The position numbers were made by a program, and so were the translations under genes. DNA of 64,000 bases from Pseudomonas sp. ACM7 (GTDB lineage: Bacteria; Pseudomonadota; Gammaproteobacteria; Pseudomonadales; Pseudomonadaceae): positions 6,185,449 through 6,249,448 of the forward strand of contig NZ_CP024866.1 in NCBI RefSeq assembly GCF_004136015.1, written 5' to 3'. Positions 1-64,000 of the stretch are shown here, one piece after another. How positions within the stretch are numbered: the first letter of the stretch is position 1; each line of letters opens with the position of its first letter. The notes below the pieces were generated by a model. That model worked only from the letters and a program-made list of their open reading frames with translations, was not told the DNA's origin and searched no databases.

Positions 1-1073
1 ACGGCAAAGGTTTGGGTGTGCCGCGATGGTTGCGCTGGGGCGGCTGGCCAACCCTGGCGTTCTGCCTGACGACCCTCTACGGCCAGTTGATCAGCGTCTA
101 TGACTACGCCCAGGCGGCGCTGTTGATTCTGGGCGGCTCGACCGTCGCCGCGGTCGTCGTCGGGTTGCTGTTCGCCCGGGGCAAGCGGGTCTGGTGCCGA
201 TACCTGTGCCCGGTCAGTGGCGTCTTCGCCCTGCTCGCCCGCCTGGCTCCCGTGCATTTTCAGGTCGACGAACAACGCTGGATGGACAATGCCGCGCAGC
301 GCCTGCCGCCGCCCAACTGCGCGCCCTTGCTCGATATCCGTCGTATGCGAGGCGCCAGTGACTGCCACGCCTGCGGACGCTGCAGCGGACAACGCGGCGC
401 CGTTCAGCTGATCGCCCGTTCCAGCAACCAAGAGATTCTTCACGCGACGGCGCAGACGCTTTCACCGTGGGACGCGCGCTTACTGCTGTTCGGCGTGATC
501 GGCCTGGCCATGGGCGCGTTTCAGTGGACGGTCAGCCCATGGTTCATCGCCCTCAAACAAACCCTCGCCCAATGGCTGGTCGAGCACGACCAACTCTGGG
601 CATTGCAGGACAACGCGCCCTGGTGGCTGCTCACCCATTACCCGCAGCTCAACGACAGCTTCAGTTGGCTCGACGGTTTCAGCATCGTCATTTATCTGGG
701 TTTGAGCTCGATGGTGTTGGGCACGGCGCTGATGATCCTTCTGCGCCTGACGGCTCGACTGGCGCAAGATCCTGCGCTGTATTGGCCCCTGGCGCTGACA
801 CTCACGCCCTTGGGTGGTGCGGGATTGTTTCTCGGGCTGTCGGCCACGACGGTGAAATTGCTGCGCTACGAAGCTCTGCTGCTGGAATGGGTACAACCGG
901 CCAGGGCCTGTCTGTTAATGGCCGCGATGGGATGGAGCCTGCTGATGGGATGGAAACGGCTGGACCGCGAAGGCCTTTCCCAGGATCGTCGCTGCGCTGG
1001 CAGCACTTGCCTGTTACTCGCCAACGGCTTGGTAGGGTTCGGCTGGTGGTTGCAGTTCTGGGGCTGGTCCTGA
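1..1073 (+). CDS. NapH/NosR-type membrane 4Fe-4S protein (5' end outside window)
   Basis: The reading frame is open to the left edge, so the gene starts outside the window; only the last ~357 residues are seen. The first part has two hydrophobic segments followed by a CxxxCP motif (CRYLCP), the signature of NapH/NosR/CcoG-type membrane ferredoxins. A second cysteine group (CHACGRC) about 55 residues later could hold part of another cluster, but it lacks the usual final CP. Several more membrane segments follow. Such proteins usually pass electrons from the quinol pool or assist metalloenzyme maturation; the partner here is unknown. The gene converges on the truncated chemoreceptor. Family assignment is good; specific function is not known. 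Confidence 0.6.
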   Translation, partial: GKGLGVPRWLRWGGWPTLAFCLTTLYGQLISVYDYAQAALLILGGSTVAAVVVGLLFARGKRVWCRYLCPVSGVFALLARLAPVHFQVDEQRWMDNAAQRLPPPNCAPLLDIRRMRGASDCHACGRCSGQRGAVQLIARSSNQEILHATAQTLSPWDARLLLFGVIGLAMGAFQWTVSPWFIALKQTLAQWLVEHDQLWALQDNAPWWLLTHYPQLNDSFSWLDGFSIVIYLGLSSMVLGTALMILLRLTARLAQDPALYWPLALTLTPLGGAGLFLGLSATTVKLLRYEALLLEWVQPARACLLMAAMGWSLLMGWKRLDREGLSQDRRCAGSTCLLLANGLVGFGWWLQFWGWS

Positions 1074-1106
1074 GCGCCCTCATCCACAACCACCACCCCG
1101 AATTAC

Positions 1107-2030
1107 CTAGACCTTAAAACGCGCAGCTGTGGCCGCCTGCTCGATCTCCAGCCCCTGCATTTGCAGGTTGCTGCTGGTCTGGCTGCTGACGGCGCTCAGT
1201 TCTTCGGAGGAACTGGCCACCTGGTCCACCGACGTCGCGATGTGCCTGACCATGGCATTCAGACTTTGCTGCATCTGATGCATGTTCATCATCACGCTGC
1301 CGCCGACACTTGAGTTCACGGGCACCTGAATCGTCAGGTCGCCCTGAGCGATCTGACTCAAAAACCGTGCGGCATCATCCGGCTCGCCACCCAGTGGCCG
1401 GGTCACACTGCGCGTGACGATCACCGCGGCGGCGATGATCAGCGCCACACAGAACACAAACAACCCGAGCATATTGCGCCGGGCATCGCTGTACAGTGCC
1501 TGCGCCGACTGTTCCCGGTCGGCGAATATTTTGCCTTGCAGCGCCATTAACTGATCCAGGCTGCCATACACCTCGCGCTCGGCCGGCACGACCTTTTGTT
1601 TCAGCTGTGCCATGGCGTCATCGAAGGCACCTTGCCGGATCAACACCTGCACTTGAGTGATCGCCGCAACGTAGGCTTCGCGATTCTTCTTCAGCGCGGC
1701 ATAAGCGGTTTTGCCCTCGGGCAAATAGAACAACGGCTCAAGCGTTTCGAGTGCCTGAGTGATCCGTTTCTTGGTGGCATCGATCGACTGCTGCACTTGC
1801 TGATTGTCTTTATCGATCAGTAAATCCCGGGTGTTCCTGGCGTTATCGCGCACGCCGGTGGCAATGACCATGATCGGATCGATCTTCGGCCAGTCCTGTT
1901 TAACGATGACCACCGCCTGTTCCTTGAGCGTTGCCAGATCGTGCAACGCGTAAAACGCCATGCCCATCAATGCCAGCGGCGCGATTGCAAAACCGATGAC
2001 GATACGTTGTGCCGTAGTTAATTTGGCCAT
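1107..2030 (-). pseudogene. Truncated methyl-accepting chemotaxis protein
   Basis: The ATG at 2030 is chosen because GGGGAG lies 8 bases upstream; an in-frame ATG at 2072 has no such site. The 307 residues hold an N-terminal membrane helix, a periplasmic four-helix-bundle sensor domain, a second helix near residues 190-210 and a HAMP domain. The protein then enters the start of the cytoplasmic helix (SSEELSAVSSQTSSNLQMQG, EIEQAATA) and stops after ARFKV. The methylation helices and the signalling tip, normally another ~230 residues, are absent. It cannot signal as a normal receptor and probably marks a deletion or rearrangement boundary near position 1125. No insertion sequence is visible at the break. 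Confidence 0.75.
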
Positions 2031-2123
2031 ATCAAATGCTCCCCGTTTGATACCTGCCGATTGGCAGCGCATTTGAAAACCTAATGGTGGATCTCACCGC
2101 TAAACGTTAAACCTCAGCCTCGG

Positions 2124-2819
2124 TTACCCCCGTAACACGAAGGCTGGAAACAACTCGCGCATGGCCTCCCACAGCTCAGGCAGCAAGGCTTGTGCCGAAA
2201 CACTCGGCAGCAGCGGATCGAACATCCGCTCGGTGCGGACCAACTGCACGGCGAAGCGTTTGACGCCGAGTTCACTCAAGCGTTTGGCGAGGATCAGCAG
2301 ACGCGCCGGTTCGAACAGATGCCAATGCACCGTGGTGCGACATTCGTAGTCGACACCGCTGGCCAGCAGATGCTCAAGGCTGCGCCAGTTGGCGGTTCCG
2401 CTGCCCTCGACCCGGGTGATCGCCTGGCAATCCTCGGGCAACGCCTTGACATCGAAACCGACCCAATCGGCCCCGGTCAGTGCCTTGGCGAACGCTGCGG
2501 GTTTGATGCCCGCGCTGTGCAAGCCGACGCGAAATCCCATCGCCCGCACCTCATCCATGGCGCCGAGCAAACCATCCTGCAAGGTGGGCTCTCCGCCACT
2601 GAACACCACCGCATCGAGCAGGTCCTGACGCCGTTGCAGAAACGCCAACACCCGCCGCCAATCCACTTCGTCTGTGCCACGAGGCGGGATCAACTGCGGG
2701 TTATGGCAGTAACGACAACGCCAGGCGCAACCCTGGCAAAACAGCACGCAGGCGAGCTGTCCCGGATAGTCGATAGTGGTCAGGGGCACCATGCCCCCGA
2801 CCCGAAGCGTTCGACTCAT
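2124..2819 (-). CDS. nrdG: Anaerobic ribonucleotide reductase activating protein NrdG
   Basis: This radical-SAM enzyme uses SAM and a [4Fe-4S] cluster to install the glycyl radical on class III ribonucleotide reductase. The 231-residue protein has the CxxxCxxC motif at C31, C35 and C38 (CAWRCRYC), followed by the GGEPTLQ SAM-binding motif. Its ATG overlaps the stop of the small glycyl-radical gene (ATGA), so the two are probably translationally coupled. It is the last gene of the nrdD operon. The anaerobic role fits the neighbouring denitrification genes. Confidence 0.93.
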   Translation of the reverse strand: MSRTLRVGGMVPLTTIDYPGQLACVLFCQGCAWRCRYCHNPQLIPPRGTDEVDWRRVLAFLQRRQDLLDAVVFSGGEPTLQDGLLGAMDEVRAMGFRVGLHSAGIKPAAFAKALTGADWVGFDVKALPEDCQAITRVEGSGTANWRSLEHLLASGVDYECRTTVHWHLFEPARLLILAKRLSELGVKRFAVQLVRTERMFDPLLPSVSAQALLPELWEAMRELFPAFVLRG

Positions 2820-2983
2820 TGGCGCCCGGCCAGCGCCGCGCTTTCAGTGAAGTGCACCCGCTCGCGATGCTCCGACTGTTTACCCGGATTGAACGCCGAC
2901 ACAGGGCGGTGATAGCCCATTACCCGGGTCCAGACTTCGCAGCGTTGACGTTGAGCCTGGGGCAATGTTTGCGATGCAGTCAT
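2816..2983 (-). CDS. Separately encoded NrdD glycyl-radical C-terminal domain (55 aa)
   Basis: This 55-residue protein contains RVMGYHRP, then FNPGKQ and a basic tail. That is the order of the glycyl-radical loop at the C-terminus of class III reductases (RVCGYL...PFNAGKQ in E. coli NrdD). The conserved Gly (residue 23) is the expected radical site. The upstream nrdD lacks this segment, so the two products together make one complete NrdD. The ATG has AAGGAG seven bases upstream, and the nrdD stop lies 32 bases before it in a different frame, so it looks independently translated. The stop overlaps nrdG. A sequencing frameshift is the alternative, but the well-placed ribosome site argues against it. 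Confidence 0.82.
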   Translation of the reverse strand: MTASQTLPQAQRQRCEVWTRVMGYHRPVSAFNPGKQSEHRERVHFTESAALAGRQ

Positions 2984-3015
2984 GGTGAAGCTCCTTGCAG
3001 TAGAGTGGATCGAAT

Positions 3016-5031
3016 TCAATGAACGGTGCCGAGCTTCTGTTCTTGCAGCAGCAGTGCTTCGTCGCACTTGGGGCAGAACTCATGCTCGCCATCGAGGTAG
3101 CCGTGCACCGGGCAGATGGAAAACGTCGGGGTCACGGTCAGGTACGGCAGGCGGAAGCGCCCAAGGGCTTTGCGCACCAGTTGCTTGCAGGCCTCGGTCG
3201 AAGAAATCCGCTCGGCCATGTACAGGTGCAAGACCGTGCCGCCGGTGTATTTGCATTGCAGCTCGTCTTGAAGTTCCAGCGCCTCGAAGGGGTCTTCGGT
3301 GTAGCCCACGGGCAGTTGCGAGGAGTTGGTGTAATACGGCGCTTGCGCGCTGCCGGCTTGGAGAATGTCGGGGTAGCGCTTGAGGTCTTCCTTGGCGAAG
3401 CGGTAGGTCGTGCCCTCGGCCGGCGTCGCTTCCAGGTTGTACATGTGGCCGGTTTCTTCCTGGAAACGCAGCAACGTGGCACGCACATGATCGAGCATCT
3501 TCAGGGCAAACTGCCGGCCGTGCTCGGTGTGCATGCCCTCCTCGTCGCCGGTGAAATTGCGCAGCATTTCATGCATACCGTTGAGGCCGATGGTCGAGAA
3601 GTGGTTACGCAAGGTGCCCAGGTATCGCTTGGTGTACGGGTACAAACCGGCATCCATGTGATGCTGAATCACCTTGCGCTTGACCTCCAGGCTTTCCATC
3701 GCCAGCTCCATCAGCGTGTCCAGACGCTGCAGCAAACCGCTGGTATCACCCTTGAACACATAGCCGAGCCGCGCGCAGTTGATGGTGACGACGCCGAGCG
3801 ATCCGGTCTGCTCCGCCGAGCCGAACAAGCCGCCGCCACGCTTGAGCAACTCGCGAACATCCAGCTGCAAGCGGCAGCACATCGAGCGCACCTGATTGGG
3901 TTGCAAGTCCGAATTGAGGAAGTTCTGGAAATACGGCAGGCCGTAACGCGCAGTCATCTCGAACAGGCGGTCGGCGTTTTCACTGTCCCACGGAAAGTCG
4001 TGGGTGATGTTGTAGGTCGGGATCGGAAAGGTGAACACCCGCCCTTTCGCATCGCCGGCCTGCATCACCTCGATATAGGCGCGGTTGAGCAGCTCCATTT
4101 CGACTTGCAGGTCGCCATAGGCAAACGGCATTTCCTCACCGCCGATGACGGGTATCTGCTCACGCAAATCCTGCGGGCACACCCAGTCGAAGGTTAGGTT
4201 GGTGAAAGGCGTCTGAGTGCCCCAGCGCGAGGGGACGTTGAGGTTGTAGATGAACTCCTGGATCGCCTGGCGCACCTCTTGAAAACTCAGCTGGTCCTTG
4301 CGCACATAGGGCGCCAGGTAGGTGTCGAACGAGCTGAACGCCTGGGCGCCGGCCCATTCGTTTTGCAGGGTGCCGAGGAAATTCACCATCTGCCCCAGGG
4401 CACTGCTCAAGTGCTTCGGCGGACCGGCTTCGACACGCCCCGGCACACCGTTGAGCCCTTCGTGCAACAGGGTGCGCAGCGACCAGCCCGCGCAGTAACC
4501 GGCGAGAATGTCCAGGTCATGCACATGCAAATCCGCCTCGCGGTGACCCTGGCCGATGGCCTCGCTGTACACCTCGTCCAGCCAGTAGTTGGCGGTGACC
4601 TTGCCCGACACGTTCAACACCAGACCGCCCAGGGAATACCCCTGATTGGCGTTGGCCTGGACCCGCCAGTCTTCACGGTCCAGGTATTCGTTCATCGAGG
4701 TCGCCACTTCGACCATGGTCCGACGGTCGCGGCGCAAGCGCCCGTGCTGCTCGCGGTAGACGATGTAGGCCCGCATGGCGAGGAAAAAACCCGCGTCCAT
4801 CAACACCCGTTCAACACGGTCCTGGATTTGCTCGACGTGCAGCCTCGGCAACCCTTCGAGCCTGGCCAATACCGCCTGAAGCAAGCCTTCAACCTCAACC
4901 TCGCCGTACTCCCCCGTCGCCTTGCCGGCGGCGATCAATGCCTGACGGATTTTGTCGGCATCGAAGGCGACCTGACTGCCATCGCGTTTGTGCAAGCGGT
5001 TACATCCTACTGCGATCAGCGTGCTCTGCAT
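3016..5031 (-). CDS. nrdD: Anaerobic ribonucleoside-triphosphate reductase NrdD, main subunit without glycyl-radical tail
   Basis: Class III reductase making dNTPs without oxygen. The 671 residues comprise an N-terminal ATP-cone domain (about 1-100) and the ten-stranded barrel, with the substrate-channel motifs SLGVVTINC and CCRLQLD. A zinc site near the end is formed by C640, H643, C653 and C656. The protein stops just after the zinc site, where E. coli NrdD continues into the glycyl-radical loop; that part is the next gene. The ATG at 5031 is preferred over a GTG at 5046 because GGAGG sits four bases before it. A perfect ANR box lies about 90 bases upstream. Operon: nrdD, tail gene, nrdG. 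Confidence 0.92.
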   Translation of the reverse strand: MQSTLIAVGCNRLHKRDGSQVAFDADKIRQALIAAGKATGEYGEVEVEGLLQAVLARLEGLPRLHVEQIQDRVERVLMDAGFFLAMRAYIVYREQHGRLRRDRRTMVEVATSMNEYLDREDWRVQANANQGYSLGGLVLNVSGKVTANYWLDEVYSEAIGQGHREADLHVHDLDILAGYCAGWSLRTLLHEGLNGVPGRVEAGPPKHLSSALGQMVNFLGTLQNEWAGAQAFSSFDTYLAPYVRKDQLSFQEVRQAIQEFIYNLNVPSRWGTQTPFTNLTFDWVCPQDLREQIPVIGGEEMPFAYGDLQVEMELLNRAYIEVMQAGDAKGRVFTFPIPTYNITHDFPWDSENADRLFEMTARYGLPYFQNFLNSDLQPNQVRSMCCRLQLDVRELLKRGGGLFGSAEQTGSLGVVTINCARLGYVFKGDTSGLLQRLDTLMELAMESLEVKRKVIQHHMDAGLYPYTKRYLGTLRNHFSTIGLNGMHEMLRNFTGDEEGMHTEHGRQFALKMLDHVRATLLRFQEETGHMYNLEATPAEGTTYRFAKEDLKRYPDILQAGSAQAPYYTNSSQLPVGYTEDPFEALELQDELQCKYTGGTVLHLYMAERISSTEACKQLVRKALGRFRLPYLTVTPTFSICPVHGYLDGEHEFCPKCDEALLLQEQKLGTVH

Positions 5032-5117
5032 TTGGCCTCCAGACACTACATATAGACTTAATCAAACTTAAAACCACAACATGCAGTGAAGGCTACGGAC
5101 AAAGTGCTGATCTGCAA

Positions 5118-5131
5118 TTGATCGATATCAA
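5118..5131. promoter_or_regulatory. ANR/FNR box of the nrdD operon
   Basis: Perfect palindrome TTGATCGATATCAA. Its centre is 41-42 bases from a predicted start near 5083 on the minus strand, with a -10-like TAGCCT at 5096-5091. This is the geometry of a class II FNR-type promoter reading into nrdD. ANR and DNR sites cannot be told apart by sequence. Confidence 0.75.
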
Positions 5132-5143
5132 GATTTGTCGGTG

Positions 5144-5166
5144 AAAAAAAACCGCCCTAAGGCGGC
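5144..5166 (-). terminator. Rho-independent terminator after moaA
   Basis: On the minus strand CCGCC-TTAG-GGCGG is followed directly by eight T residues. It ends the long minus-strand nar-moaA transcript, about 155 bases past the moaA stop and just before the nrdD promoter. Confidence 0.8.
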
Positions 5167-5193
5167 AGAGATCCTGTGGCAAGTGAGGATCTA

Positions 5194-5285
5194 ATGTGGG
5201 AGCGGGCTTGCTCGCGAAGAGGCCATCACATTCAACATCATTGTTGACTGATAGACCGCTTTCGCGAGCAAGCCCGCTCCCACAT
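5194..5285. repeat. REP doublet (REPIN), GCGGGC subtype
   Basis: Two inverted REP units (ATGTGGGAGCGGGCTTGCTC and its complement) face each other across a ~40-base spacer. This is a typical extragenic palindrome of fluorescent pseudomonads. It lies between moaA and its terminator. Confidence 0.85.
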
Positions 5286-5322
5286 TTGATCATTTGTGTT
5301 CTTATGAACCGTGAAGGACAGT

Positions 5323-6315
5323 TCAACCACCACTCATGTTCATGAACCGCACAATCTGTACCTCCCCGTCGGGGCTGAAATCGTGGCGTAACGGCTTACC
5401 GCGCAAGGCCTTCTGCACCGCATTGATCACCGGTTGATCATCCAACGGATAACGCCGCAGCAATCCACGCAAATCCAGGGCATCGTCCTGGCCCAGACAC
5501 AGCAACAACTTCCCTTCAACAGTCATCCGCACCCGATTACAGCTGCCACAAAAGTTATGGCTATTGGGCGAAATGAAACCAATGCGTGTCTCAGGATGGC
5601 GTTCCAGACGCACATAGCGCGCCGGTCCGCCGCTGTTCTCGGTGCTGTCGAGCAACCGATGCTGGCTGGCGATCAGCGTGCGCACTTCGTCGCTGGAACA
5701 GAACGATTCGCCCCGGGAACGACCGACGTCGCCCAAGGGCATTTCTTCGATGAAACTGATGTCGATGCGCTGGTCGATGGCGTATTGCACCAGCGCCGGG
5801 ACTTCATCGAAGTTGCGTCCCTTCATCACCACACAGTTGAGCTTGATCCGCTCGAACCCCGCGTCCCGCGCCGCTTCAATGCCGTTGAACACCTGATCGA
5901 GGTCGCCGTTACGGGTGATCGCCCGAAACTTCTGCCCGTCCAGGCTATCGAGGCTGATGTTCATCCGCTTGACCCCGGCGTCGACCAATGGCCGGGCCAG
6001 ACGGCCCAGCTGCGAGCCGTTGCTGGTCATCACCAGTTCGCGCAAACCGGGCAAGGCGGCGATGTTGCGGCACAGTCCTACAATGCCGGGGCGGATCAGC
6101 GGCTCGCCGCCGGTCAGACGGATTTTGCGTACACCCAGGCCGACGAACAGCGTCGCCAAACGCTGCAATTCCTCCAGCGTGAGCACCTGCTGACGCGGCA
6201 GGAACGTCATGTTTTTCGCCATGCAATACACACAGCGAAAATCACAGCGGTCCGTCACCGACATACGCAGATAATCGATCTGCCGCCCAAAACCATCCTG
6301 CATCACAGCGTTCAT
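5323..6315 (-). CDS. moaA: GTP 3',8-cyclase MoaA
   Basis: First step of molybdopterin synthesis: the radical-SAM conversion of GTP to the cyclic pyranopterin precursor, together with MoaC. The 330-residue protein has the N-terminal SAM cluster motif at C24, C28 and C31 (CDFRCVYC). A second cluster is formed by CGSC and a later Cys near residues 255-272. The chain ends in the conserved Gly-Gly tail. The ATG at 6315 has GGAG upstream; a TTG at 6336 is less likely. It is the last gene of the nar operon and would supply cofactor for NarG. P. aeruginosa has an equivalent moaA1 at the end of its nar operon. Confidence 0.92.
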
Positions 6316-6339
6316 CACTTCTCCCGGTTTGCCCAATGC

Positions 6340-7299
6340 TCACTGCACCAGCGGTGAGTCGGCGCCCTGCAAGTGGATGCCACGAATATCGGCTGCACCG
6401 ATCAGGGTTTGCAGGTATTGCACCAGCGCTTTCTGCCAGACGCCTTGCTGCAACTGCGTGCGGATCGCCGTCGACACCACTTCGTAGGGCAACGGCATGC
6501 CTTCGATCCGCTGATCGACACTGACCACATGCCAGCCGTAGCGACTTTCCAGCGGTTTGCTGGCAAGGCCCGGAGCCAGGGTGAACAGCTGACGCTCCAG
6601 TTCGGGCACGGTCTGGCCCTTGCTGATCTGTCCCAGAGAACCACCCTGAGCCTTCGACGGGCAGGCCGAATATTTCACGGCCAGCTCGGCGAAACTGCCG
6701 GGAAACTCATCCAGTTGCTGCAGCAGGACTTCCGCCTGACCATGCGCCAGCTCGCGGGCCTCGACATCGTCCGGCGCACATTCGAGCAGGATGTGCCTCA
6801 CCGCCAGCAACGGCGCGCTGTGGAAGCGTCCGCGATTGTTTTCGTAGTAGCGAAGACTGGACTCCTCGTCGCACTGCGGCACTTTCACCTCACGTTCGAG
6901 CAGCAAGCGCGTGGCCGCTTCTTCTTCGTTCTCACCGGCGCCGATCTCCAACGACACACCAAGCTCGGTGATGCGCTGCTGCAACAACTCACGGATCACC
7001 AGCGCCCGGGCGGCCAGGTAGACCGCCTCCTCACGGCTTTCGGCCGGGTGATATTGCAGCTCCTGGGCCATCGCTTCCGAGGTGATCGACACCTCGTTGA
7101 CGTTGATGATCGGCCACTCCTGTTCACTGCTGGCGATCAACTGCGCCGGGGCATCATCGGCCGCTGCGGGCTCAACCGGCAGTGCTTCAAACTGCGCCTG
7201 TGCGACCGGCGCGATGTCGAGAACGTCCTCGGCTTTTTTTGAAGAACCGCAGCCACCGCTGCCCCCGTTACCGCCACCACATCCACATCCACCTGACAT
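6340..7299 (-). CDS. Parvulin-type peptidyl-prolyl isomerase of the nar operon
   Basis: A 319-residue protein with a PpiC/parvulin domain at about residues 164-265 (VRHILLE, GGSLG, ESRYGWHVV), preceded by a SurA/NifM-like helical region. The first 20 residues are unusual: almost only Gly, Cys and Ser (MSGGCGCGGG and so on), with four Cys and no signal peptide. It lies ten bases after narI. P. aeruginosa has a PpiC-type gene at the same place. Its likely job is folding or assembly of the membrane-bound nitrate reductase, possibly with metal binding by the N-terminus; this is inferred from position. Confidence 0.85.
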   Translation of the reverse strand: MSGGCGCGGGNGGSGGCGSSKKAEDVLDIAPVAQAQFEALPVEPAAADDAPAQLIASSEQEWPIINVNEVSITSEAMAQELQYHPAESREEAVYLAARALVIRELLQQRITELGVSLEIGAGENEEEAATRLLLEREVKVPQCDEESSLRYYENNRGRFHSAPLLAVRHILLECAPDDVEARELAHGQAEVLLQQLDEFPGSFAELAVKYSACPSKAQGGSLGQISKGQTVPELERQLFTLAPGLASKPLESRYGWHVVSVDQRIEGMPLPYEVVSTAIRTQLQQGVWQKALVQYLQTLIGAADIRGIHLQGADSPLVQ

Positions 7300-7309
7300 G
7301 ATTGTCTCC

Positions 7310-7990
7310 TCAGTACTTCTGACGAACGATTTGATAACGACGCCCCAGGTACCAGATCGGTGCGCTGATCATGTGTACGAGACGGGTGAAGGGGAACAGG
7401 ACAAACAGGGTCAAACCGAGAAACACATGCAACTTGTAGATCAGCCCGACCGGCGCGATGGCCGCCGCTGCTTCTACCGGACGCAACAGCACGGTGTTCT
7501 GCGCCCAATCGGCGAGCATCACCATTACCGAGCCGTCCATGTGCCCGGTGGACGCGACGATGGTCAGCAGACCGAGCAGCAATTGCGCGAGCAGCACCAG
7601 CAGAATCAGGATGTCCGAAGGGCTGGAAGTCGCGCGAACCCGAGGGTCGCTGAGCCGCCGGTTAACCAGCATCAGCAGGCCGATCAGGCACAGCAGGCCG
7701 AAGAACCCGCCCGAAACCATTGCCAGCAACTGCTTGTTCTCAGTGCTGATCACGTGGTGGTAAATCGACGCTGGGGTCAGCAGGCCGACGAAGTGCCCGG
7801 CCAGTACGAACAGCACACCGATGTGGAAGAAGTTGCTCGCCACGCGCATGCCGCGCTGATTGAGCATCTGGCTGGAGCCCGCCTTCCAGGTGTACTGCGA
7901 CAGATCGAAGCGCGCCCAGCTGCCAATCAGGCAAATCGCTAGGGCGACGTAGGGATAGACCCCGAACACCAACAGATTCCATTTAGACAT
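7310..7990 (-). CDS. narI: Respiratory nitrate reductase gamma subunit (cytochrome b) NarI
   Basis: Membrane subunit that oxidises quinol and passes electrons through two b hemes to NarH. The 226-residue length is the family norm, and five hydrophobic helices are evident. His residues expected as heme ligands occur in helix 2 (FHIGVLFVLAGHFVG) and near the C-terminus (LHVFLGLTL, RLVHMIS). Its start overlaps the narJ stop by eight bases, suggesting coupled translation. Confidence 0.95.
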   Translation of the reverse strand: MSKWNLLVFGVYPYVALAICLIGSWARFDLSQYTWKAGSSQMLNQRGMRVASNFFHIGVLFVLAGHFVGLLTPASIYHHVISTENKQLLAMVSGGFFGLLCLIGLLMLVNRRLSDPRVRATSSPSDILILLVLLAQLLLGLLTIVASTGHMDGSVMVMLADWAQNTVLLRPVEAAAAIAPVGLIYKLHVFLGLTLFVLFPFTRLVHMISAPIWYLGRRYQIVRQKY

Positions 7991-8738
7991 TGCCTACCTC
8001 CTTGGCTGGCACAGCGGCCAGCCCTTCATGCTGAAAATCCACCCAGTGCAACGGCACCGCGCTTTCCTCACGGGCCTTGCCCGGTGCGCTTGGCAGCGAA
8101 CTGCAACGGTCTTGCTGCTCAGTCTGGAGAAAGTCCACGGCCTCCTCTTCCCAGATCTTGTCGAGGGCTTCGAGGGAGTCGTCGCGAGGTTCCGACGCGA
8201 CCTGTGCCCGCAGGTCGGCGACCGCCTGATGCGGCTCGGCCCCGGCAATTTGCAGCAGCGCCCGGAAGCAACTGGCATAGGCGCTTTCGCGCTCTTCCAG
8301 ACGTGCCGCGAGCAAGGCCAGCAAGTGCGAAACATCCGCCAGGCCCTCACGGGCCTCAATGTCTTCGCGGGTGGAGAGGAACTCCAGGTACAGCGGGATG
8401 TAATCGGGCAACTCTTTGACGCCGATGGCAAAACCGGCTTCTTCGTATTGCGCCATCATGTCGACCATCGCCTGGCCACGGTCGCGGGATTCACCGTGCA
8501 CATGCTCGAACAACAGCAGCGACAGCGAGCGCCCCCGACCGAACAGCGCACCGTAGTGCTCCTGCCCGTCCATCAGGTCATTGGCGCAGATCAGCTCGAG
8601 CAATTCGAACAACGCACCGCGCTGCGTCGGGCTGATTTCCCGTGACTGGATGATCGCTTGCTCCAGTTCGTCGCGACCGCCCATCAGTGTTTCGGTCGGG
8701 TAATCGAGCAGCAGCGAAATCACTTTGAGAATTTGCAT
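7983..8738 (-). CDS. narJ: Nitrate reductase molybdenum cofactor assembly chaperone NarJ
   Basis: A system-specific chaperone (TorD family) that binds apo-NarG and is needed for cofactor insertion. The start MQILKVISLLLDYP is typical; 251 residues. The ATG at 8738 is chosen because GGAGG lies seven bases upstream; an ATG at 8744 overlaps the narH stop but is too close to that site. The acidic C-terminal stretch is normal for NarJ. Confidence 0.93.
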   Translation of the reverse strand: MQILKVISLLLDYPTETLMGGRDELEQAIIQSREISPTQRGALFELLELICANDLMDGQEHYGALFGRGRSLSLLLFEHVHGESRDRGQAMVDMMAQYEEAGFAIGVKELPDYIPLYLEFLSTREDIEAREGLADVSHLLALLAARLEERESAYASCFRALLQIAGAEPHQAVADLRAQVASEPRDDSLEALDKIWEEEAVDFLQTEQQDRCSSLPSAPGKAREESAVPLHWVDFQHEGLAAVPAKEVGNV

Positions 8739-8740
8739 GC

Positions 8741-10279
8741 TCATTCCTCCCACAACTGGACGGTTTTCAGAATGTCGCGGCGGTTGGCCTTCTTGGCCCC
8801 GAACATGTTGGTGTCGGAACTGCCGCTACAGCCGCTGCCGAAACTGAAGCCACACCCGGAGCGCTCGGCAAAAGCGTCGCTCATGGCGTCTTCACGGTGC
8901 GCGCTCGGTACCACAAAGCGGTCTTCATAGTTGGCAATTGCCAGGTAGCGATACATCTCCTCGACCTGGGCCACGCTCAAACCGACATCCTTCAGCACTT
9001 GCAGATCCTGAACACCATCGACTTGCTCGGAACGTTTGTAGGCGCGCATCGCCAGCAAGCGTTTAAGCGCACGCTTGACCGGTTTTTCATCGCCCGCCGT
9101 CAGCAGGTTGGCCAGGTACTTCAGTGGAATACGCAGGCTGTCGACGTCCGGGATCACCCCGTTCATACCGACGGTGCCGGCAGTGGCAGCGTTCTGGATC
9201 GGCGACAGCGGCGGTACGTACCAAACCATCGGCAAGGTGCGGTATTCCGGGTGCAGCGGCAGTGCAAGTTTCCAGTCCACGGCCATTTTGTAGACCGGCG
9301 AACGTTGCGCGGAATCGATCACCGACTGCGGTACACCATCGGCCAGAGCCTGACGAATCACTGCCGGGTCATTTGGATCGAGGAAGATCTCCAGTTGTTT
9401 CTCATACAGATCCTGCTCATTGGCGGTGCTCGCCACTTCGCTGATGCGGTCGGCGTCATACAGCAACACACCGAGGTAGCGAATGCGCCCGACGCAGGTT
9501 TCCGCGCAAACGGTCGGCATCCCGGCTTCGATACGCGGGTAGCAGAAGATGCATTTCTCAGACTTGCCGCTTTTCCAGTTGAAATAGATCTTCTTGTACG
9601 GGCAGCCGCTGATGCACATCCGCCAGCCACGGCATTTCTCCTGGTCGATCAGGACGATGCCGTCTTCTTCACGCTTGTAGATCGCCCCGCTCGGGCAAGC
9701 CGCGGCGCACGTCGGGTTGAGGCAGTGCTCGCAGAGGCGCGGCAAATACATCATGAAAGTGTTTTCGTACTCGCCGTAGATGTCCGCCTGGATCTTGTCG
9801 AAGTTCTTGTCCTTGCGACGTTTGGCGAATTCGGTGCCGAGGATTTCCTCCCAGTTCGGGCCCCACTCGATTTTCTCCATGCGCTTACCGGAGATCAGCG
9901 AACGCGGGCGCGCAGTGGGCTGGTGCTCGCCCAGCGGCGCGGTGTGCAGGTGCTGGTAATCGAAGTCGAACGGTTCGTAGTAGTCGTCGAGGCTCGGCAG
10001 ATCCGGGTTGGCGAAAATGTTCGCCAACACGCGGAATTTACCGCCGATGCGCGGGTTGATCGTGCCGTTGGCATTGCGGATCCAGCCGCCCTTCCACTTG
10101 TCCTGGTTTTCCCATTCTTTCGGGTAGCCGATCCCGGGTTTCGATTCGACGTTGTTGAACCAGGCGTATTCCATGCCTTCACGGCTGGTCCAGACGTTTT
10201 TGCAGGTGATCGAACAGGTGTGGCAACCGATGCATTTGTCCAGGTTCAGAACCATGCCGATTTGTGAGCGAATCTTCAT
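8741..10279 (-). CDS. narH: Respiratory nitrate reductase beta subunit (iron-sulfur) NarH
   Basis: Electron-transfer subunit linking NarI hemes to NarG. The 512 residues start at MKIRSQIGMVLNLDKC, one base past the narG stop. Four cysteine groups are visible: CIGCHTC and CKN near residue 20, CEHCLNPTCAAACP, the group CRGWRMCISGCP, and CIFC. The Trp in place of a Cys in CRGWRMC is the family hallmark of the [3Fe-4S] centre. Length and motifs are canonical. Confidence 0.96.
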   Translation of the reverse strand: MKIRSQIGMVLNLDKCIGCHTCSITCKNVWTSREGMEYAWFNNVESKPGIGYPKEWENQDKWKGGWIRNANGTINPRIGGKFRVLANIFANPDLPSLDDYYEPFDFDYQHLHTAPLGEHQPTARPRSLISGKRMEKIEWGPNWEEILGTEFAKRRKDKNFDKIQADIYGEYENTFMMYLPRLCEHCLNPTCAAACPSGAIYKREEDGIVLIDQEKCRGWRMCISGCPYKKIYFNWKSGKSEKCIFCYPRIEAGMPTVCAETCVGRIRYLGVLLYDADRISEVASTANEQDLYEKQLEIFLDPNDPAVIRQALADGVPQSVIDSAQRSPVYKMAVDWKLALPLHPEYRTLPMVWYVPPLSPIQNAATAGTVGMNGVIPDVDSLRIPLKYLANLLTAGDEKPVKRALKRLLAMRAYKRSEQVDGVQDLQVLKDVGLSVAQVEEMYRYLAIANYEDRFVVPSAHREDAMSDAFAERSGCGFSFGSGCSGSSDTNMFGAKKANRRDILKTVQLWEE

Positions 10280-10280
10280 C

Positions 10281-13200
10281 TCAGTTCTCCTCAATATCGG
10301 TCGGCAGTGGACGCGGCAGGTCATCGCCACTTGAGCCATCGAGCCAGTCGACTTTGGACATTTTGCGCACCACGACGAATTCGTCACGGTTGCAACCGAC
10401 GGTGCCGTAATAGTTGAAACCGTAGGCCTGCTGGGCATAGCCGCCGATCATGTGGGTCGGTTTAAGCACGACGCGGGTGACCGAGTTGTGGTGACCGCCA
10501 CGGGTCTTGGTGGTTTCCGAACCGGGCACGTTCACGATCCGTTCCTGGGCGTGGTACATCATCACCATGCCGTCCTTGACCCGTTGGCTGACCACCGCAC
10601 GGGCGGTCAGTGCACCATTGATGTTGAAGCACTCGATCCAGTCGTTGTCCTCGATACCGGCGCGTTTCGCGTCGTTCTCCGAGAGCCAGACAATCGGCCC
10701 GCCACGGCTGAGGGTGAGCATCAGCAGGTTGTCGCTGTAGGTGCTGTGGATGCCCCATTTCTGGTGCGGGGTGATCCAGTTCAGGACGATTTCCTTGTGG
10801 CCGTTGCTGCGCTTGCCTTTCACCCCTTCGATGGTGCGGGTGTTGACCGGCGGCCGATAACTCATCAACTGCTCGCCGAACGCCTGCATCCACGGGTGAT
10901 CCTGATAGAACTGCTGGCGACCGGTGATGGTGCGCCATGGAATCCCTTCGTGAACGTTGGTGTAGCCGGCGTTGTAGCTGACGTGATCGTCTTCGAGGCC
11001 CGACCAGGTCGGGCTGGAAATGATCTTGCGCGGCTGCGCCTGAATGTCGCGGAAACGTATCGCTTCGTGGGCCTTGGACAGCGCCAGGTGGCTGTGGTCG
11101 ATGCCGGTGAATTCCGACAGCGCGGCCCAGGCTTTGACGGCGACCTGGCCGTTGGTTTCCGGCGCGAGGGACAGAATCACTTCAGCAGCATCGATCGCCG
11201 TGTCGATTTTCGGACGGCCATGACTGATACCGGCATCGCCTTCTTTGTGATTGAGTTCACCGAGGAATTTCACTTCGTCTTCGGTATTCCAGTTGATGCC
11301 TTTGCCACCGTTGCCGTTTTTCTCCAGCAATGGCCCGAGGGACGAGAACTGTTTGTAGATGTTCGGGTAGTCACGCTCGACCACATGCAGGTTCGGCGCG
11401 TTCTTGCCCGGCTCCGGTGCCACGCCCGCGCTTTTCCAGTCGGTGCCGCCAAACGGTTGGGCCAATTCGCCGACGCTGTCGTGCATCAATGGGATGGTCA
11501 CCAGGTCCTTTTCAACGCCCAGGTGCCCTTCGGACATGCTGGAGAACGCCTTGGCGATGCCTTTGTAGATTTCCCAGTCGGAACGCGATTCCCACGCCGG
11601 GTCGATGGCGGCCGACAACGGGTGAATGAACGGGTGCATGTCCGAGGTGTTCATGTCGTCTTTTTCGTACCAGGTTGCCGTCGGCAAGACGATGTCGGAA
11701 TAGACGCAGGTCGACGACATGCGGAAGTCCAGTGTGGTGACCAGATCGAGCTTGCCGATGGCGCCCTCGTCGACCCATTCGGCTTCTTCGGGTTTGCAGT
11801 CACCGACCTGGCCGATGTCTTCGTTCATTACCCCGTTTTTGGTGCCGAGCAGGTACTTGAGCATGTACTCGTGGCCCTTGCCCGAGGAGCCCAGCAGGTT
11901 GGAACGCCAGATGAACATGTTGCGCGGGAAGTTGACCGGGCTGTCCGGCTGTTCGCAGGAAAAACGCAGCGAACCGTCCTGCAACGACTTGACCACGTAG
12001 TCTTTCGGGTCCATGCCGGCCGCAGCCGCGTCGCGGCAAATGTGCAAAGGGTTAGTGTTGAGTTGCGGTGCGCTGGGCAGCCAGCCGGCACGTTCGGCGC
12101 GGATGTTGTAGTCCAGGGCATGCTCAGGGAATTTTGATTTATCCGCCAGCGGCGAGAGCACGTCGTGCATGCTCATTTTCTCGTGACGCCACTGCGAACT
12201 GTGGGCGTAGAAGAAGCTGGTGCCGTTCATTTGGCGGGGCGGACGGTTCCAGTCCAGGCCGAACGCCAGGGGCAGCCAGCCGCATTGCGGACGGAGTTTT
12301 TCCTGACCGACGTAATGCGCCCAACCGCCACCGGTCTGACCGACACACCCGCAGAGCATGAGCATGTTGATCAGCCCGCGGTAGTTCATGTCCATGTGGT
12401 ACCAGTGGTTCATCGCCGCGCCGACGATGATCATCGAGCGACCCTTGGTCTTGTCGGCGTTGTCGGCGAACTCACGGGCAATCTGGATGGCTTTCTCACG
12501 GCTCACGCCGGTGATCTGCTCCTGCCAGGCTGGAGTGCCAGGCACCGAGGCGTCGTCGTAATCCTTGGCGACGTTTTCGCCACCGAGGCCGCGATCGATG
12601 GCCAGGTTGGCAGCCGACAGGTCGAACACGGTGGCGACTTTGGCCACGCTGCCGTCCGCCAGCACCACGTTATGCACCGGTACGCGGCGGTATTGCACGG
12701 CATCGCCGGCCACGTGCTGGAAGTGCTCGTGGGACTCGCCGGCAAAATACGGGAACGCCACTTCGGCGACGTCATCGCCGATCAGGCTCAGCTTCAGATC
12801 GATCTCACGGCCTTCGCCGCCTTCACGGGGAAGGATGTTCCACTTGCCCTTCTCGCCCCAGCGATAACCGATGGAGCCCTGAGGGGACACCAGTTCGCCG
12901 CTGACATCCAGGGCGATGGTTTTCCATTCCGGGTTGTTTTCCTGACCGAGGTTGTCGGTCAGGTCACTGGCGCGCAAGAAGCGGTCCGGCTGATAACCGG
13001 CGCCCGGTGCCTTGTCGACCATTTGTTTGAGCAGCACCAGCACCGGCAAATCGGTGAAGCGTTTGGCGTAGTCGGTGAAATAAGCGCTCGGTTTGTCCAG
13101 GTGGAATTCTTTGAAGATCACATGGTTGAACGCCTGGGCCAGCGCCGCATCGGTGCCTTGTTTAGGGTTCAGCCACAGGTCGGTGAGCTTGGCGACTTCC

Positions 13201-14054
13201 GAGTAGTCCGGGGTGATCGCGACCGTCTTGGTGCCCTTGTAACGGACTTCGGTAAAGAAGTGCGCGTCGGGGGTACGGGTCTGCGGGACGTTGGAGCCCC
13301 AGGCGATGATGTAGTTGGAGTTGTACCAGTCGGCCGATTCCGGCACGTCGGTCTGCTCGCCCCAGACCATCGGCGAGGCCGGTGGCAAGTCGCAGTACCA
13401 GTCATAGAAACTCAGGCAGGCGCCACCGATCAGCGACAGGTAACGCGAGCCTGCGGCATAGCTGACCATCGACATGGCCGGGATCGGCGAGAAGCCAACG
13501 ATCCGGTCAGGGCCGTACTGCTTGATCGTATAGACGTTTGCGGCAGCGATGATCTCGTTGACTTCCTCCCAGTTGGAGCGAATGAAGCCACCCATGCCGC
13601 GCTTGCTTTTATAGGAGTCGGCCTTGACCTTGTCCTCGACGATGCTGGCCCAGGCTTCCACCGGCGCCATGGTCTGCCGCGCATCGCGCCAGAGCTTGAG
13701 CAACGGCTTGCGGATTTTCGGGTACTTGAGCCGGTTGGCGCTGTAGATGTACCAGCTGTAACTGGCACCACGCGGGCAGCCACGGGGCTCATGGTTCGGC
13801 AGATCGTTACGGGTACGCGGGTAGTCGGTCTGCTGGGTTTCCCAGGTGATCAGGCCGTTCTTGACGTAGATCTTCCACGAACAGGAGCCGGTGCAGTTCA
13901 CCCCATGGGTGGAACGCACGATCTTGTCGTACTGCCAGCGTGAACGGTAGACGTTTTCCCAGTCGCGAGACTCTTTGCGGGTCTCGCCATGACCGTCGGA
14001 AAACTCGTTTTGCTTGCGATTGAAAAACTTCAGTTGATCCAGTAAATGACTCAC
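10281..14054 (-). CDS. narG: Respiratory nitrate reductase alpha subunit NarG
   Basis: Catalytic Mo-bisMGD subunit reducing nitrate to nitrite on the cytoplasmic face. The 1257 residues match the usual ~1250. Near residue 50 the FS0 cluster motif HGVNCTGSCSW is present, with the His ligand typical of Nar. The Mo-ligand Asp lies in SFYDWYCDLP and the strongly conserved NYIIAWGSNVPQTRTPDAH follows. The N-terminus keeps the Nar-type remnant of a twin-arginine region but no export signal, as expected for a cytoplasmic subunit. GAGAGG precedes the ATG. Confidence 0.97.
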   Translation of the reverse strand: MSHLLDQLKFFNRKQNEFSDGHGETRKESRDWENVYRSRWQYDKIVRSTHGVNCTGSCSWKIYVKNGLITWETQQTDYPRTRNDLPNHEPRGCPRGASYSWYIYSANRLKYPKIRKPLLKLWRDARQTMAPVEAWASIVEDKVKADSYKSKRGMGGFIRSNWEEVNEIIAAANVYTIKQYGPDRIVGFSPIPAMSMVSYAAGSRYLSLIGGACLSFYDWYCDLPPASPMVWGEQTDVPESADWYNSNYIIAWGSNVPQTRTPDAHFFTEVRYKGTKTVAITPDYSEVAKLTDLWLNPKQGTDAALAQAFNHVIFKEFHLDKPSAYFTDYAKRFTDLPVLVLLKQMVDKAPGAGYQPDRFLRASDLTDNLGQENNPEWKTIALDVSGELVSPQGSIGYRWGEKGKWNILPREGGEGREIDLKLSLIGDDVAEVAFPYFAGESHEHFQHVAGDAVQYRRVPVHNVVLADGSVAKVATVFDLSAANLAIDRGLGGENVAKDYDDASVPGTPAWQEQITGVSREKAIQIAREFADNADKTKGRSMIIVGAAMNHWYHMDMNYRGLINMLMLCGCVGQTGGGWAHYVGQEKLRPQCGWLPLAFGLDWNRPPRQMNGTSFFYAHSSQWRHEKMSMHDVLSPLADKSKFPEHALDYNIRAERAGWLPSAPQLNTNPLHICRDAAAAGMDPKDYVVKSLQDGSLRFSCEQPDSPVNFPRNMFIWRSNLLGSSGKGHEYMLKYLLGTKNGVMNEDIGQVGDCKPEEAEWVDEGAIGKLDLVTTLDFRMSSTCVYSDIVLPTATWYEKDDMNTSDMHPFIHPLSAAIDPAWESRSDWEIYKGIAKAFSSMSEGHLGVEKDLVTIPLMHDSVGELAQPFGGTDWKSAGVAPEPGKNAPNLHVVERDYPNIYKQFSSLGPLLEKNGNGGKGINWNTEDEVKFLGELNHKEGDAGISHGRPKIDTAIDAAEVILSLAPETNGQVAVKAWAALSEFTGIDHSHLALSKAHEAIRFRDIQAQPRKIISSPTWSGLEDDHVSYNAGYTNVHEGIPWRTITGRQQFYQDHPWMQAFGEQLMSYRPPVNTRTIEGVKGKRSNGHKEIVLNWITPHQKWGIHSTYSDNLLMLTLSRGGPIVWLSENDAKRAGIEDNDWIECFNINGALTARAVVSQRVKDGMVMMYHAQERIVNVPGSETTKTRGGHHNSVTRVVLKPTHMIGGYAQQAYGFNYYGTVGCNRDEFVVVRKMSKVDWLDGSSGDDLPRPLPTDIEEN

Positions 14055-14123
14055 GGTGTAGTCCTCTCAGGCTTGCTGCGGGGTTCTGTGCCCCGCCCAC
14101 GCAATGGTTGGATTCGGGTCGTT

Positions 14124-15521
14124 TTAGCAGGGTGTCGCGGCGCCTTTGCGTGCGTACCACCACCAGGTCACCACGATGCAGCTCAGGTAAAAGCCGACGA
14201 ACATGTAGAAGGCCATCTCCGGGCCGCCGGTCTGGGCCATCGAAGTGCCGAAGGATTTGGGGATGAAGAACGCACCGAAGGCGCCCATGGCCGAACTGAA
14301 GCCCAGGACCGCGGCTGACTCTTTGCCGGCATTCTTCAGCGCTTGTTCGCGCACGGCGGGTGGTTTGCCGGCCGAGGCTTTTTCATGCTGGGTGCGGAAG
14401 ATCACCGGGATCATGCGGAAGGTGGAGCCGTTGCCGATGCCGGTGGTAATGAACAGCAGCATGAACATGCCGAGATAGCCGTAGAAGTTGCCGGGCTCAC
14501 CGTTCTGCGGCAGGAAGCGCATGACGCCGAAGACCATCACGATCATTGCCACGAAGTTCCACAAGGTCACTTTCGCGCCGCCGAGTTTGTCCGCCAGCCA
14601 GCCGCCCAATGGGCGTACCAGTGCACCGACCAACGGGCCGAGGAAGGCGAATTTCAAAGCGATGACGTCAGGGAACGAGGTTTTGATCAGCAGCGGAAAC
14701 GCGGCGGAGAAACCGATGAACGAGCCGAAGGTCGCCAGGTACAACCAGCACATCAGCCAGTTGTGTTTGCGCTTGAAGATGACGGCCTGCTCGCTGAAAG
14801 AAGCGCGAGCACTGGACAAGTCATTCATGCCGAACCAGGCCAGCACCGTCACCAGGACAATAAACGGCACCCAGATGAAGCCGGCGTTCTGCAACCACAA
14901 CTGACCGCCATCCGGTAATGCTTGCGGCGAGCCGCCCATGAAGCCGAATACGCCGAAAGTAATCACCAGCGGCACACAGAACTGCATCACCGAGACGCCC
15001 AGGTTACCCAGCCCGGCGTTGAGGCCAAGGGCTGTGCCCTGCTGCGACTTGGGATAGAAGAAGCTGATGTTGGACATGCTTGAGGCAAAGTTGCCGCCGC
15101 CGAAACCGCAGAGCAAGGCAATCAACACGAACACGCTGTAGGAGGTGCTCGGGTCCTGCACGGCGAAGCCCATCCAGATCGAGGGCAACAACAGGGACGC
15201 GGTGCTCAGGGCCGTCCAGCGACGGCCACCGAAGATCGGCACCATAAAGGAATAGAAGACGCGCAACGTCGCCCCGGACAGCCCCGGCAACGCCGCCAGC
15301 CAGAACAGCTGGTCGGTGGTGAAGGTGAAACCGATGGCGTTCAGACGCACGATCACCGTGCTCCAGACCATCCACACCGCAAAGGCCAGCAGCAGCGCAG
15401 GAATGGAAATCCACAAGTTGCGCGTGGCGGTCTGTTTGCCGCTACGTCCCCAGAATGCTGGGTCCTCGGGGCGCCAGTCATGAATGACCGGGCCTTTGTC
15501 AGGCTTTTGCAGAACGGACAT
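14124..15521 (-). CDS. narK2: Nitrate/nitrite transporter NarK2
   Basis: A 465-residue MFS protein of the nitrate-nitrite porter family with twelve predicted helices. Both NNP signatures are present: GGGNFASSMSNISFFYP in helix 5 and a glycine-rich TTGIGNGSTFRMIP in helix 11. The substrate Arg occurs in LRVFYSF. By family precedent it is the nitrate/nitrite exchanger, with narK1 the proton-coupled importer. The first 23 bases of the gene overlap the 3' end of narK1. Confidence 0.92.
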   Translation of the reverse strand: MSVLQKPDKGPVIHDWRPEDPAFWGRSGKQTATRNLWISIPALLLAFAVWMVWSTVIVRLNAIGFTFTTDQLFWLAALPGLSGATLRVFYSFMVPIFGGRRWTALSTASLLLPSIWMGFAVQDPSTSYSVFVLIALLCGFGGGNFASSMSNISFFYPKSQQGTALGLNAGLGNLGVSVMQFCVPLVITFGVFGFMGGSPQALPDGGQLWLQNAGFIWVPFIVLVTVLAWFGMNDLSSARASFSEQAVIFKRKHNWLMCWLYLATFGSFIGFSAAFPLLIKTSFPDVIALKFAFLGPLVGALVRPLGGWLADKLGGAKVTLWNFVAMIVMVFGVMRFLPQNGEPGNFYGYLGMFMLLFITTGIGNGSTFRMIPVIFRTQHEKASAGKPPAVREQALKNAGKESAAVLGFSSAMGAFGAFFIPKSFGTSMAQTGGPEMAFYMFVGFYLSCIVVTWWWYARKGAATPC

Positions 15522-16803
15522 GTTCTTCTCCTAGGGCAATGCTGGAAATCGGGGACGGGGTCAGCAGCGGCGCTTTACCCAGCACCGCGCTTTTGCGTAT
15601 TTCGCTGAAGTACATCCAGGTGAGGGAGACCCAGACCACGCCGTACATCAACATGAAGCAGGAAGAGCGCACGCCGGTGAGGTCCACCAGGGCGCCGAAC
15701 AGGATTGGCAGCACGAACCCGCCCAGGCCACCGGCGAGGCCGACGATGCCGGACACCGCGCCCATGTTTTTCGGGTAGTCGTTGGCGATGTACTTGAAGA
15801 CCGAGGCCTTGCCGAACGCGAAGGCGATGCCCATGACGAACAGCAGCACGGTGAACAGCGCGGGATTGAGGCCGATGTGGAAGTCCACCGGGCCGTTGAT
15901 CGTTTGCACTTGCAGTTGGGTCTGCGGATACGAGAGCAGGAACAGGCAGATCCAGCTGACCCACAACACCCACCAGGTCACGCTTTGCGCACCCCAGCGA
16001 TCCGACATCCAGCCACCGACGGCACGCAGCACGCCACCGGGCAGGGAAAAACAGGCCGCCAGCAGCGCCGCGCTTTGCAGGCTGAAACCGTATTCCTGCA
16101 CGTAGTATTTGGTCATCCACAGTGCGAGGGCGACATAACCACCGAAGACGATCGAGTAGTACTGGCAGTAGCGCCACACGGCCGGGTCCTTCAGCGAGCT
16201 CAATTGCTCACGCAAACTGGCGCCGGTGGCACTGCGGTGGTCCTTGTTTTCGGCGCTGAAGAACCAGAACAACAACGCAGTAATAAACAGGATCGCGCTG
16301 AAGACTTTCGGCACCAGCTGCCAGCTGCCGGCCGCGATCAGCGCCGGGGCGAGAAACTTGGTCACCGCGGCCCCGGCGTTACCGGCGCCGAAGATGCCCA
16401 TCGCAAAGCCCTGATTCTCCTTGTCGAACCATTTGGCGACGTAGGCAATCCCCACCGAAAACGAGCCGCCGGCCAGGCCGACGAACAAGCCCAGCACCAG
16501 GAACTGCCAGTAAGCGGTGGCATGACTGATCAGGTACAGCGGCGTCACGCAGGCCAGCATCAGCAGGAAGAACACGCTGCGCCCGCCAAAGCGGTCGGTC
16601 AGCAGGCCCAGCGGCAACCGCACCAGCGAGCCGGTCAGGACCGGGGTCGCGGCCAGCAGGCCGAACTGGGTTTCGTTGAGCTGGAGCAGGTCCTTGATCG
16701 GCACCCCGAGCACGGCAAACATCATCCAGACCATGAAACAGACGGTGAAGGCCAGCGTGCTCATGCCCAGCACCAAGCCTTGTCGTACACGCGGTGGGTT
16801 CAC
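15499..16803 (-). CDS. narK1: Nitrate/nitrite transporter NarK1
   Basis: A 434-residue MFS protein, first gene of the narK1K2GHJI operon. The NNP signatures are GLAGGSFSVGIAYVAKWFDK and GLAGGLGGFVLP, with conserved Arg in RLPLGLLTDRFGGR. K1-type porters are proposed to import nitrate with protons to start respiration. In Paracoccus K1 and K2 are fused; here they overlap by 23 bases. The promoter region holds an ANR box and NarL heptamers. Confidence 0.92.
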   Translation of the reverse strand: MNPPRVRQGLVLGMSTLAFTVCFMVWMMFAVLGVPIKDLLQLNETQFGLLAATPVLTGSLVRLPLGLLTDRFGGRSVFFLLMLACVTPLYLISHATAYWQFLVLGLFVGLAGGSFSVGIAYVAKWFDKENQGFAMGIFGAGNAGAAVTKFLAPALIAAGSWQLVPKVFSAILFITALLFWFFSAENKDHRSATGASLREQLSSLKDPAVWRYCQYYSIVFGGYVALALWMTKYYVQEYGFSLQSAALLAACFSLPGGVLRAVGGWMSDRWGAQSVTWWVLWVSWICLFLLSYPQTQLQVQTINGPVDFHIGLNPALFTVLLFVMGIAFAFGKASVFKYIANDYPKNMGAVSGIVGLAGGLGGFVLPILFGALVDLTGVRSSCFMLMYGVVWVSLTWMYFSEIRKSAVLGKAPLLTPSPISSIALGEEHVRSAKA

Positions 16804-16861
16804 AATGCTCTCCAGTCAGTTAGCCGTGGCGGCAGACTAGAGAGGCCAACCCCGCAAAAAC

Positions 16862-16875
16862 TTGATCCATGTCAA
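16862..16875. promoter_or_regulatory. ANR/FNR box of the nar operon
   Basis: TTGATCCATGTCAA has one mismatch to the consensus. It is centred 41-42 bases before a predicted narK1 start near 16827, with a -10-like TAGTCT at 16839-16834 on the minus strand. It could also influence divergent narX. Confidence 0.75.
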
Positions 16876-16889
16876 CGAAGCCCTAGGGG

Positions 16890-16903
16890 GCATAGGCCTA
16901 TGC
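16890..16903. promoter_or_regulatory. Perfect 14-bp palindrome in the narK1-narX intergenic region
   Basis: GCATAGG-CCTATGC is a perfect palindrome between the ANR box and the NarL dyad. A related GGCATAGG occurs at 19588-19595. It may be a further NarL-type or other operator; the binding factor is unknown. Confidence 0.35.
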
Positions 16904-16913
16904 TTGTGCGGTC

Positions 16914-16929
16914 TACCTCTAAGGAGGTA
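16914..16929. promoter_or_regulatory. NarL 7-2-7 site, nar promoter
   Basis: TACCTCT-AA-GGAGGTA is two NarL-type heptamers (consensus TACYYMT) inverted across two bases, the classic NarL/NarP arrangement. It lies about 45 bases upstream of the ANR box relative to narK1, suitable for nitrate-responsive activation. Confidence 0.7.
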
Positions 16930-17010
16930 GTACAGGGAAACCCTAAAACCGGCGGTTTATCAGCGTCTTAAGGTTTCCTGCCAAGGTTTTTGCTGACAAG
17001 GATCAGTCGA

Positions 17011-17026
17011 CAACTCTTTAGAGGTA
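17011..17026. promoter_or_regulatory. Weaker NarL-like 7-2-7 site upstream of narX
   Basis: CAACTCT-TT-AGAGGTA has one good heptamer (AGAGGTA) and one with two mismatches. It lies ~85 bases before narX and may allow autoregulation of narXL. Confidence 0.4.
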
Positions 17027-17107
17027 GCGCGCCCGGGATCGGCGGCAAAACCCCACCCTGGAGCTGCACATGCTCTGTTTTCCTGTCTTTCTCCGAGACC
17101 TGCGCTG

Positions 17108-18910
17108 ATGATCCGCTGGTTGCGCAGCTCCCTGCCCGCTCGCGCCGGGCTGGCGGTGATCCTGATCGCCGTGCTCGCCCTCGCCAGCTCGTTGAGCGCC
17201 GGACTGATCGCCTGGTTCAGCCAGGGCGATGCGGCCGCCATCAACACTGCAGGCTCGGTGCGTATGGAGACTTACCACCTGAGCTGGAAACTGGCCGCAG
17301 GTGCAACCGGCGAAGAAATCATCGCCATCACCGACAGCCTGCAAACCCGTCTCACCAGCCAGTCGCTCAAGGCTGTGCTGGAAGATGGCCCGACCGCCGC
17401 CCTGCAAATCAGCTATGGGCAAATCCAGCAACACTGGAACGAGGATTTGCGTCCGGCACTGGAGCGCGGTGATGCCGCCTATTTTCAGGTCCAGGCCCTG
17501 CCCTTCATTGAACAACTGAACCAGTTCGTCAACCTGTTACAGCGCCAAAGCGAACAGAAGCAAGGCTGGCAACAGGTGATCCAGGGCCTGGCCCTGTTCA
17601 CCACCCTGTTCGTCCTGCTGATTGGGCTCTACGAATTGCAGTACGGGGTCGTCATGCCCTTGAAAGAGTTGGTGGATGCGACCCAGCGCTTTCGTCGTGG
17701 CGATTTCAAGGTGCGGGTCAACCATCAGTCCCAAGACGAACTGGGCCAGTTGGCCATGAGCTTCAACGCCATGGCCGAGACGATCGAAGACTCGCATCGC
17801 ACCCTTGAGAGTCAGGTCCAGCAAAAAACCCTGAACCTGCAACAAGCCAATGCCGCCCTCGAGTTGCTGTACCAAAGCAGTCGAAGCCTGGCCACTCGCC
17901 TGGCCAATGCCGAAGGGTTGGATGAGTTGATCCGACGCTTCCAGCAGCGCCTGCCCGGCTTGCGCCTGTCGCTGTGTCTGCAAGGGCAATTGCAGGCACC
18001 GGCCCAGCAGTTGCTCGCCCTCCACGGTGCGAACATCCGGGAAGTCTGCGCCAGCAGCGATTGCGCCACGTGTCAGAAGCACCATAAAGCCAGCCCGCAA
18101 ACCTTCAGCATCAGCAATCAGGGCAGCGAACTGGGTGAACTCAAGGCGCATTTTGTCGACGGGCACCCGACGCAAGCCTGGGAAACCCAACTGATCCAGG
18201 CCTTGGCCAACCTGATCGGCACCTCGCTCTCGCTCAAGCGTCAACGGGAACAGGATCATCGCCTGCTGCTGCTCGACGAGCGCACGATCATCGCCCGCGA
18301 ACTGCACGACTCACTGGCCCAGGCCCTGTCCTACATGAAGCTGCAAGTCAGCCGCCTGCAAACCCTGATGCGTCGTGGCGAACCAGTCGAAACCCTGGAA
18401 AACGTCACCGCCGAACTGCGCGAAGGGCTGAACAATGCCTACCGCCAGTTACGCGAGTTGCTGACCACTTTTCGCTTGCAGATTCACGATGCGGGACTGG
18501 TGCAGGAACTCAAGGACACCGCCGAGGAGTTCTCCCGTCGCGGCGAATTCCAGGTGCACCTGCACGTCGACGCGCTGGCCTTTCAGTTATCGGCCAGCGA
18601 GCAAATCCACATCTTGCAGATCACCCGCGAGGCGCTCTCCAACTGCCTGCGCCACGCACACGCGCAAAACGCCTGGCTGCAACTGCGTCAGGACGGTGAA
18701 ACCGTGAGGCTCATCGTCGAAGACGACGGGCGCGGCTTTAGCGGCAACGTCGACCAACGCGAACACCACGGCCTGAAAATCATGGATGAGCGGGCCCGCA
18801 GCTTGCGCGGTCAACTCGAAATAGGCTCCAGGGAGCCGCAAGGCACCCTCGTCCAACTGGAATTCCACCCGGAGTTTCTCGGGCAGCAAACAGAAGGTAG
18901 CGTCACATGA
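17108..18910 (+). CDS. narX: Nitrate/nitrite sensor histidine kinase NarX
   Basis: A 600-residue membrane kinase. Helix 1 is at about 13-35, followed by the P-box that binds nitrate (AGSVRMETYHLSW, residues 48-60). Helix 2 is at about 160-180, HAMP at 180-235. A GAF-like central region carries C314, C319 and C322. The HisKA_3 phospho-acceptor is H400 (ARELHDSLAQ), followed by an HATPase domain (N-box SNCLRHA, DDGRGF). Its stop overlaps narL by four bases (ATGA). It faces narK1 across a 304-base regulatory region. Confidence 0.94.
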   Translation: MIRWLRSSLPARAGLAVILIAVLALASSLSAGLIAWFSQGDAAAINTAGSVRMETYHLSWKLAAGATGEEIIAITDSLQTRLTSQSLKAVLEDGPTAALQISYGQIQQHWNEDLRPALERGDAAYFQVQALPFIEQLNQFVNLLQRQSEQKQGWQQVIQGLALFTTLFVLLIGLYELQYGVVMPLKELVDATQRFRRGDFKVRVNHQSQDELGQLAMSFNAMAETIEDSHRTLESQVQQKTLNLQQANAALELLYQSSRSLATRLANAEGLDELIRRFQQRLPGLRLSLCLQGQLQAPAQQLLALHGANIREVCASSDCATCQKHHKASPQTFSISNQGSELGELKAHFVDGHPTQAWETQLIQALANLIGTSLSLKRQREQDHRLLLLDERTIIARELHDSLAQALSYMKLQVSRLQTLMRRGEPVETLENVTAELREGLNNAYRQLRELLTTFRLQIHDAGLVQELKDTAEEFSRRGEFQVHLHVDALAFQLSASEQIHILQITREALSNCLRHAHAQNAWLQLRQDGETVRLIVEDDGRGFSGNVDQREHHGLKIMDERARSLRGQLEIGSREPQGTLVQLEFHPEFLGQQTEGSVT

Positions 18911-19554
18911 ACCCGTCCCTGCAACACACCATCCTGCTGGTCGACGACCACCCGATGATGCGGCATGGCATCCGCCAGATGCTCGAACTCGAAGACGATT
19001 TCCTGATCGTCGGTGAAGCCAGCAACGGTGAAGAAGCGCTCGGACTGATCGAGCCGCTGCAACCGGACCTGGTGTTGCTCGACAACAACATGCCGCTGAT
19101 GAATGGCATTGAAACCCTGCGCCAATTACGGGCGATGCACTACACCGGCAAGGTGCTGCTGTTTACGGTCTCGGATGCCGAAGACGATATTCGCGACGCA
19201 CTGCGCCTGGATGCCGACGGCTACCTGCTCAAGGACATGGAGCCCGAACTGTTGATTCAGTACATCCGCAATGCCTTGAACGGCGAATTGGTGATCAGCC
19301 CGGGGCTGACCCAAGTCATGGCCCAGGCGCTGCGCTCACCGCAGCGTCAGACCGTGGTGGAACTGACCGAGCGTGAACGTCAGGTGCTGAAAACCATCGC
19401 CAGCGGCTTCAGCAACAAAGTCATCGGGCACAAGCTGGGCATCACCGAAGGGACGGTCAAGGTTCACGTGAAAAACCTGCTGCACAAACTCGGCTTACGC
19501 TCGCGGGTCGAGGCGGCGGTGTGGGCCATGGAGCATCTGCGCAATGCCGGCTGA
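18907..19554 (+). CDS. narL: Nitrate/nitrite response regulator NarL
   Basis: A 215-residue LuxR/FixJ-family regulator. The receiver domain has acidic residues D13-D14, phospho-acceptor D59 (LLLDNNMP) and K109 (LLKD). The C-terminal helix-turn-helix spans about residues 154-200 (LTERERQVLKTIASG, TVKVHVKNLL). Partner of NarX. Heptamer dyads resembling its sites lie before narK1, narX, the next regulator gene and moaB. Confidence 0.94.
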   Translation: MNPSLQHTILLVDDHPMMRHGIRQMLELEDDFLIVGEASNGEEALGLIEPLQPDLVLLDNNMPLMNGIETLRQLRAMHYTGKVLLFTVSDAEDDIRDALRLDADGYLLKDMEPELLIQYIRNALNGELVISPGLTQVMAQALRSPQRQTVVELTERERQVLKTIASGFSNKVIGHKLGITEGTVKVHVKNLLHKLGLRSRVEAAVWAMEHLRNAG

Positions 19555-19560
19555 CGGGCA

Positions 19561-19576
19561 TGCCTCTTTGGAGGTA
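19561..19576. promoter_or_regulatory. NarL-like 7-2-7 site upstream of the Dnr-type regulator
   Basis: TGCCTCT-TT-GGAGGTA has the same right heptamer as the nar promoter site and one mismatch on the left. Another AGAGGCA heptamer lies at 19584-19590. It is 65 bases before the regulator's ATG. Confidence 0.5.
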
Positions 19577-19640
19577 GGCCGGCAGAGGCATAGGTCATCC
19601 GGCCGGCGCTCTCTACTATGAGCGTCAGCGGAGGTACGCC

Positions 19641-20315
19641 ATGCTGACCCACCCTTCCATCGTTTTAACGTTGCGTCGTCATCATCTGTTCAGCCAGCTA
19701 CCGGAGAAAATCTTCGAGGAAGTCTGCGGCTTGGCGATGCTCAAACGCCTGGCCTGTCACAGCACACTCATGCACCAAGGCGATCCGGCCAAGCGCTTTT
19801 TCCTGCTGGTCAGCGGCCAGATCAAGTTGTACCGGCTTACCGGCGAAGGTCAGGAAAACCTGGTGGAGATCATTCAGCCCGGCCAGACCTTTGCCGAAGC
19901 CTTGCTGTTCAGCCAGGCCCGTCTCTACCCGGTCAGCGCCACGGCGCTGAAGGACAGCGTGCTGGTGAGTATCGAGGGCAGCCATTACCGCAACGCCCTG
20001 GAAGACCAGCCGAAAGTTTGCCTGGCGATCCTGGCGAGCATGAGCGTGCATTTGCATCTGCGTCTGCGCGACATCGACACCTTGACCATGGCCAGTGCGA
20101 GCCGTCGGGTGATCAACTTTCTGTTCCAGGAGCGCAACCCGGTCAGCGGCTTGATTGTCTTGCAGGTGTCCAAACGCCTGGTCGCCTCGAAGCTGGGTAT
20201 CCAGCCGGAAACCTTTTCGCGGATCTTGCACCGACTGGTGGACAGTGGCCTGATCGCCATGGAACGACGCAATATCAGCATCCTCGCCGAAGAGGATCTG
20301 GCGGCCTTCCAGTAG
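19641..20315 (+). CDS. Crp/Fnr-family regulator, Dnr-like paralogue
   Basis: A 224-residue protein with a cNMP-type sensor domain (residues 15-130), a long dimer helix and a C-terminal HTH whose recognition region GIQPETFSRILHRL closely matches that of the dnr product at 30782-31465. There is no N-terminal cysteine cluster, so it is not an oxygen-sensing ANR; DNR-type members sense NO through heme. GGAGG precedes the ATG by six bases. It sits between narL and the DGC gene, behind a NarL-like dyad, and so may connect nitrate sensing to the DNR regulon. The exact signal is unknown. Confidence 0.85.
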   Translation: MLTHPSIVLTLRRHHLFSQLPEKIFEEVCGLAMLKRLACHSTLMHQGDPAKRFFLLVSGQIKLYRLTGEGQENLVEIIQPGQTFAEALLFSQARLYPVSATALKDSVLVSIEGSHYRNALEDQPKVCLAILASMSVHLHLRLRDIDTLTMASASRRVINFLFQERNPVSGLIVLQVSKRLVASKLGIQPETFSRILHRLVDSGLIAMERRNISILAEEDLAAFQ

Positions 20316-20389
20316 ACGGAATTGACCGCAGTCAATGCGCAACGCCACCGGCCTTGCACACTGAAGAAGTCCATCCATGGAGAGCGCTC

Positions 20390-20788
20390 ATGTCCCGTTC
20401 AACCTTGCCTCTGATTTACTCTTGCTCAGGCTGCTCCAACGTCGCCCAACTGGCCAACACCCTGGCCGTGCGGCTTGATCGCAGTGGCCTGGCTGAAATG
20501 TCCTGCATCGTCGGGGTTGGCGGGCATGTGGCGGCACTGGTCAACAAGGCACGCTCGGGACGGCGGATTTTTGCGCTGGATGGTTGCCCGTTGCAATGCG
20601 TTGAAAACTGCCTGAAGCAGCATGGTCTGCACGCGGATGTGCACTTGATTCTTAGCCATTACGGGTTGCGTAAGCGCCATGGCGAGGACTGCACGCAGGC
20701 GCAGGGTGATGAGTTGTTTGAAGGGATCAAGCAGTTGATTGCCAGTGATGCTCGGCAGCATGAAAGCCGGCAGGAAACGATGGCCTGA
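20390..20788 (+). CDS. DGC-domain putative zinc-binding protein
   Basis: A 132-residue soluble protein with CSGCSNV near the start (C12, C15), C39, and the name-giving DGC motif (DGCPLQCVENC, residues 64-74). These cysteines suggest a zinc or other metal site. The family has no established function. The start ATG follows GGAGAG. Its position next to narXL and a Dnr-type regulator ties it to nitrate respiration by context only. Confidence 0.8.
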   Translation: MSRSTLPLIYSCSGCSNVAQLANTLAVRLDRSGLAEMSCIVGVGGHVAALVNKARSGRRIFALDGCPLQCVENCLKQHGLHADVHLILSHYGLRKRHGEDCTQAQGDELFEGIKQLIASDARQHESRQETMA

Positions 20789-20802
20789 CGGCCAACAAAA
20801 AC

Positions 20803-20898
20803 CACTGTGGGAGCGAGCTTGCTCGCGATAGCGGTAGAACAGTCGACATGAATGTTGAATGTGCCGCCGTCATCGCGAGCAAGCTCGCTCCCACAGTG
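20803..20898. repeat. REP doublet (REPIN), GCGAGC subtype
   Basis: Inverted REP units (CACTGTGGGAGCGAGCTTGC and complement) separated by about 40 bases. It lies between two convergent genes, the DGC gene and ubiT, so it may act as a shared 3' boundary. Confidence 0.85.
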
Positions 20899-20916
20899 GA
20901 TCGGGGGGCGCAGGTT

Positions 20917-21387
20917 CTACTGCGCCGCCAACCCCTTCCCCGCCCGCTCCAGATTGCGCCACAGCCAAACCGGCAACACATCAGGATCAAGACTGTCGAT
21001 CAAGTTCTTCAGCGCCAACCCCAACTCCGTATCACCCTCGATCACCAGACGCCTGCGAAAGAACAGCGTGTCCGGATCTTCCTGACGGCTGGCCAGCAAT
21101 AAAAACTCGCGCCAGTTACCGCTGATGGTCACATGCGCGTCGGCGCGTTCAGCAATTCGCAACCCTTCACGGGTTAGCGTCAGGAACCAGGACAACCCCA
21201 GGTCCGGAATCCGCAGGCACAGCCAGCGCCCTCGCAACACTTCAAACTCGCCATCGCGCAACGGCTCGGCGAGGCAGCGATTGAGCGCCTGCTGCAACGC
21301 CAGGCGCTGCACCGCAAAAGGCACCCGGCGCACCAGCGGCAGTAACCGGTCGGCGCCTTTCAGCAGCCACTTTTTCCGATTCAACAC
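20917..21387 (-). CDS. ubiT: Anaerobic ubiquinone biosynthesis accessory factor UbiT
   Basis: An SCP2-type lipid-binding protein that, in E. coli, handles ubiquinone intermediates in the oxygen-independent pathway. 156 residues with the SCP2 fold signature (ADAHVTISGNWREFLLL, FFRRRLVIEGDTELGL). The GTG at 21387 is preferred because GGAGG lies seven bases upstream; it overlaps the ubiV stop. Last gene of ubiUVT. P. aeruginosa needs this pathway to denitrify. Confidence 0.9.
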   Translation of the reverse strand: MLNRKKWLLKGADRLLPLVRRVPFAVQRLALQQALNRCLAEPLRDGEFEVLRGRWLCLRIPDLGLSWFLTLTREGLRIAERADAHVTISGNWREFLLLASRQEDPDTLFFRRRLVIEGDTELGLALKNLIDSLDPDVLPVWLWRNLERAGKGLAAQ

Positions 21388-22271
21388 AGGCCGACCTCCT
21401 CGACGCGCAACATGCCGGCCTGGCCATGCCAGTAGCCGTTGCAACCGTCGACGAACAGCGGCGGCGTCTCGCCCAAACGAACCCGTTGATAGGCGGTAAT
21501 GACCTCGGCCATGCCCTGAGCGCGAGGGCTCAGACGCAACAAGTCAGCGCCACAGGCCACCAGCCCGGTGTAATCCGCCAGCAGATTGGTCACCTCAGCC
21601 GACATCGTTTGAATACCGTTGATGGTGAACAGCGCCTGCCCTTCCTGACTGGTCAACGGCAGGCCGTCGGGGTAGTTGATGCAGCAAAACTGGCAGTCGT
21701 CCTTGGGCCGGTTTTCCGCCCGAGCGGTGAAACAGCGCGCGGAATAGGCCAACGGCAATTGCCCATAGGCAAAGATTTCAACTTCCGGAACCTCACGGCC
21801 CAGCTCGCGCACCTGATCGAGCACATCGCCAATCAGCGCCGCCGAACACTCCACTGGCGGCACCCAACGGGTCATCCCGCAGTCCAGCAGTTGCGCGAGC
21901 GTATGACCGTTGTACAAATTCAGCGCCGGACCGCCCACGAACGGCAACTTGCGCTCGGCCAGAAACTGCACCGCACCCATGTCGTTGGCTTCCACCAGCA
22001 ATTGGCCGTTGTCGCAAAGACGGCGCAGGCTGGAAAGTTCGGAGGCCGCTTCGATCAGCGTCAGGCTGGAGATCACCAACTGTGCCTGGCTGCATTCCTG
22101 CAACTCGCGACCCAGCCCCAGCCATTGATCCAGTGAAAAGGCCCGGCGTTTCGAACACACAGTTTCCCCCAGATAAATCACATCCAGGGGCAAGGCCGAC
22201 ATCTCGGCGTAAAAGCTGCTGAGTTGCTCTTTGTCCCAATAAAACAGGACCGGTCCAAGGCTGAGCTTCAT
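21381..22271 (-). CDS. ubiV: O2-independent ubiquinone hydroxylation protein UbiV
   Basis: A U32-peptidase-family protein that acts with UbiU in oxygen-free ring hydroxylation of ubiquinone precursors. 296 residues; the four [4Fe-4S] ligands known from E. coli UbiV are found at identical numbers, C39, C180, C193 and C197. The start MKLSLGP at 22271 is supported by alignment and GGGAGG upstream; the longer frame to 22439 runs into ubiU. Ten bases separate it from ubiU. Confidence 0.93.
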   Translation of the reverse strand: MKLSLGPVLFYWDKEQLSSFYAEMSALPLDVIYLGETVCSKRRAFSLDQWLGLGRELQECSQAQLVISSLTLIEAASELSSLRRLCDNGQLLVEANDMGAVQFLAERKLPFVGGPALNLYNGHTLAQLLDCGMTRWVPPVECSAALIGDVLDQVRELGREVPEVEIFAYGQLPLAYSARCFTARAENRPKDDCQFCCINYPDGLPLTSQEGQALFTINGIQTMSAEVTNLLADYTGLVACGADLLRLSPRAQGMAEVITAYQRVRLGETPPLFVDGCNGYWHGQAGMLRVEEVGLC

Positions 22272-22281
22272 GTCGCCTCCC

Positions 22282-23277
22282 TCATTGCCATGATCGATGG
22301 TAAGCACCCAGGGTGGTCTGGCTGCCTTCGGACAAACCGGCCAGCACCAGACGCCATTCCTCCTTGACCCGAAAACTGCCCGGTGAGCCGCGATGGGCAT
22401 CCAGTGCCGCGCGCCATACGCGGGTGACTTGTTCGACATAGGCCGGACTGCGTTGCCGGCCCTCGATTTTTACCGCCTCGACGCCGATGGCCGTCAATTC
22501 CGGCAGCAAATCCAGGGTGTCGAGGCTGGTAGGTTCTTCCAGCGCATGAAAGCGTTTGCCGCTGACCAGGAATCGGCCTTTGCACAGGGTTGGGTAACCG
22601 GCGGGTTCATCAGGGGTGTAACGGTCGATCAGCACTTCACTGAGCCGTGCGCTCAAACCTTCAGCGTCGTCGCTCCAGCGCACTGCTTTGGCTGGTGAAC
22701 AGACACCGCACAGGTTCGGCGACTCGCCGGTGATGTAGGACGACAGATGGCAACGCCCTTCGGCCATGATGCACAAGCTGCCGAAACCAAAGACTTCGAT
22801 GGGCACCGGGCTGCTCGCGGCGACCTGACGCACTTGCGCCAACGACAACACCCGAGGCAGTACCGCGCGACGAATCCCGTAACGCTGCGCATAAAATTCC
22901 AGGGCCGCGGCATGGGTTGCCGAACCCTGGACCGACAGATGCAACGCCAATTGCGGATGGCGCTGGCTGGCGTAGTTGAGCACCCCGGGGTCGGCGGCGA
23001 TCAGCGCATCCACGCCGAAATCTGCGGCGCGATCGACCGCCCGCTGCCAGCGTTCCCAGCCCTTGGGTTGCGGGTAGGTGTTGACCGCGACATAGAGTTT
23101 GCGTTGATGCTGGCGGATGTGGGCGACCGCCGCGTCGAACTGTTTGTCGTCCATGTTCAGCCCCGCGAAATGCCGGGCATTGGTGTCATCGCGAAAACCG
23201 ACATAAACGGCATCGGCGCCTTGGCGCACCGCCGCTTTCAGCGCAGGCAGGTTCCCTGCCGGGCAGACCAGTTGCAT
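22282..23277 (-). CDS. ubiU: O2-independent ubiquinone hydroxylation protein UbiU
   Basis: U32-family partner of UbiV. The 331 residues equal the E. coli length, and the cluster ligands C169, C176, C193 and C232 are all present. It allows ubiquinone synthesis in the absence of oxygen, which the nitrate, nitrite and nitrous oxide chains need for their quinol pool. First gene of ubiUVT; an ANR-type box lies about 60 bases upstream. Confidence 0.94.
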   Translation of the reverse strand: MQLVCPAGNLPALKAAVRQGADAVYVGFRDDTNARHFAGLNMDDKQFDAAVAHIRQHQRKLYVAVNTYPQPKGWERWQRAVDRAADFGVDALIAADPGVLNYASQRHPQLALHLSVQGSATHAAALEFYAQRYGIRRAVLPRVLSLAQVRQVAASSPVPIEVFGFGSLCIMAEGRCHLSSYITGESPNLCGVCSPAKAVRWSDDAEGLSARLSEVLIDRYTPDEPAGYPTLCKGRFLVSGKRFHALEEPTSLDTLDLLPELTAIGVEAVKIEGRQRSPAYVEQVTRVWRAALDAHRGSPGSFRVKEEWRLVLAGLSEGSQTTLGAYHRSWQ

Positions 23278-23333
23278 GGGTAATCCTCATGGAAAAACGC
23301 GCTGCCAGTCTAGCGAGACCGGCAGGCACGGCC

Positions 23334-23347
23334 TTGACGGCAATCAA
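23334..23347. promoter_or_regulatory. ANR/DNR box of the ubiUVT operon
   Basis: TTGACGGCAATCAA has one mismatch to consensus. Its centre is about 41 bases from a predicted minus-strand start near 23299, with -10 TAGACT at 23312-23307. It indicates that ubiUVT has its own anaerobic promoter besides any read-through from moaB-moeA. Confidence 0.7.
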
Positions 23348-23353
23348 TTGCGA

Positions 23354-24589
23354 TCAATGCATCAGGTCGGCGAAGGACAGGAACATCACGTTGTCGTGCT
23401 TGAGCACTTGCTGCTCGCACTCGATCACCGCCAACCCGTCGGCCCAACACGCGGCGCTCAACATCGCCGAGCTTTGCTGAGGGTGCAGCTCCACGCTCAA
23501 CTGGCCGTCAGCGCCCGGGGTCAGCCGAGCCCGCAGGTACTGCCGACGTTTGTTGCGCTGTAACCAGTCGAACCCGGCGGGCACGGCCAATGGCACCGGC
23601 AACACGTCTTTCACACCCTGGGCCCTGAGCAGGAACGGACGCACCACCACCAACGCGGTAATCAGCGCCGCCGAAGGATTGCCCGGCATGCCGATCCAGG
23701 GTTTGCCGGCCACTTCGCCGAAGGCCAGCGGTTTACCCGGCTGAATGGCCAGCCGCCAGAAATCCAGGCTGCCGAGTTCCTCGATGGCCTGTTTGAGGTG
23801 ATCTTCCTCACCGACCGAGACGCCACCGGAACTCAACAGCAGTTCGCATTCCGAGGACGCCAGGCTCAAGGCATGCCGGCTGGCCGCCAACTCATCGGCC
23901 ATGACGCCATAGTCGTGGACCTCGACGCCCCAACCACTCAACAACGCCGCGAGGCAATAACGATTGCTGTTGTAAATCTGCCCGGGCGCCAATGGATCGC
24001 CCGGCTCACGCAGTTCATTGCCGCTGCTAAGCAAGCACACCTGCAACGGTCGATAGACCTCGACCCGCGCGATGCCCGCACCGGCCAACAACCCCACTTC
24101 TTGCGCACGTAGGCGTTTACCGGCCCGGAGCAACAGATCTCCCCGGCGAACCTCCTCACCTTCCTTACGCACATGATCGCCCGCGTTTACGGGCGGAAAC
24201 CAGACACGCTCGCCATCGATCCGGCAACGCTCCTGCGGCACCACCGTGTCGGCACCCGGCGGCAATGGCGCGCCGGTAAAGATCTGCACTGCCTGCTGCG
24301 CGAGCAAGGGCGAGCACGCCGGATCTCCCGCTGCAATTCGTCCGCCAATCGACAAACAGCCGCCGTCCGGTGGCAGGTCTGCGGCCCTGAGGGCATAACC
24401 GTCCATGGCACTGTTGTCCCAGGCCGGCAGATTGACAGGAGAATGAATGTCCGCCGCCAGCACCCGCCCCAAGGCTTGATCGAGACCGATTTTTTGCGCC
24501 AGGGGCGGCGGCGGTGCCTGATCCAGCAGACGGCTGATGGCCTCGTCCACCGGCATCAGGTGGCCGAGGTCGCACACCCGGCCGGTCAT
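23354..24589 (-). CDS. moeA: Molybdopterin molybdenumtransferase MoeA
   Basis: Inserts molybdate into adenylylated molybdopterin. 411 residues with the MoeA N-terminal motif (PAWDNSAMDGYAL), the MoCF-binding SSGGVSVGEEDH and the family signature MPGNPSAALI. Its ATG at 24589 overlaps the moaB stop (ATGA). P. aeruginosa carries moaB1-moeA1 directly beside its ubiUVT genes in the same way. It probably serves NarG. Confidence 0.93.
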   Translation of the reverse strand: MTGRVCDLGHLMPVDEAISRLLDQAPPPPLAQKIGLDQALGRVLAADIHSPVNLPAWDNSAMDGYALRAADLPPDGGCLSIGGRIAAGDPACSPLLAQQAVQIFTGAPLPPGADTVVPQERCRIDGERVWFPPVNAGDHVRKEGEEVRRGDLLLRAGKRLRAQEVGLLAGAGIARVEVYRPLQVCLLSSGNELREPGDPLAPGQIYNSNRYCLAALLSGWGVEVHDYGVMADELAASRHALSLASSECELLLSSGGVSVGEEDHLKQAIEELGSLDFWRLAIQPGKPLAFGEVAGKPWIGMPGNPSAALITALVVVRPFLLRAQGVKDVLPVPLAVPAGFDWLQRNKRRQYLRARLTPGADGQLSVELHPQQSSAMLSAACWADGLAVIECEQQVLKHDNVMFLSFADLMH

Positions 24590-25140
24590 GAGCGTGTCTC
24601 GCAGGCGTCGATGACCCGTTGCCCTTGCGGCTTCAAATGCGGGGCGAAATTGCACGGGCCGGTGCGGCTGTCCAATTGTTCGAGCAGGATCTGGTTCCAG
24701 GCGGTTCGACACGCGCCGGGCGAACCCGGAACGCAGCACACCAGCACACCATTGCTCATCCCGGCCAATGCCCGTGACTGCAGACTGGACATGCCGATTT
24801 CCGCCAGGGACACCTGGCGGAACAATTCGCCGAAGCCTTCCACGTGTTTGTCCAGCAACGGCAAAACCGCTTGCGGAGTGTTGTCGCGCGTGGTGAAACC
24901 GGTGCCGCCGGTCATCAGTATCACTTGAACCTGAGGGTCGGCGATCCAGTGGGAGACCTTGGCGCGGATCTGATAAATGTCGTCTTTGACCAGACCACGA
25001 TCGATCAATACATGCCCGGCCGTTTGCAGCAAATCCGTCAGGGTCTGCCCCGAGGTGTCGGTGTCAAAGGTGCGCGTATCGCTGATGGTCAGCACGGCAA
25101 TGTTCAGCGGTTCAAACGTGCGTTGCGCCAGATGGGCCAT
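24586..25140 (-). CDS. moaB: Molybdenum cofactor biosynthesis protein MoaB (MogA/MoaB family)
   Basis: Molybdopterin adenylyltransferase-type protein. 184 residues with the family motif LMTGGTGFTTRDNTP and ISDTRTFDTDTSG. The start MAHLAQRT at 25140 follows GAAGG; the frame upstream runs into a REP repeat and is not coding. First gene of moaB-moeA. A NarL-like dyad lies 65-80 bases upstream. Confidence 0.92.
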   Translation of the reverse strand: MAHLAQRTFEPLNIAVLTISDTRTFDTDTSGQTLTDLLQTAGHVLIDRGLVKDDIYQIRAKVSHWIADPQVQVILMTGGTGFTTRDNTPQAVLPLLDKHVEGFGELFRQVSLAEIGMSSLQSRALAGMSNGVLVCCVPGSPGACRTAWNQILLEQLDSRTGPCNFAPHLKPQGQRVIDACETRS

Positions 25141-25204
25141 ATCCAAGCCTTCCCGTAAATGAGGGTATGGGACAAATCCTGAACCGGAATCCGCAGTGAG
25201 CCTA

Positions 25205-25220
25205 TTCCTCCAAGGAGGTA
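25205..25220. promoter_or_regulatory. NarL-like 7-2-7 site upstream of moaB
   Basis: TTCCTCC-AA-GGAGGTA keeps the GGAGGTA right half seen at the nar promoter, with one mismatch between halves. It suggests nitrate control of molybdopterin supply. Confidence 0.55.
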
Positions 25221-25264
25221 CCTCCGCGGGGACATATGAAGAACGTGCAGGCCACACAAAAACC

Positions 25265-25354
25265 TGTGGGAGCGAGCTTGCTCGCGATAGCGGTGTGTCA
25301 GGCAACATTTATGTCTACTGGACCACCGCAATCGCGAGCAAGCTCGCTCCCACA
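25265..25354. repeat. REP doublet (REPIN), GCGAGC subtype
   Basis: Inverted REP units (TGTGGGAGCGAGCTTGCTCG and complement) between pdxH and the moaB promoter. Confidence 0.85.
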
Positions 25355-25380
25355 TTGTTCTCCATTGCTACACGATCTGT

Positions 25381-26028
25381 TCAAGGCGCCAAGCGATTGC
25401 GTTGCCATGCGCCATCGCGCAAACGGTAATCGAGACGGTCATGCAAGCGGTCGGCACGGCCCTGCCAGAACTCCAGACGCTCAGGGTGCAGGCAGTAGCC
25501 GCCCCAATGCTCGGGCCGCGGCACGGTCTTGCCGGCAAAACGTTGGGTGGTTTGTATCAACAGCGATTCAAGCTCGGCCCGATTGGCCAGCGGCCGGCTT
25601 TGCGGTGAAGCCCAGGCGCCCAGGCGACTGTCCTGTGAGCGGGAATCGTAGTACGCATCCGACAGCGTCGGGTCGAGCCTGGAGACCTGGCCTTCGATAC
25701 GCACCTGACGCTCCAGCCCCGGCCAGAAAAAGGTCATGGCAGCATGCGGGTTGGCGGCCAGTTGCTGGCCTTTGTCACTCTGGTAATTGCCGAAAAAGGT
25801 GAAGCCTTCATCGCTCAAGCCCTTGAGCAGCAGGACCCGGCAGTGCGGGCGCCCTTCACTGTCGACCGTCGCCAACACCATGCTGTTGGCTTCGACAGGC
25901 GCGCGCTCGGTGTCGCGGGCCAGTTGCAGCCATTGCCGGAACATCGCCATTGGGTCGTCCAGCGCCAACTCGTCTTGCAGGCCAAAAAGGGTGTAGTTGC
26001 GGCGCATTTGTGCCAGGGAAAGGGGCAT
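25381..26028 (-). CDS. pdxH: Pyridoxamine 5'-phosphate oxidase PdxH
   Basis: FMN enzyme making pyridoxal phosphate. The 215 residues are the usual length. FMN/substrate motifs [33 protein letters not shown] and the C-terminal family signature [14 protein letters not shown] are intact. The ATG at 26028 gives the canonical start [13 protein letters not shown] housekeeping, oxygen-using enzyme unrelated to denitrification, lodged between moaB and norR. Confidence 0.93.
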
Positions 26029-26116
26029 GACGGTGATCTCCAAAATGGTTCCGCCCAGTGTGCAAGACACTGCGCAACACCACCTTGACCACCATCAACA
26101 CTGAGCATGCCCAGCC

Positions 26117-27646
26117 TTATTTTAGGCGCAGACGCCGAGCCAGTTTGTGCAGGTTGCTGGGATCGACTTCCAGAATCCGCGCGGCGCTGGCCCAGTTCTG
26201 CCCGGACAGGCTCAAGGCCTGGAGAATTTTCTTGCGCTGGTAATCGTCGACCGCTTCACCCAGGGGCTGGAACGGCTCATCAGCCGTAACGTCCAGGGGA
26301 CTTTCGACGACCGCGCCCTGCCCGCCCATGGCACTGTCGAGGTCGAGAATCTCGGGTTCCAGCGTCATGATCAGGGTGCGACTCGTGCCGCGACTGAGCT
26401 GCTTCAATGCGGCTCGGCTGATCACATGTTCCAGCTCCCGCACGTTGCCCGGCCAGCTGTACGTCAGCAGCGCTCGCTCGGCCGTCGGCGACAGACGCAA
26501 ACCGCGCAGACCGAGCCGCGTCCGATTGAGTTCAAGAAAATGCCCGGCCAGCATCAACACATCGTTACCCCGCTCGCGTAGCGGCGGAATCGGCACCGGG
26601 TACACCGAGAGCCGGTGATACAGATCGGCCCGAAACAAGCCGTCGCGGATGCTGTCCGGCAGGTGCCGGTTGGTCGCAGCGATGATTCGCACATCGACAT
26701 GCAACGGTTTGTCGGCGCCGAGGCGCTGGATCTCGCCGTTCTGCAGGGTGCGCAGCAGCTTCGCTTGCACGGCCAATGGCAACTCACCGACTTCGTCGAG
26801 AAACAGCGTGCCACCGTTGGCCGCATCGAAACGTCCGGCACGGTCGCTGGTGGCGCCGGAAAATGCGCCTTTGACATGGCCGAACAATTCACTCTCTGCC
26901 AGAGACTCCGGCAACGCGGCGCAGTTGACCTGCACCAGCGGCTTATGACTGCGGCGCGACAAACGATGCAAGCGCCTTGCGAACAATTCTTTGCCGACGC
27001 CGGTCTCGCCCAGCAGCAACACCGGCAGCTCGGAATCGGCCAGTACGTCCAGTTCATTGAGCAACTGATGCAGCACCTCACTCTGCCCGAGGATTTCGCC
27101 CTCATCCGCTGGCCGCCGCACGTCTTGAATATCGCTGCGGGACAAGCGCAGGCTGCGGTTTTCCTGCTCAAGCCGGGTGACTCGCACGGCGGCTTCGATC
27201 TGCAAGGTGCAGCGCTTGAGTTCTTCCCGCGCACGGCTGTCGAAGGTCCCGGCGTGCAGCGCATCAAGGGTGATTGCACCCCAGATCCGCCCCTCCACAT
27301 ACAGGCTTACGCCCATGCAGTCGTGCACTGGCATCGGTTCGCCGGCGTGATTGTCGAGCAAGCCGTCATAGGGATCCGGCAGGCGACTGTCGGGTTCGAA
27401 CCAGGTGGGTTCGCGCGACGCCATGATCGCCGCCAGCCGCGGATGCTGGGCGATGACAAACCGGCGCCCCAACGCTTCATGCACCAGCCCGACCGTCGCG
27501 ACCGGCCTGAGGCTGTCGTCATCCAGACGCAACAACCCCACGGCGCCACTGTTGAAGTACTCGCGCAGGGTCTGGACCAATCGTTGCAACCGCACGGCAT
27601 TGGGCAACTCGACAATCAGGTCGGCCGCCAGGCTTTCACGCAGCAT
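26117..27646 (-). CDS. norR: NO-responsive sigma-54 activator NorR
   Basis: A 509-residue enhancer-binding protein. The N-terminal GAF domain (1-160) holds the acidic residues that bind the sensing iron in E. coli NorR, here in DPYDGL (91-96) and TLDAL (126-130). The AAA+ domain has Walker A GETGVGKE (213-220), the sigma-54 contact loop GAFSGA (260-265; Ser replaces the usual Thr) and Walker B LFLDEVGE. A Fis-type HTH ends the protein. It is divergent from ytfE; three NorR-type sites begin next to its own ATG. Confidence 0.92.
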   Translation of the reverse strand: MLRESLAADLIVELPNAVRLQRLVQTLREYFNSGAVGLLRLDDDSLRPVATVGLVHEALGRRFVIAQHPRLAAIMASREPTWFEPDSRLPDPYDGLLDNHAGEPMPVHDCMGVSLYVEGRIWGAITLDALHAGTFDSRAREELKRCTLQIEAAVRVTRLEQENRSLRLSRSDIQDVRRPADEGEILGQSEVLHQLLNELDVLADSELPVLLLGETGVGKELFARRLHRLSRRSHKPLVQVNCAALPESLAESELFGHVKGAFSGATSDRAGRFDAANGGTLFLDEVGELPLAVQAKLLRTLQNGEIQRLGADKPLHVDVRIIAATNRHLPDSIRDGLFRADLYHRLSVYPVPIPPLRERGNDVLMLAGHFLELNRTRLGLRGLRLSPTAERALLTYSWPGNVRELEHVISRAALKQLSRGTSRTLIMTLEPEILDLDSAMGGQGAVVESPLDVTADEPFQPLGEAVDDYQRKKILQALSLSGQNWASAARILEVDPSNLHKLARRLRLK

Positions 27647-27703
27647 GGTAGTTATTACCCTCTATGGTTGGATTAACCCTAATGCGTCCGGGTGCCTATC
27701 ACC
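27647..27703. promoter_or_regulatory. Three NorR binding sites upstream of ytfE/dnrN
   Basis: GGT-N7-ACC occurs three times: 27647-27659, 27666-27678 and 27691-27703. GGT-N7-ACC is the NorR core described in Ralstonia eutropha, where three copies are required. Distances from their starts to the -24 element at 27744 are 97, 78 and 53. One imperfect IHF-like site (TTTCAATACGTTA) lies between, at 27727-27739. Confidence 0.8.
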
Positions 27704-27743
27704 ACAACTAAAAAATAAGTGATATTTTTCAATACGTTAAATA

Positions 27744-27759
27744 TGGCATGCCGGGTGCA
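27744..27759 (+). promoter_or_regulatory. Sigma-54 promoter of ytfE/dnrN
   Basis: TGGCATG-CCGG-GTGCA matches the -24/-12 consensus (TGGCACG-N4-TTGCA) with correct spacing, 42 bases before the ytfE ATG. Confidence 0.8.
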
Positions 27760-27801
27760 ATGAACTTGGGGAACCGTTGAAATCCAAACAAGGAACCCCT
27801 G

Positions 27802-28476
27802 ATGAGCCTGACCCTACTGGAACAAAGCCTCGGCCAACTGGCTTGCGACATTCCCGGCGCCACGCGGATTTTCCACACCTTCAAACTGGACTTCTGTTGT
27901 GGCGGGCATAAAAGCCTGCGCGAAGCAGCCGCTGGCAAAGACCTCGATCCGCTCCTGATTGCCGATGCGCTGCACCGACTGCAAGACACCGGCGAAACCC
28001 AACACGACTGGCGCAACGAACCGTCGGAGCTATTGATCGCCCACCTTCTGGCGCGCTACCACGCCCGCCATCGCGAGCAACTGCCGGAACTGATCCGCCT
28101 GGCCCGTCGCGTCGAGCAGGTCCACGGTGCGCGCAGCAGCTGCCCCAACGGACTGGCGGATCTGCTGACCGACATTCAACAAGAACTCGAAGGCCACATG
28201 CTCAAGGAAGAACAAGTGTTGTTCCCGATGCTGCAACAGGGCATCGGTCCTCAGGCCGCTCCGCCGATCCAGGTGCTGCGCTTTGAACATGATCAACATG
28301 GCGAAGCATTGGAAAGGCTGCTCGCACTGACCAACAACATCACCCCGCCGCCCGATGCCTGTAACACCTGGCGAGCCCTTTATCGTGGGCTGCTGGAGTT
28401 TCGTGATGACCTGATGCAACACATCCATCTGGAAAACAACGTGTTGTTTGTTAACGCCTTGAACCGTCGTCACTGA
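27802..28476 (+). CDS. ytfE: Iron-sulfur cluster repair / NO-responsive di-iron protein (YtfE/DnrN/ScdA)
   Basis: A 224-residue di-iron protein that repairs nitrosylated or oxidised Fe-S clusters. The N-terminal ScdA motif is DFCCGG (C32, C33). The hemerythrin-like domain carries the iron-ligating His in HLLARYH, EGHMLKEE, FEHDQHG and HIHLENN. NorA of R. eutropha, the classic NorR target, is of this family. GGAACC gives a moderate ribosome site. NorR/sigma-54 control is clear from the upstream elements. Confidence 0.92.
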   Translation: MSLTLLEQSLGQLACDIPGATRIFHTFKLDFCCGGHKSLREAAAGKDLDPLLIADALHRLQDTGETQHDWRNEPSELLIAHLLARYHARHREQLPELIRLARRVEQVHGARSSCPNGLADLLTDIQQELEGHMLKEEQVLFPMLQQGIGPQAAPPIQVLRFEHDQHGEALERLLALTNNITPPPDACNTWRALYRGLLEFRDDLMQHIHLENNVLFVNALNRRH

Positions 28477-28495
28477 TCGATTGCCGCTCACACCC

Positions 28496-28529
28496 AACCC
28501 GCGCCAGCCCACCGGTTGACGCGGGTTTT
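28496..28529. terminator. Bidirectional terminator between ytfE and the convergent membrane-protein gene
   Basis: AACCCGCG and CGCGGGTT form a hairpin with a 16-base loop, with T residues on the plus side and a run of A on the other. Confidence 0.55.
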
Positions 28530-28551
28530 GTCTGTCAGGGACGGCGGGCGA

Positions 28552-28992
28552 TCAACCGTGCCAATAGAACATGGCCTTGGCCAGGATCACGATCAACACC
28601 ATGTGCCCGAGGATGCTGCGGCGAATCCAGCTGGCGCGGGTCGCGGTCAGTCGTGCGCTTTTCAGCCAATACGCCAGCAGGAAGTAATGGCCGATGATGC
28701 TCAGGGCCAGAACGATCTTCAGGCTCAGTAATGTGCCAAAACTGCTGGCCAGCGGCTGACTCAATACGCCACGGTGTTGCCACGCCAGGCTGATGCCGGC
28801 GCCATACAACAGCAACACCACGCCATGCAGCACCTTGCGCGAACGCACTGCAATCGCTTGATCTGCGGTCGATTGCGCGGCATCCGCCAACTGCTGGCGG
28901 GCGCGGTGCCAGATCACCACCTCGAAAAACAGCGTGCCGATGAAGGCAATCGCCGCCAGCAAGTGGGTGACCAGTAAAAAGGGATATAACAC
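28552..28992 (-). CDS. CopD-like membrane protein, denitrification-linked (paralogue 1)
   Basis: A 146-residue protein with four predicted membrane helices and His residues near membrane ends (HLLAAIAFIGTLFFE, HYFLLAYWL, GHMVLIVILAKAMFYWHG). The GTG start at 28992 follows GGAGG-like sequence. It lies 25 bases downstream of nnrS and is probably cotranscribed. A clear paralogue (58904-59347), sharing FIGT..FE, ASSFGTLL.LKI and the C-terminal motif, is behind its own DNR-type box. The His pattern suggests b-heme or copper; the function is unknown. Confidence 0.75.
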   Translation of the reverse strand: MLYPFLLVTHLLAAIAFIGTLFFEVVIWHRARQQLADAAQSTADQAIAVRSRKVLHGVVLLLYGAGISLAWQHRGVLSQPLASSFGTLLSLKIVLALSIIGHYFLLAYWLKSARLTATRASWIRRSILGHMVLIVILAKAMFYWHG

Positions 28993-29017
28993 CGGCAGCC
29001 TCCATCAATTCACTTGC

Positions 29018-30208
29018 TTAGCCTGGATGGCCGTCCACCCGGGCTCGCAGCAGCATCGGCCCATAGCGCCAGGCGTACAGCGCAAACGCCAGCGCCCAAC
29101 ACAGACCGGCCAGCCACAACGCAGGCAGGGGAAAGAACAGGATCAACACGACCCGGCTCAAGCACGCCAGGTTGAGCAAAATGAACGCCAAAGTCATGCC
29201 CGACGGCGGCTCCAGCGCTCGGCCGGTATGCCCCAGGCTGACCCGCGCGATCATCGCCAACACCAGGCCGCCCATGGCGCCGATCGTCAGGCAATGCACC
29301 GCCAGACTCGAGTTAATCGGCACACCGAAATGCCACAGCGCCATTGCGAGACAGGCCACCGCCAACCAGGCATACGCCAGGTACAACGACCACAGCAGCG
29401 GCACGCGCCAGAGGGCGCGATCATGCCAGCGAACCAGACGCACCAGATGCAAGGCGGCCAGCACGGCGAACAACAGGCCCACCCAGAGATTGGGGTCAAG
29501 CGCAGGTCCGGCGGCATACAACAACGCCACCAGCGGTGAGCCAATCAGCAGCAGCCAATCCAGCCACGGCCAGGGGGTAACGCCTTCGACCTTGCCGAGG
29601 CCGCGCTGGATGAAGAACGGAATGACCCGCCCGCCGATCAACCCCATCATCGCCGCCACCAGCCAGAGGCCGGTCAGCACGCCTTGACGCTGCCAGCCTT
29701 CATGACCTTCGACCAGGCCGTACAGGGACAACCCGTCGGCCGCCGCTAACAACAGCAGCACCACCGCAATCGGGTAGTTACGTGTCTGCCGCACCTTCCA
29801 CAGGGTGAAACCCATGAGCGCGGCCACCGCCAGCGGGAACGCCAATTCCAGTACCGCAAGCACCGGCCACGGAGCATTGACCAGCCAGGCCGCGCGCGCC
29901 AACAACCACAGCAATGCCAGCGCGGCCAGGGGTCGCCCGCTGATGCCGGGACGACCGGTCCAGGTTTGCACGGCCGTCAGCAGAAAACCCGCGATGATCG
30001 CCAAGCCGAACCCGAACAACAATTCGTGTCGATGCCAGCCCAGCCAGCCACCCGCCGGCTGCCAGCCGGAAAGCGCACCACTGAAGGCGGCGAGCCAGAC
30101 TGGAATGACCAGCACCGCCAGCAGGCAGCCGGCGAGGAAAAATGGCCGAAAGGCCAAACGTAACAGCGGTGCGATGGCCATCGCTTTACGGCGGTCGAGC
30201 ACTTGCAT
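29018..30208 (-). CDS. nnrS: NO-response membrane heme protein NnrS
   Basis: A 396-residue protein with about twelve hydrophobic helices and the NnrS features RPFFLAG near the start, GWHRHELLFGF, GGRVIPFF and LAVHCLTIGAMGG. NnrS binds heme and copper and protects cells from NO-related stress; it is not a reductase itself. The length equals the ORF396 described beside nir/nor genes in P. stutzeri. A DNR-type box lies ~100 bases upstream; AAAGGAG precedes the ATG. Confidence 0.92.
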   Translation of the reverse strand: MQVLDRRKAMAIAPLLRLAFRPFFLAGCLLAVLVIPVWLAAFSGALSGWQPAGGWLGWHRHELLFGFGLAIIAGFLLTAVQTWTGRPGISGRPLAALALLWLLARAAWLVNAPWPVLAVLELAFPLAVAALMGFTLWKVRQTRNYPIAVVLLLLAAADGLSLYGLVEGHEGWQRQGVLTGLWLVAAMMGLIGGRVIPFFIQRGLGKVEGVTPWPWLDWLLLIGSPLVALLYAAGPALDPNLWVGLLFAVLAALHLVRLVRWHDRALWRVPLLWSLYLAYAWLAVACLAMALWHFGVPINSSLAVHCLTIGAMGGLVLAMIARVSLGHTGRALEPPSGMTLAFILLNLACLSRVVLILFFPLPALWLAGLCWALAFALYAWRYGPMLLRARVDGHPG

Positions 30209-30304
30209 AAAGCCACTCCTTTACCTTGCTGCTGACCTGACGCTAACCCACACGCGTCGAAGTAAGTCCGGGGGCAATGATCGGGTATTGGCGATCAATT
30301 GCCT

Positions 30305-30318
30305 TTGTCGCAGATCAA
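30305..30318. promoter_or_regulatory. DNR/ANR-like box upstream of nnrS
   Basis: TTGTCGCAGATCAA has a perfect right half and two mismatches in the left half, about 100 bases upstream of the nnrS ATG. Confidence 0.5.
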
Positions 30319-30378
30319 GTGTGCAAGGGACGTGCCCCGCAGCTTTCTCGTTTTCCAGTGGCGAGGGAGTTTGCCCTT

Positions 30379-30467
30379 GTGGGAGCGAGCTTGCTCGCGA
30401 TGACAGCGGTACATTCAGCATCAATGTCGGCTGACCCGCCGCTATCGCGAGCAAGCTCGCTCCCACA
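30379..30467. repeat. REP doublet (REPIN), GCGAGC subtype
   Basis: Inverted REP units between the divergent nnrS promoter and the NorR sites ahead of dnr. It separates the two control regions. Confidence 0.85.
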
Positions 30468-30483
30468 GGGGTGATCGGCTCAG

Positions 30484-30540
30484 GGTACAAATGACCCTTT
30501 AATGGTTATTTAAACCATAAAGCGTGTGGTCGTTTTTACC
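30484..30540. promoter_or_regulatory. Three NorR binding sites upstream of the small ORF and dnr
   Basis: GGT-N7-ACC occurs at 30484-30496, 30504-30516 and 30528-30540. Distances to the -24 element at 30581 are 97, 77 and 53, almost exactly those at the ytfE promoter (97, 78, 53). The middle site is also a perfect ATGGTT/AACCAT inverted repeat. Confidence 0.8.
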
Positions 30541-30580
30541 CTCTTATCTGACAACCCTAATAAACAAGGGCCTCCAGGCA

Positions 30581-30596
30581 TGGCCCGCGTCTTGCT
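30581..30596 (+). promoter_or_regulatory. Sigma-54 promoter ahead of the small ORF and dnr
   Basis: TGGCCCG-CGTC-TTGCT matches -24/-12 with correct spacing. A start near 30608 would give a 43-base leader to the 29-codon gene at 30651. Confidence 0.8.
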
Positions 30597-30650
30597 CAAG
30601 CTTTCAGCAATCAAAAAAACCTTGATCCCTCTCGATCCCCAGGAGTCGTC

Positions 30651-30740
30651 ATGAAAAAAGTCATCCAGCCACTGGCCTGGTTTGTGGTGTTGACCTCGGT
30701 TCTGGCGTTGGCCAGCGGCGTCTCACTGGGCCTCGTTTGA
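30651..30740 (+). CDS. Small hydrophobic peptide (29 aa) upstream of dnr
   Basis: Twenty-nine codons from ATG to TGA, with AGGAG six bases before the start. The product starts MKKVIQPLAW and then runs as one uncharged hydrophobic helix to the end, so it should be a single-span membrane peptide with a positive cytoplasmic N-terminus. It is the first gene after the NorR/sigma-54 promoter and 41 bases before dnr. It could be a leader peptide for dnr expression or a subunit-like small protein. No function is known to me. Confidence 0.6.
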   Translation: MKKVIQPLAWFVVLTSVLALASGVSLGLV

Positions 30741-30781
30741 CTTGATCGCCATCCCCTCCTCAATCCTCAGGATGAATTCTT

Positions 30782-31465
30782 ATGGTGCTTCATCGCGTCC
30801 ATCACCAGATTCTGCGCAGTCATCACTTGTTCGAGCCGTTGAACGAAGAACAGCTGGATGAATTGATGAGTACCAGCCACTTGTTGAGCATCGACAAAGG
30901 CGAACCGCTGTTCCGTCAGGGCGAGCCGGCAGACTCGTTTTATTTCATCATTGCCGGGGCGGTAAAAATCTACCGACTGACACCGGATGGGCAGGAGAAA
31001 GTGTTCGAGGTGATCAGCGATCGGCAAACCTTCGCCGAGGCGATGATGCTGATGGACACCCCGAACTATGTGGCCTCGGCCGAAGCGATCTGCCCGACTC
31101 AGCTCTATCGGTTATCCAACAACACCTACATGCGCCTGCTGCAGAGCAATAGTCGACTGACCTTTGCGCTGCTTGGCAAGCTCTGCGTTCGCCTGCATCA
31201 ACGGGTCAACGAAATCGAAACCCTGTCCCTGAAAAACGCCACCCACCGGGTCGTGCGCTATCTGCTGACGCAGCTGGTGCGCCAGCAAACCGTTGACAGC
31301 CAATTCGAACTGCCGATGGCCAAGCAATTGATTGCCGGGCATCTGTCGATCCAGCCGGAAACCTTTTCGCGGATTATCCGTCGCCTGATCGATGAAAAAA
31401 TCATCACCCAGGACGGCCGCCAGATCGCCATTCTCGATCGTCTGCGCCTGGAACAGTTCGAGTGA
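30782..31465 (+). CDS. dnr: Denitrification regulator DNR (Crp/Fnr family)
   Basis: A 227-residue NO-responsive activator of nir, nor and nos genes. The sensor beta-barrel spans about 15-135, followed by a dimer helix and an HTH with recognition helix in QPETFSRIIRRL; the N-terminal Fe-S cysteines of ANR are absent. AGGA lies nine bases before the ATG. It is followed with a 4-base overlap region by dnrP. The region before it holds NorR sites and a sigma-54 promoter rather than an ANR box. Confidence 0.88.
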   Translation: MVLHRVHHQILRSHHLFEPLNEEQLDELMSTSHLLSIDKGEPLFRQGEPADSFYFIIAGAVKIYRLTPDGQEKVFEVISDRQTFAEAMMLMDTPNYVASAEAICPTQLYRLSNNTYMRLLQSNSRLTFALLGKLCVRLHQRVNEIETLSLKNATHRVVRYLLTQLVRQQTVDSQFELPMAKQLIAGHLSIQPETFSRIIRRLIDEKIITQDGRQIAILDRLRLEQFE

Positions 31466-31470
31466 GTGCC

Positions 31471-31662
31471 ATGCCCGTCTGTTTGTATTGCCAACACGTA
31501 AACCCTGCGCAAGAAACCGAGTGCCGCCAATGCGGCATGCCCCTGCCGGCATTCGCCGCACAGGCGGGGGAACGCCGGCTGCGCCGATTCATGTGGTTCT
31601 GCATCGGCCTGACGATTTTCTGCGTGACGATGTTTTTCTGGCTGCCGCGCAGCATCTCCTGA
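31471..31662 (+). CDS. dnrP: DnrP-type zinc-ribbon membrane protein
   Basis: A 63-residue protein with a zinc ribbon at the N-terminus (CLYCQH, then CRQCGMPLP) and one membrane helix near residues 40-58. It begins six bases after the dnr stop; an in-frame GTG at 31462 overlapping that stop is an alternative start. A protein of this kind is named DnrP in other pseudomonads. No biochemical role is established. Confidence 0.7.
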   Translation: MPVCLYCQHVNPAQETECRQCGMPLPAFAAQAGERRLRRFMWFCIGLTIFCVTMFFWLPRSIS

Positions 31663-31671
31663 AGACACACA

Positions 31672-31823
31672 GTCCCCTGTAGCAGCTGGCGAAGCCTGCG
31701 TTCGGCTGCGAAGCAGTCGTAAATCCTGAGTCCCGTTTTTATCTGACACACCGCGTGGACTGGGTTTACGACTGCTTCGCAGCCGAACGCAGCCTCGCAG
31801 GCTCGGCAGCTGCTACAGGGGAC
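31672..31823. repeat. Inverted repeat element, GTAGCAGCTGGCGAAGC family, copy A
   Basis: GTCCCCTGTAGCAGCTG at the left is mirrored by CAGCTGCTACAGGGGAC at the right, with further paired blocks (GACTGCTTCGCAGCCGAACG). It sits between the convergent dnrP and norD and is likely to act as their common boundary. Two other copies occur at 43154 and 55881. Confidence 0.8.
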
Positions 31824-31831
31824 CGTATCCA

Positions 31832-33673
31832 TCACGGCTGGGTCAGCTGGCGATACAACTGCGGCAAGCGCAGGGGTAATTGCTCGGGCTGGCGGATCAA
31901 GGTATAGCCATTGGCGCCGAACATGTAAGGCAGGTAATCCCCGGCCTCGCGATCAATCGTGATACAGAACGGCGTCAACCCCTGACGCCGCGCCTCCAGC
32001 ACCGCTTCGCGGGTGTCTTCAACGCCGTAGCGCCCCTCATACAGATCCAGATCATTCGGTTTGCCATCCGTCAGCAGCAGTAACAGTTTGCTGCGTCGTT
32101 TGCTCTTGCCCAGCAGTTGGGTAGCGTGGCGAATGGCAGCACCCATGCGCGTGTAATAACCCGGTTTCAGCCCTTGAATGCGACCGCGGGTGTTGTCGTC
32201 ATAACGCTGGGTGAAGGATTTGAGTTCCTGCATGCGCACTTGATGACGACGCAGCGAGGAAAACCCGTACAGGGCGAAATCATCGCCGAGCACCGACAGG
32301 GTTTCGCCGAACAGCAGCAAACTGTCGCGGATCACATCAATCACCCGATGCTCATCGTTCAAGTGCGCGTCGGTGGACATCGACACATCGGCCAGCAACA
32401 GGCACGCCAGGTCGCGGCGCGTCTGCCGCTGTTCCATGAACAGACCGCGTTCCGCACACTGGCCATGCTCGCGTTCAACGTGAAAATCCAGCCAGGCTTG
32501 CATGTCCAGTTCAGACCCTTGAGGTTGCTGGCGTAACCATTGGCGGTCATTGCGCAATTGCTCGAACTGGCGGCGCAGACGGTGCGCCGAGGATTTCAGA
32601 CGTGGCGGCAGTGGCTGCGCCTCACAATCGCGGGGCACCATCATTTGCAGATTGACGAAGGCGTCCTGCATCTGTTGTTTGCGATAGTCCCACTCCGGCA
32701 ACTTGATGCCTTCGCCCAGGGGAATATCGTCAACATCGGCGGGCGGCAAATCCAGGTGCAGCTTGAGGCCGCCGCCCTTGCGCAGACGGGTGCGCGACAG
32801 GCTCAACTCGTCCAGGTCCTCGGCGACTCTGGCCGCGTCCGGGTCTTCGCTGTCGTCTGACCAGCGATCCAGGTCGACGTGTTCGGTCCAGCTGAACAGG
32901 TTCTCCAGGCGCACGATCAGCAACCCGCCGTCGCGGCTGCCATCATCGATCCGCCTGGCGCGTTTGCTTGCGCCTTTCTGTTCGCCGGGCGGGGGCGTCA
33001 GAGTCTCTTCCGACTCGTCCCCCAGGTCGGCAGCCTGCGGACTCGCGAGGTTTTGCGGCGGGTACAACCACAGCGGCAGCGGCCAGGCGGCCCGTTCGCT
33101 GCGGGGAAAATGTTCGACACTGCCCGGCTCGCGTAGCGCCTGGCATAACGCCCGTTCCAGCGCAGCTTCGCCGGGGTTCAATGTTGCCGGATCCGGGCGA
33201 AGTTGCAGATGAGCATCGACCAAACGTTTGTACCGGGCACACAACGCGGGATAGCACCGCAACAGCTGTTGCGTCCAGCGTTGATTGTCCCGACCCCAGT
33301 GCCGCATTTGACCGGCCTGGGCTGCCAGCAGCGCGAGCCAACGATAGAGTTCCTCGTTCAGTGCAACTTCAGGAAAGACCGCAAGGTTCGACGGCAGACG
33401 AAGGTTGGTCTCGTCGCACCACGCCAAGGGCACTTGCTTGCAGGTGCCGGCGATCTGCTGCAGCACGTTGCGTCGCAACAGCAGATCGCGGTCGCTGGCG
33501 GCTTCGACACCGATGCCGCTGGCGCCGCCCATGGCGCGAAACAGCAGCGCCAGCGGTCGTTGCTGGCTGGCCAGTTCGACGCGTGCTTCGGGGAAGTCCG
33601 GGCTGGCGCGCCGGGTGATGAAACGATGCCAGACGCTGCCTACCCACTCTTCCAGTTCGATAGTAAAGGCCAC
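31832..33673 (-). CDS. norD: Nitric oxide reductase activation protein NorD
   Basis: A 613-residue protein with a C-terminal VWA domain. The MIDAS motif DVSMSTD is near residue 430, followed by LLLTDGKPNDLDLYEGRYG. NorD works with the AAA+ NirQ/NorQ to activate cytochrome c NO reductase, probably by inserting a metal. The start appears to be GTG at 33673 with AGGG upstream. It follows norB after a 79-base gap that holds a terminator-like hairpin. Confidence 0.92.
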   Translation of the reverse strand: MAFTIELEEWVGSVWHRFITRRASPDFPEARVELASQQRPLALLFRAMGGASGIGVEAASDRDLLLRRNVLQQIAGTCKQVPLAWCDETNLRLPSNLAVFPEVALNEELYRWLALLAAQAGQMRHWGRDNQRWTQQLLRCYPALCARYKRLVDAHLQLRPDPATLNPGEAALERALCQALREPGSVEHFPRSERAAWPLPLWLYPPQNLASPQAADLGDESEETLTPPPGEQKGASKRARRIDDGSRDGGLLIVRLENLFSWTEHVDLDRWSDDSEDPDAARVAEDLDELSLSRTRLRKGGGLKLHLDLPPADVDDIPLGEGIKLPEWDYRKQQMQDAFVNLQMMVPRDCEAQPLPPRLKSSAHRLRRQFEQLRNDRQWLRQQPQGSELDMQAWLDFHVEREHGQCAERGLFMEQRQTRRDLACLLLADVSMSTDAHLNDEHRVIDVIRDSLLLFGETLSVLGDDFALYGFSSLRRHQVRMQELKSFTQRYDDNTRGRIQGLKPGYYTRMGAAIRHATQLLGKSKRRSKLLLLLTDGKPNDLDLYEGRYGVEDTREAVLEARRQGLTPFCITIDREAGDYLPYMFGANGYTLIRQPEQLPLRLPQLYRQLTQP

Positions 33674-33697
33674 GACATTTGCCCTTTTTGGTAAACC

Positions 33698-33728
33698 AAA
33701 AAAACGGCCCGCTGTATCAGCCGGGCCG
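33698..33728 (-). terminator. Terminator-like hairpin between norB and norD
   Basis: On the minus strand CGGCCCG...CGGGCCG is followed by seven T residues. It should reduce transcription from norCB into norD. Confidence 0.7.
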
Positions 33729-33752
33729 ACCTTTTCTAGCCGTTACACCGGC

Positions 33753-35183
<1,431 letters not shown>

Positions 35184-35624
35184 TTAGCCCTCCTTGTTTG
35201 GCGGCCAGCCATTGGTGTTGATTTTCGAGCTCCATTTGAGGAACTCGGCGATGTCATCCACCTCCTGTTCACTCAACTTGAACTGAGGCATCGCGCGCCG
35301 GCCCGGTACGCCCAGTGGCTGCATTTTCATCCAGGCATGCAGGAAGGGTTTGAAGCCCGCTTCTCCGCCGCGCCGCTGGAACACGTTGCCCAGCTCAGGC
35401 GCGAAGTAGGCGCCCTCGCCCAGCAGCGTGTGGCAGCCGATGCAATTGTTTTGCTCCCAGACCAACTTGCCGCGCACCACTGACTCGGTGAGCTGCGCTT
35501 CATTGCTGCGGGCCGGAAAGGTCTGTTCCGTGTGATAGGTCAAGGCCAGGAATATCAGGAAGAAGAAAATGCTTCCCCCGAAGTAGATATTCCTGGCCAT
35601 GCCTTTGGTGAAGGTCTCTGACAT
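35184..35624 (-). CDS. norC: Nitric oxide reductase cytochrome c subunit NorC
   Basis: Membrane-anchored c-type cytochrome feeding electrons to NorB. The 146 residues match the P. aeruginosa length. One N-terminal helix (14-32) is followed by the heme motif CIGCH at 61-65; the axial Met lies in RRAMPQF. The ATG at 35624 follows GAGGAAG. A perfect DNR-type box stands upstream. Confidence 0.95.
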   Translation of the reverse strand: MSETFTKGMARNIYFGGSIFFFLIFLALTYHTEQTFPARSNEAQLTESVVRGKLVWEQNNCIGCHTLLGEGAYFAPELGNVFQRRGGEAGFKPFLHAWMKMQPLGVPGRRAMPQFKLSEQEVDDIAEFLKWSSKINTNGWPPNKEG

Positions 35625-35681
35625 GGTCGCTTCCTCTTTGCTTGGCCCGTCCATGATAGGAAGCGAAGGGTTGAAACCTGC

Positions 35682-35695
35682 TTGATGGCGATCAA
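35682..35695. promoter_or_regulatory. DNR/ANR box of norCB
   Basis: Perfect TTGATGGCGATCAA, centred about 41 bases from a predicted start near 35647; the -10 TATCAT lies at 35658-35653 on the minus strand. Confidence 0.85.
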
Positions 35696-35742
35696 GAAAG
35701 GCAGATGGTTTTGGTCGGGTATAGATCGTATGGCTGACGAAG

Positions 35743-35844
35743 ATCCAATGTGGGAGCGAGCTTGCTCGCGATGGCGGTCTGACAGTCGACGAAGATGTTG
35801 AATGTTATGACCCCATCGCGAGCAAGCTCGCTCCCACATTGGAT
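35743..35844. repeat. REP doublet (REPIN), GCGAGC subtype
   Basis: Paired REP units with long matching ends (ATCCAATGTGGGAGCGAGC and complement). It separates the end of nirQ-norE-norF from the norC promoter. Confidence 0.85.
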
Positions 35845-35871
35845 TTGCGGTGTTTTACAGACGGTGTTCCT

Positions 35872-36129
35872 TCAGTGGAACGACACCAGTGTCAGCCCCA
35901 CAACGGCCGCCAACACCAGCGCCCAGCTCAACATCAACCGGCGCCACAGTCGCGGCGCGTGGCGCATCTCCATGAACCCATCGGTGATCAGCCACGCCTT
36001 GCCGACCGCCACCAGCAAAATGACAATCGACAACAACCACGTCGCCCCGGCCTGCGCCAGCATCACGGTGCAGACGCTTAACGTCGCGAGCGCTGCCCAA
36101 AAGACGAGCAAAACCCTGGAAACAGACAT
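35872..36129 (-). CDS. norF: NorF/NirP, cytochrome oxidase subunit IV-like membrane protein
   Basis: An 85-residue protein with three hydrophobic segments. The middle one, LLSIVILLVAVGKAWLI, carries the Lys of the prokaryotic COX4 family. It follows norE by ten bases, as NirP follows NirO in P. aeruginosa. Accessory protein for NO reductase activity; not catalytic. Last gene of nirQ-norE-norF. Confidence 0.82.
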   Translation of the reverse strand: MSVSRVLLVFWAALATLSVCTVMLAQAGATWLLSIVILLVAVGKAWLITDGFMEMRHAPRLWRRLMLSWALVLAAVVGLTLVSFH

Positions 36130-36139
36130 GAGAACCTCG

Positions 36140-36727
36140 TCAACTCAGCACGTAGACCAGCGGAAACAGCATGACCCAGATCAGATCGACCATGTGCCAA
36201 TACAACACGCCGGATTCAAAGCCACTGCGCTTGCTGGCGTCGTACAGGCCACGGCGACAGCGCTCGGCCAGCCATCCGAGAATGACCATGCCGAGCACTA
36301 CGTGGAGAAAATGAAAACCGGTAAGGATCCAGTAGAGCGTGAAAAAGGTGTTGTGTTCCATGCCCAGCCCCGAGGCCAGCAAGTGTCGGTATTCCGTGAG
36401 TTTCAGCCCCACGTAGACACTGGCAGCGAGCAACGCCATCAGCAGGAAGACGGCGCCGTAACGGGATCGTGAGCGCCTGACTTGCTCCTGCGCCAGCGCG
36501 GCGAGCAGCCCCGCGGTGAGCAGGCTCAGGGTCATCGCCAGCCCGGTGGAGGTGTTCAGCAATAGACGGCTTTCACTGAACATCTGCGGCTTGAGCGCCT
36601 GGGTCACGGCGAACGCCAGGATCAGGATGGCGAACACCGACAGCTCGGCCAGAATGAAAAACCACATCGCCAGATCGCCCGGCAAGTGGCGTTGCGAAAC
36701 GCCCGTGGACTCAGCCGAAGTGGACAT
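36140..36727 (-). CDS. norE: NorE/NirO, cytochrome c oxidase subunit III family
   Basis: A 195-residue membrane protein with about five helices and COX3 motifs (GDLAMWFFILAELSVF, GFHFLHVVLGM, YWHMVDLIWVMLFPLVY). NorE is dispensable for Nor catalysis but helps full activity. The ATG at 36727 lies within the last codons of nirQ (17-base overlap), suggesting coupling. Confidence 0.88.
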   Translation of the reverse strand: MSTSAESTGVSQRHLPGDLAMWFFILAELSVFAILILAFAVTQALKPQMFSESRLLLNTSTGLAMTLSLLTAGLLAALAQEQVRRSRSRYGAVFLLMALLAASVYVGLKLTEYRHLLASGLGMEHNTFFTLYWILTGFHFLHVVLGMVILGWLAERCRRGLYDASKRSGFESGVLYWHMVDLIWVMLFPLVYVLS

Positions 36728-37514
36728 CAACCACGTCCATCAGCGCGGCGACGGTCAGCGGATCATCGCTCAGCGGCTCGGCCAGACAGGCCATGCACGC
36801 CTCACGGGGGCTCATGCCGGAGCGGATCATACGCGCCGTGAAAATCAGCAGTCGCGTTGAGGCGACCTCCTCCAGATCATGTTGATCGAGCCGGCGCAGC
36901 GCCTGGCCCAGCCGCACCACTTGCGCCGCCAGCGCGTTGTCCACCTGAGCCTCGCGGGCAACGATGCGTTCCTCATCGGCCACTGGCGGATAGCCGAAGC
37001 GCATCGCCACGAAGCGTTGGCGGGTGCTGGGTTTCATGCCTTTAAGCAGGTTCTGGTAACCGGGGTTGTAAGACACCACAAGCATGAATGACGGCGGCGC
37101 CTTCAGCACTTCGCCGGTGCGTTCCAGGAACAGCTCCCGACGATCATCGGCCAGTGGATGCAGTACGACCACGGTGTCCTGACGCGCCTCGACCACTTCG
37201 TCGAGGTAACAGATGCCGCCTTCACGCACCGCGCGGGTCAGTGGCCCGTCTTGCCACCAGGTGCCCTGGGCACCGATCAGGTGACGGCCGATCAGGTCGG
37301 CCGCGCTCAGATCGTCATGGCAAGCCACGGTGTACAGCGGCAGTTTCAGCCGATGGGCCATGTGCTGGACGAAACGGGTTTTGCCGCACCCCGTCGGGCC
37401 TTTGATCAGCACCGGCATGCCGTGTCGCCAGGCTTGTTCGAACAGCGCCTCTTCATTATTGAGCGGTTGGTAGAAGGGTTCGATCGGGTGTTCGCAAGAC
37501 TGGGTACGGTCCAT
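36711..37514 (-). CDS. nirQ: MoxR-type AAA+ chaperone NirQ/NorQ
   Basis: A 267-residue ATPase with Walker A GPTGCGKT (39-46), Walker B CYLDEVVEA and sensor SYNPGYQ. It partners the VWA protein NorD to activate NO reductase and, in pseudomonads, also influences NirS activity. Divergent from nirS, with the DNR box between them 82 bases upstream. Confidence 0.93.
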   Translation of the reverse strand: MDRTQSCEHPIEPFYQPLNNEEALFEQAWRHGMPVLIKGPTGCGKTRFVQHMAHRLKLPLYTVACHDDLSAADLIGRHLIGAQGTWWQDGPLTRAVREGGICYLDEVVEARQDTVVVLHPLADDRRELFLERTGEVLKAPPSFMLVVSYNPGYQNLLKGMKPSTRQRFVAMRFGYPPVADEERIVAREAQVDNALAAQVVRLGQALRRLDQHDLEEVASTRLLIFTARMIRSGMSPREACMACLAEPLSDDPLTVAALMDVVDVHFG

Positions 37515-37595
37515 GGGCTGCCTGTTCCAAAAGCGGATTCAAGGAACACGCTACGGGCCCCTGCGACAACCTGGCAAGTGAGATGGCCGGCAAAC

Positions 37596-37609
37596 TTGAT
37601 CGTCGTCAA
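37596..37609. promoter_or_regulatory. DNR/ANR box between nirQ and nirS
   Basis: TTGATCGTCGTCAA has one mismatch. Its centre is ~41 bases before a predicted nirS start near 37644 with a weak -10 (CATAGC/ATAGCC at 37631-37637). The only such site in the 199-base divergent region, so it probably serves nirS first and perhaps nirQ. Confidence 0.8.
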
Positions 37610-37635
37610 GCGAACATTGGCCTGCTCGGGCATAG

Positions 37636-39402
<1,767 letters not shown>

Positions 39403-39426
39403 GCTCCATCAATGCAAGGAAACACC

Positions 39427-39741
39427 ATGAAAAATACTCTGTTCTCACTGTTCGCCCTGACCGCTGCGCTGAGTGTGCAGCCGGCCATGGCCCAAGACGC
39501 GCTGGAGCTGTTCAAGAGCAAACCCTGCGCAGCCTGTCATTCCGTCGACACCAAGATTGTCGGCCCGGCGCTCAAGGATGTAGCGGCCAAGAACGCTGGC
39601 GTACCCGGGGCCGTGGACACCCTGGCTGGCCACATCAAGAACGGTACACAAGGCAATTGGGGCCCGATGCCCATGCCGGCAAACCCTGTCACTGAAGAAG
39701 AAGCAAAAATTCTCGCGACCTGGGTACTGACACTCAAATAA
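39427..39741 (+). CDS. nirM: Cytochrome c551 NirM
   Basis: A 104-residue precursor. The signal peptide is ~22 residues (ending AMA), and the heme motif is CAACH at 34-38; the Met ligand is in the GPMPMPAN loop. It is the electron donor to NirS. The ATG at 39427 follows AAGGA; an earlier in-frame codon is not needed. Confidence 0.95.
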
Positions 39742-39760
39742 CCGCCTGGAGGGCGTCAAG

Positions 39761-40084
39761 ATGGTTTATCGACACGCTGTGATTCTGGCGGCCCTCCTCC
39801 TCATTTGCGCAACCGCGGTTGCGGCGCCGGACGCCCAGCGTCAGGTGCAACTCGAACACCTGCTGACCCAGGACTGCGGCGCCTGCCATGGGCTGCACCT
39901 CACCGGCGGGCTGGGCCCCGAACTGACGCGCGCAGCGCTGGCCGGCAAGTCACGGGACAGCCTGATTGCCACCGTCAGCCAAGGCCGGCCCGGCACCGCG
40001 ATGCCCGGTTGGGCCCCGTTGCTCAGCCCCGGCGACATCCGTTGGCTGGTCGATCTTCTTATCCAGGGATATCCCGCATCATGA
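39761..40084 (+). CDS. nirC: c-type cytochrome NirC
   Basis: A 107-residue periplasmic cytochrome with a signal peptide to about residue 22 and heme motif CGACH at 39-43; the likely Met ligand is in TAMPGW. NirC can pass electrons to NirS and is also implicated in heme d1 maturation. GGAGGG precedes the ATG. Its stop overlaps nirF (ATGA). Confidence 0.93.
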   Translation: MVYRHAVILAALLLICATAVAAPDAQRQVQLEHLLTQDCGACHGLHLTGGLGPELTRAALAGKSRDSLIATVSQGRPGTAMPGWAPLLSPGDIRWLVDLLIQGYPAS

Positions 40085-41259
40085 TCCGTTCAATCCTGCT
40101 GTCAGCGGCGACCGGGCTGTTGTTGTCCGCTTGCGTTCAACCACCGTTGCGCGGCACCGGTGATCTGGGCGTGGTCGTGGAGCGCGCCACCGGTAGCGTG
40201 CAAATCATCGAAAGCGACACCCACACCGCGCTGGCCCGACTCGAAGGTTTCGGCGACCTGTCCCATGCCTCGGTGGTGTTCTCGCGTGACCAGCGCTATG
40301 CCTATGTGTTCGGGCGCGACGGCGGGTTGAGCAAAATCGATTTGCTGACCCGACGTATCGATCATCGAGTTATCCAGGGTGGCAACAGCATTGGCGGGGC
40401 CATCAGTCAGGACGGCAAGTTGATCGCGGTGTCCAACTACGTGCCCGGCGGGGTCAAGGTGTTCGATGCCGACACCCTGCAGCAGGTGGCCGATATTCCG
40501 GCCACGCCGCTCGCCGATAGCAGCAAGCGCTCCCGGGTGGTCGGCCTGGTCGACGCGCCGGGGCAACGTTTTGTGTTCAGCCTGTTCGATACCGGCGAGA
40601 TCTGGACCGCCGATTTCAGTCAGGGCAACACACCGCAGATCAGCCGTTTCACCGGCATCGGTGAGCAACCCTACGACGCCCTAATTACCCCCGATGGGCG
40701 CTATTACATGGCCGGCCTGTTCGGTGAAGACGGCATGGCGCAACTCGACCTCTGGCATCCAGAGCGCGGCGTGCAACGGGTACTCGGCGACTACGGACGA
40801 GGCCAGGCGAAACTCCCGGTCTACAAGATGCCGCACCTGGAAGGCTGGGCCGTCGCCGACAATCAGGCCTTCGTACCCGCCGTCGGCCGGCATCAAGTGT
40901 TGGTGATGGATTCACTCAGCTGGCAGCAGACCGCGGTGATCCCGCTCGCCGGTCAACCGGTGTTCGTTACCTCGCGCCCGGACGGCCGACAGCTATGGGT
41001 CAATTTCGCCTACCCGGACAACGACCGGGTTCAGGTCATCGACACCGAAACCCATGCCGTGGTCGCGGATCTGAAGCCGGGGCCGGCAGTGTTGCACATG
41101 GAATTCACCGCACGCGGCGACCAGCTGTGGCTGTCGTTACGCGACGGCGATCAGGTTCAAGTCTGGGATCCGTACAGCCTGAAGCTGCTGAGTACCCTGC
41201 CAGCCTCCGCGCCAAGCGGCATCTTCTTTAGCAGTCGCGCGCAGAAAATGGGGTATTGA
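40081..41259 (+). CDS. nirF: Heme d1 biosynthesis protein NirF
   Basis: A 392-residue periplasmic propeller protein related to the d1 domain of NirS. It acts on a late heme d1 intermediate. The N-terminus is a lipoprotein signal with lipobox LLSAC, Cys18, so it is probably anchored to the membrane. No heme c motif is present. Start overlaps the nirC stop. Confidence 0.94.
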   Translation: MIRSILLSAATGLLLSACVQPPLRGTGDLGVVVERATGSVQIIESDTHTALARLEGFGDLSHASVVFSRDQRYAYVFGRDGGLSKIDLLTRRIDHRVIQGGNSIGGAISQDGKLIAVSNYVPGGVKVFDADTLQQVADIPATPLADSSKRSRVVGLVDAPGQRFVFSLFDTGEIWTADFSQGNTPQISRFTGIGEQPYDALITPDGRYYMAGLFGEDGMAQLDLWHPERGVQRVLGDYGRGQAKLPVYKMPHLEGWAVADNQAFVPAVGRHQVLVMDSLSWQQTAVIPLAGQPVFVTSRPDGRQLWVNFAYPDNDRVQVIDTETHAVVADLKPGPAVLHMEFTARGDQLWLSLRDGDQVQVWDPYSLKLLSTLPASAPSGIFFSSRAQKMGY

Positions 41260-41260
41260 A

Positions 41261-41719
41261 ATGGACCTTGAACTGCTCAGCCGCCAACTCATCGACCGCT
41301 TCCAGCACGGCATGCCGCTGTGCCCGACACCGTACAAAGAGATGGCGCGGATTCTCGGGTGCCGCGAATCGCAAGTAATGGCCTGCCTGGAAGAAATGGA
41401 CCGGGCCGGCACCCTCTCACGCATCGGTCCGGTGTTCGAACACAGCCGCGCCGGGGCCAGTACCCTCGCCGCCCTCGCCGTGCCCGCCGAACACCTGCAA
41501 CAGGTGGCCGATCGTGTCAGTCAGTACCCCGCGGTCAATCACAACTACGCACGGGAGCATTTCTACAACCTGTGGTTTGTGCTGACCGGCCCTGATCGCC
41601 AACACATCGACCGTGTGCTCAAAGAACTGGAGGACGACACCGGCCTCATGCTGCTGGACCTGCCGATGTTGACCGCCTACCGCATCGACCTCGGCTTTGC
41701 CCTGGGAGAAAACTCATGA
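41261..41719 (+). CDS. nirD: Siroheme decarboxylase subunit NirD (heme d1 pathway)
   Basis: A 152-residue AsnC/Lrp-like protein. NirD, L, G and H together decarboxylate siroheme to didecarboxysiroheme. The winged-helix-like N-terminus is followed by the RAM-like domain with the conserved NHNYAREHFYNLWFVL. Closest in pattern to NirG of the same operon. Not related to the nirD at 60732-61109. Confidence 0.92.
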   Translation: MDLELLSRQLIDRFQHGMPLCPTPYKEMARILGCRESQVMACLEEMDRAGTLSRIGPVFEHSRAGASTLAALAVPAEHLQQVADRVSQYPAVNHNYAREHFYNLWFVLTGPDRQHIDRVLKELEDDTGLMLLDLPMLTAYRIDLGFALGENS

Positions 41720-42231
41720 AGCCCGGATTGAGCCCCAAACAAGCGCTGGCGCTGCGCCGGCACCTTGAAGGCGGATTGCCGCTGGTAGCGCGCCCCTATC
41801 AGGAACTCGCCGAACGGATAAACACCGACGAAAACCAGGTGCTCGAACAAATGCGCCAGTGGAGCGAGCAAGGGCTGTTTCGCCGTATCGGACTGGTGCT
41901 GCACCATCGCGCGCTGGGCTTTACCGCCAACGCCATGCTGGTGCTGGATATTCCTGATGCGCTGATCGACGAGGTCGGCCAGCGCCTGGGGCGAGCGCCC
42001 GGCATTAACCTTTGCTATCAACGGCCCCGGCGCTTGCCGCAGTGGCGGTACAACCTGTTTTGCATGGTGCACGGGCGCCAACGTGACCAGGTGGAGGCGC
42101 AGATTCAGGCATTGCTTGAAGAGCATCTGCTGAGCGACCTGCCCCATCAATTGCTGTTCAGCACCCAGGTCTTCAAACAGTGCGGCGGCCGATTTGCGCC
42201 CTCGCGCACAGGAGCACCGACCCATGGATGA
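41716..42231 (+). CDS. nirL: Siroheme decarboxylase subunit NirL
   Basis: A 171-residue member of the NirDLGH family, overlapping nirD by four bases (ATGA). It carries the L/H-type motif CYQRPRRLPQWRYNLFCMVHG in two parts (CYQRPR, WRYNLFCMVHG), in contrast to the NHNY motif of NirD and NirG. Confidence 0.9.
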   Translation: MKPGLSPKQALALRRHLEGGLPLVARPYQELAERINTDENQVLEQMRQWSEQGLFRRIGLVLHHRALGFTANAMLVLDIPDALIDEVGQRLGRAPGINLCYQRPRRLPQWRYNLFCMVHGRQRDQVEAQIQALLEEHLLSDLPHQLLFSTQVFKQCGGRFAPSRTGAPTHG

Positions 42232-42667
42232 CCTCGACCGTCGCCTGATCAACCGCTTGCAACTGGGCCTGCCGCTGGTGCGCCACCCCTGGCGGGTATT
42301 GGCTGCCGAACTGCAGAGCAGCAGCACAGAACTGCTCGACCGACTGCATGCCCTGCTCGATGACGGCGTGCTCACACGCTTCGGCCCGATGTTCGACATT
42401 GAACGGCTGGGCGGCGCCTTCACCCTCGCCGCACTGGCTGTCCCGGAAGAGCGTTTCGACGACGTCGCCGAGCAACTGCATGGCCTGCCTGAAGTGGCGC
42501 ACAACTACCGACGCGAACACGCCTGGAACATGTGGTTCGTGCTCGCCTGCGCAACTGAACATGACCTGACCGAGACCCTGCACCGCATCGAAACCCTGAC
42601 CGGCTTGCCGCTGCTCAACCTGCCCAAAGAGGAGACCTACCATGTCGGTCTGTATTTCCCGGCCTGA
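42224..42667 (+). CDS. nirG: Siroheme decarboxylase subunit NirG
   Basis: A 147-residue NirD-type paralogue (EVAHNYRREHAWNMWFVLAC). It begins eight bases before the nirL stop; AGGAG lies upstream of the ATG at 42224. The alternation D, L, G, H suggests two D/L-type pairs forming decarboxylase complexes. Confidence 0.9.
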   Translation: MDDLDRRLINRLQLGLPLVRHPWRVLAAELQSSSTELLDRLHALLDDGVLTRFGPMFDIERLGGAFTLAALAVPEERFDDVAEQLHGLPEVAHNYRREHAWNMWFVLACATEHDLTETLHRIETLTGLPLLNLPKEETYHVGLYFPA

Positions 42668-43142
42668 AGACACCCTCGTCCAGCGTCTGATCGTGTTGAC
42701 CCAGGCCGGTCTGCCGCTGCTGGACGACCCGTGGGCGTGGCTCGCCGAACAGCTGGGGCTGAACATCGAAGCCACCCTGGATCTGCTCAAGCGCTTGCAG
42801 GCCGAGGGCGCGATTCGGCGGATTGCCGCCGTGCCCAATCACTACCGGCTGGGCTATCGCCATAACGGCATGACGGTCTGGGATGTGCGCGACACCGAGA
42901 TGCCGCGCCTTGGCGCGCTGATCAGCGCGCAACCCTTCGTCAGCCACTGCTATCGCCGCCCACGCCGAACCGACTGGCGCTACAACCTGTTCGCCATGGT
43001 GCATGGCCGCAGCAGCGATGAAATCAACAGCTACCGCGAGCACCTGCGCTACTTGCTGGGCGACGCCTGTGGGGCCGACGAGATGCTGGTGAGCAGCCGC
43101 ATCCTGAAAAAAACCGGCTTGCGCCTGATGCCGGTCAGTTAG
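42642..43142 (+). CDS. nirH: Siroheme decarboxylase subunit NirH
   Basis: A 166-residue NirL-type paralogue (CYRRPRRTDWRYNLFAMVHG). It overlaps nirG by 26 bases, with GAGGAG before the ATG. Followed by a repeat element that separates it from nirJ. Confidence 0.9.
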   Translation: MSVCISRPEDTLVQRLIVLTQAGLPLLDDPWAWLAEQLGLNIEATLDLLKRLQAEGAIRRIAAVPNHYRLGYRHNGMTVWDVRDTEMPRLGALISAQPFVSHCYRRPRRTDWRYNLFAMVHGRSSDEINSYREHLRYLLGDACGADEMLVSSRILKKTGLRLMPVS

Positions 43143-43153
43143 CAACGCATACC

Positions 43154-43308
43154 TTGTAGCAGCTGGCGAAGCCTGCGTTCGGTTCGGGCCGCGATCGGAC
43201 GCAGCAGTCGTGAAATCAGGCAGTGCGGTATGTCAGACACACCACGCACACAGGTTTTACGACTGCTTCGCAGCCGAACGCAGCCTCGCAAGCTCGACAG
43301 CTGCTACG
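43154..43308. repeat. Inverted repeat element, GTAGCAGCTGGCGAAGC family, copy B, inside the nir operon
   Basis: TTGTAGCAGCTGGCGAAGCC at the left and its inverse (CAGCTGCTACG) at the right, with paired internal blocks. It lies between nirH and nirJ, which run in the same direction. Confidence 0.75.
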
Positions 43309-43371
43309 GGCATCAGGCTTGCGTTTGCCTATTGCTTCGCGCTGAACACGCTCTGACTGAAGGAGAGTTAC

Positions 43372-44655
43372 ATGTTGAGGATCAGCCAATACCTGCGTGC
43401 ACTGGCCGGCCAGGCCCCTGCGCCGAGAACCAGTCCACCGGGCAGTAACCGGGCGCCGGTGGTGATCTGGAACCTGCTCAGGCGCTGCAACCTGACCTGC
43501 AAACATTGCTACGCCACCTCGGCCGACAGTGTCTTTCGCGATGAACTGGATACGGCCGCTGCGCTGACCGTGATCGACGACCTGCACGATGCCGGGGTGA
43601 AGGTGTTGATTCTTTCCGGTGGCGAGCCGCTGTTGCGCGAGGATCTGTTTGTGCTCAGTGCCTACGCCCGGACCAAGGGTTTCTTTGTGGCCTTGTCCAC
43701 CAACGGCACACTGATCGATGAGCAGAACATCGCGCAGATCAGCGCGGCGAATTTCGACTACGTCGGGATCAGCATCGATGGCCTGGAAGCCACCCATGAC
43801 GCCTTCCGCCAACTCAAGGGCAGCTTCGCCCGTTCCATGCAGGCGATCCGGCTCTGTCGCGAACAGGGCATTCGCGTCGGCCTGCGCACCACCCTGACCC
43901 AGGAAAACCATGCGCAACTGCCCCAATTACTCGCGCTGATGCGCGAGTACGACGTGCAAAAGTTTTACCTGTCGCACCTCAACTACAGCGGTCGCGGTAA
44001 ACGCAGCCGCAAACTCGACGCGCACCAGCAGATGAGCCGCGAGGCCATGACGTTGATCTTTGAGCGCGCCTGGGAAGACATTCAACAGGGCCGCGACAGC
44101 GACTTTGTCAGCGGCAACAACGATGCCGACGCCATTTTGCTTCTGCAATGGGCAGGCCTTCGTCTGCCCGAGCATTACCCACGCCTGGAAAACATGCTCC
44201 GCGCCTGGGGCGGCAACGCGTCGGGCAGCGGCATTGCCAACATCGACAACACCGGCGAAGTGCACCCGGACACCTACTGGTGGCAGCACTCAGTGGGCAA
44301 TGTCCGCCGCACGCCGTTCCGCACGTTGTGGCTGGATCAGCCGGATGCCCTGTTGTTGCGCCTGCGTGAACATCCCCGAGCCGTCGGCGGTCGTTGCGCG
44401 CAATGCCGCTGGTTGCCCATCTGCAACGGCAATACCCGAACCCGCGCCTGGGCCGAGGGAGATCTGTGGGGCCAGGACCCCGGCTGTCATCTCAGCGATG
44501 ACGAAATCGGTGTGCCGCCATTACCCACCATCCCTTGCATCACCCACCGAATAGCCCGTCCGGCCAACCACCTGACAAAGGCTGGGGCCGGCCAACCTGA
44601 TGAAGCACCAAGGACGTCCCATGCCTCCATCAATTGCTATACCGGCCTCACTTGA
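43372..44655 (+). CDS. nirJ: Heme d1 biosynthesis radical SAM protein NirJ
   Basis: Installs the keto groups of heme d1. The SAM cluster motif is C39, C43 and C46 (CNLTCKHC), followed by GGEPLL. A C-terminal SPASM-type cysteine group (GGRCAQCRWLPICNGN, and Cys in PGCHLS) binds extra clusters. At 427 residues it is ~40 longer than P. aeruginosa NirJ; the added tail runs 35 bases into nirE. GGAGAG precedes the ATG. Confidence 0.93.
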   Translation: MLRISQYLRALAGQAPAPRTSPPGSNRAPVVIWNLLRRCNLTCKHCYATSADSVFRDELDTAAALTVIDDLHDAGVKVLILSGGEPLLREDLFVLSAYARTKGFFVALSTNGTLIDEQNIAQISAANFDYVGISIDGLEATHDAFRQLKGSFARSMQAIRLCREQGIRVGLRTTLTQENHAQLPQLLALMREYDVQKFYLSHLNYSGRGKRSRKLDAHQQMSREAMTLIFERAWEDIQQGRDSDFVSGNNDADAILLLQWAGLRLPEHYPRLENMLRAWGGNASGSGIANIDNTGEVHPDTYWWQHSVGNVRRTPFRTLWLDQPDALLLRLREHPRAVGGRCAQCRWLPICNGNTRTRAWAEGDLWGQDPGCHLSDDEIGVPPLPTIPCITHRIARPANHLTKAGAGQPDEAPRTSHASINCYTGLT

Positions 44656-45460
44656 GTCCCCGTTCCGACCGGGCGAAGTTGCCCTGGTCGGCGCCGGCCC
44701 CGGCGATCCACGCCTGCTGACCCTGCGCGCTTGGAGCCTGCTGATGCAGGCCGACGCCGTGGTCTATGACCGACTGATCAGCCCCGAACTGCTGTCGTTG
44801 ATCCCCCTCACCTGCGCCCGCCATTACGTCGGCAAGGCCAGCGGCTGCCACAGCCTGCCCCAGGAACAGATCAACGAACTGCTGGCCGACCTCGCCGATC
44901 AAGGGCAGCGCGTGGTCCGGCTCAAGGGCGGCGACCCGTTCATTTTTGGTCGCGGCGCCGAGGAGCTGGAGTACCTGCTGCAACGCGGCATCGACTGCCA
45001 GGTGGTGCCGGGCATCACCGCCGCGTCGGGTTGCAGCGCTTACGCAGGCATACCGTTGACCCACCGCGACCTGGTCAATTCCTGCCGATTCATTACCGGC
45101 CATTTGCAGCGCGATGGCGAGTTGTCGCTGCCCTGGAGCAGCCTCGCCGACAGTAGCCAGACGTTGGTGTTTTACATGGGCTTGTCGAACCTGGGGATCA
45201 TCGCTCAGCGTTTGATCGAAGCCGGGTTGTCGGCCGACACACCGGCGGCGCTGATCAGCAACGGCACGCGTCCCGACCAGCACGTCGCCCGTGGCAAGCT
45301 GCACCAATTACCGACCCTGGCGCTGGATTGTCCACCGGGCATTCCGACACTGACGGTGATCGGCACCGTGGTCGATCTGTTTGGCGCAGAACAACTGGAA
45401 TACCCGGCGCGGCTTTACCCGGCCCAAGCACTGCAACGCCACGCCAAGGTGGCGATATGA
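44621..45460 (+). CDS. nirE: Uroporphyrinogen-III C-methyltransferase NirE
   Basis: SUMT making precorrin-2 for the heme d1 pathway. About 279 residues with VGAGPGDPRLLTL, VRLKGGDPFIFGRG and GITAASGCSAYAGIPLTHR. The ATG at 44621 follows AAGGA; an in-frame ATG at 44600 is possible. It begins inside the 3' end of nirJ. Confidence 0.94.
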   Translation: MPPSIAIPASLESPFRPGEVALVGAGPGDPRLLTLRAWSLLMQADAVVYDRLISPELLSLIPLTCARHYVGKASGCHSLPQEQINELLADLADQGQRVVRLKGGDPFIFGRGAEELEYLLQRGIDCQVVPGITAASGCSAYAGIPLTHRDLVNSCRFITGHLQRDGELSLPWSSLADSSQTLVFYMGLSNLGIIAQRLIEAGLSADTPAALISNGTRPDQHVARGKLHQLPTLALDCPPGIPTLTVIGTVVDLFGAEQLEYPARLYPAQALQRHAKVAI

Positions 45461-46950
45461 GGCGCATGATCCTTGCCCAGCTTTTATGGGTCAGTACGGC
45501 CCAGGCCGGCGCAGCGGCTCCGGCATTTGAACAGGCGGCGGAAAACTATCAGCAGCATTGCCAGAGCTGTCACGGCATTAACCGTCTCGGCGGTGCGGGG
45601 CCGGCGTTGTTGCCGGAGAGTCTCAGCCGGATCAAACCAGACGAAATTCGCAGCGTGATCCAGAACGGCCGCCCCGCGAGCCAAATGGCCGGGTATGCCA
45701 CTGTGTTCAGCCCCACGCAGATCGACGCGCTGGTGGATTACCTTCAGCAACCGCCCGCCACCCCGCCCACCTGGAGCAATGACGAAATTCTCGGCAGTCA
45801 CTCGATGCTCGCGGATCTCGGCAAACTGCCCACCACGCCCCAGCATGGCGCCGACCCGCTGAACCTGTTCGTGGTGGTGGAAGCCGGCGACCATCACATC
45901 GACATCCTCGACGGTGACCGCTTTGAAGTGCTGGCGCGGTTTGCTTCGCACTTTGCCGTGCATGGCGGGCCGAAGTTTTCGCCGGACGGACGCTTCGTCT
46001 ACTTCGCCTCCCGTGACGGCTGGATCAGCCTGTATGACTTGCACAACCTGAAGTTGATCGCCGAGGTCCGCGCCGGTCTCAACACCCGCAACCTGGCGGT
46101 GAGCAAGGATGGACGCTGGGTGCTGGTGGGCAACTATTTGCCCGGCAATCTTGTAGTGCTCGATGCCCGCGATCTGTCGCTGGTCAAAACCATTCCCGCC
46201 ATCGGTCAGGACGGCACCGCGTCACGGGTCAGCGCGGTCTACTCCGCCCCGCCGCGGGACAGTTTTATCGTGGCGCTCAAGGACGTGAAGGAAGTCTGGG
46301 AACTGTCCTGGGCCGGCACACCGGATTTCGAACCACGGCGGATCCCGGCCGGGGACTTTCTCGACGATTTCTCTTTTTCACCGGACTACAAACAGCTGCT
46401 GGCCACGTCGCGCAAGGCCCAGGGCGGTCAAGTGATCGACCTCGACAGCGGCAAGGTGGTCACCGACATACCGCTGCCGGGCATGCCGCATTTGGGCTCG
46501 GGGACCTATTGGAAACGCAACGGCGAGTGGGTGTTCGCCACGCCGAATATCAGCAAGGGGCTGATCTCGGTCATCGACTTCAAGACCTGGAAACTGATCA
46601 AGGAAATCCCGACCCTGGGGCCGGGTTTCTTCATGCGCAGTCACGTCAACTCACGGTATGCCTGGAGCGACGTGTTCTTCGGGCCCGACAACGATGCGAT
46701 CCACCTGATCGACAAACAGACCCTGGAGATCGCCCACACGCTGCGCCCGATGCCCGGCAAAACCGCCGCTCACGTTGAGTTCACCCGTGACGGTCGTTAC
46801 CTGCTGTTGAGCATTTGGGCCACCGACGGTGCGCTGATCGTTTACGACAGCAACTCCCTGAAGGAGATCAAACGTATTCCGATGAACAAGCCTTCGGGCA
46901 AGTACAACGTGGGGAACAAGATTGAGTTTGCCGAGGGGACTTCGCACTAG
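45457..46950 (+). CDS. nirN: Dihydro-heme d1 dehydrogenase NirN
   Basis: A NirS-like protein that oxidises dihydro-heme d1 in the last step of cofactor synthesis. 497 residues: a short signal peptide ending near AQA (residue 17), c-heme motif CQSCH at 35-39, then the propeller. The ATG overlaps the nirE stop (ATGA); an ATG at 45466 is an alternative. Last gene of the nir operon. Confidence 0.94.
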   Translation: MRRMILAQLLWVSTAQAGAAAPAFEQAAENYQQHCQSCHGINRLGGAGPALLPESLSRIKPDEIRSVIQNGRPASQMAGYATVFSPTQIDALVDYLQQPPATPPTWSNDEILGSHSMLADLGKLPTTPQHGADPLNLFVVVEAGDHHIDILDGDRFEVLARFASHFAVHGGPKFSPDGRFVYFASRDGWISLYDLHNLKLIAEVRAGLNTRNLAVSKDGRWVLVGNYLPGNLVVLDARDLSLVKTIPAIGQDGTASRVSAVYSAPPRDSFIVALKDVKEVWELSWAGTPDFEPRRIPAGDFLDDFSFSPDYKQLLATSRKAQGGQVIDLDSGKVVTDIPLPGMPHLGSGTYWKRNGEWVFATPNISKGLISVIDFKTWKLIKEIPTLGPGFFMRSHVNSRYAWSDVFFGPDNDAIHLIDKQTLEIAHTLRPMPGKTAAHVEFTRDGRYLLLSIWATDGALIVYDSNSLKEIKRIPMNKPSGKYNVGNKIEFAEGTSH

Positions 46951-46957
46951 GCCTTGG

Positions 46958-47088
46958 GTGTATATCCGTTTCTTCGGTAACGGCGGCTGGCGGTTTCGCT
47001 CTTACAGCGAGTCACTTGGAAAAGCCCCAAGTAACCCGCCGTAAGGGCGGAACCCTAAGTGGCCGTTACCGTAACAACGGATATGTAC
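46958..47088. repeat. Short palindromic repeat, ATATCCGTTTCTTCGGTAACGG family
   Basis: Ends are inverted copies (TATATCCGTTTCTTCGGTAAC at the left; the complement ends at 47088). The middle holds ACTTGGAAAAGCCCCAAGT, itself a hairpin. The same ends bound the long element at 59548-60220. It lies between convergent nirN and the SDR gene. Confidence 0.75.
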
Positions 47089-47119
47089 TCTATGTACTCC
47101 GAACGTAAACATTTACCCT

Positions 47120-47863
47120 TCAGCCCAAGGTGTAACCGTTATCGACCTTCCAGTCCTGACCATAGACACCCCGTGCACCCTGCGACAGCTGAAAGACAAT
47201 CACATTGGCCACCGCCGCCGCGTCGAGAAAGTGACCCGGCAGCAGGCGTTTGGTGAGGTGAGTAGCGGTGTCTTCAAGCTGATCTTCGCTCAACCCCAAG
47301 TTGTCCCACATCGAGGTCGCCGTCGGTCCCGGCGAGACCAGATTAATGCGTACATCAAAACTAGCAAATTCCACCGCCAGCGTCCGCGCCTGAGCCGCGA
47401 GCGCAGCCTTGCTGGCAATGCAGGCGGCCAACCCGGGGAAGCTCGAACCGGTCAGGAAACTCCCGACAAACACCACCGACGCCGGGTTCGCCAATTCACC
47501 CCGCAACGCCGCCAGCGTATTCAACGCCCCAGCACCGTTGACCGCCCACTGGCGCTGGAAGGCCTGCATATCCAGGCTGTCGGCCATTTCGGCAATCCCC
47601 GCGTTGGGCACCAGATAGTCCACGGGACCCATCGCCGCCGCGCGCTCGGACAGTTCGCGCAGGTCTTGCTGGCTCGTGACGTCCCCGGCAAACCACTGCA
47701 ACCGTTCGCCGTAGATCTGCTGCAAGGCCGGCAATTCACCGAGGGTCCGCGACATCGCAAGCACCTTGACCCCGCGCGGTAACAGCGCGGCGCACAGTGC
47801 CAGGCCAATCCCGGAGCTGGCACCCGTGACCACCGCCAAACGATCCTGAAACTCGGTTTTCAT
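47120..47863 (-). CDS. Short-chain dehydrogenase of the denitrification cluster
   Basis: A 247-residue Rossmann protein with TGASSGIG (13-20) and PNAG (87-90). The expected S-x12-Y-x3-K catalytic array is S135, C148, K152: cysteine replaces tyrosine. The ATG at 47863 follows AGGAG by six bases. An SDR of the same length (ORF247) is recorded in the P. stutzeri denitrification cluster. Substrate unknown; with the Tyr lost it may not be a normal dehydrogenase. A DNR-like box lies ~85 bases upstream. Confidence 0.85.
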   Translation of the reverse strand: MKTEFQDRLAVVTGASSGIGLALCAALLPRGVKVLAMSRTLGELPALQQIYGERLQWFAGDVTSQQDLRELSERAAAMGPVDYLVPNAGIAEMADSLDMQAFQRQWAVNGAGALNTLAALRGELANPASVVFVGSFLTGSSFPGLAACIASKAALAAQARTLAVEFASFDVRINLVSPGPTATSMWDNLGLSEDQLEDTATHLTKRLLPGHFLDAAAVANVIVFQLSQGARGVYGQDWKVDNGYTLG

Positions 47864-47944
47864 CATTTACTCCTGGGCATCACGGATGCCAAGCACTGGG
47901 GACATAGCGAGTCCCTATCTTTGAACAGGAGAAGAAAAAACGAC

Positions 47945-47958
47945 TTGACGGCGATCAG
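47945..47958. promoter_or_regulatory. DNR/ANR-like box upstream of the SDR gene
   Basis: TTGACGGCGATCAG has two mismatches to consensus. It lies between nosL and the SDR gene, both on the minus strand, about 80 bases from the SDR ATG, so the SDR gene can be expressed separately from the nos operon. Confidence 0.5.
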
Positions 47959-47973
47959 ATTTTTTCGACGTCG

Positions 47974-48477
47974 TTAGTGTTGCTGCAGCAGCGCCGGAGT
48001 GATCTCGCTGAACCGCAGCAAGTGACCGCCCTGTTCAGCGGCAAGCTTTTCAGCGGCCTCGCGACTGGAGAAGGACGCCAGCACCACGCCCATGGCACCT
48101 TTGAGTTGGGTGCCGACCACGTAGAACGCGTCTTTGGCATCGATCAGGTGAGCGTCATCCGGCGCATTCCAAGGGCTACGGCCCATGTCGTGGACATACA
48201 GTCTGGCATCGCCATGATGATTTTCCGGCTGCAACCACCAACCGATCATTTCCGCCGTGGAGCAGAACTTCTTGACCCCGGCCCGCTCGACGACCTCGCC
48301 CTTGGGCCCGGGGAATCCGTTGATGATCATTCCGCAGACATGGCATTCATCACTGGGATGAAAGGCTGCAGCGGCGCTGCTGTAGGTGGCTTGTGCCGGG
48401 TTGTCACAGGCCGTCAGCAACAGACACATCATCAGGCCCACCACAGCGCGGACCGTCGTCAGATAAAACGTGCTCAT
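47974..48477 (-). CDS. nosL: Copper chaperone lipoprotein NosL
   Basis: A 167-residue outer-membrane-type lipoprotein; lipobox LLTAC with Cys24. The Cu(I) site motif CHVCGM (C45, C48, M50) is present. NosL brings copper to the NosDFY complex for the CuZ site of NosZ. The ATG at 48477 follows GGAG; the longer frame to 48501 is less likely. Last gene of nosRZDFYL. Confidence 0.93.
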   Translation of the reverse strand: MSTFYLTTVRAVVGLMMCLLLTACDNPAQATYSSAAAAFHPSDECHVCGMIINGFPGPKGEVVERAGVKKFCSTAEMIGWWLQPENHHGDARLYVHDMGRSPWNAPDDAHLIDAKDAFYVVGTQLKGAMGVVLASFSSREAAEKLAAEQGGHLLRFSEITPALLQQH

Positions 48478-48510
48478 CGTCAACTGCTCCAAAACTATCA
48501 AAGTGGAAAT

Positions 48511-49341
48511 TCATGTCGCCCGGCGACGAAACAACAGCCAGGCCGAGCCCAATGGCAGCGCCACCCAGAGCGACAGGCACAGCCAGAGCATCGAGCCCGG
48601 CATCGGCAAATCGCTGCCCAGCGTCAGCACACCCGCGGTACTGGCGCCGGGCTCAAAACCGGAGAGGTTGATCAGGCGGTAGATGTCAGCGGGGTTGAGC
48701 AGCAGCAACCAGGGCAGCACTTTGGGGTTGAACTGCCCTTCGCTGAGCACCAACAGCGCCAGCAAAGCCAGATCGAACACCAGCACGAAGAAGAACCAGA
48801 CACCCAACGCCAGCCCGGCCGCCGTGGATTTCTCGGCGGACACACTGCTCAGCACATAGGCCAGCCCCAGAAACCCCCAGCCCAGCAACGTCGACGACGC
48901 CATGAACCGGCCAAAGGCCCAGAGCAGCAGGCTCAGTTCGACATCGTCCACCAGCACCGCGATGGCCAGCATGGCGCAGCCGAAACCGATCAGTGTCGCC
49001 AGCGCCAGGATCAACCCGTGGCCGACGAACTTGCCGAGCAGGATCTGCCCGCGACCCAGCGGATACGTCAGCAACAGCAGCAACGTGCCGCTCTCGTCCT
49101 CGCCGACGATGGCGTCATAGGCCAACAGCAACGCAATCAACGGCATCAAAAACGTCGCCAGACTGGCGAGGCTGGCGATGGTAGCCGGCACCGACGTGAA
49201 ACCCAATTGCCCGGAGGCCGCGGCGCCCAGCCAGGCGATGCCGATGGCCAGCACCGCGAACAACACACTGATCGCCAGCAACCAGCGATTGCGCAAACCG
49301 TCGCTGAATTCCTTGCGGGCCATGTTCCAGACAGCGTTCAT
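48511..49341 (-). CDS. nosY: ABC transporter permease NosY
   Basis: A 276-residue membrane protein with six helices and the ABC-2 type motif [14 protein letters not shown]. It forms the membrane part of NosDFY, which supports CuZ assembly. Its ATG overlaps the nosF stop (ATGA). Confidence 0.93.
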
Positions 49342-50261
49342 ACGGCCTCCCCGATCGGCGCCGCAGCGGCCCGGCTCATGTAGTAGCGGTAAATATCTTC
49401 CAGAGACGGCTGATGGATTTCCAAGTCAGCCGGTTCGTCTTCATTGAGCAGTTGGCGCAACAGCCCGAGCTTGCTGCCATTGAGCGCGGCGACTTCAAGA
49501 CCTTCGACGCCCCAGCGCTCGGTGACGTGCCCGGCGTTGTTCCAGCGTTGCTGCAAGGGCCCGGCGTGCTTCAGGCCGTTGGCGCGAATCAGCGTCGGCA
49601 ACCCGGCTTCCTCGCGCAAACTGTGCAGACTGCCCAGAGCCAGCAGGCGGCCCTGGGTCAGAATCGCTGCGCGGTTGATGTGCGCCTCAACACCCGGCAA
49701 CACGTGAGAACAGAGAATGATGCTGGTGCCCTGGCTGCGCAGGCGATCGAGCAAGCGATAAAGATCCTGGGTGGCGATGGGATCGAGGCCGACGGTCGGC
49801 TCGTCTAGCAGCAACAAACGCGGCTCGCCGAGCAGCGCTTGCGCCAGCCCCAGGCGTTGGCGCATGCCTTTGGAGTAGGTCTTGACCCGCCGATACGCCG
49901 CACCGGCCAGGCCGACCTCCTCCAGCAGTACGTCCACCTGAGCGGACGCGGCGCCTTTGAGTCGCGCGAAATGGCGCAAGGTCTCACGACCGCTCAGCTG
50001 CGGGTAAAAGGTCACGTTCTCCGGCAGATAACCAAGCAAGCGCCGCACGTGGGGATCACTGGGCAAACGGCCGAACACCCTGACCTGCCCTTCGCTGGGC
50101 TGGAGCAGGCCAAGCACCAGTTTCATGCTGGTGGTCTTGCCCGCGCCGTTGTGCCCGAACAAACCCAGCACTTCACCTTCCGCCAGGCTGAGGTTCAACC
50201 GATGCAACACGGTGGCGCGCCCATAGCGCTGGCTCACGCCTTGTAGGTCGATGACGTTCAT
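49338..50261 (-). CDS. nosF: ABC transporter ATPase NosF
   Basis: A 307-residue ATPase with Walker [10 protein letters not shown] (36-44), signature [13 protein letters not shown], and Walker [13 protein letters not shown]. The start MNVIDLQG at 50261 overlaps the nosD stop (ATGA). Confidence 0.94.
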
Positions 50262-51547
50262 GCGTTGGGCTCCTGGGTCAGGGTTTGAGTGGATGACTTC
50301 ATCAGCGGATGACTGTCGAGCACTCCCGGCGATTTCATCACCGGAAAGGCCCGTTGCACCCAGCGCAGCAACTCGATGCCGGGGCTGTTCATCAACAGTC
50401 GCACCTGCGGGTACAGCCACAGCAGACGGTCGACGTTGTCATTGGGTTCGTAGGCGATATCGCCGAGGCCGTCGTTGTTGCGGTCCCAGCCCAGGTAATC
50501 GCTCCAGTAATTGCCCCGGCCATCCGCTGACCATTCCTGCAAGCGGGTGGCGACGTACTTGACCTGCCGCTGGTTGCCAACAAAAGCGTTGTCGGCGATG
50601 CGGTTATCTTCCGAGCCCGCGGTGAGATGGATGCCCACGGCGCTGTGCTCGAAGTGGTTGTGTTCGATGCTGTTGAACAGCGAGTTGTAGATGAACAACG
50701 CCTTGCCCTCGGCGCCGCTGATCATGCTGTCGCCGGTCGAGCCGTCGCGCACGTCAGTGACGAAGTTGTCACGCAAGGTTGAATAGGTGATGTAGTTCAT
50801 CAGGATCCCGTAGTTCTGATCCTGTTCGGAGCGATTGCCGATCACCGTGAGCTTGCGGCTTTGCATCAAGGCGTAGCCGGTGCGGGTACGGCGGGTGGTG
50901 TTACCGATCAGTTGGTTATCGTTGGCGAACATGTAATGCACGCCGTAGCGCAGGTCTTCCAGGGTATTGCCTTGCAGCAGGTTGCCGTTGGAGGTGTCGA
51001 TGTAGATGCCATCGCGGGTGTCGCGCACCTGGTTGCCAATGACCTTGGCGCCATGCACGGCATACAGATGAATGCCGTTGCCGCGATCTTGCGAGCGCAT
51101 CGTCGGATCACCCTGAATGCGGTTGTCGATCAGGCTCACATCCGCAGTGCCGTCGACCCAGATACCGAACCCCTGGCCTTGCAGGCGATTGCCTTTAATC
51201 ACCGCGCCATGGGCCTTGGGCTGGATAAACACTGCCGCGTTCATGGCCGTGAGGTCGTGGCCCCAGTCCAGAAAGGTGCAGCCCTCAATGCCGACATCCG
51301 GCGCACTGATGATCAAACCGTTGCCCTGCCCCTCGCCCTGAAATACCGCGCCCGGCTCGCAGACAATCTGCATCGGTTGATCGACGCTGAACGAACCACG
51401 GTATTCCCCTGCCGGCAGGTGCCAGCGTTGATCGGCATCCACCGTCAACGGCAACGTGGTGATGGGTTGCACCGCCAGCGCGCTGCCGGACATCAGTAGG
51501 AGCGCAAGCGCAATGACCTTCACCGGGTTTCCCTTGCTATCAGTCAT
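50258..51547 (-). CDS. nosD: Periplasmic copper-maturation protein NosD
   Basis: A 429-residue right-handed beta-helix protein with a signal peptide ending near ALA (residue 24) and many short repeats of the CASH type ([30 protein letters not shown]). It docks on NosFY in the periplasm to help load CuZ. The ATG at 51547 follows AGGAG by seven bases, so the frame upstream to 51571 is not used. Confidence 0.93.
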
Positions 51548-51574
51548 TGCTTCGCTCCTGTCGATGGGCAACGG

Positions 51575-53494
51575 TCAGGCCTTCTCGACCTTCATGCGAC
51601 CGACCATTTCCATGTGCAGCGCATGGCAGAACCAGCTGCAGTAGTACCAGTGCAGGCCGGCCTTGTCGGCGATGAAGGTGATCGATGAGGTCTGCTGCGG
51701 GCTGATCTCCATGCTGACGCCATGGTTGGTCATCACGAAGCCGTGGGTCACGTCTTCAATCTGGTCGATGTTGGTGATGGTCACCGTGACCTCGTTGCCC
51801 TGCTTGACGGTGAACTCCGGCAGGCCGTAGGCCGGGGCCATCGAGGTCATGTAGACGCGGACTTTGTTACCGTCGCGGATGACCTTGTTGTCGGTCTCCA
51901 GCTTGATCCCGTCTTTGGCGGCGATCGCTACGGTCTCGGCGAAAAACGGGTCGTTGCGGTCCCAGATCTTCTTGGTCTTGATCTGGTCGCGGCGGGCCAT
52001 GACGCAGTCGTGGGGTTCGGCAAAGGCCGGGCCGTCGTGCACCAGTTTCATTTCCTCGCCGGAAATATCGATCAACTGATCGTTTTCCGGGTGCAGCGGG
52101 CCGGTCGGCAGGAAGCGGTCCTTGGAAAACTTGCTGAGCACCATCAGCCATTGGCCGTCGGCCTCGCGGGTTTCGGTCAGCGACGCATGGTTGTGCCCCG
52201 GCTGATACTGCACGTCGAGTTTCTGCTTGATGTAGTTGACCTTCTCGCCGGTGTAGGCGCGAACGGCCTCCTCCACGTTCCACTTCACTACCTGGCTGTC
52301 GATAAACAGCGTGGTGTAGGCATTGCCGCGGCCGTCGTAGGTGGTGTGCAGCGGGCCCAGACCCAGTTCCGGCTCGCCGACCACCGCGTCACGCGGGTCC
52401 TTCAGTTTGTCGTCGAACAGATCATCCAGCTTCGCGGTGGCGATGATCGTGCAAGTGGGCGAGAGTTTGCCGGCGGCAATGAAGTACTTGCCATCGGGCG
52501 TCATATTGATCCCGTGGGGGTTCTTCGGCACCGGGATGTAGCGGGTGAACTCGCTGTCCTTGCCGTCGTTTTTACGGCCGTCGACCACCGGCACCTTGGA
52601 GTCGCCCACGGTGATGAACTTGCCGGCCTTGATCGCCGCTTCAACGCGTTGAATGTTGAACACCACCACCCAATCGCGCTCATTGCGCATCATGCCGCCC
52701 AGGTCGTAGGCCTTCTCCGAGTTGTAGCAGGTAGAAGCCGCGTACTTGCCGGTGTAATCGGCGTCGGTGTTATCGAGGTTGCCGTCAACGATGACCTGGA
52801 AGGCCATCTCCATTTTCTCGGCATCGATGGCGTTGAACATGGTGTAGCTGTTCTTGTCCTGCAGGTCGAAGGTGCTGCCGTCATTGGGGTGAGGAATCAC
52901 GAATTCGGCATTGGCGAACACGTATTTTGTGTGCGGCACTTTTTGCAGGCGTAGCCCGTGAACGGCCTGCACATTGGGCACGGTGAGCATCTTGTCGCAC
53001 TTCATGATGTCCAGACGGATGCGCGCAACGCGGCTGTTGGCCTTGTCGTTAATGAACAGGTATTTGCCGTCGTACTTGCCGTCAGTCATGGACAAATGCG
53101 GGTGGTGGCAGTCGCCATTCCGGAAATGCGCGCTGTCGCCCATGATCCGTTTGCTTTCGTTGGTCAGGCCCCAACCGGTGGCGGAATCGACGTTGAACAC
53201 CGGAACACGCAACAACTCGCGCATCGACGGAATGCCCATGATCCGCACTTCCCCCTGATGGCCGCCACTCCAGAAACCATAGTACTGGTCCAGCTCGCCC
53301 GGCCCGACGTGGGTTTTCAGTTGCGCGTCCTTGGCCGCTGCCGCCCATGTCTCACGGGTGAAGACCGCGCCACCAATGGCCGTGGCGCCGGCCAGTACCG
53401 CACCGGTCACCGCGCTGGTGCCCAGGAAGCCGCGACGACTGAGGCCGGTCGGTTCCGGCACTTCAGTGGTCTTTTTGGATTCTGTGTCGTTCAT
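51575..53494 (-). CDS. nosZ: Nitrous oxide reductase NosZ (clade I, TAT-exported)
   Basis: Reduces N2O to N2 in the periplasm. 639 residues. The twin-arginine signal LSRRGFLG starts at residue 18, the mark of clade I enzymes. The propeller carries CuZ His residues (GDCHHPH, HNHASLTE, EPHDCV). The C-terminal cupredoxin has CuA ligands C619, C623, H627 and M630 (CSWFCHALHMEM). AAGGA precedes the ATG. Confidence 0.97.
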   Translation of the reverse strand: MNDTESKKTTEVPEPTGLSRRGFLGTSAVTGAVLAGATAIGGAVFTRETWAAAAKDAQLKTHVGPGELDQYYGFWSGGHQGEVRIMGIPSMRELLRVPVFNVDSATGWGLTNESKRIMGDSAHFRNGDCHHPHLSMTDGKYDGKYLFINDKANSRVARIRLDIMKCDKMLTVPNVQAVHGLRLQKVPHTKYVFANAEFVIPHPNDGSTFDLQDKNSYTMFNAIDAEKMEMAFQVIVDGNLDNTDADYTGKYAASTCYNSEKAYDLGGMMRNERDWVVVFNIQRVEAAIKAGKFITVGDSKVPVVDGRKNDGKDSEFTRYIPVPKNPHGINMTPDGKYFIAAGKLSPTCTIIATAKLDDLFDDKLKDPRDAVVGEPELGLGPLHTTYDGRGNAYTTLFIDSQVVKWNVEEAVRAYTGEKVNYIKQKLDVQYQPGHNHASLTETREADGQWLMVLSKFSKDRFLPTGPLHPENDQLIDISGEEMKLVHDGPAFAEPHDCVMARRDQIKTKKIWDRNDPFFAETVAIAAKDGIKLETDNKVIRDGNKVRVYMTSMAPAYGLPEFTVKQGNEVTVTITNIDQIEDVTHGFVMTNHGVSMEISPQQTSSITFIADKAGLHWYYCSWFCHALHMEMVGRMKVEKA

Positions 53495-53550
53495 CAGGTG
53501 TTTTCCTTGAAGGGATAAAAACGGTCACTGCGGACGGGCGCTCGCGGGGT

Positions 53551-55731
53551 TCATTCCAGAGCGGTCACTTCCACGACAGGTATCAGTTGCACAGCGGCGG
53601 GTGCCGGTTTGCCGCGCTTCTTGCGCTTGTTGATCAGCGGCGGGCATTTGTTGTCGTTCTGGTACGTCATCTGGCAATCGAGGCAGTAGTGGCACTCGTT
53701 GGCATTGATCCGGCCATCGGGGTGAATCGCCTGGATCTCGCATTCCTTGGCGCACAGTTGGCAGGGTGTGCCGCAGTCCTTGCGGCGTTTGAGCCAGTCG
53801 AACAGGCGCAGTTTGGTCGGAATCGCCAGCGCCGCCCCCAACGGGCAGATGTAGCGGCAATAGACTTTGCGCGTGAAGATGTTGATGAGCAGCAGCGCCA
53901 CCGCGTAGAGCACGAACCACCACTGGCGGTCGAACCTGAGGGTGATGACGGTCTTGAACGGCTCCACCTCGGCGAACAGCTCGGCGGTGGACATCGACTC
54001 CAGGGAGATGCCGAACAGCAGAAGCAAAATGATGTATTTGATCGCCCACAAGCGCTCATGCACCGCGAACGGCAATTCGTATTGAGGGATTTTCAGCTTG
54101 CGCGCGGCCTCGTTGATCAACTCTTGCAAGGCGCCAAACGGACACAGCCAGCCGCAGAACACGCCGCGACCCCACAGCAGAATGCTCGCGGCGGCGAAGA
54201 CCCAGAGCATGAAGATCAGCGGATCGGTGAGAAACAGCTCCCAGCGGAAGCGCTCGAACAGCGCATGCACAAAGGTCAGGACATTGACCACCGACAACTG
54301 CCCCAGCGCATACCAGCCGATAAACACCACGGTAAAGACCAGGTAACCGCGGCGCAGCCAGTGCAGAAAATGCGGCCGGCGGGTGAACTTGTCTTGCAGG
54401 AACAGGATGGCCGTCAGCAGCAGCAACGCAGCCCCGAGGACGCCGATCTGGAAGTGTTTCTGGTACCAGATGGTCAACCACATTGGTCGGCTGGCTTCCT
54501 CGAGGGCCGCCAGTTCTTCGGCGCTGGGCAGTGGCCGTTCAAGGTACGGCTCGGGCAATTGATAAGGCAGTTCAAAGCTGCTGAACGTGCCACTGAGCGG
54601 CCCGGTCTGGCGACGCACCAGCAACTCCAGGGACCAGGGCGATCCCGGATCAAACTTCGCCGGTTCGCGCACAATGAAAATCGACATCTCAGTGAATTCC
54701 GGCATGCCCTTGGCGAACACGTCGGAGAGCCGCTGATGGTCCATGTCGCGAAAACTGATGACGTTGCCGAACTGGCGCAATTGCACCCGATCGAAAATCC
54801 CGCCGCGCACATACCCCGAGCCTTTATAGGAAAACAGCCCACGACCCAGCACCGCGATGGCCTGTTCGCCGGGCTTGAGGTCTTGCATGAGGAATCGATA
54901 TTGATTGTCGCCCAGCAGCGCGCGGCCGATGGTCGGCGGATTCAGGTCGGCGGTGTAGAGCTCGATAAAGGTCTCATCCACCTGATCGGCGGCGGCGTTT
55001 TCCACGCCTTCGGCGTCGGTGCCCTTGAAGGCGGCGTCGACCTGGCCACGGGTCAGGTTCAAGCGGCGGATGGCACCGTTGCCGGTCAGTTGTTCCCAGG
55101 TGGCGGGCTCGAAAAAGTCCAGCCGTACGGTGGCGGGCTTGCGTGCCACACCGGCCGTGTCCTCGATCAGTTTCAGCGATACGGCCACCTCATGGGCGGC
55201 GCGCATGATGACCTCGTTGACCACCATCGCCGTGACGGTTGCGCCGGCGATGGCATCGACCGTGACCGCGTTCGGGTCACTGGAGTGGCCGACGACGACC
55301 CGCTGGCTGACCTTGATGCCTTTGTATTTGGCGCTGAAGCCGTGAAGTTTTGCCTCAGGGATGCCTATCAGCAGAATCGGCTCGTGGTGTTCCAGCACAT
55401 AGGCATCCTGAATCATGCCGGTCGTGTCGAGAATCACTTGGGTGTTGATCGGTTTGCCCGAGTAGGCCGGAATATCCACCACGTCCAGGCTTTGGAACAC
55501 ATAACCAAGCACCTTGCCGGCGGCGGACAGTGTGCGCACCTTGAACGGGCCTTCGGGGGCGGAAACGGAATCGGTCAGAGGGAAGGTTTTCTCGATGCGC
55601 TGCTGCTCGATGTCACCGTACTGCTTGGCCTGCACCTCCTCGAAGGTGGCGAGCATCAGCATCAGCATGACCACCAGCCCGACGCCCCAGGCGCGCAGGT
55701 TGCCGTGTATCGAAGGCTGATGGATTGTCAT
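53551..55731 (-). CDS. nosR: Nos electron-transfer and expression protein NosR
   Basis: A membrane flavo-iron-sulfur protein needed for nosZ expression and activity. 726 residues from the ATG at 55731: a first helix, a periplasmic FMN domain (AGATVTA carries the FMN-binding Thr), about five helices, CxxxCP motifs CGWLCP and CRYICP, and a C-terminal ferredoxin-like part (CQLCAKECE, CHYCLDCQ). An upstream in-frame ATG at 55764 overlaps the predicted -10 box and would lie before the transcript start, so 55731 is favoured. Confidence 0.93.
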   Translation of the reverse strand: MTIHQPSIHGNLRAWGVGLVVMLMLMLATFEEVQAKQYGDIEQQRIEKTFPLTDSVSAPEGPFKVRTLSAAGKVLGYVFQSLDVVDIPAYSGKPINTQVILDTTGMIQDAYVLEHHEPILLIGIPEAKLHGFSAKYKGIKVSQRVVVGHSSDPNAVTVDAIAGATVTAMVVNEVIMRAAHEVAVSLKLIEDTAGVARKPATVRLDFFEPATWEQLTGNGAIRRLNLTRGQVDAAFKGTDAEGVENAAADQVDETFIELYTADLNPPTIGRALLGDNQYRFLMQDLKPGEQAIAVLGRGLFSYKGSGYVRGGIFDRVQLRQFGNVISFRDMDHQRLSDVFAKGMPEFTEMSIFIVREPAKFDPGSPWSLELLVRRQTGPLSGTFSSFELPYQLPEPYLERPLPSAEELAALEEASRPMWLTIWYQKHFQIGVLGAALLLLTAILFLQDKFTRRPHFLHWLRRGYLVFTVVFIGWYALGQLSVVNVLTFVHALFERFRWELFLTDPLIFMLWVFAAASILLWGRGVFCGWLCPFGALQELINEAARKLKIPQYELPFAVHERLWAIKYIILLLLFGISLESMSTAELFAEVEPFKTVITLRFDRQWWFVLYAVALLLINIFTRKVYCRYICPLGAALAIPTKLRLFDWLKRRKDCGTPCQLCAKECEIQAIHPDGRINANECHYCLDCQMTYQNDNKCPPLINKRKKRGKPAPAAVQLIPVVEVTALE

Positions 55732-55762
55732 GGGTTCGCTGATTTCAAAAGGGCTTTCGGTC

Positions 55763-55804
55763 ATGTTAGGGAGCGTTGCGCCCCCTGCCCTTGATTGAAA
55801 TCAA
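55763..55804 (-). promoter_or_regulatory. DNR/ANR-dependent nosR promoter
   Basis: Perfect box TTGATTTCAATCAA (minus-strand reading) at 55791-55804, with -10 TAACAT at 55768-55763. The geometry predicts transcription from about 55756. Confidence 0.8.
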
Positions 55805-55880
55805 CTTAAGAAAGTAGCCCCGGAAGACAGGCTCCAAGGTAATGCCGATCAGCTAAGCCATTTCAGCCGCAACGCAAACC

Positions 55881-56015
55881 TTGTAGCAGCTGGCGAAGCC
55901 TGCGTTCGGCTGCGGAGCAGTCGTGAAATCTAACAATGCGGTGCTTTAGGAACACCGTGCCGTCAGGTTTTACGACTGCTCCGCAGCCGAACGCAGGCTA
56001 CGCCAGCTGCTACAA
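55881..56015. repeat. Inverted repeat element, GTAGCAGCTGGCGAAGC family, copy C
   Basis: TTGTAGCAGCTGGCG at the left mirrored by CGCCAGCTGCTACAA at the right, with paired GACTGCTCCGCAGCCGAACG blocks. Lies between the hemN stop and the nosR promoter. Confidence 0.8.
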
Positions 56016-56032
56016 AGAGCATGTTTTGCCTC

Positions 56033-57421
56033 TCAAACCGTGCGGGAAAACTGGCCTTTTTGCTCACCACCCAGATAGGCGTCGAACGCCATTGCGGCAC
56101 TGCGCATCATCAAATGCCCTTGTGGCAGCAGCACCAATTCGTCGCGGTGAATCTGCAGCAATCCATCGCGCACATGCTCGCCCAGCTGCGCCAGCGCCTC
56201 GGCAAAATACTCGGTGAAGCGAATGCCATGACGCGCCTCATACTTGTCGAACGCGATACGGCCATGGCACATCAGGTCGCTGATCACCTCGCGGCGCAGC
56301 AGGTCGTCGGCGTTCAAGCGATAACCCCGATGCACTGGCAACAACCCTTGATCGATACGGGCGTAGTACTGCGAAAGCGCCTTGACGCTCTGGCTGTAGC
56401 TGTCGCCAACCTTGCCGATCGACGACACCCCAAGGCCGATCAAATCGCAGTCGGCATGGGTGGAATAGCCCTGAAAGTTACGCTGCAAGGTGCCATTGGC
56501 CCGGGCCAGCGCCAGCTCGTCCTCCGGCAAGGCGAAATGGTCCATGCCGATATAGACGTAACCGGCCTCGGTCAGACGGCGGATGGTCAGCTCGAGCAAT
56601 TCCAGCTTGCGCTCTGGTGGCGGCATGTCGGCGGGGCGAATCAGCCGTTGCGCGCGGACCATTTCCGGCAAATGCGCGTAGCTGTAGGCGGCAATCCGGT
56701 CTGGACGCAGCGCGATGATCTTGCTGAGGGTGACGTCGAAACTCTGCACGGTTTGCAGTGGCAGACCGTAGATAAGGTCGACGCTGATCGACTTGAATTG
56801 CGCCTCGCGCGCCGCCGCGACCAGCGCATAAATCTGCTCTTCACTTTGCAGGCGATTGACCGCCGCCTGTACGTCGGGGTCGAAATCCTGCACGCCGAAA
56901 CTCAGGCGATTGAAGCCCAACTGGCGCAACGACTGAATCTGCTCGGTGCTGATGGTCCGTGGGTCGACCTCGATGGAGAACTCATGGTCATCGCTGTCAT
57001 CCATGTTGAACGCCTGGTGCAGACAGTCCATCAGGTCCGCCAGCTGCTCGCTGGTCAAATAGGTCGGCGTGCCGCCACCCAGGTGCAACTGAGTGAGTTT
57101 GCGGGTGTTGTCGAACAAGGCCGCCTGCATCGCGATTTCACGCTTGAGGTACTTCAGGTACTCGACCGCGCGATGGGTTTTCTGGGTAATGATTTTGTTG
57201 CAGGCGCAGTAGTAACAAAGGCTTTTGCAGAACGGGATGTGGATGTACACCGACAGCGGTTTCGGCGCGGCCACCTGATTGCTGTCACGGGCGGCACGCT
57301 GATAGTCGTCAACGGCAAACGCCTGGTGAAACTGCGGCGCCGTGGGGTAAGAGGTATAGCGCGGCCCCGGTCGGTCATACTTTTCGACCAGGGCGCGATT
57401 GAAATCAAATGTCGTGTTCAT
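56033..57421 (-). CDS. hemN: Oxygen-independent coproporphyrinogen III oxidase HemN
   Basis: Radical-SAM enzyme making protoporphyrinogen IX without oxygen. The 462 residues match family length. The CxxxCxxC motif is C65, C69, C72 with C74 (PFCKSLCYYCACN), followed by HLGGGTPTYL and the C-terminal HemN domain. It supplies heme for the anaerobic cytochromes around it. It follows the HemN-like gene by 22 bases, so both are probably one operon under the ANR box at 58846. Confidence 0.94.
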   Translation of the reverse strand: MNTTFDFNRALVEKYDRPGPRYTSYPTAPQFHQAFAVDDYQRAARDSNQVAAPKPLSVYIHIPFCKSLCYYCACNKIITQKTHRAVEYLKYLKREIAMQAALFDNTRKLTQLHLGGGTPTYLTSEQLADLMDCLHQAFNMDDSDDHEFSIEVDPRTISTEQIQSLRQLGFNRLSFGVQDFDPDVQAAVNRLQSEEQIYALVAAAREAQFKSISVDLIYGLPLQTVQSFDVTLSKIIALRPDRIAAYSYAHLPEMVRAQRLIRPADMPPPERKLELLELTIRRLTEAGYVYIGMDHFALPEDELALARANGTLQRNFQGYSTHADCDLIGLGVSSIGKVGDSYSQSVKALSQYYARIDQGLLPVHRGYRLNADDLLRREVISDLMCHGRIAFDKYEARHGIRFTEYFAEALAQLGEHVRDGLLQIHRDELVLLPQGHLMMRSAAMAFDAYLGGEQKGQFSRTV

Positions 57422-57443
57422 GATCGATCAACTCGCAATGGGG

Positions 57444-58787
57444 CTAATGCTTCGCACCGCCCAAATCCTTTTCAAACAGGTTGCAGATGGCATCCACTTC
57501 CGGCCGACCGGCGGGAAGGATACTGATGAAACGATCTGACAACTCAATCAACCCATCCCGGCTCAATTGCTCCAGCAACGGCCAGACAGAGGAAAAGTAC
57601 TTGGAAAAAACCAGACCGTAGCGCCTCTCGATGGCGCGGATATCCAGTTCCTGATCACAGGCCAGACGCTCCATGACCATCTGCCTGATCTGATCCCCCG
57701 CCTCGAAGCGCCAGCCTCGACACGTCGGCAATTGCCTCAGGTCCAGTTGCTGCTGATAGCGTTCAATCTCGTCGGTATTTTGCGTGTACAAATCGTCGAT
57801 CTGGCTGATGGCACCCAAACCGAATCCAACATGATCGCAATAGCCGTGACGGGAGAAACCCTCACAGGTACGGCGCAACCGGCCTCGCTCCTGGGCGACC
57901 GCCAAATCATCATCAGGCCGGACAAACTGCCCAAGACCGATGTAGTGATAACCCGCGCAAATCAGTTGATCAAAGCAGATCTGGCGCATCGCGCCTTTAT
58001 CGTCCTGGCGGCACAGCGCTCTGACTTTGTCACCGAGCACCGGCCGATAGCGCCGTGGCGGCCGGGCATAGTCGAACACCATGAGCCGGTCCGGCTCCAG
58101 CTCGATAATGGTCGCCAGCTTCAGCGCAAAACTGTCTGGCGTCTGCCAGGCATGGCCAAAACCCAGATCGACGTTGATGGATCGAAAGCCAAAGGTGCGC
58201 GCGGCATCCATGAGCGACTGGATCGGCGCCGGGTTCTGGTAGCAGGCCACCGACCTGTCACAGTCGGCGTCGATATCCGGAACGCCGATGCTCACATGAT
58301 TGAATCCCTGGTCGCGCAGCAACCCCATGGTCGACCAGTCGGTATGGTGAAGGTCCACCTCGACGCTGTAGTCACCGCCTTCATGTTCAAGAAAGTTGAA
58401 CCGGCCACGCAGATGACTCATCAGCCGCTCCAGATGGGCAGGCGCGGGTGTTCCGCCCCCCAGATGAAACTGCTCGACCCGTTGCTCTGCACCGAGGTGA
58501 CAACCGACGAGATCGATTTCCTGCTCCAGATGCTGAAGGGACTGCTCGATACCGTTGTACTCGCTGGCGATATCACGTGGGGCACAGGAAGACGGCTTGA
58601 GGCTGGAAGGCAGTTGCACGTTCAGGGACAGCGGACGGCACTTCTGGCGGCTGACGCGCAGTGCACGAAGCAGATCCAGAGAGCCAATACCGTCATGAAA
58701 TTTTTGCGTGTCGGCATGACAGTTAGGGTCAAGCACGCCTTGATCGCACCGATCGATCTCGCCTGGGTTGTGAAATAAATCGAGCAT
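57444..58787 (-). CDS. HemN-like protein lacking the radical-SAM cysteine motif
   Basis: A 447-residue homologue of the downstream HemN along its whole length (FHLGGGTPAPAHLERLM, YSVEVD, INVDLGFG, GYHYIGLGQFV, HGYCDHVGFGLGAIS). Where HemN has C65, C69 and C72, this protein has S62, S66 and A69 (LPSSLKPSSCAP), so a [4Fe-4S] cluster of the normal kind cannot form. Other frames in this stretch hit stops or lack a CxxxCxxC motif, so it is not a simple frameshift. GGAGA precedes the ATG. It may be a regulator, a heme or porphyrin carrier, or a partner of HemN. Confidence 0.82.
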   Translation of the reverse strand: MLDLFHNPGEIDRCDQGVLDPNCHADTQKFHDGIGSLDLLRALRVSRQKCRPLSLNVQLPSSLKPSSCAPRDIASEYNGIEQSLQHLEQEIDLVGCHLGAEQRVEQFHLGGGTPAPAHLERLMSHLRGRFNFLEHEGGDYSVEVDLHHTDWSTMGLLRDQGFNHVSIGVPDIDADCDRSVACYQNPAPIQSLMDAARTFGFRSINVDLGFGHAWQTPDSFALKLATIIELEPDRLMVFDYARPPRRYRPVLGDKVRALCRQDDKGAMRQICFDQLICAGYHYIGLGQFVRPDDDLAVAQERGRLRRTCEGFSRHGYCDHVGFGLGAISQIDDLYTQNTDEIERYQQQLDLRQLPTCRGWRFEAGDQIRQMVMERLACDQELDIRAIERRYGLVFSKYFSSVWPLLEQLSRDGLIELSDRFISILPAGRPEVDAICNLFEKDLGGAKH

Positions 58788-58845
58788 GACCGTCTCCGAG
58801 ACTGGCTGCGGATTTTCAGTCTCCCGGTTTAACCATCAATGCTCC

Positions 58846-58859
58846 TTGATTTGCATCAA
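58846..58859. promoter_or_regulatory. ANR/DNR box of the hemN-like/hemN operon
   Basis: Perfect TTGATTTGCATCAA, 59 bases upstream of the HemN-like ATG. Confidence 0.8.
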
Positions 58860-58903
58860 GCGCAAGCCAAGTGTCTGCACAACGGACCACCGGTCAAACC
58901 CGA

Positions 58904-59347
58904 TTACCACGTCAGGTAAAACATGCCCTTGGCCAGCAGCACGATGACGATCATGTGGCAGAACAGGCTGCCATGGATGAAGTGCAGGTATCGCGGGCTC
59001 ATCCGGCCGCTTTTGAACAACAACATGGCGCCGAGGAAATGCAGCAGCACACTCACGGCCACTGCGATTTTCAACGCCAGCAATGTGCCGAACGATGAGG
59101 CCAGTGGTGAGGCAAGGGCTGGCAAGTAGCGCAACCAGACCATGCCCAGCCCCGCACCGAACAACACCAGCAGCACCCACGGCATCAGCGAGCGGGCCCG
59201 GCGACCGATACCCTGCTCCACCAGCAGCATCACCCTGGCGGGTAGCTGTTTGCGGATGCTTTCCAGGAACAGGACTTCGAAGAGCACCGTGCCGATGAAG
59301 ATCAGCGCGGCAAACAGGTGCAAGGTCAGAATCAGTGGATAGATCAT
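58904..59347 (-). CDS. CopD-like membrane protein, denitrification-linked (paralogue 2)
   Basis: A 147-residue protein with four predicted helices, paralogous to 28552-28992 (shared HL.AA..FIGT..FE, ASPLASSFGTLLALKI, CHMIVIVLLAKGMFY). His residues lie at membrane boundaries. The ATG at 59347 has only a weak ribosome site. A perfect DNR-type box stands about 105 bases upstream. Function unknown. Confidence 0.75.
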   Translation of the reverse strand: MIYPLILTLHLFAALIFIGTVLFEVLFLESIRKQLPARVMLLVEQGIGRRARSLMPWVLLVLFGAGLGMVWLRYLPALASPLASSFGTLLALKIAVAVSVLLHFLGAMLLFKSGRMSPRYLHFIHGSLFCHMIVIVLLAKGMFYLTW

Positions 59348-59451
59348 GGTGTTTTCGCCTTGGGTCAAGGCAACCCGCGCTACGGCGAACATTGGGGTGA
59401 GCGCACTGGCTGTCGGTCTCTTGAGACTACAGAGACTACTTGGCCATGCGG

Positions 59452-59465
59452 TTGATACCGATCAA
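59452..59465. promoter_or_regulatory. DNR/ANR box of the second CopD-like gene
   Basis: Perfect TTGATACCGATCAA, with -10-like TAGTCT at 59429-59424, giving a start near 59417 on the minus strand. Confidence 0.75.
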
Positions 59466-59547
59466 GAAACCCGCAAAACCCCCAAGCTCGGTGATTCCAG
59501 GCACACACATGCGTAGCGAGGGGGCCGACCTGTCTGTTGTTGATCGT

Positions 59548-60220
<673 letters not shown>

Positions 60221-60250
60221 CCCAACCTGAAGTGAACAGCGAGGCCCCGT

Positions 60251-60691
60251 TCAGTGCCCACGAATGTAATGCTCCAGCTGCCGAATCAGATCAGCCTGTT
60301 CAACGATGGCTTCCTTGACCAAATCCCCAATCGATAACAGACCAATCAGTTCGCCACCATCCACCACCGGCAAGTGACGCAAATGGCTGTCGGTCATGAC
60401 CGCCATGCAACGCTCGATGCTCTGCTGACTGTCGGCGGTCACCACGGGCGCGCTCATGATGTCGCGCACCGGCGTACCGACCGAAGAGCGCCCCTGCAGC
60501 ACGACCTTGCGCGCATAGTCGCGCTCGCTGATCACGCCGACCACCTGCCCGGCCTCGATCACCGGAAGCGCGCCCACGTTCTTTTCGGCCATGATCCTCA
60601 GGGCTTCAAGCACCATTTCATCGGGCGCGATGCTATGCACCTGGCGGTTTTGCACGACCTTGAGTTTCAGCAATTGTGCGGCTGTTTTCAT
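60251..60691 (-). CDS. Two-CBS-domain protein
   Basis: A 146-residue soluble protein made of two CBS domains (MVLEALRIMAEKNVGALPVIE and SIERCMAVMTDSHLRHLPVV in part), which usually bind adenine nucleotides. No partner domain is present. A stand-alone regulatory protein of unknown target; not obviously linked to denitrification. Confidence 0.88.
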   Translation of the reverse strand: MKTAAQLLKLKVVQNRQVHSIAPDEMVLEALRIMAEKNVGALPVIEAGQVVGVISERDYARKVVLQGRSSVGTPVRDIMSAPVVTADSQQSIERCMAVMTDSHLRHLPVVDGGELIGLLSIGDLVKEAIVEQADLIRQLEHYIRGH

Positions 60692-60731
60692 CAGTGCCTC
60701 CGATACCGTTGCGCGATCCTGTTGACCACCT

Positions 60732-61109
60732 TCAAGCCACCCCGACTTGCACCGCGCCGGCGTTCAACCGCACAGGCCAGACACGCAGTCGCTGTTGCGG
60801 GTACTCCAGGCAGCTACCGTCCTCAAGCCTGAAATGCTGTTTGTAGATCGGCGAAGCAACCACCAGATCCCCCTTGATGCTGCCCACCAACCCGCGACCA
60901 ATGACATTCGCCCCGGATTGCGGGTCATGATTGTCGATGGCATAGAGGGTCCGACCCTCGGCACCCGGCAGGTAAAACAGCGCCACCTGTGCGCCATCGA
61001 GCCAGACGACAACGCCGGAGTTGCTGACCAGGTCCTGTTGCTCGCACACCGTTTGCCAGGCCTCGGTGTTTTCCAGGGAATCGATGCGTTGGGTATTGGA
61101 CTGGCTCAT
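60732..61109 (-). CDS. nirD: Assimilatory nitrite reductase small subunit NirD
   Basis: A 125-residue Rieske-fold protein of the NADH-nitrite reductase. Rieske cysteines are absent, as is normal for NirD. Motifs: ALFYLPG, YAIDNHDPQSGANVIGRG and VVASPIYKQHF. Its ATG overlaps the nirB stop (TGATG). It shares only a name with the heme d1 gene at 41261. Confidence 0.93.
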   Translation of the reverse strand: MSQSNTQRIDSLENTEAWQTVCEQQDLVSNSGVVVWLDGAQVALFYLPGAEGRTLYAIDNHDPQSGANVIGRGLVGSIKGDLVVASPIYKQHFRLEDGSCLEYPQQRLRVWPVRLNAGAVQVGVA

Positions 61110-63670
61110 CAGGCAATCTCCTCGATAACAGGGATAAGGTTGAGTTCGGCGGCCATGATCGGGCGCCGCTGGCCGCGTTCCTGGACAAAGTGGATGTCCG
61201 GGTCCGGGCGTTTATCGTTGACGAAGGTACGGAAGCGCTTGAGTTTTTCCGGGTCTTTGAGGGCGTTGGCCCACTCGCATTCATAGCGGTTGACCACCAG
61301 TTGCATCTGCGATTCGAGCTCTTCACCCAGCCCGAGGCTGTCGTTGATGATCACATCCTTGAGGTAATCGAGGCCGCCTTCCAGGCTTTCGCGCCAGACC
61401 GAGGTACGCTGCAATTTGTCGGCGGTGCGGATGTAGAACATCAGGAAGCGGTCGATGTAGCGGATCAGGGTCGCATCGTCGAGGTCGGTGGCGAACAGCT
61501 CGGCATGGCGTGGGCGCATGCCGCCGTTGCCGGCGATGTAAAGGTTCCAACCTTTCTCGGTGGCGATCACGCCAACGTCTTTGCTCTGGGCCTCGGCGCA
61601 TTCCCGTGTGCAGCCGGACACCGCGAATTTGAGTTTGTGCGGTGAGCGCAGGCCCTTGTAGCGGTCCTCGATGGTCAGGGCCATTTGCACACTGTCCTGC
61701 ACGCCATAACGGCACCAGGTGCTGCCGACACACGACTTCACCGTGCGGGTCGATTTGCCGTAGGCGTGCCCGGTTTCGAAACCCGCTTCAATCAGCTCGG
61801 CCCAGATGTCCGGCAACTCATGCAATTGCGCGCCAAACAGGTCGATACGCTGGCCGCCGGTGATTTTGGTGTAGAGGTCGTATTTCTTCGCCACCACACC
61901 AATCGCGATCAGTTTGTCGGCGGTGATCTCGCCACCGGGGATGCGTGGCACCACCGAATAGGTACCGTTTTTCTGCATGTTGGCCATGAACGTGTCGTTG
62001 GTGTCCTGCAGCGGCACCAGCGATGCGTCCATGATCGGCTGGTTCCAGCACGACGCGAGGATCGATCCCACCGCCGGTTTGCACACGTCGCAACCGGTGT
62101 GGCCACGGCCATGCTTGGCCAGGAGTTCTTCGAAGGTGCTCACCCCTTCTACCCGCACCAGCGCATAAAGCTCCTGACGGGTATAGGCGAAGTGTTCGCA
62201 CAGGCTCTTGTCGACGCTGACGCCACGAGCAATCAACTCATGTTCGAAAACCTGCTTGAGCAGCCCGGCACAACCGCCGCAACCTGTGCACGCCTTGGTC
62301 TGTGACTTGAGGAGGCCGAGGTCGGTGCAACCACCGTCGATGGCCGAGCAAATGGAACCCTTGGTGACGTTGTGGCACGAGCACACCGTGGCCGCTTCGG
62401 GCAACGCCCCCGGGCCCAGGGTCGGCGCGCCTTCGGACGACGGCAGAATCAGGCTGACGGGTTCCGCCGGCAGCGCAATCGCGTTCTGCATGTATTGCAG
62501 CAGCGTGTCGTAATAGCTGTTGTCACCGACCAGCACCGCACCGAGTACGTGCTTGCCCGTCGCGTCCACCACCAGGCGTCGATAGCTGGCCGTGGTTTCG
62601 TCGATGAACTGATAACTGCGTGCGCCTGGCGTGCTGCCGTGGGCGTCGCCGATGGAACCGACATCGACGCCCAGCAGCTTGAGTTTGGTCGACATGTCCG
62701 CGCCCATGAACGGCTCGGCGGTTTCATTGCACAGCAGTGCGGCAACACTGCGAGCCATTTGGTAGCCCGGGGCGACCAGGCCAAAAATGCTGCCGTTCCA
62801 CGCGGCACACTCGCCGATGGCATAGATGTTCGGATCGCTGCTCTGGCATTGATCGTCAATTACAACGCCGCCGCGCGGGCCGACTTCCAGCGAGCATTGA
62901 CGGGCCAGTGCGTCTTGCGCACGGATACCGGCGGAAAACACGATCAGGTCGGTTTCAAGGAATTCGTCATTGGCGAAATTCATGCGGTAGCGGTATTTCT
63001 CGCCTGCGCTGATCGATTGAGTGCCGCGCGACAGGTGCACACCGACGCCGAGGCGTTCGATCTGCGCCTTGAGCGCCAGGCCACCGTATTCGTCCAGCTG
63101 CACCGGCATCAGGCGCGGGGCGAATTCCACCACATGGGCTTCCAGCCCCAGGGTTTTCAGGGCGTTGGCCGCCTCCAGGCCCAGCAAGCCACCGCCGACC
63201 ACCACACCGCGTCGGGCGTTGCTTGCCGCGGCACGAATGGCGTCGAGGTCTTCAAGGGTGCGATACACCAGGCGCGAATCGCCCTCGGCGCCTTCGATCG
63301 GTGGCACAAACGGATAGGACCCGGTGGCCAGCACCAATTTGTCGTAGGAGACACAGCCTTGCGCGGTGATCACCTGGCGGCGGGCGCGGTCGATTTCCAG
63401 GACCGGCACCCCCAAATGCAACGTGACGCCCGGGGTCTGGTACAGCGAGGCTTCACCGAGGGCCAGTGACTCGGCATCACGGCCGGAGAAATACTCGGAA
63501 AGGTGCACACGGTCGTAGGCGCGCATCGGCTCCTCGCTGAACACGTGCAGCCGATAGTGATCAAGGGCACCGCGTTCGATCAGCTGTTCGACACAATGAT
63601 GTCCGACCATGCCATTGCCGATCACGATCAGCGTTTGCAGCTTGTTCAAAGTGGCAACATTGGAATTCAT
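61109..63670 (-). CDS. nirB: NAD(P)H nitrite reductase large subunit NirB
   Basis: Reduces nitrite to ammonium for assimilation. 853 residues. FAD/NAD domains occupy the N-terminal half (VIGNGMVGHHCVE). A BFD-like [2Fe-2S] domain follows (CSCHNVTKG, CTGCGGC). The C-terminal siroheme/[4Fe-4S] domains include GSTWCRYGVQD, CTRECAEAQ and GNGGMRP. The ATG at 63670 is preferred over a TTG at 63697 that would lie in the leader. Expression appears controlled by the leader terminator and sigma-54 promoter upstream. Confidence 0.94.
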   Translation of the reverse strand: MNSNVATLNKLQTLIVIGNGMVGHHCVEQLIERGALDHYRLHVFSEEPMRAYDRVHLSEYFSGRDAESLALGEASLYQTPGVTLHLGVPVLEIDRARRQVITAQGCVSYDKLVLATGSYPFVPPIEGAEGDSRLVYRTLEDLDAIRAAASNARRGVVVGGGLLGLEAANALKTLGLEAHVVEFAPRLMPVQLDEYGGLALKAQIERLGVGVHLSRGTQSISAGEKYRYRMNFANDEFLETDLIVFSAGIRAQDALARQCSLEVGPRGGVVIDDQCQSSDPNIYAIGECAAWNGSIFGLVAPGYQMARSVAALLCNETAEPFMGADMSTKLKLLGVDVGSIGDAHGSTPGARSYQFIDETTASYRRLVVDATGKHVLGAVLVGDNSYYDTLLQYMQNAIALPAEPVSLILPSSEGAPTLGPGALPEAATVCSCHNVTKGSICSAIDGGCTDLGLLKSQTKACTGCGGCAGLLKQVFEHELIARGVSVDKSLCEHFAYTRQELYALVRVEGVSTFEELLAKHGRGHTGCDVCKPAVGSILASCWNQPIMDASLVPLQDTNDTFMANMQKNGTYSVVPRIPGGEITADKLIAIGVVAKKYDLYTKITGGQRIDLFGAQLHELPDIWAELIEAGFETGHAYGKSTRTVKSCVGSTWCRYGVQDSVQMALTIEDRYKGLRSPHKLKFAVSGCTRECAEAQSKDVGVIATEKGWNLYIAGNGGMRPRHAELFATDLDDATLIRYIDRFLMFYIRTADKLQRTSVWRESLEGGLDYLKDVIINDSLGLGEELESQMQLVVNRYECEWANALKDPEKLKRFRTFVNDKRPDPDIHFVQERGQRRPIMAAELNLIPVIEEIA

Positions 63671-63702
63671 AAGAGACACCCGTCGATAGCTGTTCAAAAA
63701 GC

Positions 63703-63737
63703 AAAAAAAACGCCTGAAACCTTGCGGTTCCAGGCGT
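63703..63737 (-). terminator. Leader terminator (attenuator) of nirBD
   Basis: On the minus strand ACGCCTGGAACC-GCAA-GGTTTCAGGCGT forms a 12-bp stem followed by eight T residues. It ends 33 bases before the nirB ATG, too close for a separate promoter, so it must be read through for nirB expression. Confidence 0.85.
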
Positions 63738-63779
63738 CTTTGCCTGTTCGTTTACGGTGCTAAGTCAGGCATCTATGCC
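63731..63779 (-). promoter_or_regulatory. ANTAR-type two-hairpin antitermination motif in the nirBD leader
   Basis: Hairpin P1 is GGC-ATAGAT-GCC (63779-63768), hairpin P2 is CAGGC-AAAGAC-GCCTG (63746-63731). Both six-base loops have A at position 1 and G at position 4, as required by ANTAR proteins such as NasR/NasT. The 3' arm of P2 is also the 5' arm of the terminator, so the two structures exclude each other. Confidence 0.7.
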
Positions 63780-63880
63780 GGATTCACCGATGTTGCCCGC
63801 GACCTGTTCGGCCAATCGATCGTCGTTGACCGAGGGGGCTGCCCACTCGACTGTGTTCACAGTGGGCCTGAACAGTGTCT

Positions 63881-63896
63881 TGCAGACTTTGTGCCA
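63881..63896 (-). promoter_or_regulatory. Sigma-54 promoter of nirBD
   Basis: Minus-strand TGGCACAAAGTCTGCA has GG-N10-GC spacing. A start near 63870 would give a ~200-base leader. An NtrC-like half site (TGCACTA) lies upstream within 63962-63978. The remaining bases 63780-64000 show no convincing gene. Confidence 0.6.
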
Positions 63897-64000
63897 GTCG
63901 GCCATTGGCAGTCCTTGCGCCAGTAAACGTTGACCACGGGTGTCCATGAACGCCCGATGTTTGCCTTCGCATAGTGCAGAGGCGTGTTGCGCGGCCTTAT

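Follow-up and report, generated by a model that had tools for sequence, protein, structure and literature searches.

A conserved, predicted NorR/sigma-54 control region between nnrS and dnr in Pseudomonas sp. ACM7 and related species

The region between nnrS and dnr in Pseudomonas sp. ACM7 most probably acts as a bidirectional NorR enhancer (probability about 0.83), from which NO-activated NorR-B would drive two divergent sigma-54 promoters, one for mini-dnrO-dnr-dnrP and the other for nnrS, with DNR then acting on norCB and nirS. That is, NorR-B, whose gene lies 2.8 kb away, would bind three GGT-N7-ACC sites and activate the sigma-54 RNA polymerase at 30581 (mini-dnrO-dnr-dnrP) and at 30337 on the minus strand (nnrS). 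NO would raise the amount of DNR and, as its ligand, also activate DNR, which would switch on norCB and nirS. What can be read from the sequences is the presence of both arrays and of the -24/-12 elements, how well these are conserved, and that they are lost or changed where NorR-B is lost; from this we infer the binding, the dependence on sigma-54 and NO, the operon structure and the steps through DNR. The window mentioned below is the whole stretch of 64,000 nucleotides (contig NZ_CP024866.1, positions 6,185,449 to 6,249,448), and the features concerned are as follows.

26117..27646, minus: norR-B, NorR-type sigma-54 activator with GAF and AAA+ domains (NCBIfam NF003451, 686.8 bits, cut-off 476; Pfam GAF and Sigma54_activat)
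27647..27703, plus: NorR array 1 of the ytfE promoter, three GGT-N7-ACC sites starting at 27647, 27666 and 27691
27744..27758, plus: -24/-12 element of ytfE, TGGCATGCCGGGTGC
27802..28476, plus: ytfE (dnrN), iron-sulphur repair protein (NF008221, 331.9 bits, cut-off 254)
29018..30208, minus: nnrS (Pfam PF05940, 364.1 bits)
30305..30318, minus: FNR-type box TTGTC-GCAG-ATCAA, two mismatches to TTGATN4ATCAA
30322..30337, minus: -24/-12 element facing nnrS, GGGCACGTCCCTTGCA
30379..30466, no strand: REP-like inverted repeat (by eye), between array and nnrS-facing element
30484-30496, plus: predicted NorR site 1, GGT-N7-ACC, GGTACAAATGACC
30504-30516, plus: predicted NorR site 2, GGT-N7-ACC, GGTTATTTAAACC
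30528-30540, plus: predicted NorR site 3, GGT-N7-ACC, GGTCGTTTTTACC
30581-30596, plus: -24/-12 element of the presumed mini-dnrO-dnr-dnrP operon, TGGCCCGCGTCTTGCT
30651..30740, plus: 29-codon membrane peptide gene, putative N-terminal remnant of DnrO (homology to long forms)
30782..31465, plus: dnr, CRP/FNR-type regulator (Pfam cNMP_binding, HTH_Crp_2)
31462..31662, plus: dnrP, small protein with a CxxC...CxxC motif and a membrane segment (homologues named DnrP; ATG at 31471 possible)
35682..35695, minus: perfect ANR/DNR box ahead of norCB, likely DNR target, TTGATGGCGATCAA
37596..37609, plus: ANR/DNR box with one mismatch ahead of nirS (37714-39402), TTGATCGTCGTCAA

The genes are arranged in the order norR(-) ytfE(+) small gene(-) nnrS(-), peptide(+) dnr(+) dnrP(+) norD(-) norB(-) norC(-) ... 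nirS(+), where norB, norC and norD are named by position and general domain matches. A sequence-only reading of this DNA had proposed a second NorR/sigma-54 promoter before the 29-codon gene and dnr, with three sites that are 97, 77 and 53 bases from the -24 element and nearly duplicate the spacing of the ytfE promoter (97, 78 and 53). On recheck, the site coordinates, the -24/-12 element and the distances were all exact, and the near-duplication was confirmed. Single GGT-N7-ACC sites are common in the window (36 versus 14.1 expected), so one such site means little, and one site together with a loose -24/-12 pattern is found at 43 places. The 6.6-Mb genome has 20 matches to a close pair (gap 4-14), at 18 distinct places, and only two of these places are triples, namely those of norR-ytfE and dnr. 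A chance origin of the array was rejected on the basis of these two triples and of a reversed-pattern control, which gave a single match in total across the 149 genomes of a genus sample, where the triple pattern itself occurs in 32. The -24 search with one mismatch is uninformative alone (104 matches versus 108 expected). Two 16-mers in the window differ from TGGCACGNNNNTTGCW by no more than one mismatch, where 1.57 are expected, and both are located in the nnrS-dnr intergenic region; the count is ordinary, the place is not. The hallmarks of a NorR-dependent sigma-54 promoter found here are the three tandem GT-N7-AC repeats, the downstream GG-N10-GC at a fixed distance, and a NorR with GAF and AAA+ domains that is encoded in the genome, linked to the sites, and lost or changed jointly with them.

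The related dnr loci were taken from one contig scan of Pseudomonas, as the best 80 of 161 matches to this DNR, a set in which distant dnr genes are under-sampled. For 48 of the 80, norR-B lies inside the locus (cut by the contig end in L089), and the genomes of the other 32 were searched whole, 18 having NorR-B and 14 lacking an intact one. The array and the -24/-12 element are present at dnr in all the 67 NorR-B loci (66 from the best 80 of 161, and the window), with all six outer G/C of the sites kept in 58, five in eight and four in one, and with 0-2 mismatches in the element. The distance from site 3 to -24 is 53-55 bases in 64 loci and 216-218 in three, and in two of the latter (L107 and L114) an inverted repeat is seen in the gap by eye; the long-gap loci would fit an enhancer acting at a distance, which would tolerate an insert. 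Based on the 201 sites (GT and AC define the search), the outer G/C are conserved at 99-100%, or 88% at position 1 of site 3, the inner seven bases are variable though A/T-rich, and the flanks favour an extended AGGGT-N7-ACCCT, with G at -1 in 113 and C at +14 in 138 of the 201. The ytfE array keeps all six outer G/C at 53-54 bases to -24 in 59 of 59 loci (window included; ytfE match over 140 aa). The spacing shared with the ytfE promoter is also what would be expected if the dnr array were a chance or non-functional relic, that is, a duplicated and inactive copy of that promoter; however, the site-by-site conservation in 67 loci, and the loss or alteration of the sites where NorR-B was lost, make such a relic scarcely credible.

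Among the 14 loci without intact NorR-B, none has an intact array directly before dnr or the peptide gene, where an intact array means at least four of the six outer G/C, a cut-off set after the data had been seen (a looser cut-off would add L106 and L124 to the loci with an array). In nine of them the scan, which covered up to 2.6 kb, found no array. L106 and L124 retain the three cores, with only three of six outer G/C, and in L098, L101 and L117 the only array, complete in all six outer G/C, stands ahead of ytfE. Ten of the 14 are without any NorR-B, three (L098, L101 and L117) show a C-terminal match only, which is a 535-aa open frame in L117, and in the L124 locus norR is present as two fragments, 47 and 175 aa long; L109 is a MAG, where absence may reflect incompleteness. 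In L098 and L101, nnrS was not found, and dnr could still be read from the array, because ytfE adjoins dnr directly upstream and the array is 781 bases before dnr. The three genomes with the C-terminal match (G004, G007 and G019) have kept the ytfE array all the same, and the protein is possibly an activator with another sensing domain or with none.

On the dnr tree, NorR-B changes four times, each time on a branch where the intact array before dnr changes too. If L106 and L124 are counted as arrays, two of the four pairs agree; if L098 and L101, scored above as having no array at dnr, are scored as present, there are five changes versus four, and 3.9 of the four pairs agree. The joint loss of NorR-B and the array is consequently suggestive, not significant (paired test, p 0.125), since the paired test cannot reach significance with only four NorR-B changes on the tree, and the Fisher tests (5e-16; 4e-4; 8e-10) ignore kinship and are not taken as proof.

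In the genus sample, which shares several genomes with the set searched whole, NorR was counted as matches per genome. A dnr gene (E at most 1e-80) is present in 30 of the 149 genomes, and a strict array lies within 700 bp of it in 22 of the 25 dnr genomes with at least two NorR and in none of the five with one. As for the exceptions, a near array with GGC in site 2 and AGT in site 3 remains in G145, while G045 and G085, whose dnr is 80-82% identical, have an array at ytfE and none near dnr. Disappearance of the sites from close relatives with an unchanged gene order had been named beforehand as an observation that would speak against the promoter. Among the 80 loci, the sites are lost or altered only where NorR-B is absent or matched at its C-terminus only; in the wider genus this pattern is broken by the two distant dnr genomes with two NorR, G045 and G085.

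Then, could the other NorR of the genome act on the array? This NorR-A scores higher (773.4 bits versus 686.8 for NorR-B) and is adjacent to a gene that we take to be hmp. The three sites before hmp (AGTCATAGTGACT, AGTCGGTATGACT and TGTCGATATGACT) have by eye the form GTC-N5-GAC, like those of E. coli norV. An action of NorR-A (FhpR type) instead of NorR-B would agree with the fact that 18 of 18 NorR-B genomes searched whole, and the window genome, also have a higher-scoring NorR, and that L106 and L124 keep sites without NorR-B, five of the six having the GTC-N5-GAC form versus 12 of the 201 sites of NorR-B arrays. These two lineages, and only these, look as if NorR-A had taken over. However, arrays occur in 27 of 27 genus genomes with at least two NorR matches and in five of the 122 others, although 145 of the 149 have a NorR of any type, so that we consider NorR-A a highly improbable activator at the dnr array. 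NorR-B keeps R75, D96, D99, H111, C113 and D131 of E. coli NorR, which we take to be the list of NO-sensing residues, and has alanine at the place of R81. The change of R81 to alanine makes the E. coli protein constitutive, and strict NO control of NorR-B is therefore uncertain. The NorR-B motif is GAFSGA, not GAFTGA.

Besides the dnr side, the intergenic region contains a sigma-54 element facing nnrS and an FNR-type box, both of which the sequence-only reading had overlooked, as it had the kinship of the peptide with DnrO. With no more than two mismatches, the nnrS-facing element is found in 59 of 59 NorR-B loci with nnrS (window included; one mismatch in 34, two in 25) and in 1.9% of shuffled stretches. 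It is present in two of the 11 NorR-B-less loci with nnrS, namely the core-keepers L106 and L124, and the other nine have nothing better than four mismatches. The distance from the array to the nnrS -24 varies between 34 and 277 across loci, being about 147 in the window and 55-57 in 14 loci, which are nearly mirror-symmetric with the dnr side. Thus one array probably serves both directions, nnrS and dnr. REP-like repeats lie between array and promoter on the nnrS side in the window (absent in L060, by eye) and on the dnr side in L107 and L114. Inverted pairs of TGGGAGCGAGCTTGC, about 86 bases each, occur in the window at 20808-20893, 25267-25352, 30380-30465 and 35751-35836.

The earlier remark that no ANR box is visible is right for the dnr side and needs correcting for the intergenic region as a whole, where the FNR-type box is conserved: TTGTC-N4-RTCAA occurs in 69 of 70 nnrS-dnr intergenic regions, with L121 the exception. 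The expected start of nnrS sigma-54 transcription falls within the box. In raw counts, a class II -10 towards nnrS (xATxAT) is found in 44 of 58 NorR-B loci with the box versus two of 13 NorR-B-less ones, and TAxxxT towards dnr in five of 58 (all one clade) versus 11 of 13. The box in the window seems to point to nnrS. In L098, L101, L111 and L116, an FNR-type box is located 76-78 bases before dnr, and we infer that those species may have dnr under ANR/DNR, either in place of NorR or in addition to it.

According to the excerpts of PMC3299288 used here, dnr of P. aeruginosa is under ANR and NarL. With the conserved FNR-type box in the same intergenic region and the dnr-facing hexamer in most NorR-B-less loci with the box, this could mean that the array serves nnrS only and that dnr is read mainly from another promoter of ANR/DNR or NarL type. 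But among the NorR-B loci the hexamer is confined to one clade, and 64 of 67 have a -24/-12 element directed at mini-dnrO-dnr at 53-55 bases. In addition, no sigma-70 match is present in 30150-31800 (0.7 expected), on which ground a sigma-70 promoter ahead of dnr was rejected. Moreover, L133 (2000-2560), where no dnr and only a norB fragment were found, has kept the array, the dnr-facing sigma-54 element, the peptide gene and the nnrS side. An array devoted to nnrS alone is accordingly unlikely, and the reading with two divergent promoters is preferred. An ANR/DNR-like box in the dnr leader (30742, TTGATCGCCATCCC) was also considered and rejected; by eye it recurs in L060, not in L049.

The peptide is 29 aa long in 65 of 81 loci, with pN/pS of 0.36 and GGAG in the commonest upstream strings. 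Long forms of the same gene have 170 aa (L096, L100 and L109) or 173 aa (L171), and there are intermediate forms of 64, 54, 52, 50 and 39 aa, the relatives including L097, L115 and L119. Among 26 long-form homologues three are named DnrO, and the alignment of the query with 19 of the 26 shows invariant H, W, C, D and H among others. The domain with these residues, which follows the membrane segment, is absent from the 29-codon product, which keeps only the N-terminal membrane segment and looks like a remnant of DnrO. In P. donghuensis, the peptide gene is absent while the promoter and dnr are kept; since L133 shows the reverse, the promoter is not tied to the peptide or to dnr alone.

The dnr product has CRP/FNR-type domains and linkage to the nor genes, on which it is assigned to DNR, and no NCBIfam equivalog scored above cut-off for it; its pN/pS of 0.32 is inflated, as some loci start one codon off. 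Both norCB and nirS have ANR/DNR boxes and no GGT-N7-ACC triple, and no good DNR box was found before ytfE in the window search. Excerpts of PMC9600465 report haem-dependent NO sensing by P. aeruginosa DNR, and also, as a point against the present reading, repression of nirS, norC and nosR by RpoN in that species. With NO at the top, the layout would amount to coherent feed-forward control of DNR activity. For a loop in the classical sense, NorR and DNR must also share a target, and nnrS is a candidate with its sigma-54 element and FNR-type box (two mismatches). Because ric (ytfE) of P. stutzeri is positively controlled by DnrD according to part of a review, ytfE is another possible one.

Published RNA-seq data of P. 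donghuensis P482 are in line with control by NorR. In tomato exudate the log2 changes are +6.36 for ytfE, +6.13 for hmp, +4.99 for nnrS, +4.44 for norC, +4.18 for norB, +3.23 for dnr and -1.67 for norR, and in maize they are 0.48, 1.05, 0.32, -0.07, 0.31, 0.31 and 1.41, respectively (excerpts of PMC10256816, whose authors inferred NO donors). In P. donghuensis HYS, the promoter directly precedes dnr, its -24 element starting 72 bases upstream of the gene. The tomato data agree with NorR control under an NO-like stress, not pure NO, in which norR fell; DNR acting on itself could also account for the rise of dnr. As a whole, the proposed second NorR/sigma-54 promoter is well supported by conservation, by joint loss or change with NorR-B, and by its fit to this one expression data set.

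In the family sample of 148 genomes, arrays occur in 35 genomes of seven among 19 genera, and the neighbours were examined at 30 match loci. The array precedes ytfE-DnrO-dnr in L171, L172 and L174 (DnrO truncated in L174) and ytfE-dnr in L175, is about 1 kb upstream of norC in L146/L178, L149/L179 and L154, and is by hmp in L165, L169 and L173. None of the genes asked for is near the array in L150, L157, L158 and L159, and some matches may be due to chance. In two genomes (G047 and G242), at L131 (1111-1449, minus) and L150 (1655-2008, plus), an array stands before a glycine-rich exported protein of similar look.

The arrangement resembles known systems in several respects. As in E. coli norR-norVW, there are three tandem GT-N7-AC sites and one downstream -24/-12 element, with TGGCACGCAATCTGC, at a spacing of 21/24 there and 20/24 here. 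However, the E. coli sites are GTC-N5-GAC at 67 bases to -24, whereas those here are GGT-N7-ACC at 53 bases, and the targets here are a regulator gene, dnr, together with nnrS, in two directions. The dnrN(ytfE)-dnrO-dnr cluster of another genus, presumably Stutzerimonas-like, shares the NorR array before ytfE-DnrO-dnr (L171, L172) and the truncated DnrO (L174), but there one array heads the row, whereas here ytfE and dnr have nnrS and a further gene between them and an array each. NorR arrays with sigma-54 promoters at NO-defence genes are likewise predicted for dnrN/hmp of P. stutzeri and nnrS of P. aeruginosa, and for Pseudomonas the NorR sites were predicted at hmp, dnrN and nnrS (Rodionov 2005; excerpts of PMC1274295, where dnr is not listed as a NorR target). 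The part of the open-licence full-text literature seen contains no statement that NorR controls dnr, which is a weak negative. In P. aeruginosa, dnr is itself regulated and DNR is NO-activated, with O2 and nitrate as the inputs (PMC3299288, in part), whereas here the predicted input is NO via NorR/sigma-54. Judged from its sequence and conservation, the dnr region is a real, conserved NorR/sigma-54 control region, with a new predicted target and a new layout, both of a kind already known.

Tentatively, with somewhat less than even odds, one NorR enhancer with two divergent sigma-54 promoters may have had its NO input to dnr rewired more than once. Where NorR-B was lost, dnr may have come under the FNR-type promoter already present for nnrS (one clade, 11 loci), or the array sites may have drifted to NorR-A specificity (L106 and L124), while DnrO may have shrunk stepwise from 170 to 29 residues with its membrane segment under selection.

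In the prevailing description, an ANR/NarL cascade ends in DNR as its NO sensor. The conserved region seems to let NorR turn on nnrS, for NO tolerance, as well as dnr, in many Pseudomonas associated with soil and plants. The NorR-B-less relatives are ready natural controls. The shared enhancer with two promoters would offer a compact system for studies of sigma-54 activation. If the reading is true, an NO signal from outside could suffice for denitrifying pseudomonads to accumulate NO reductase, with no prior sensing of low oxygen and nitrate, and this would bear on root colonisation and on NO/N2O release.
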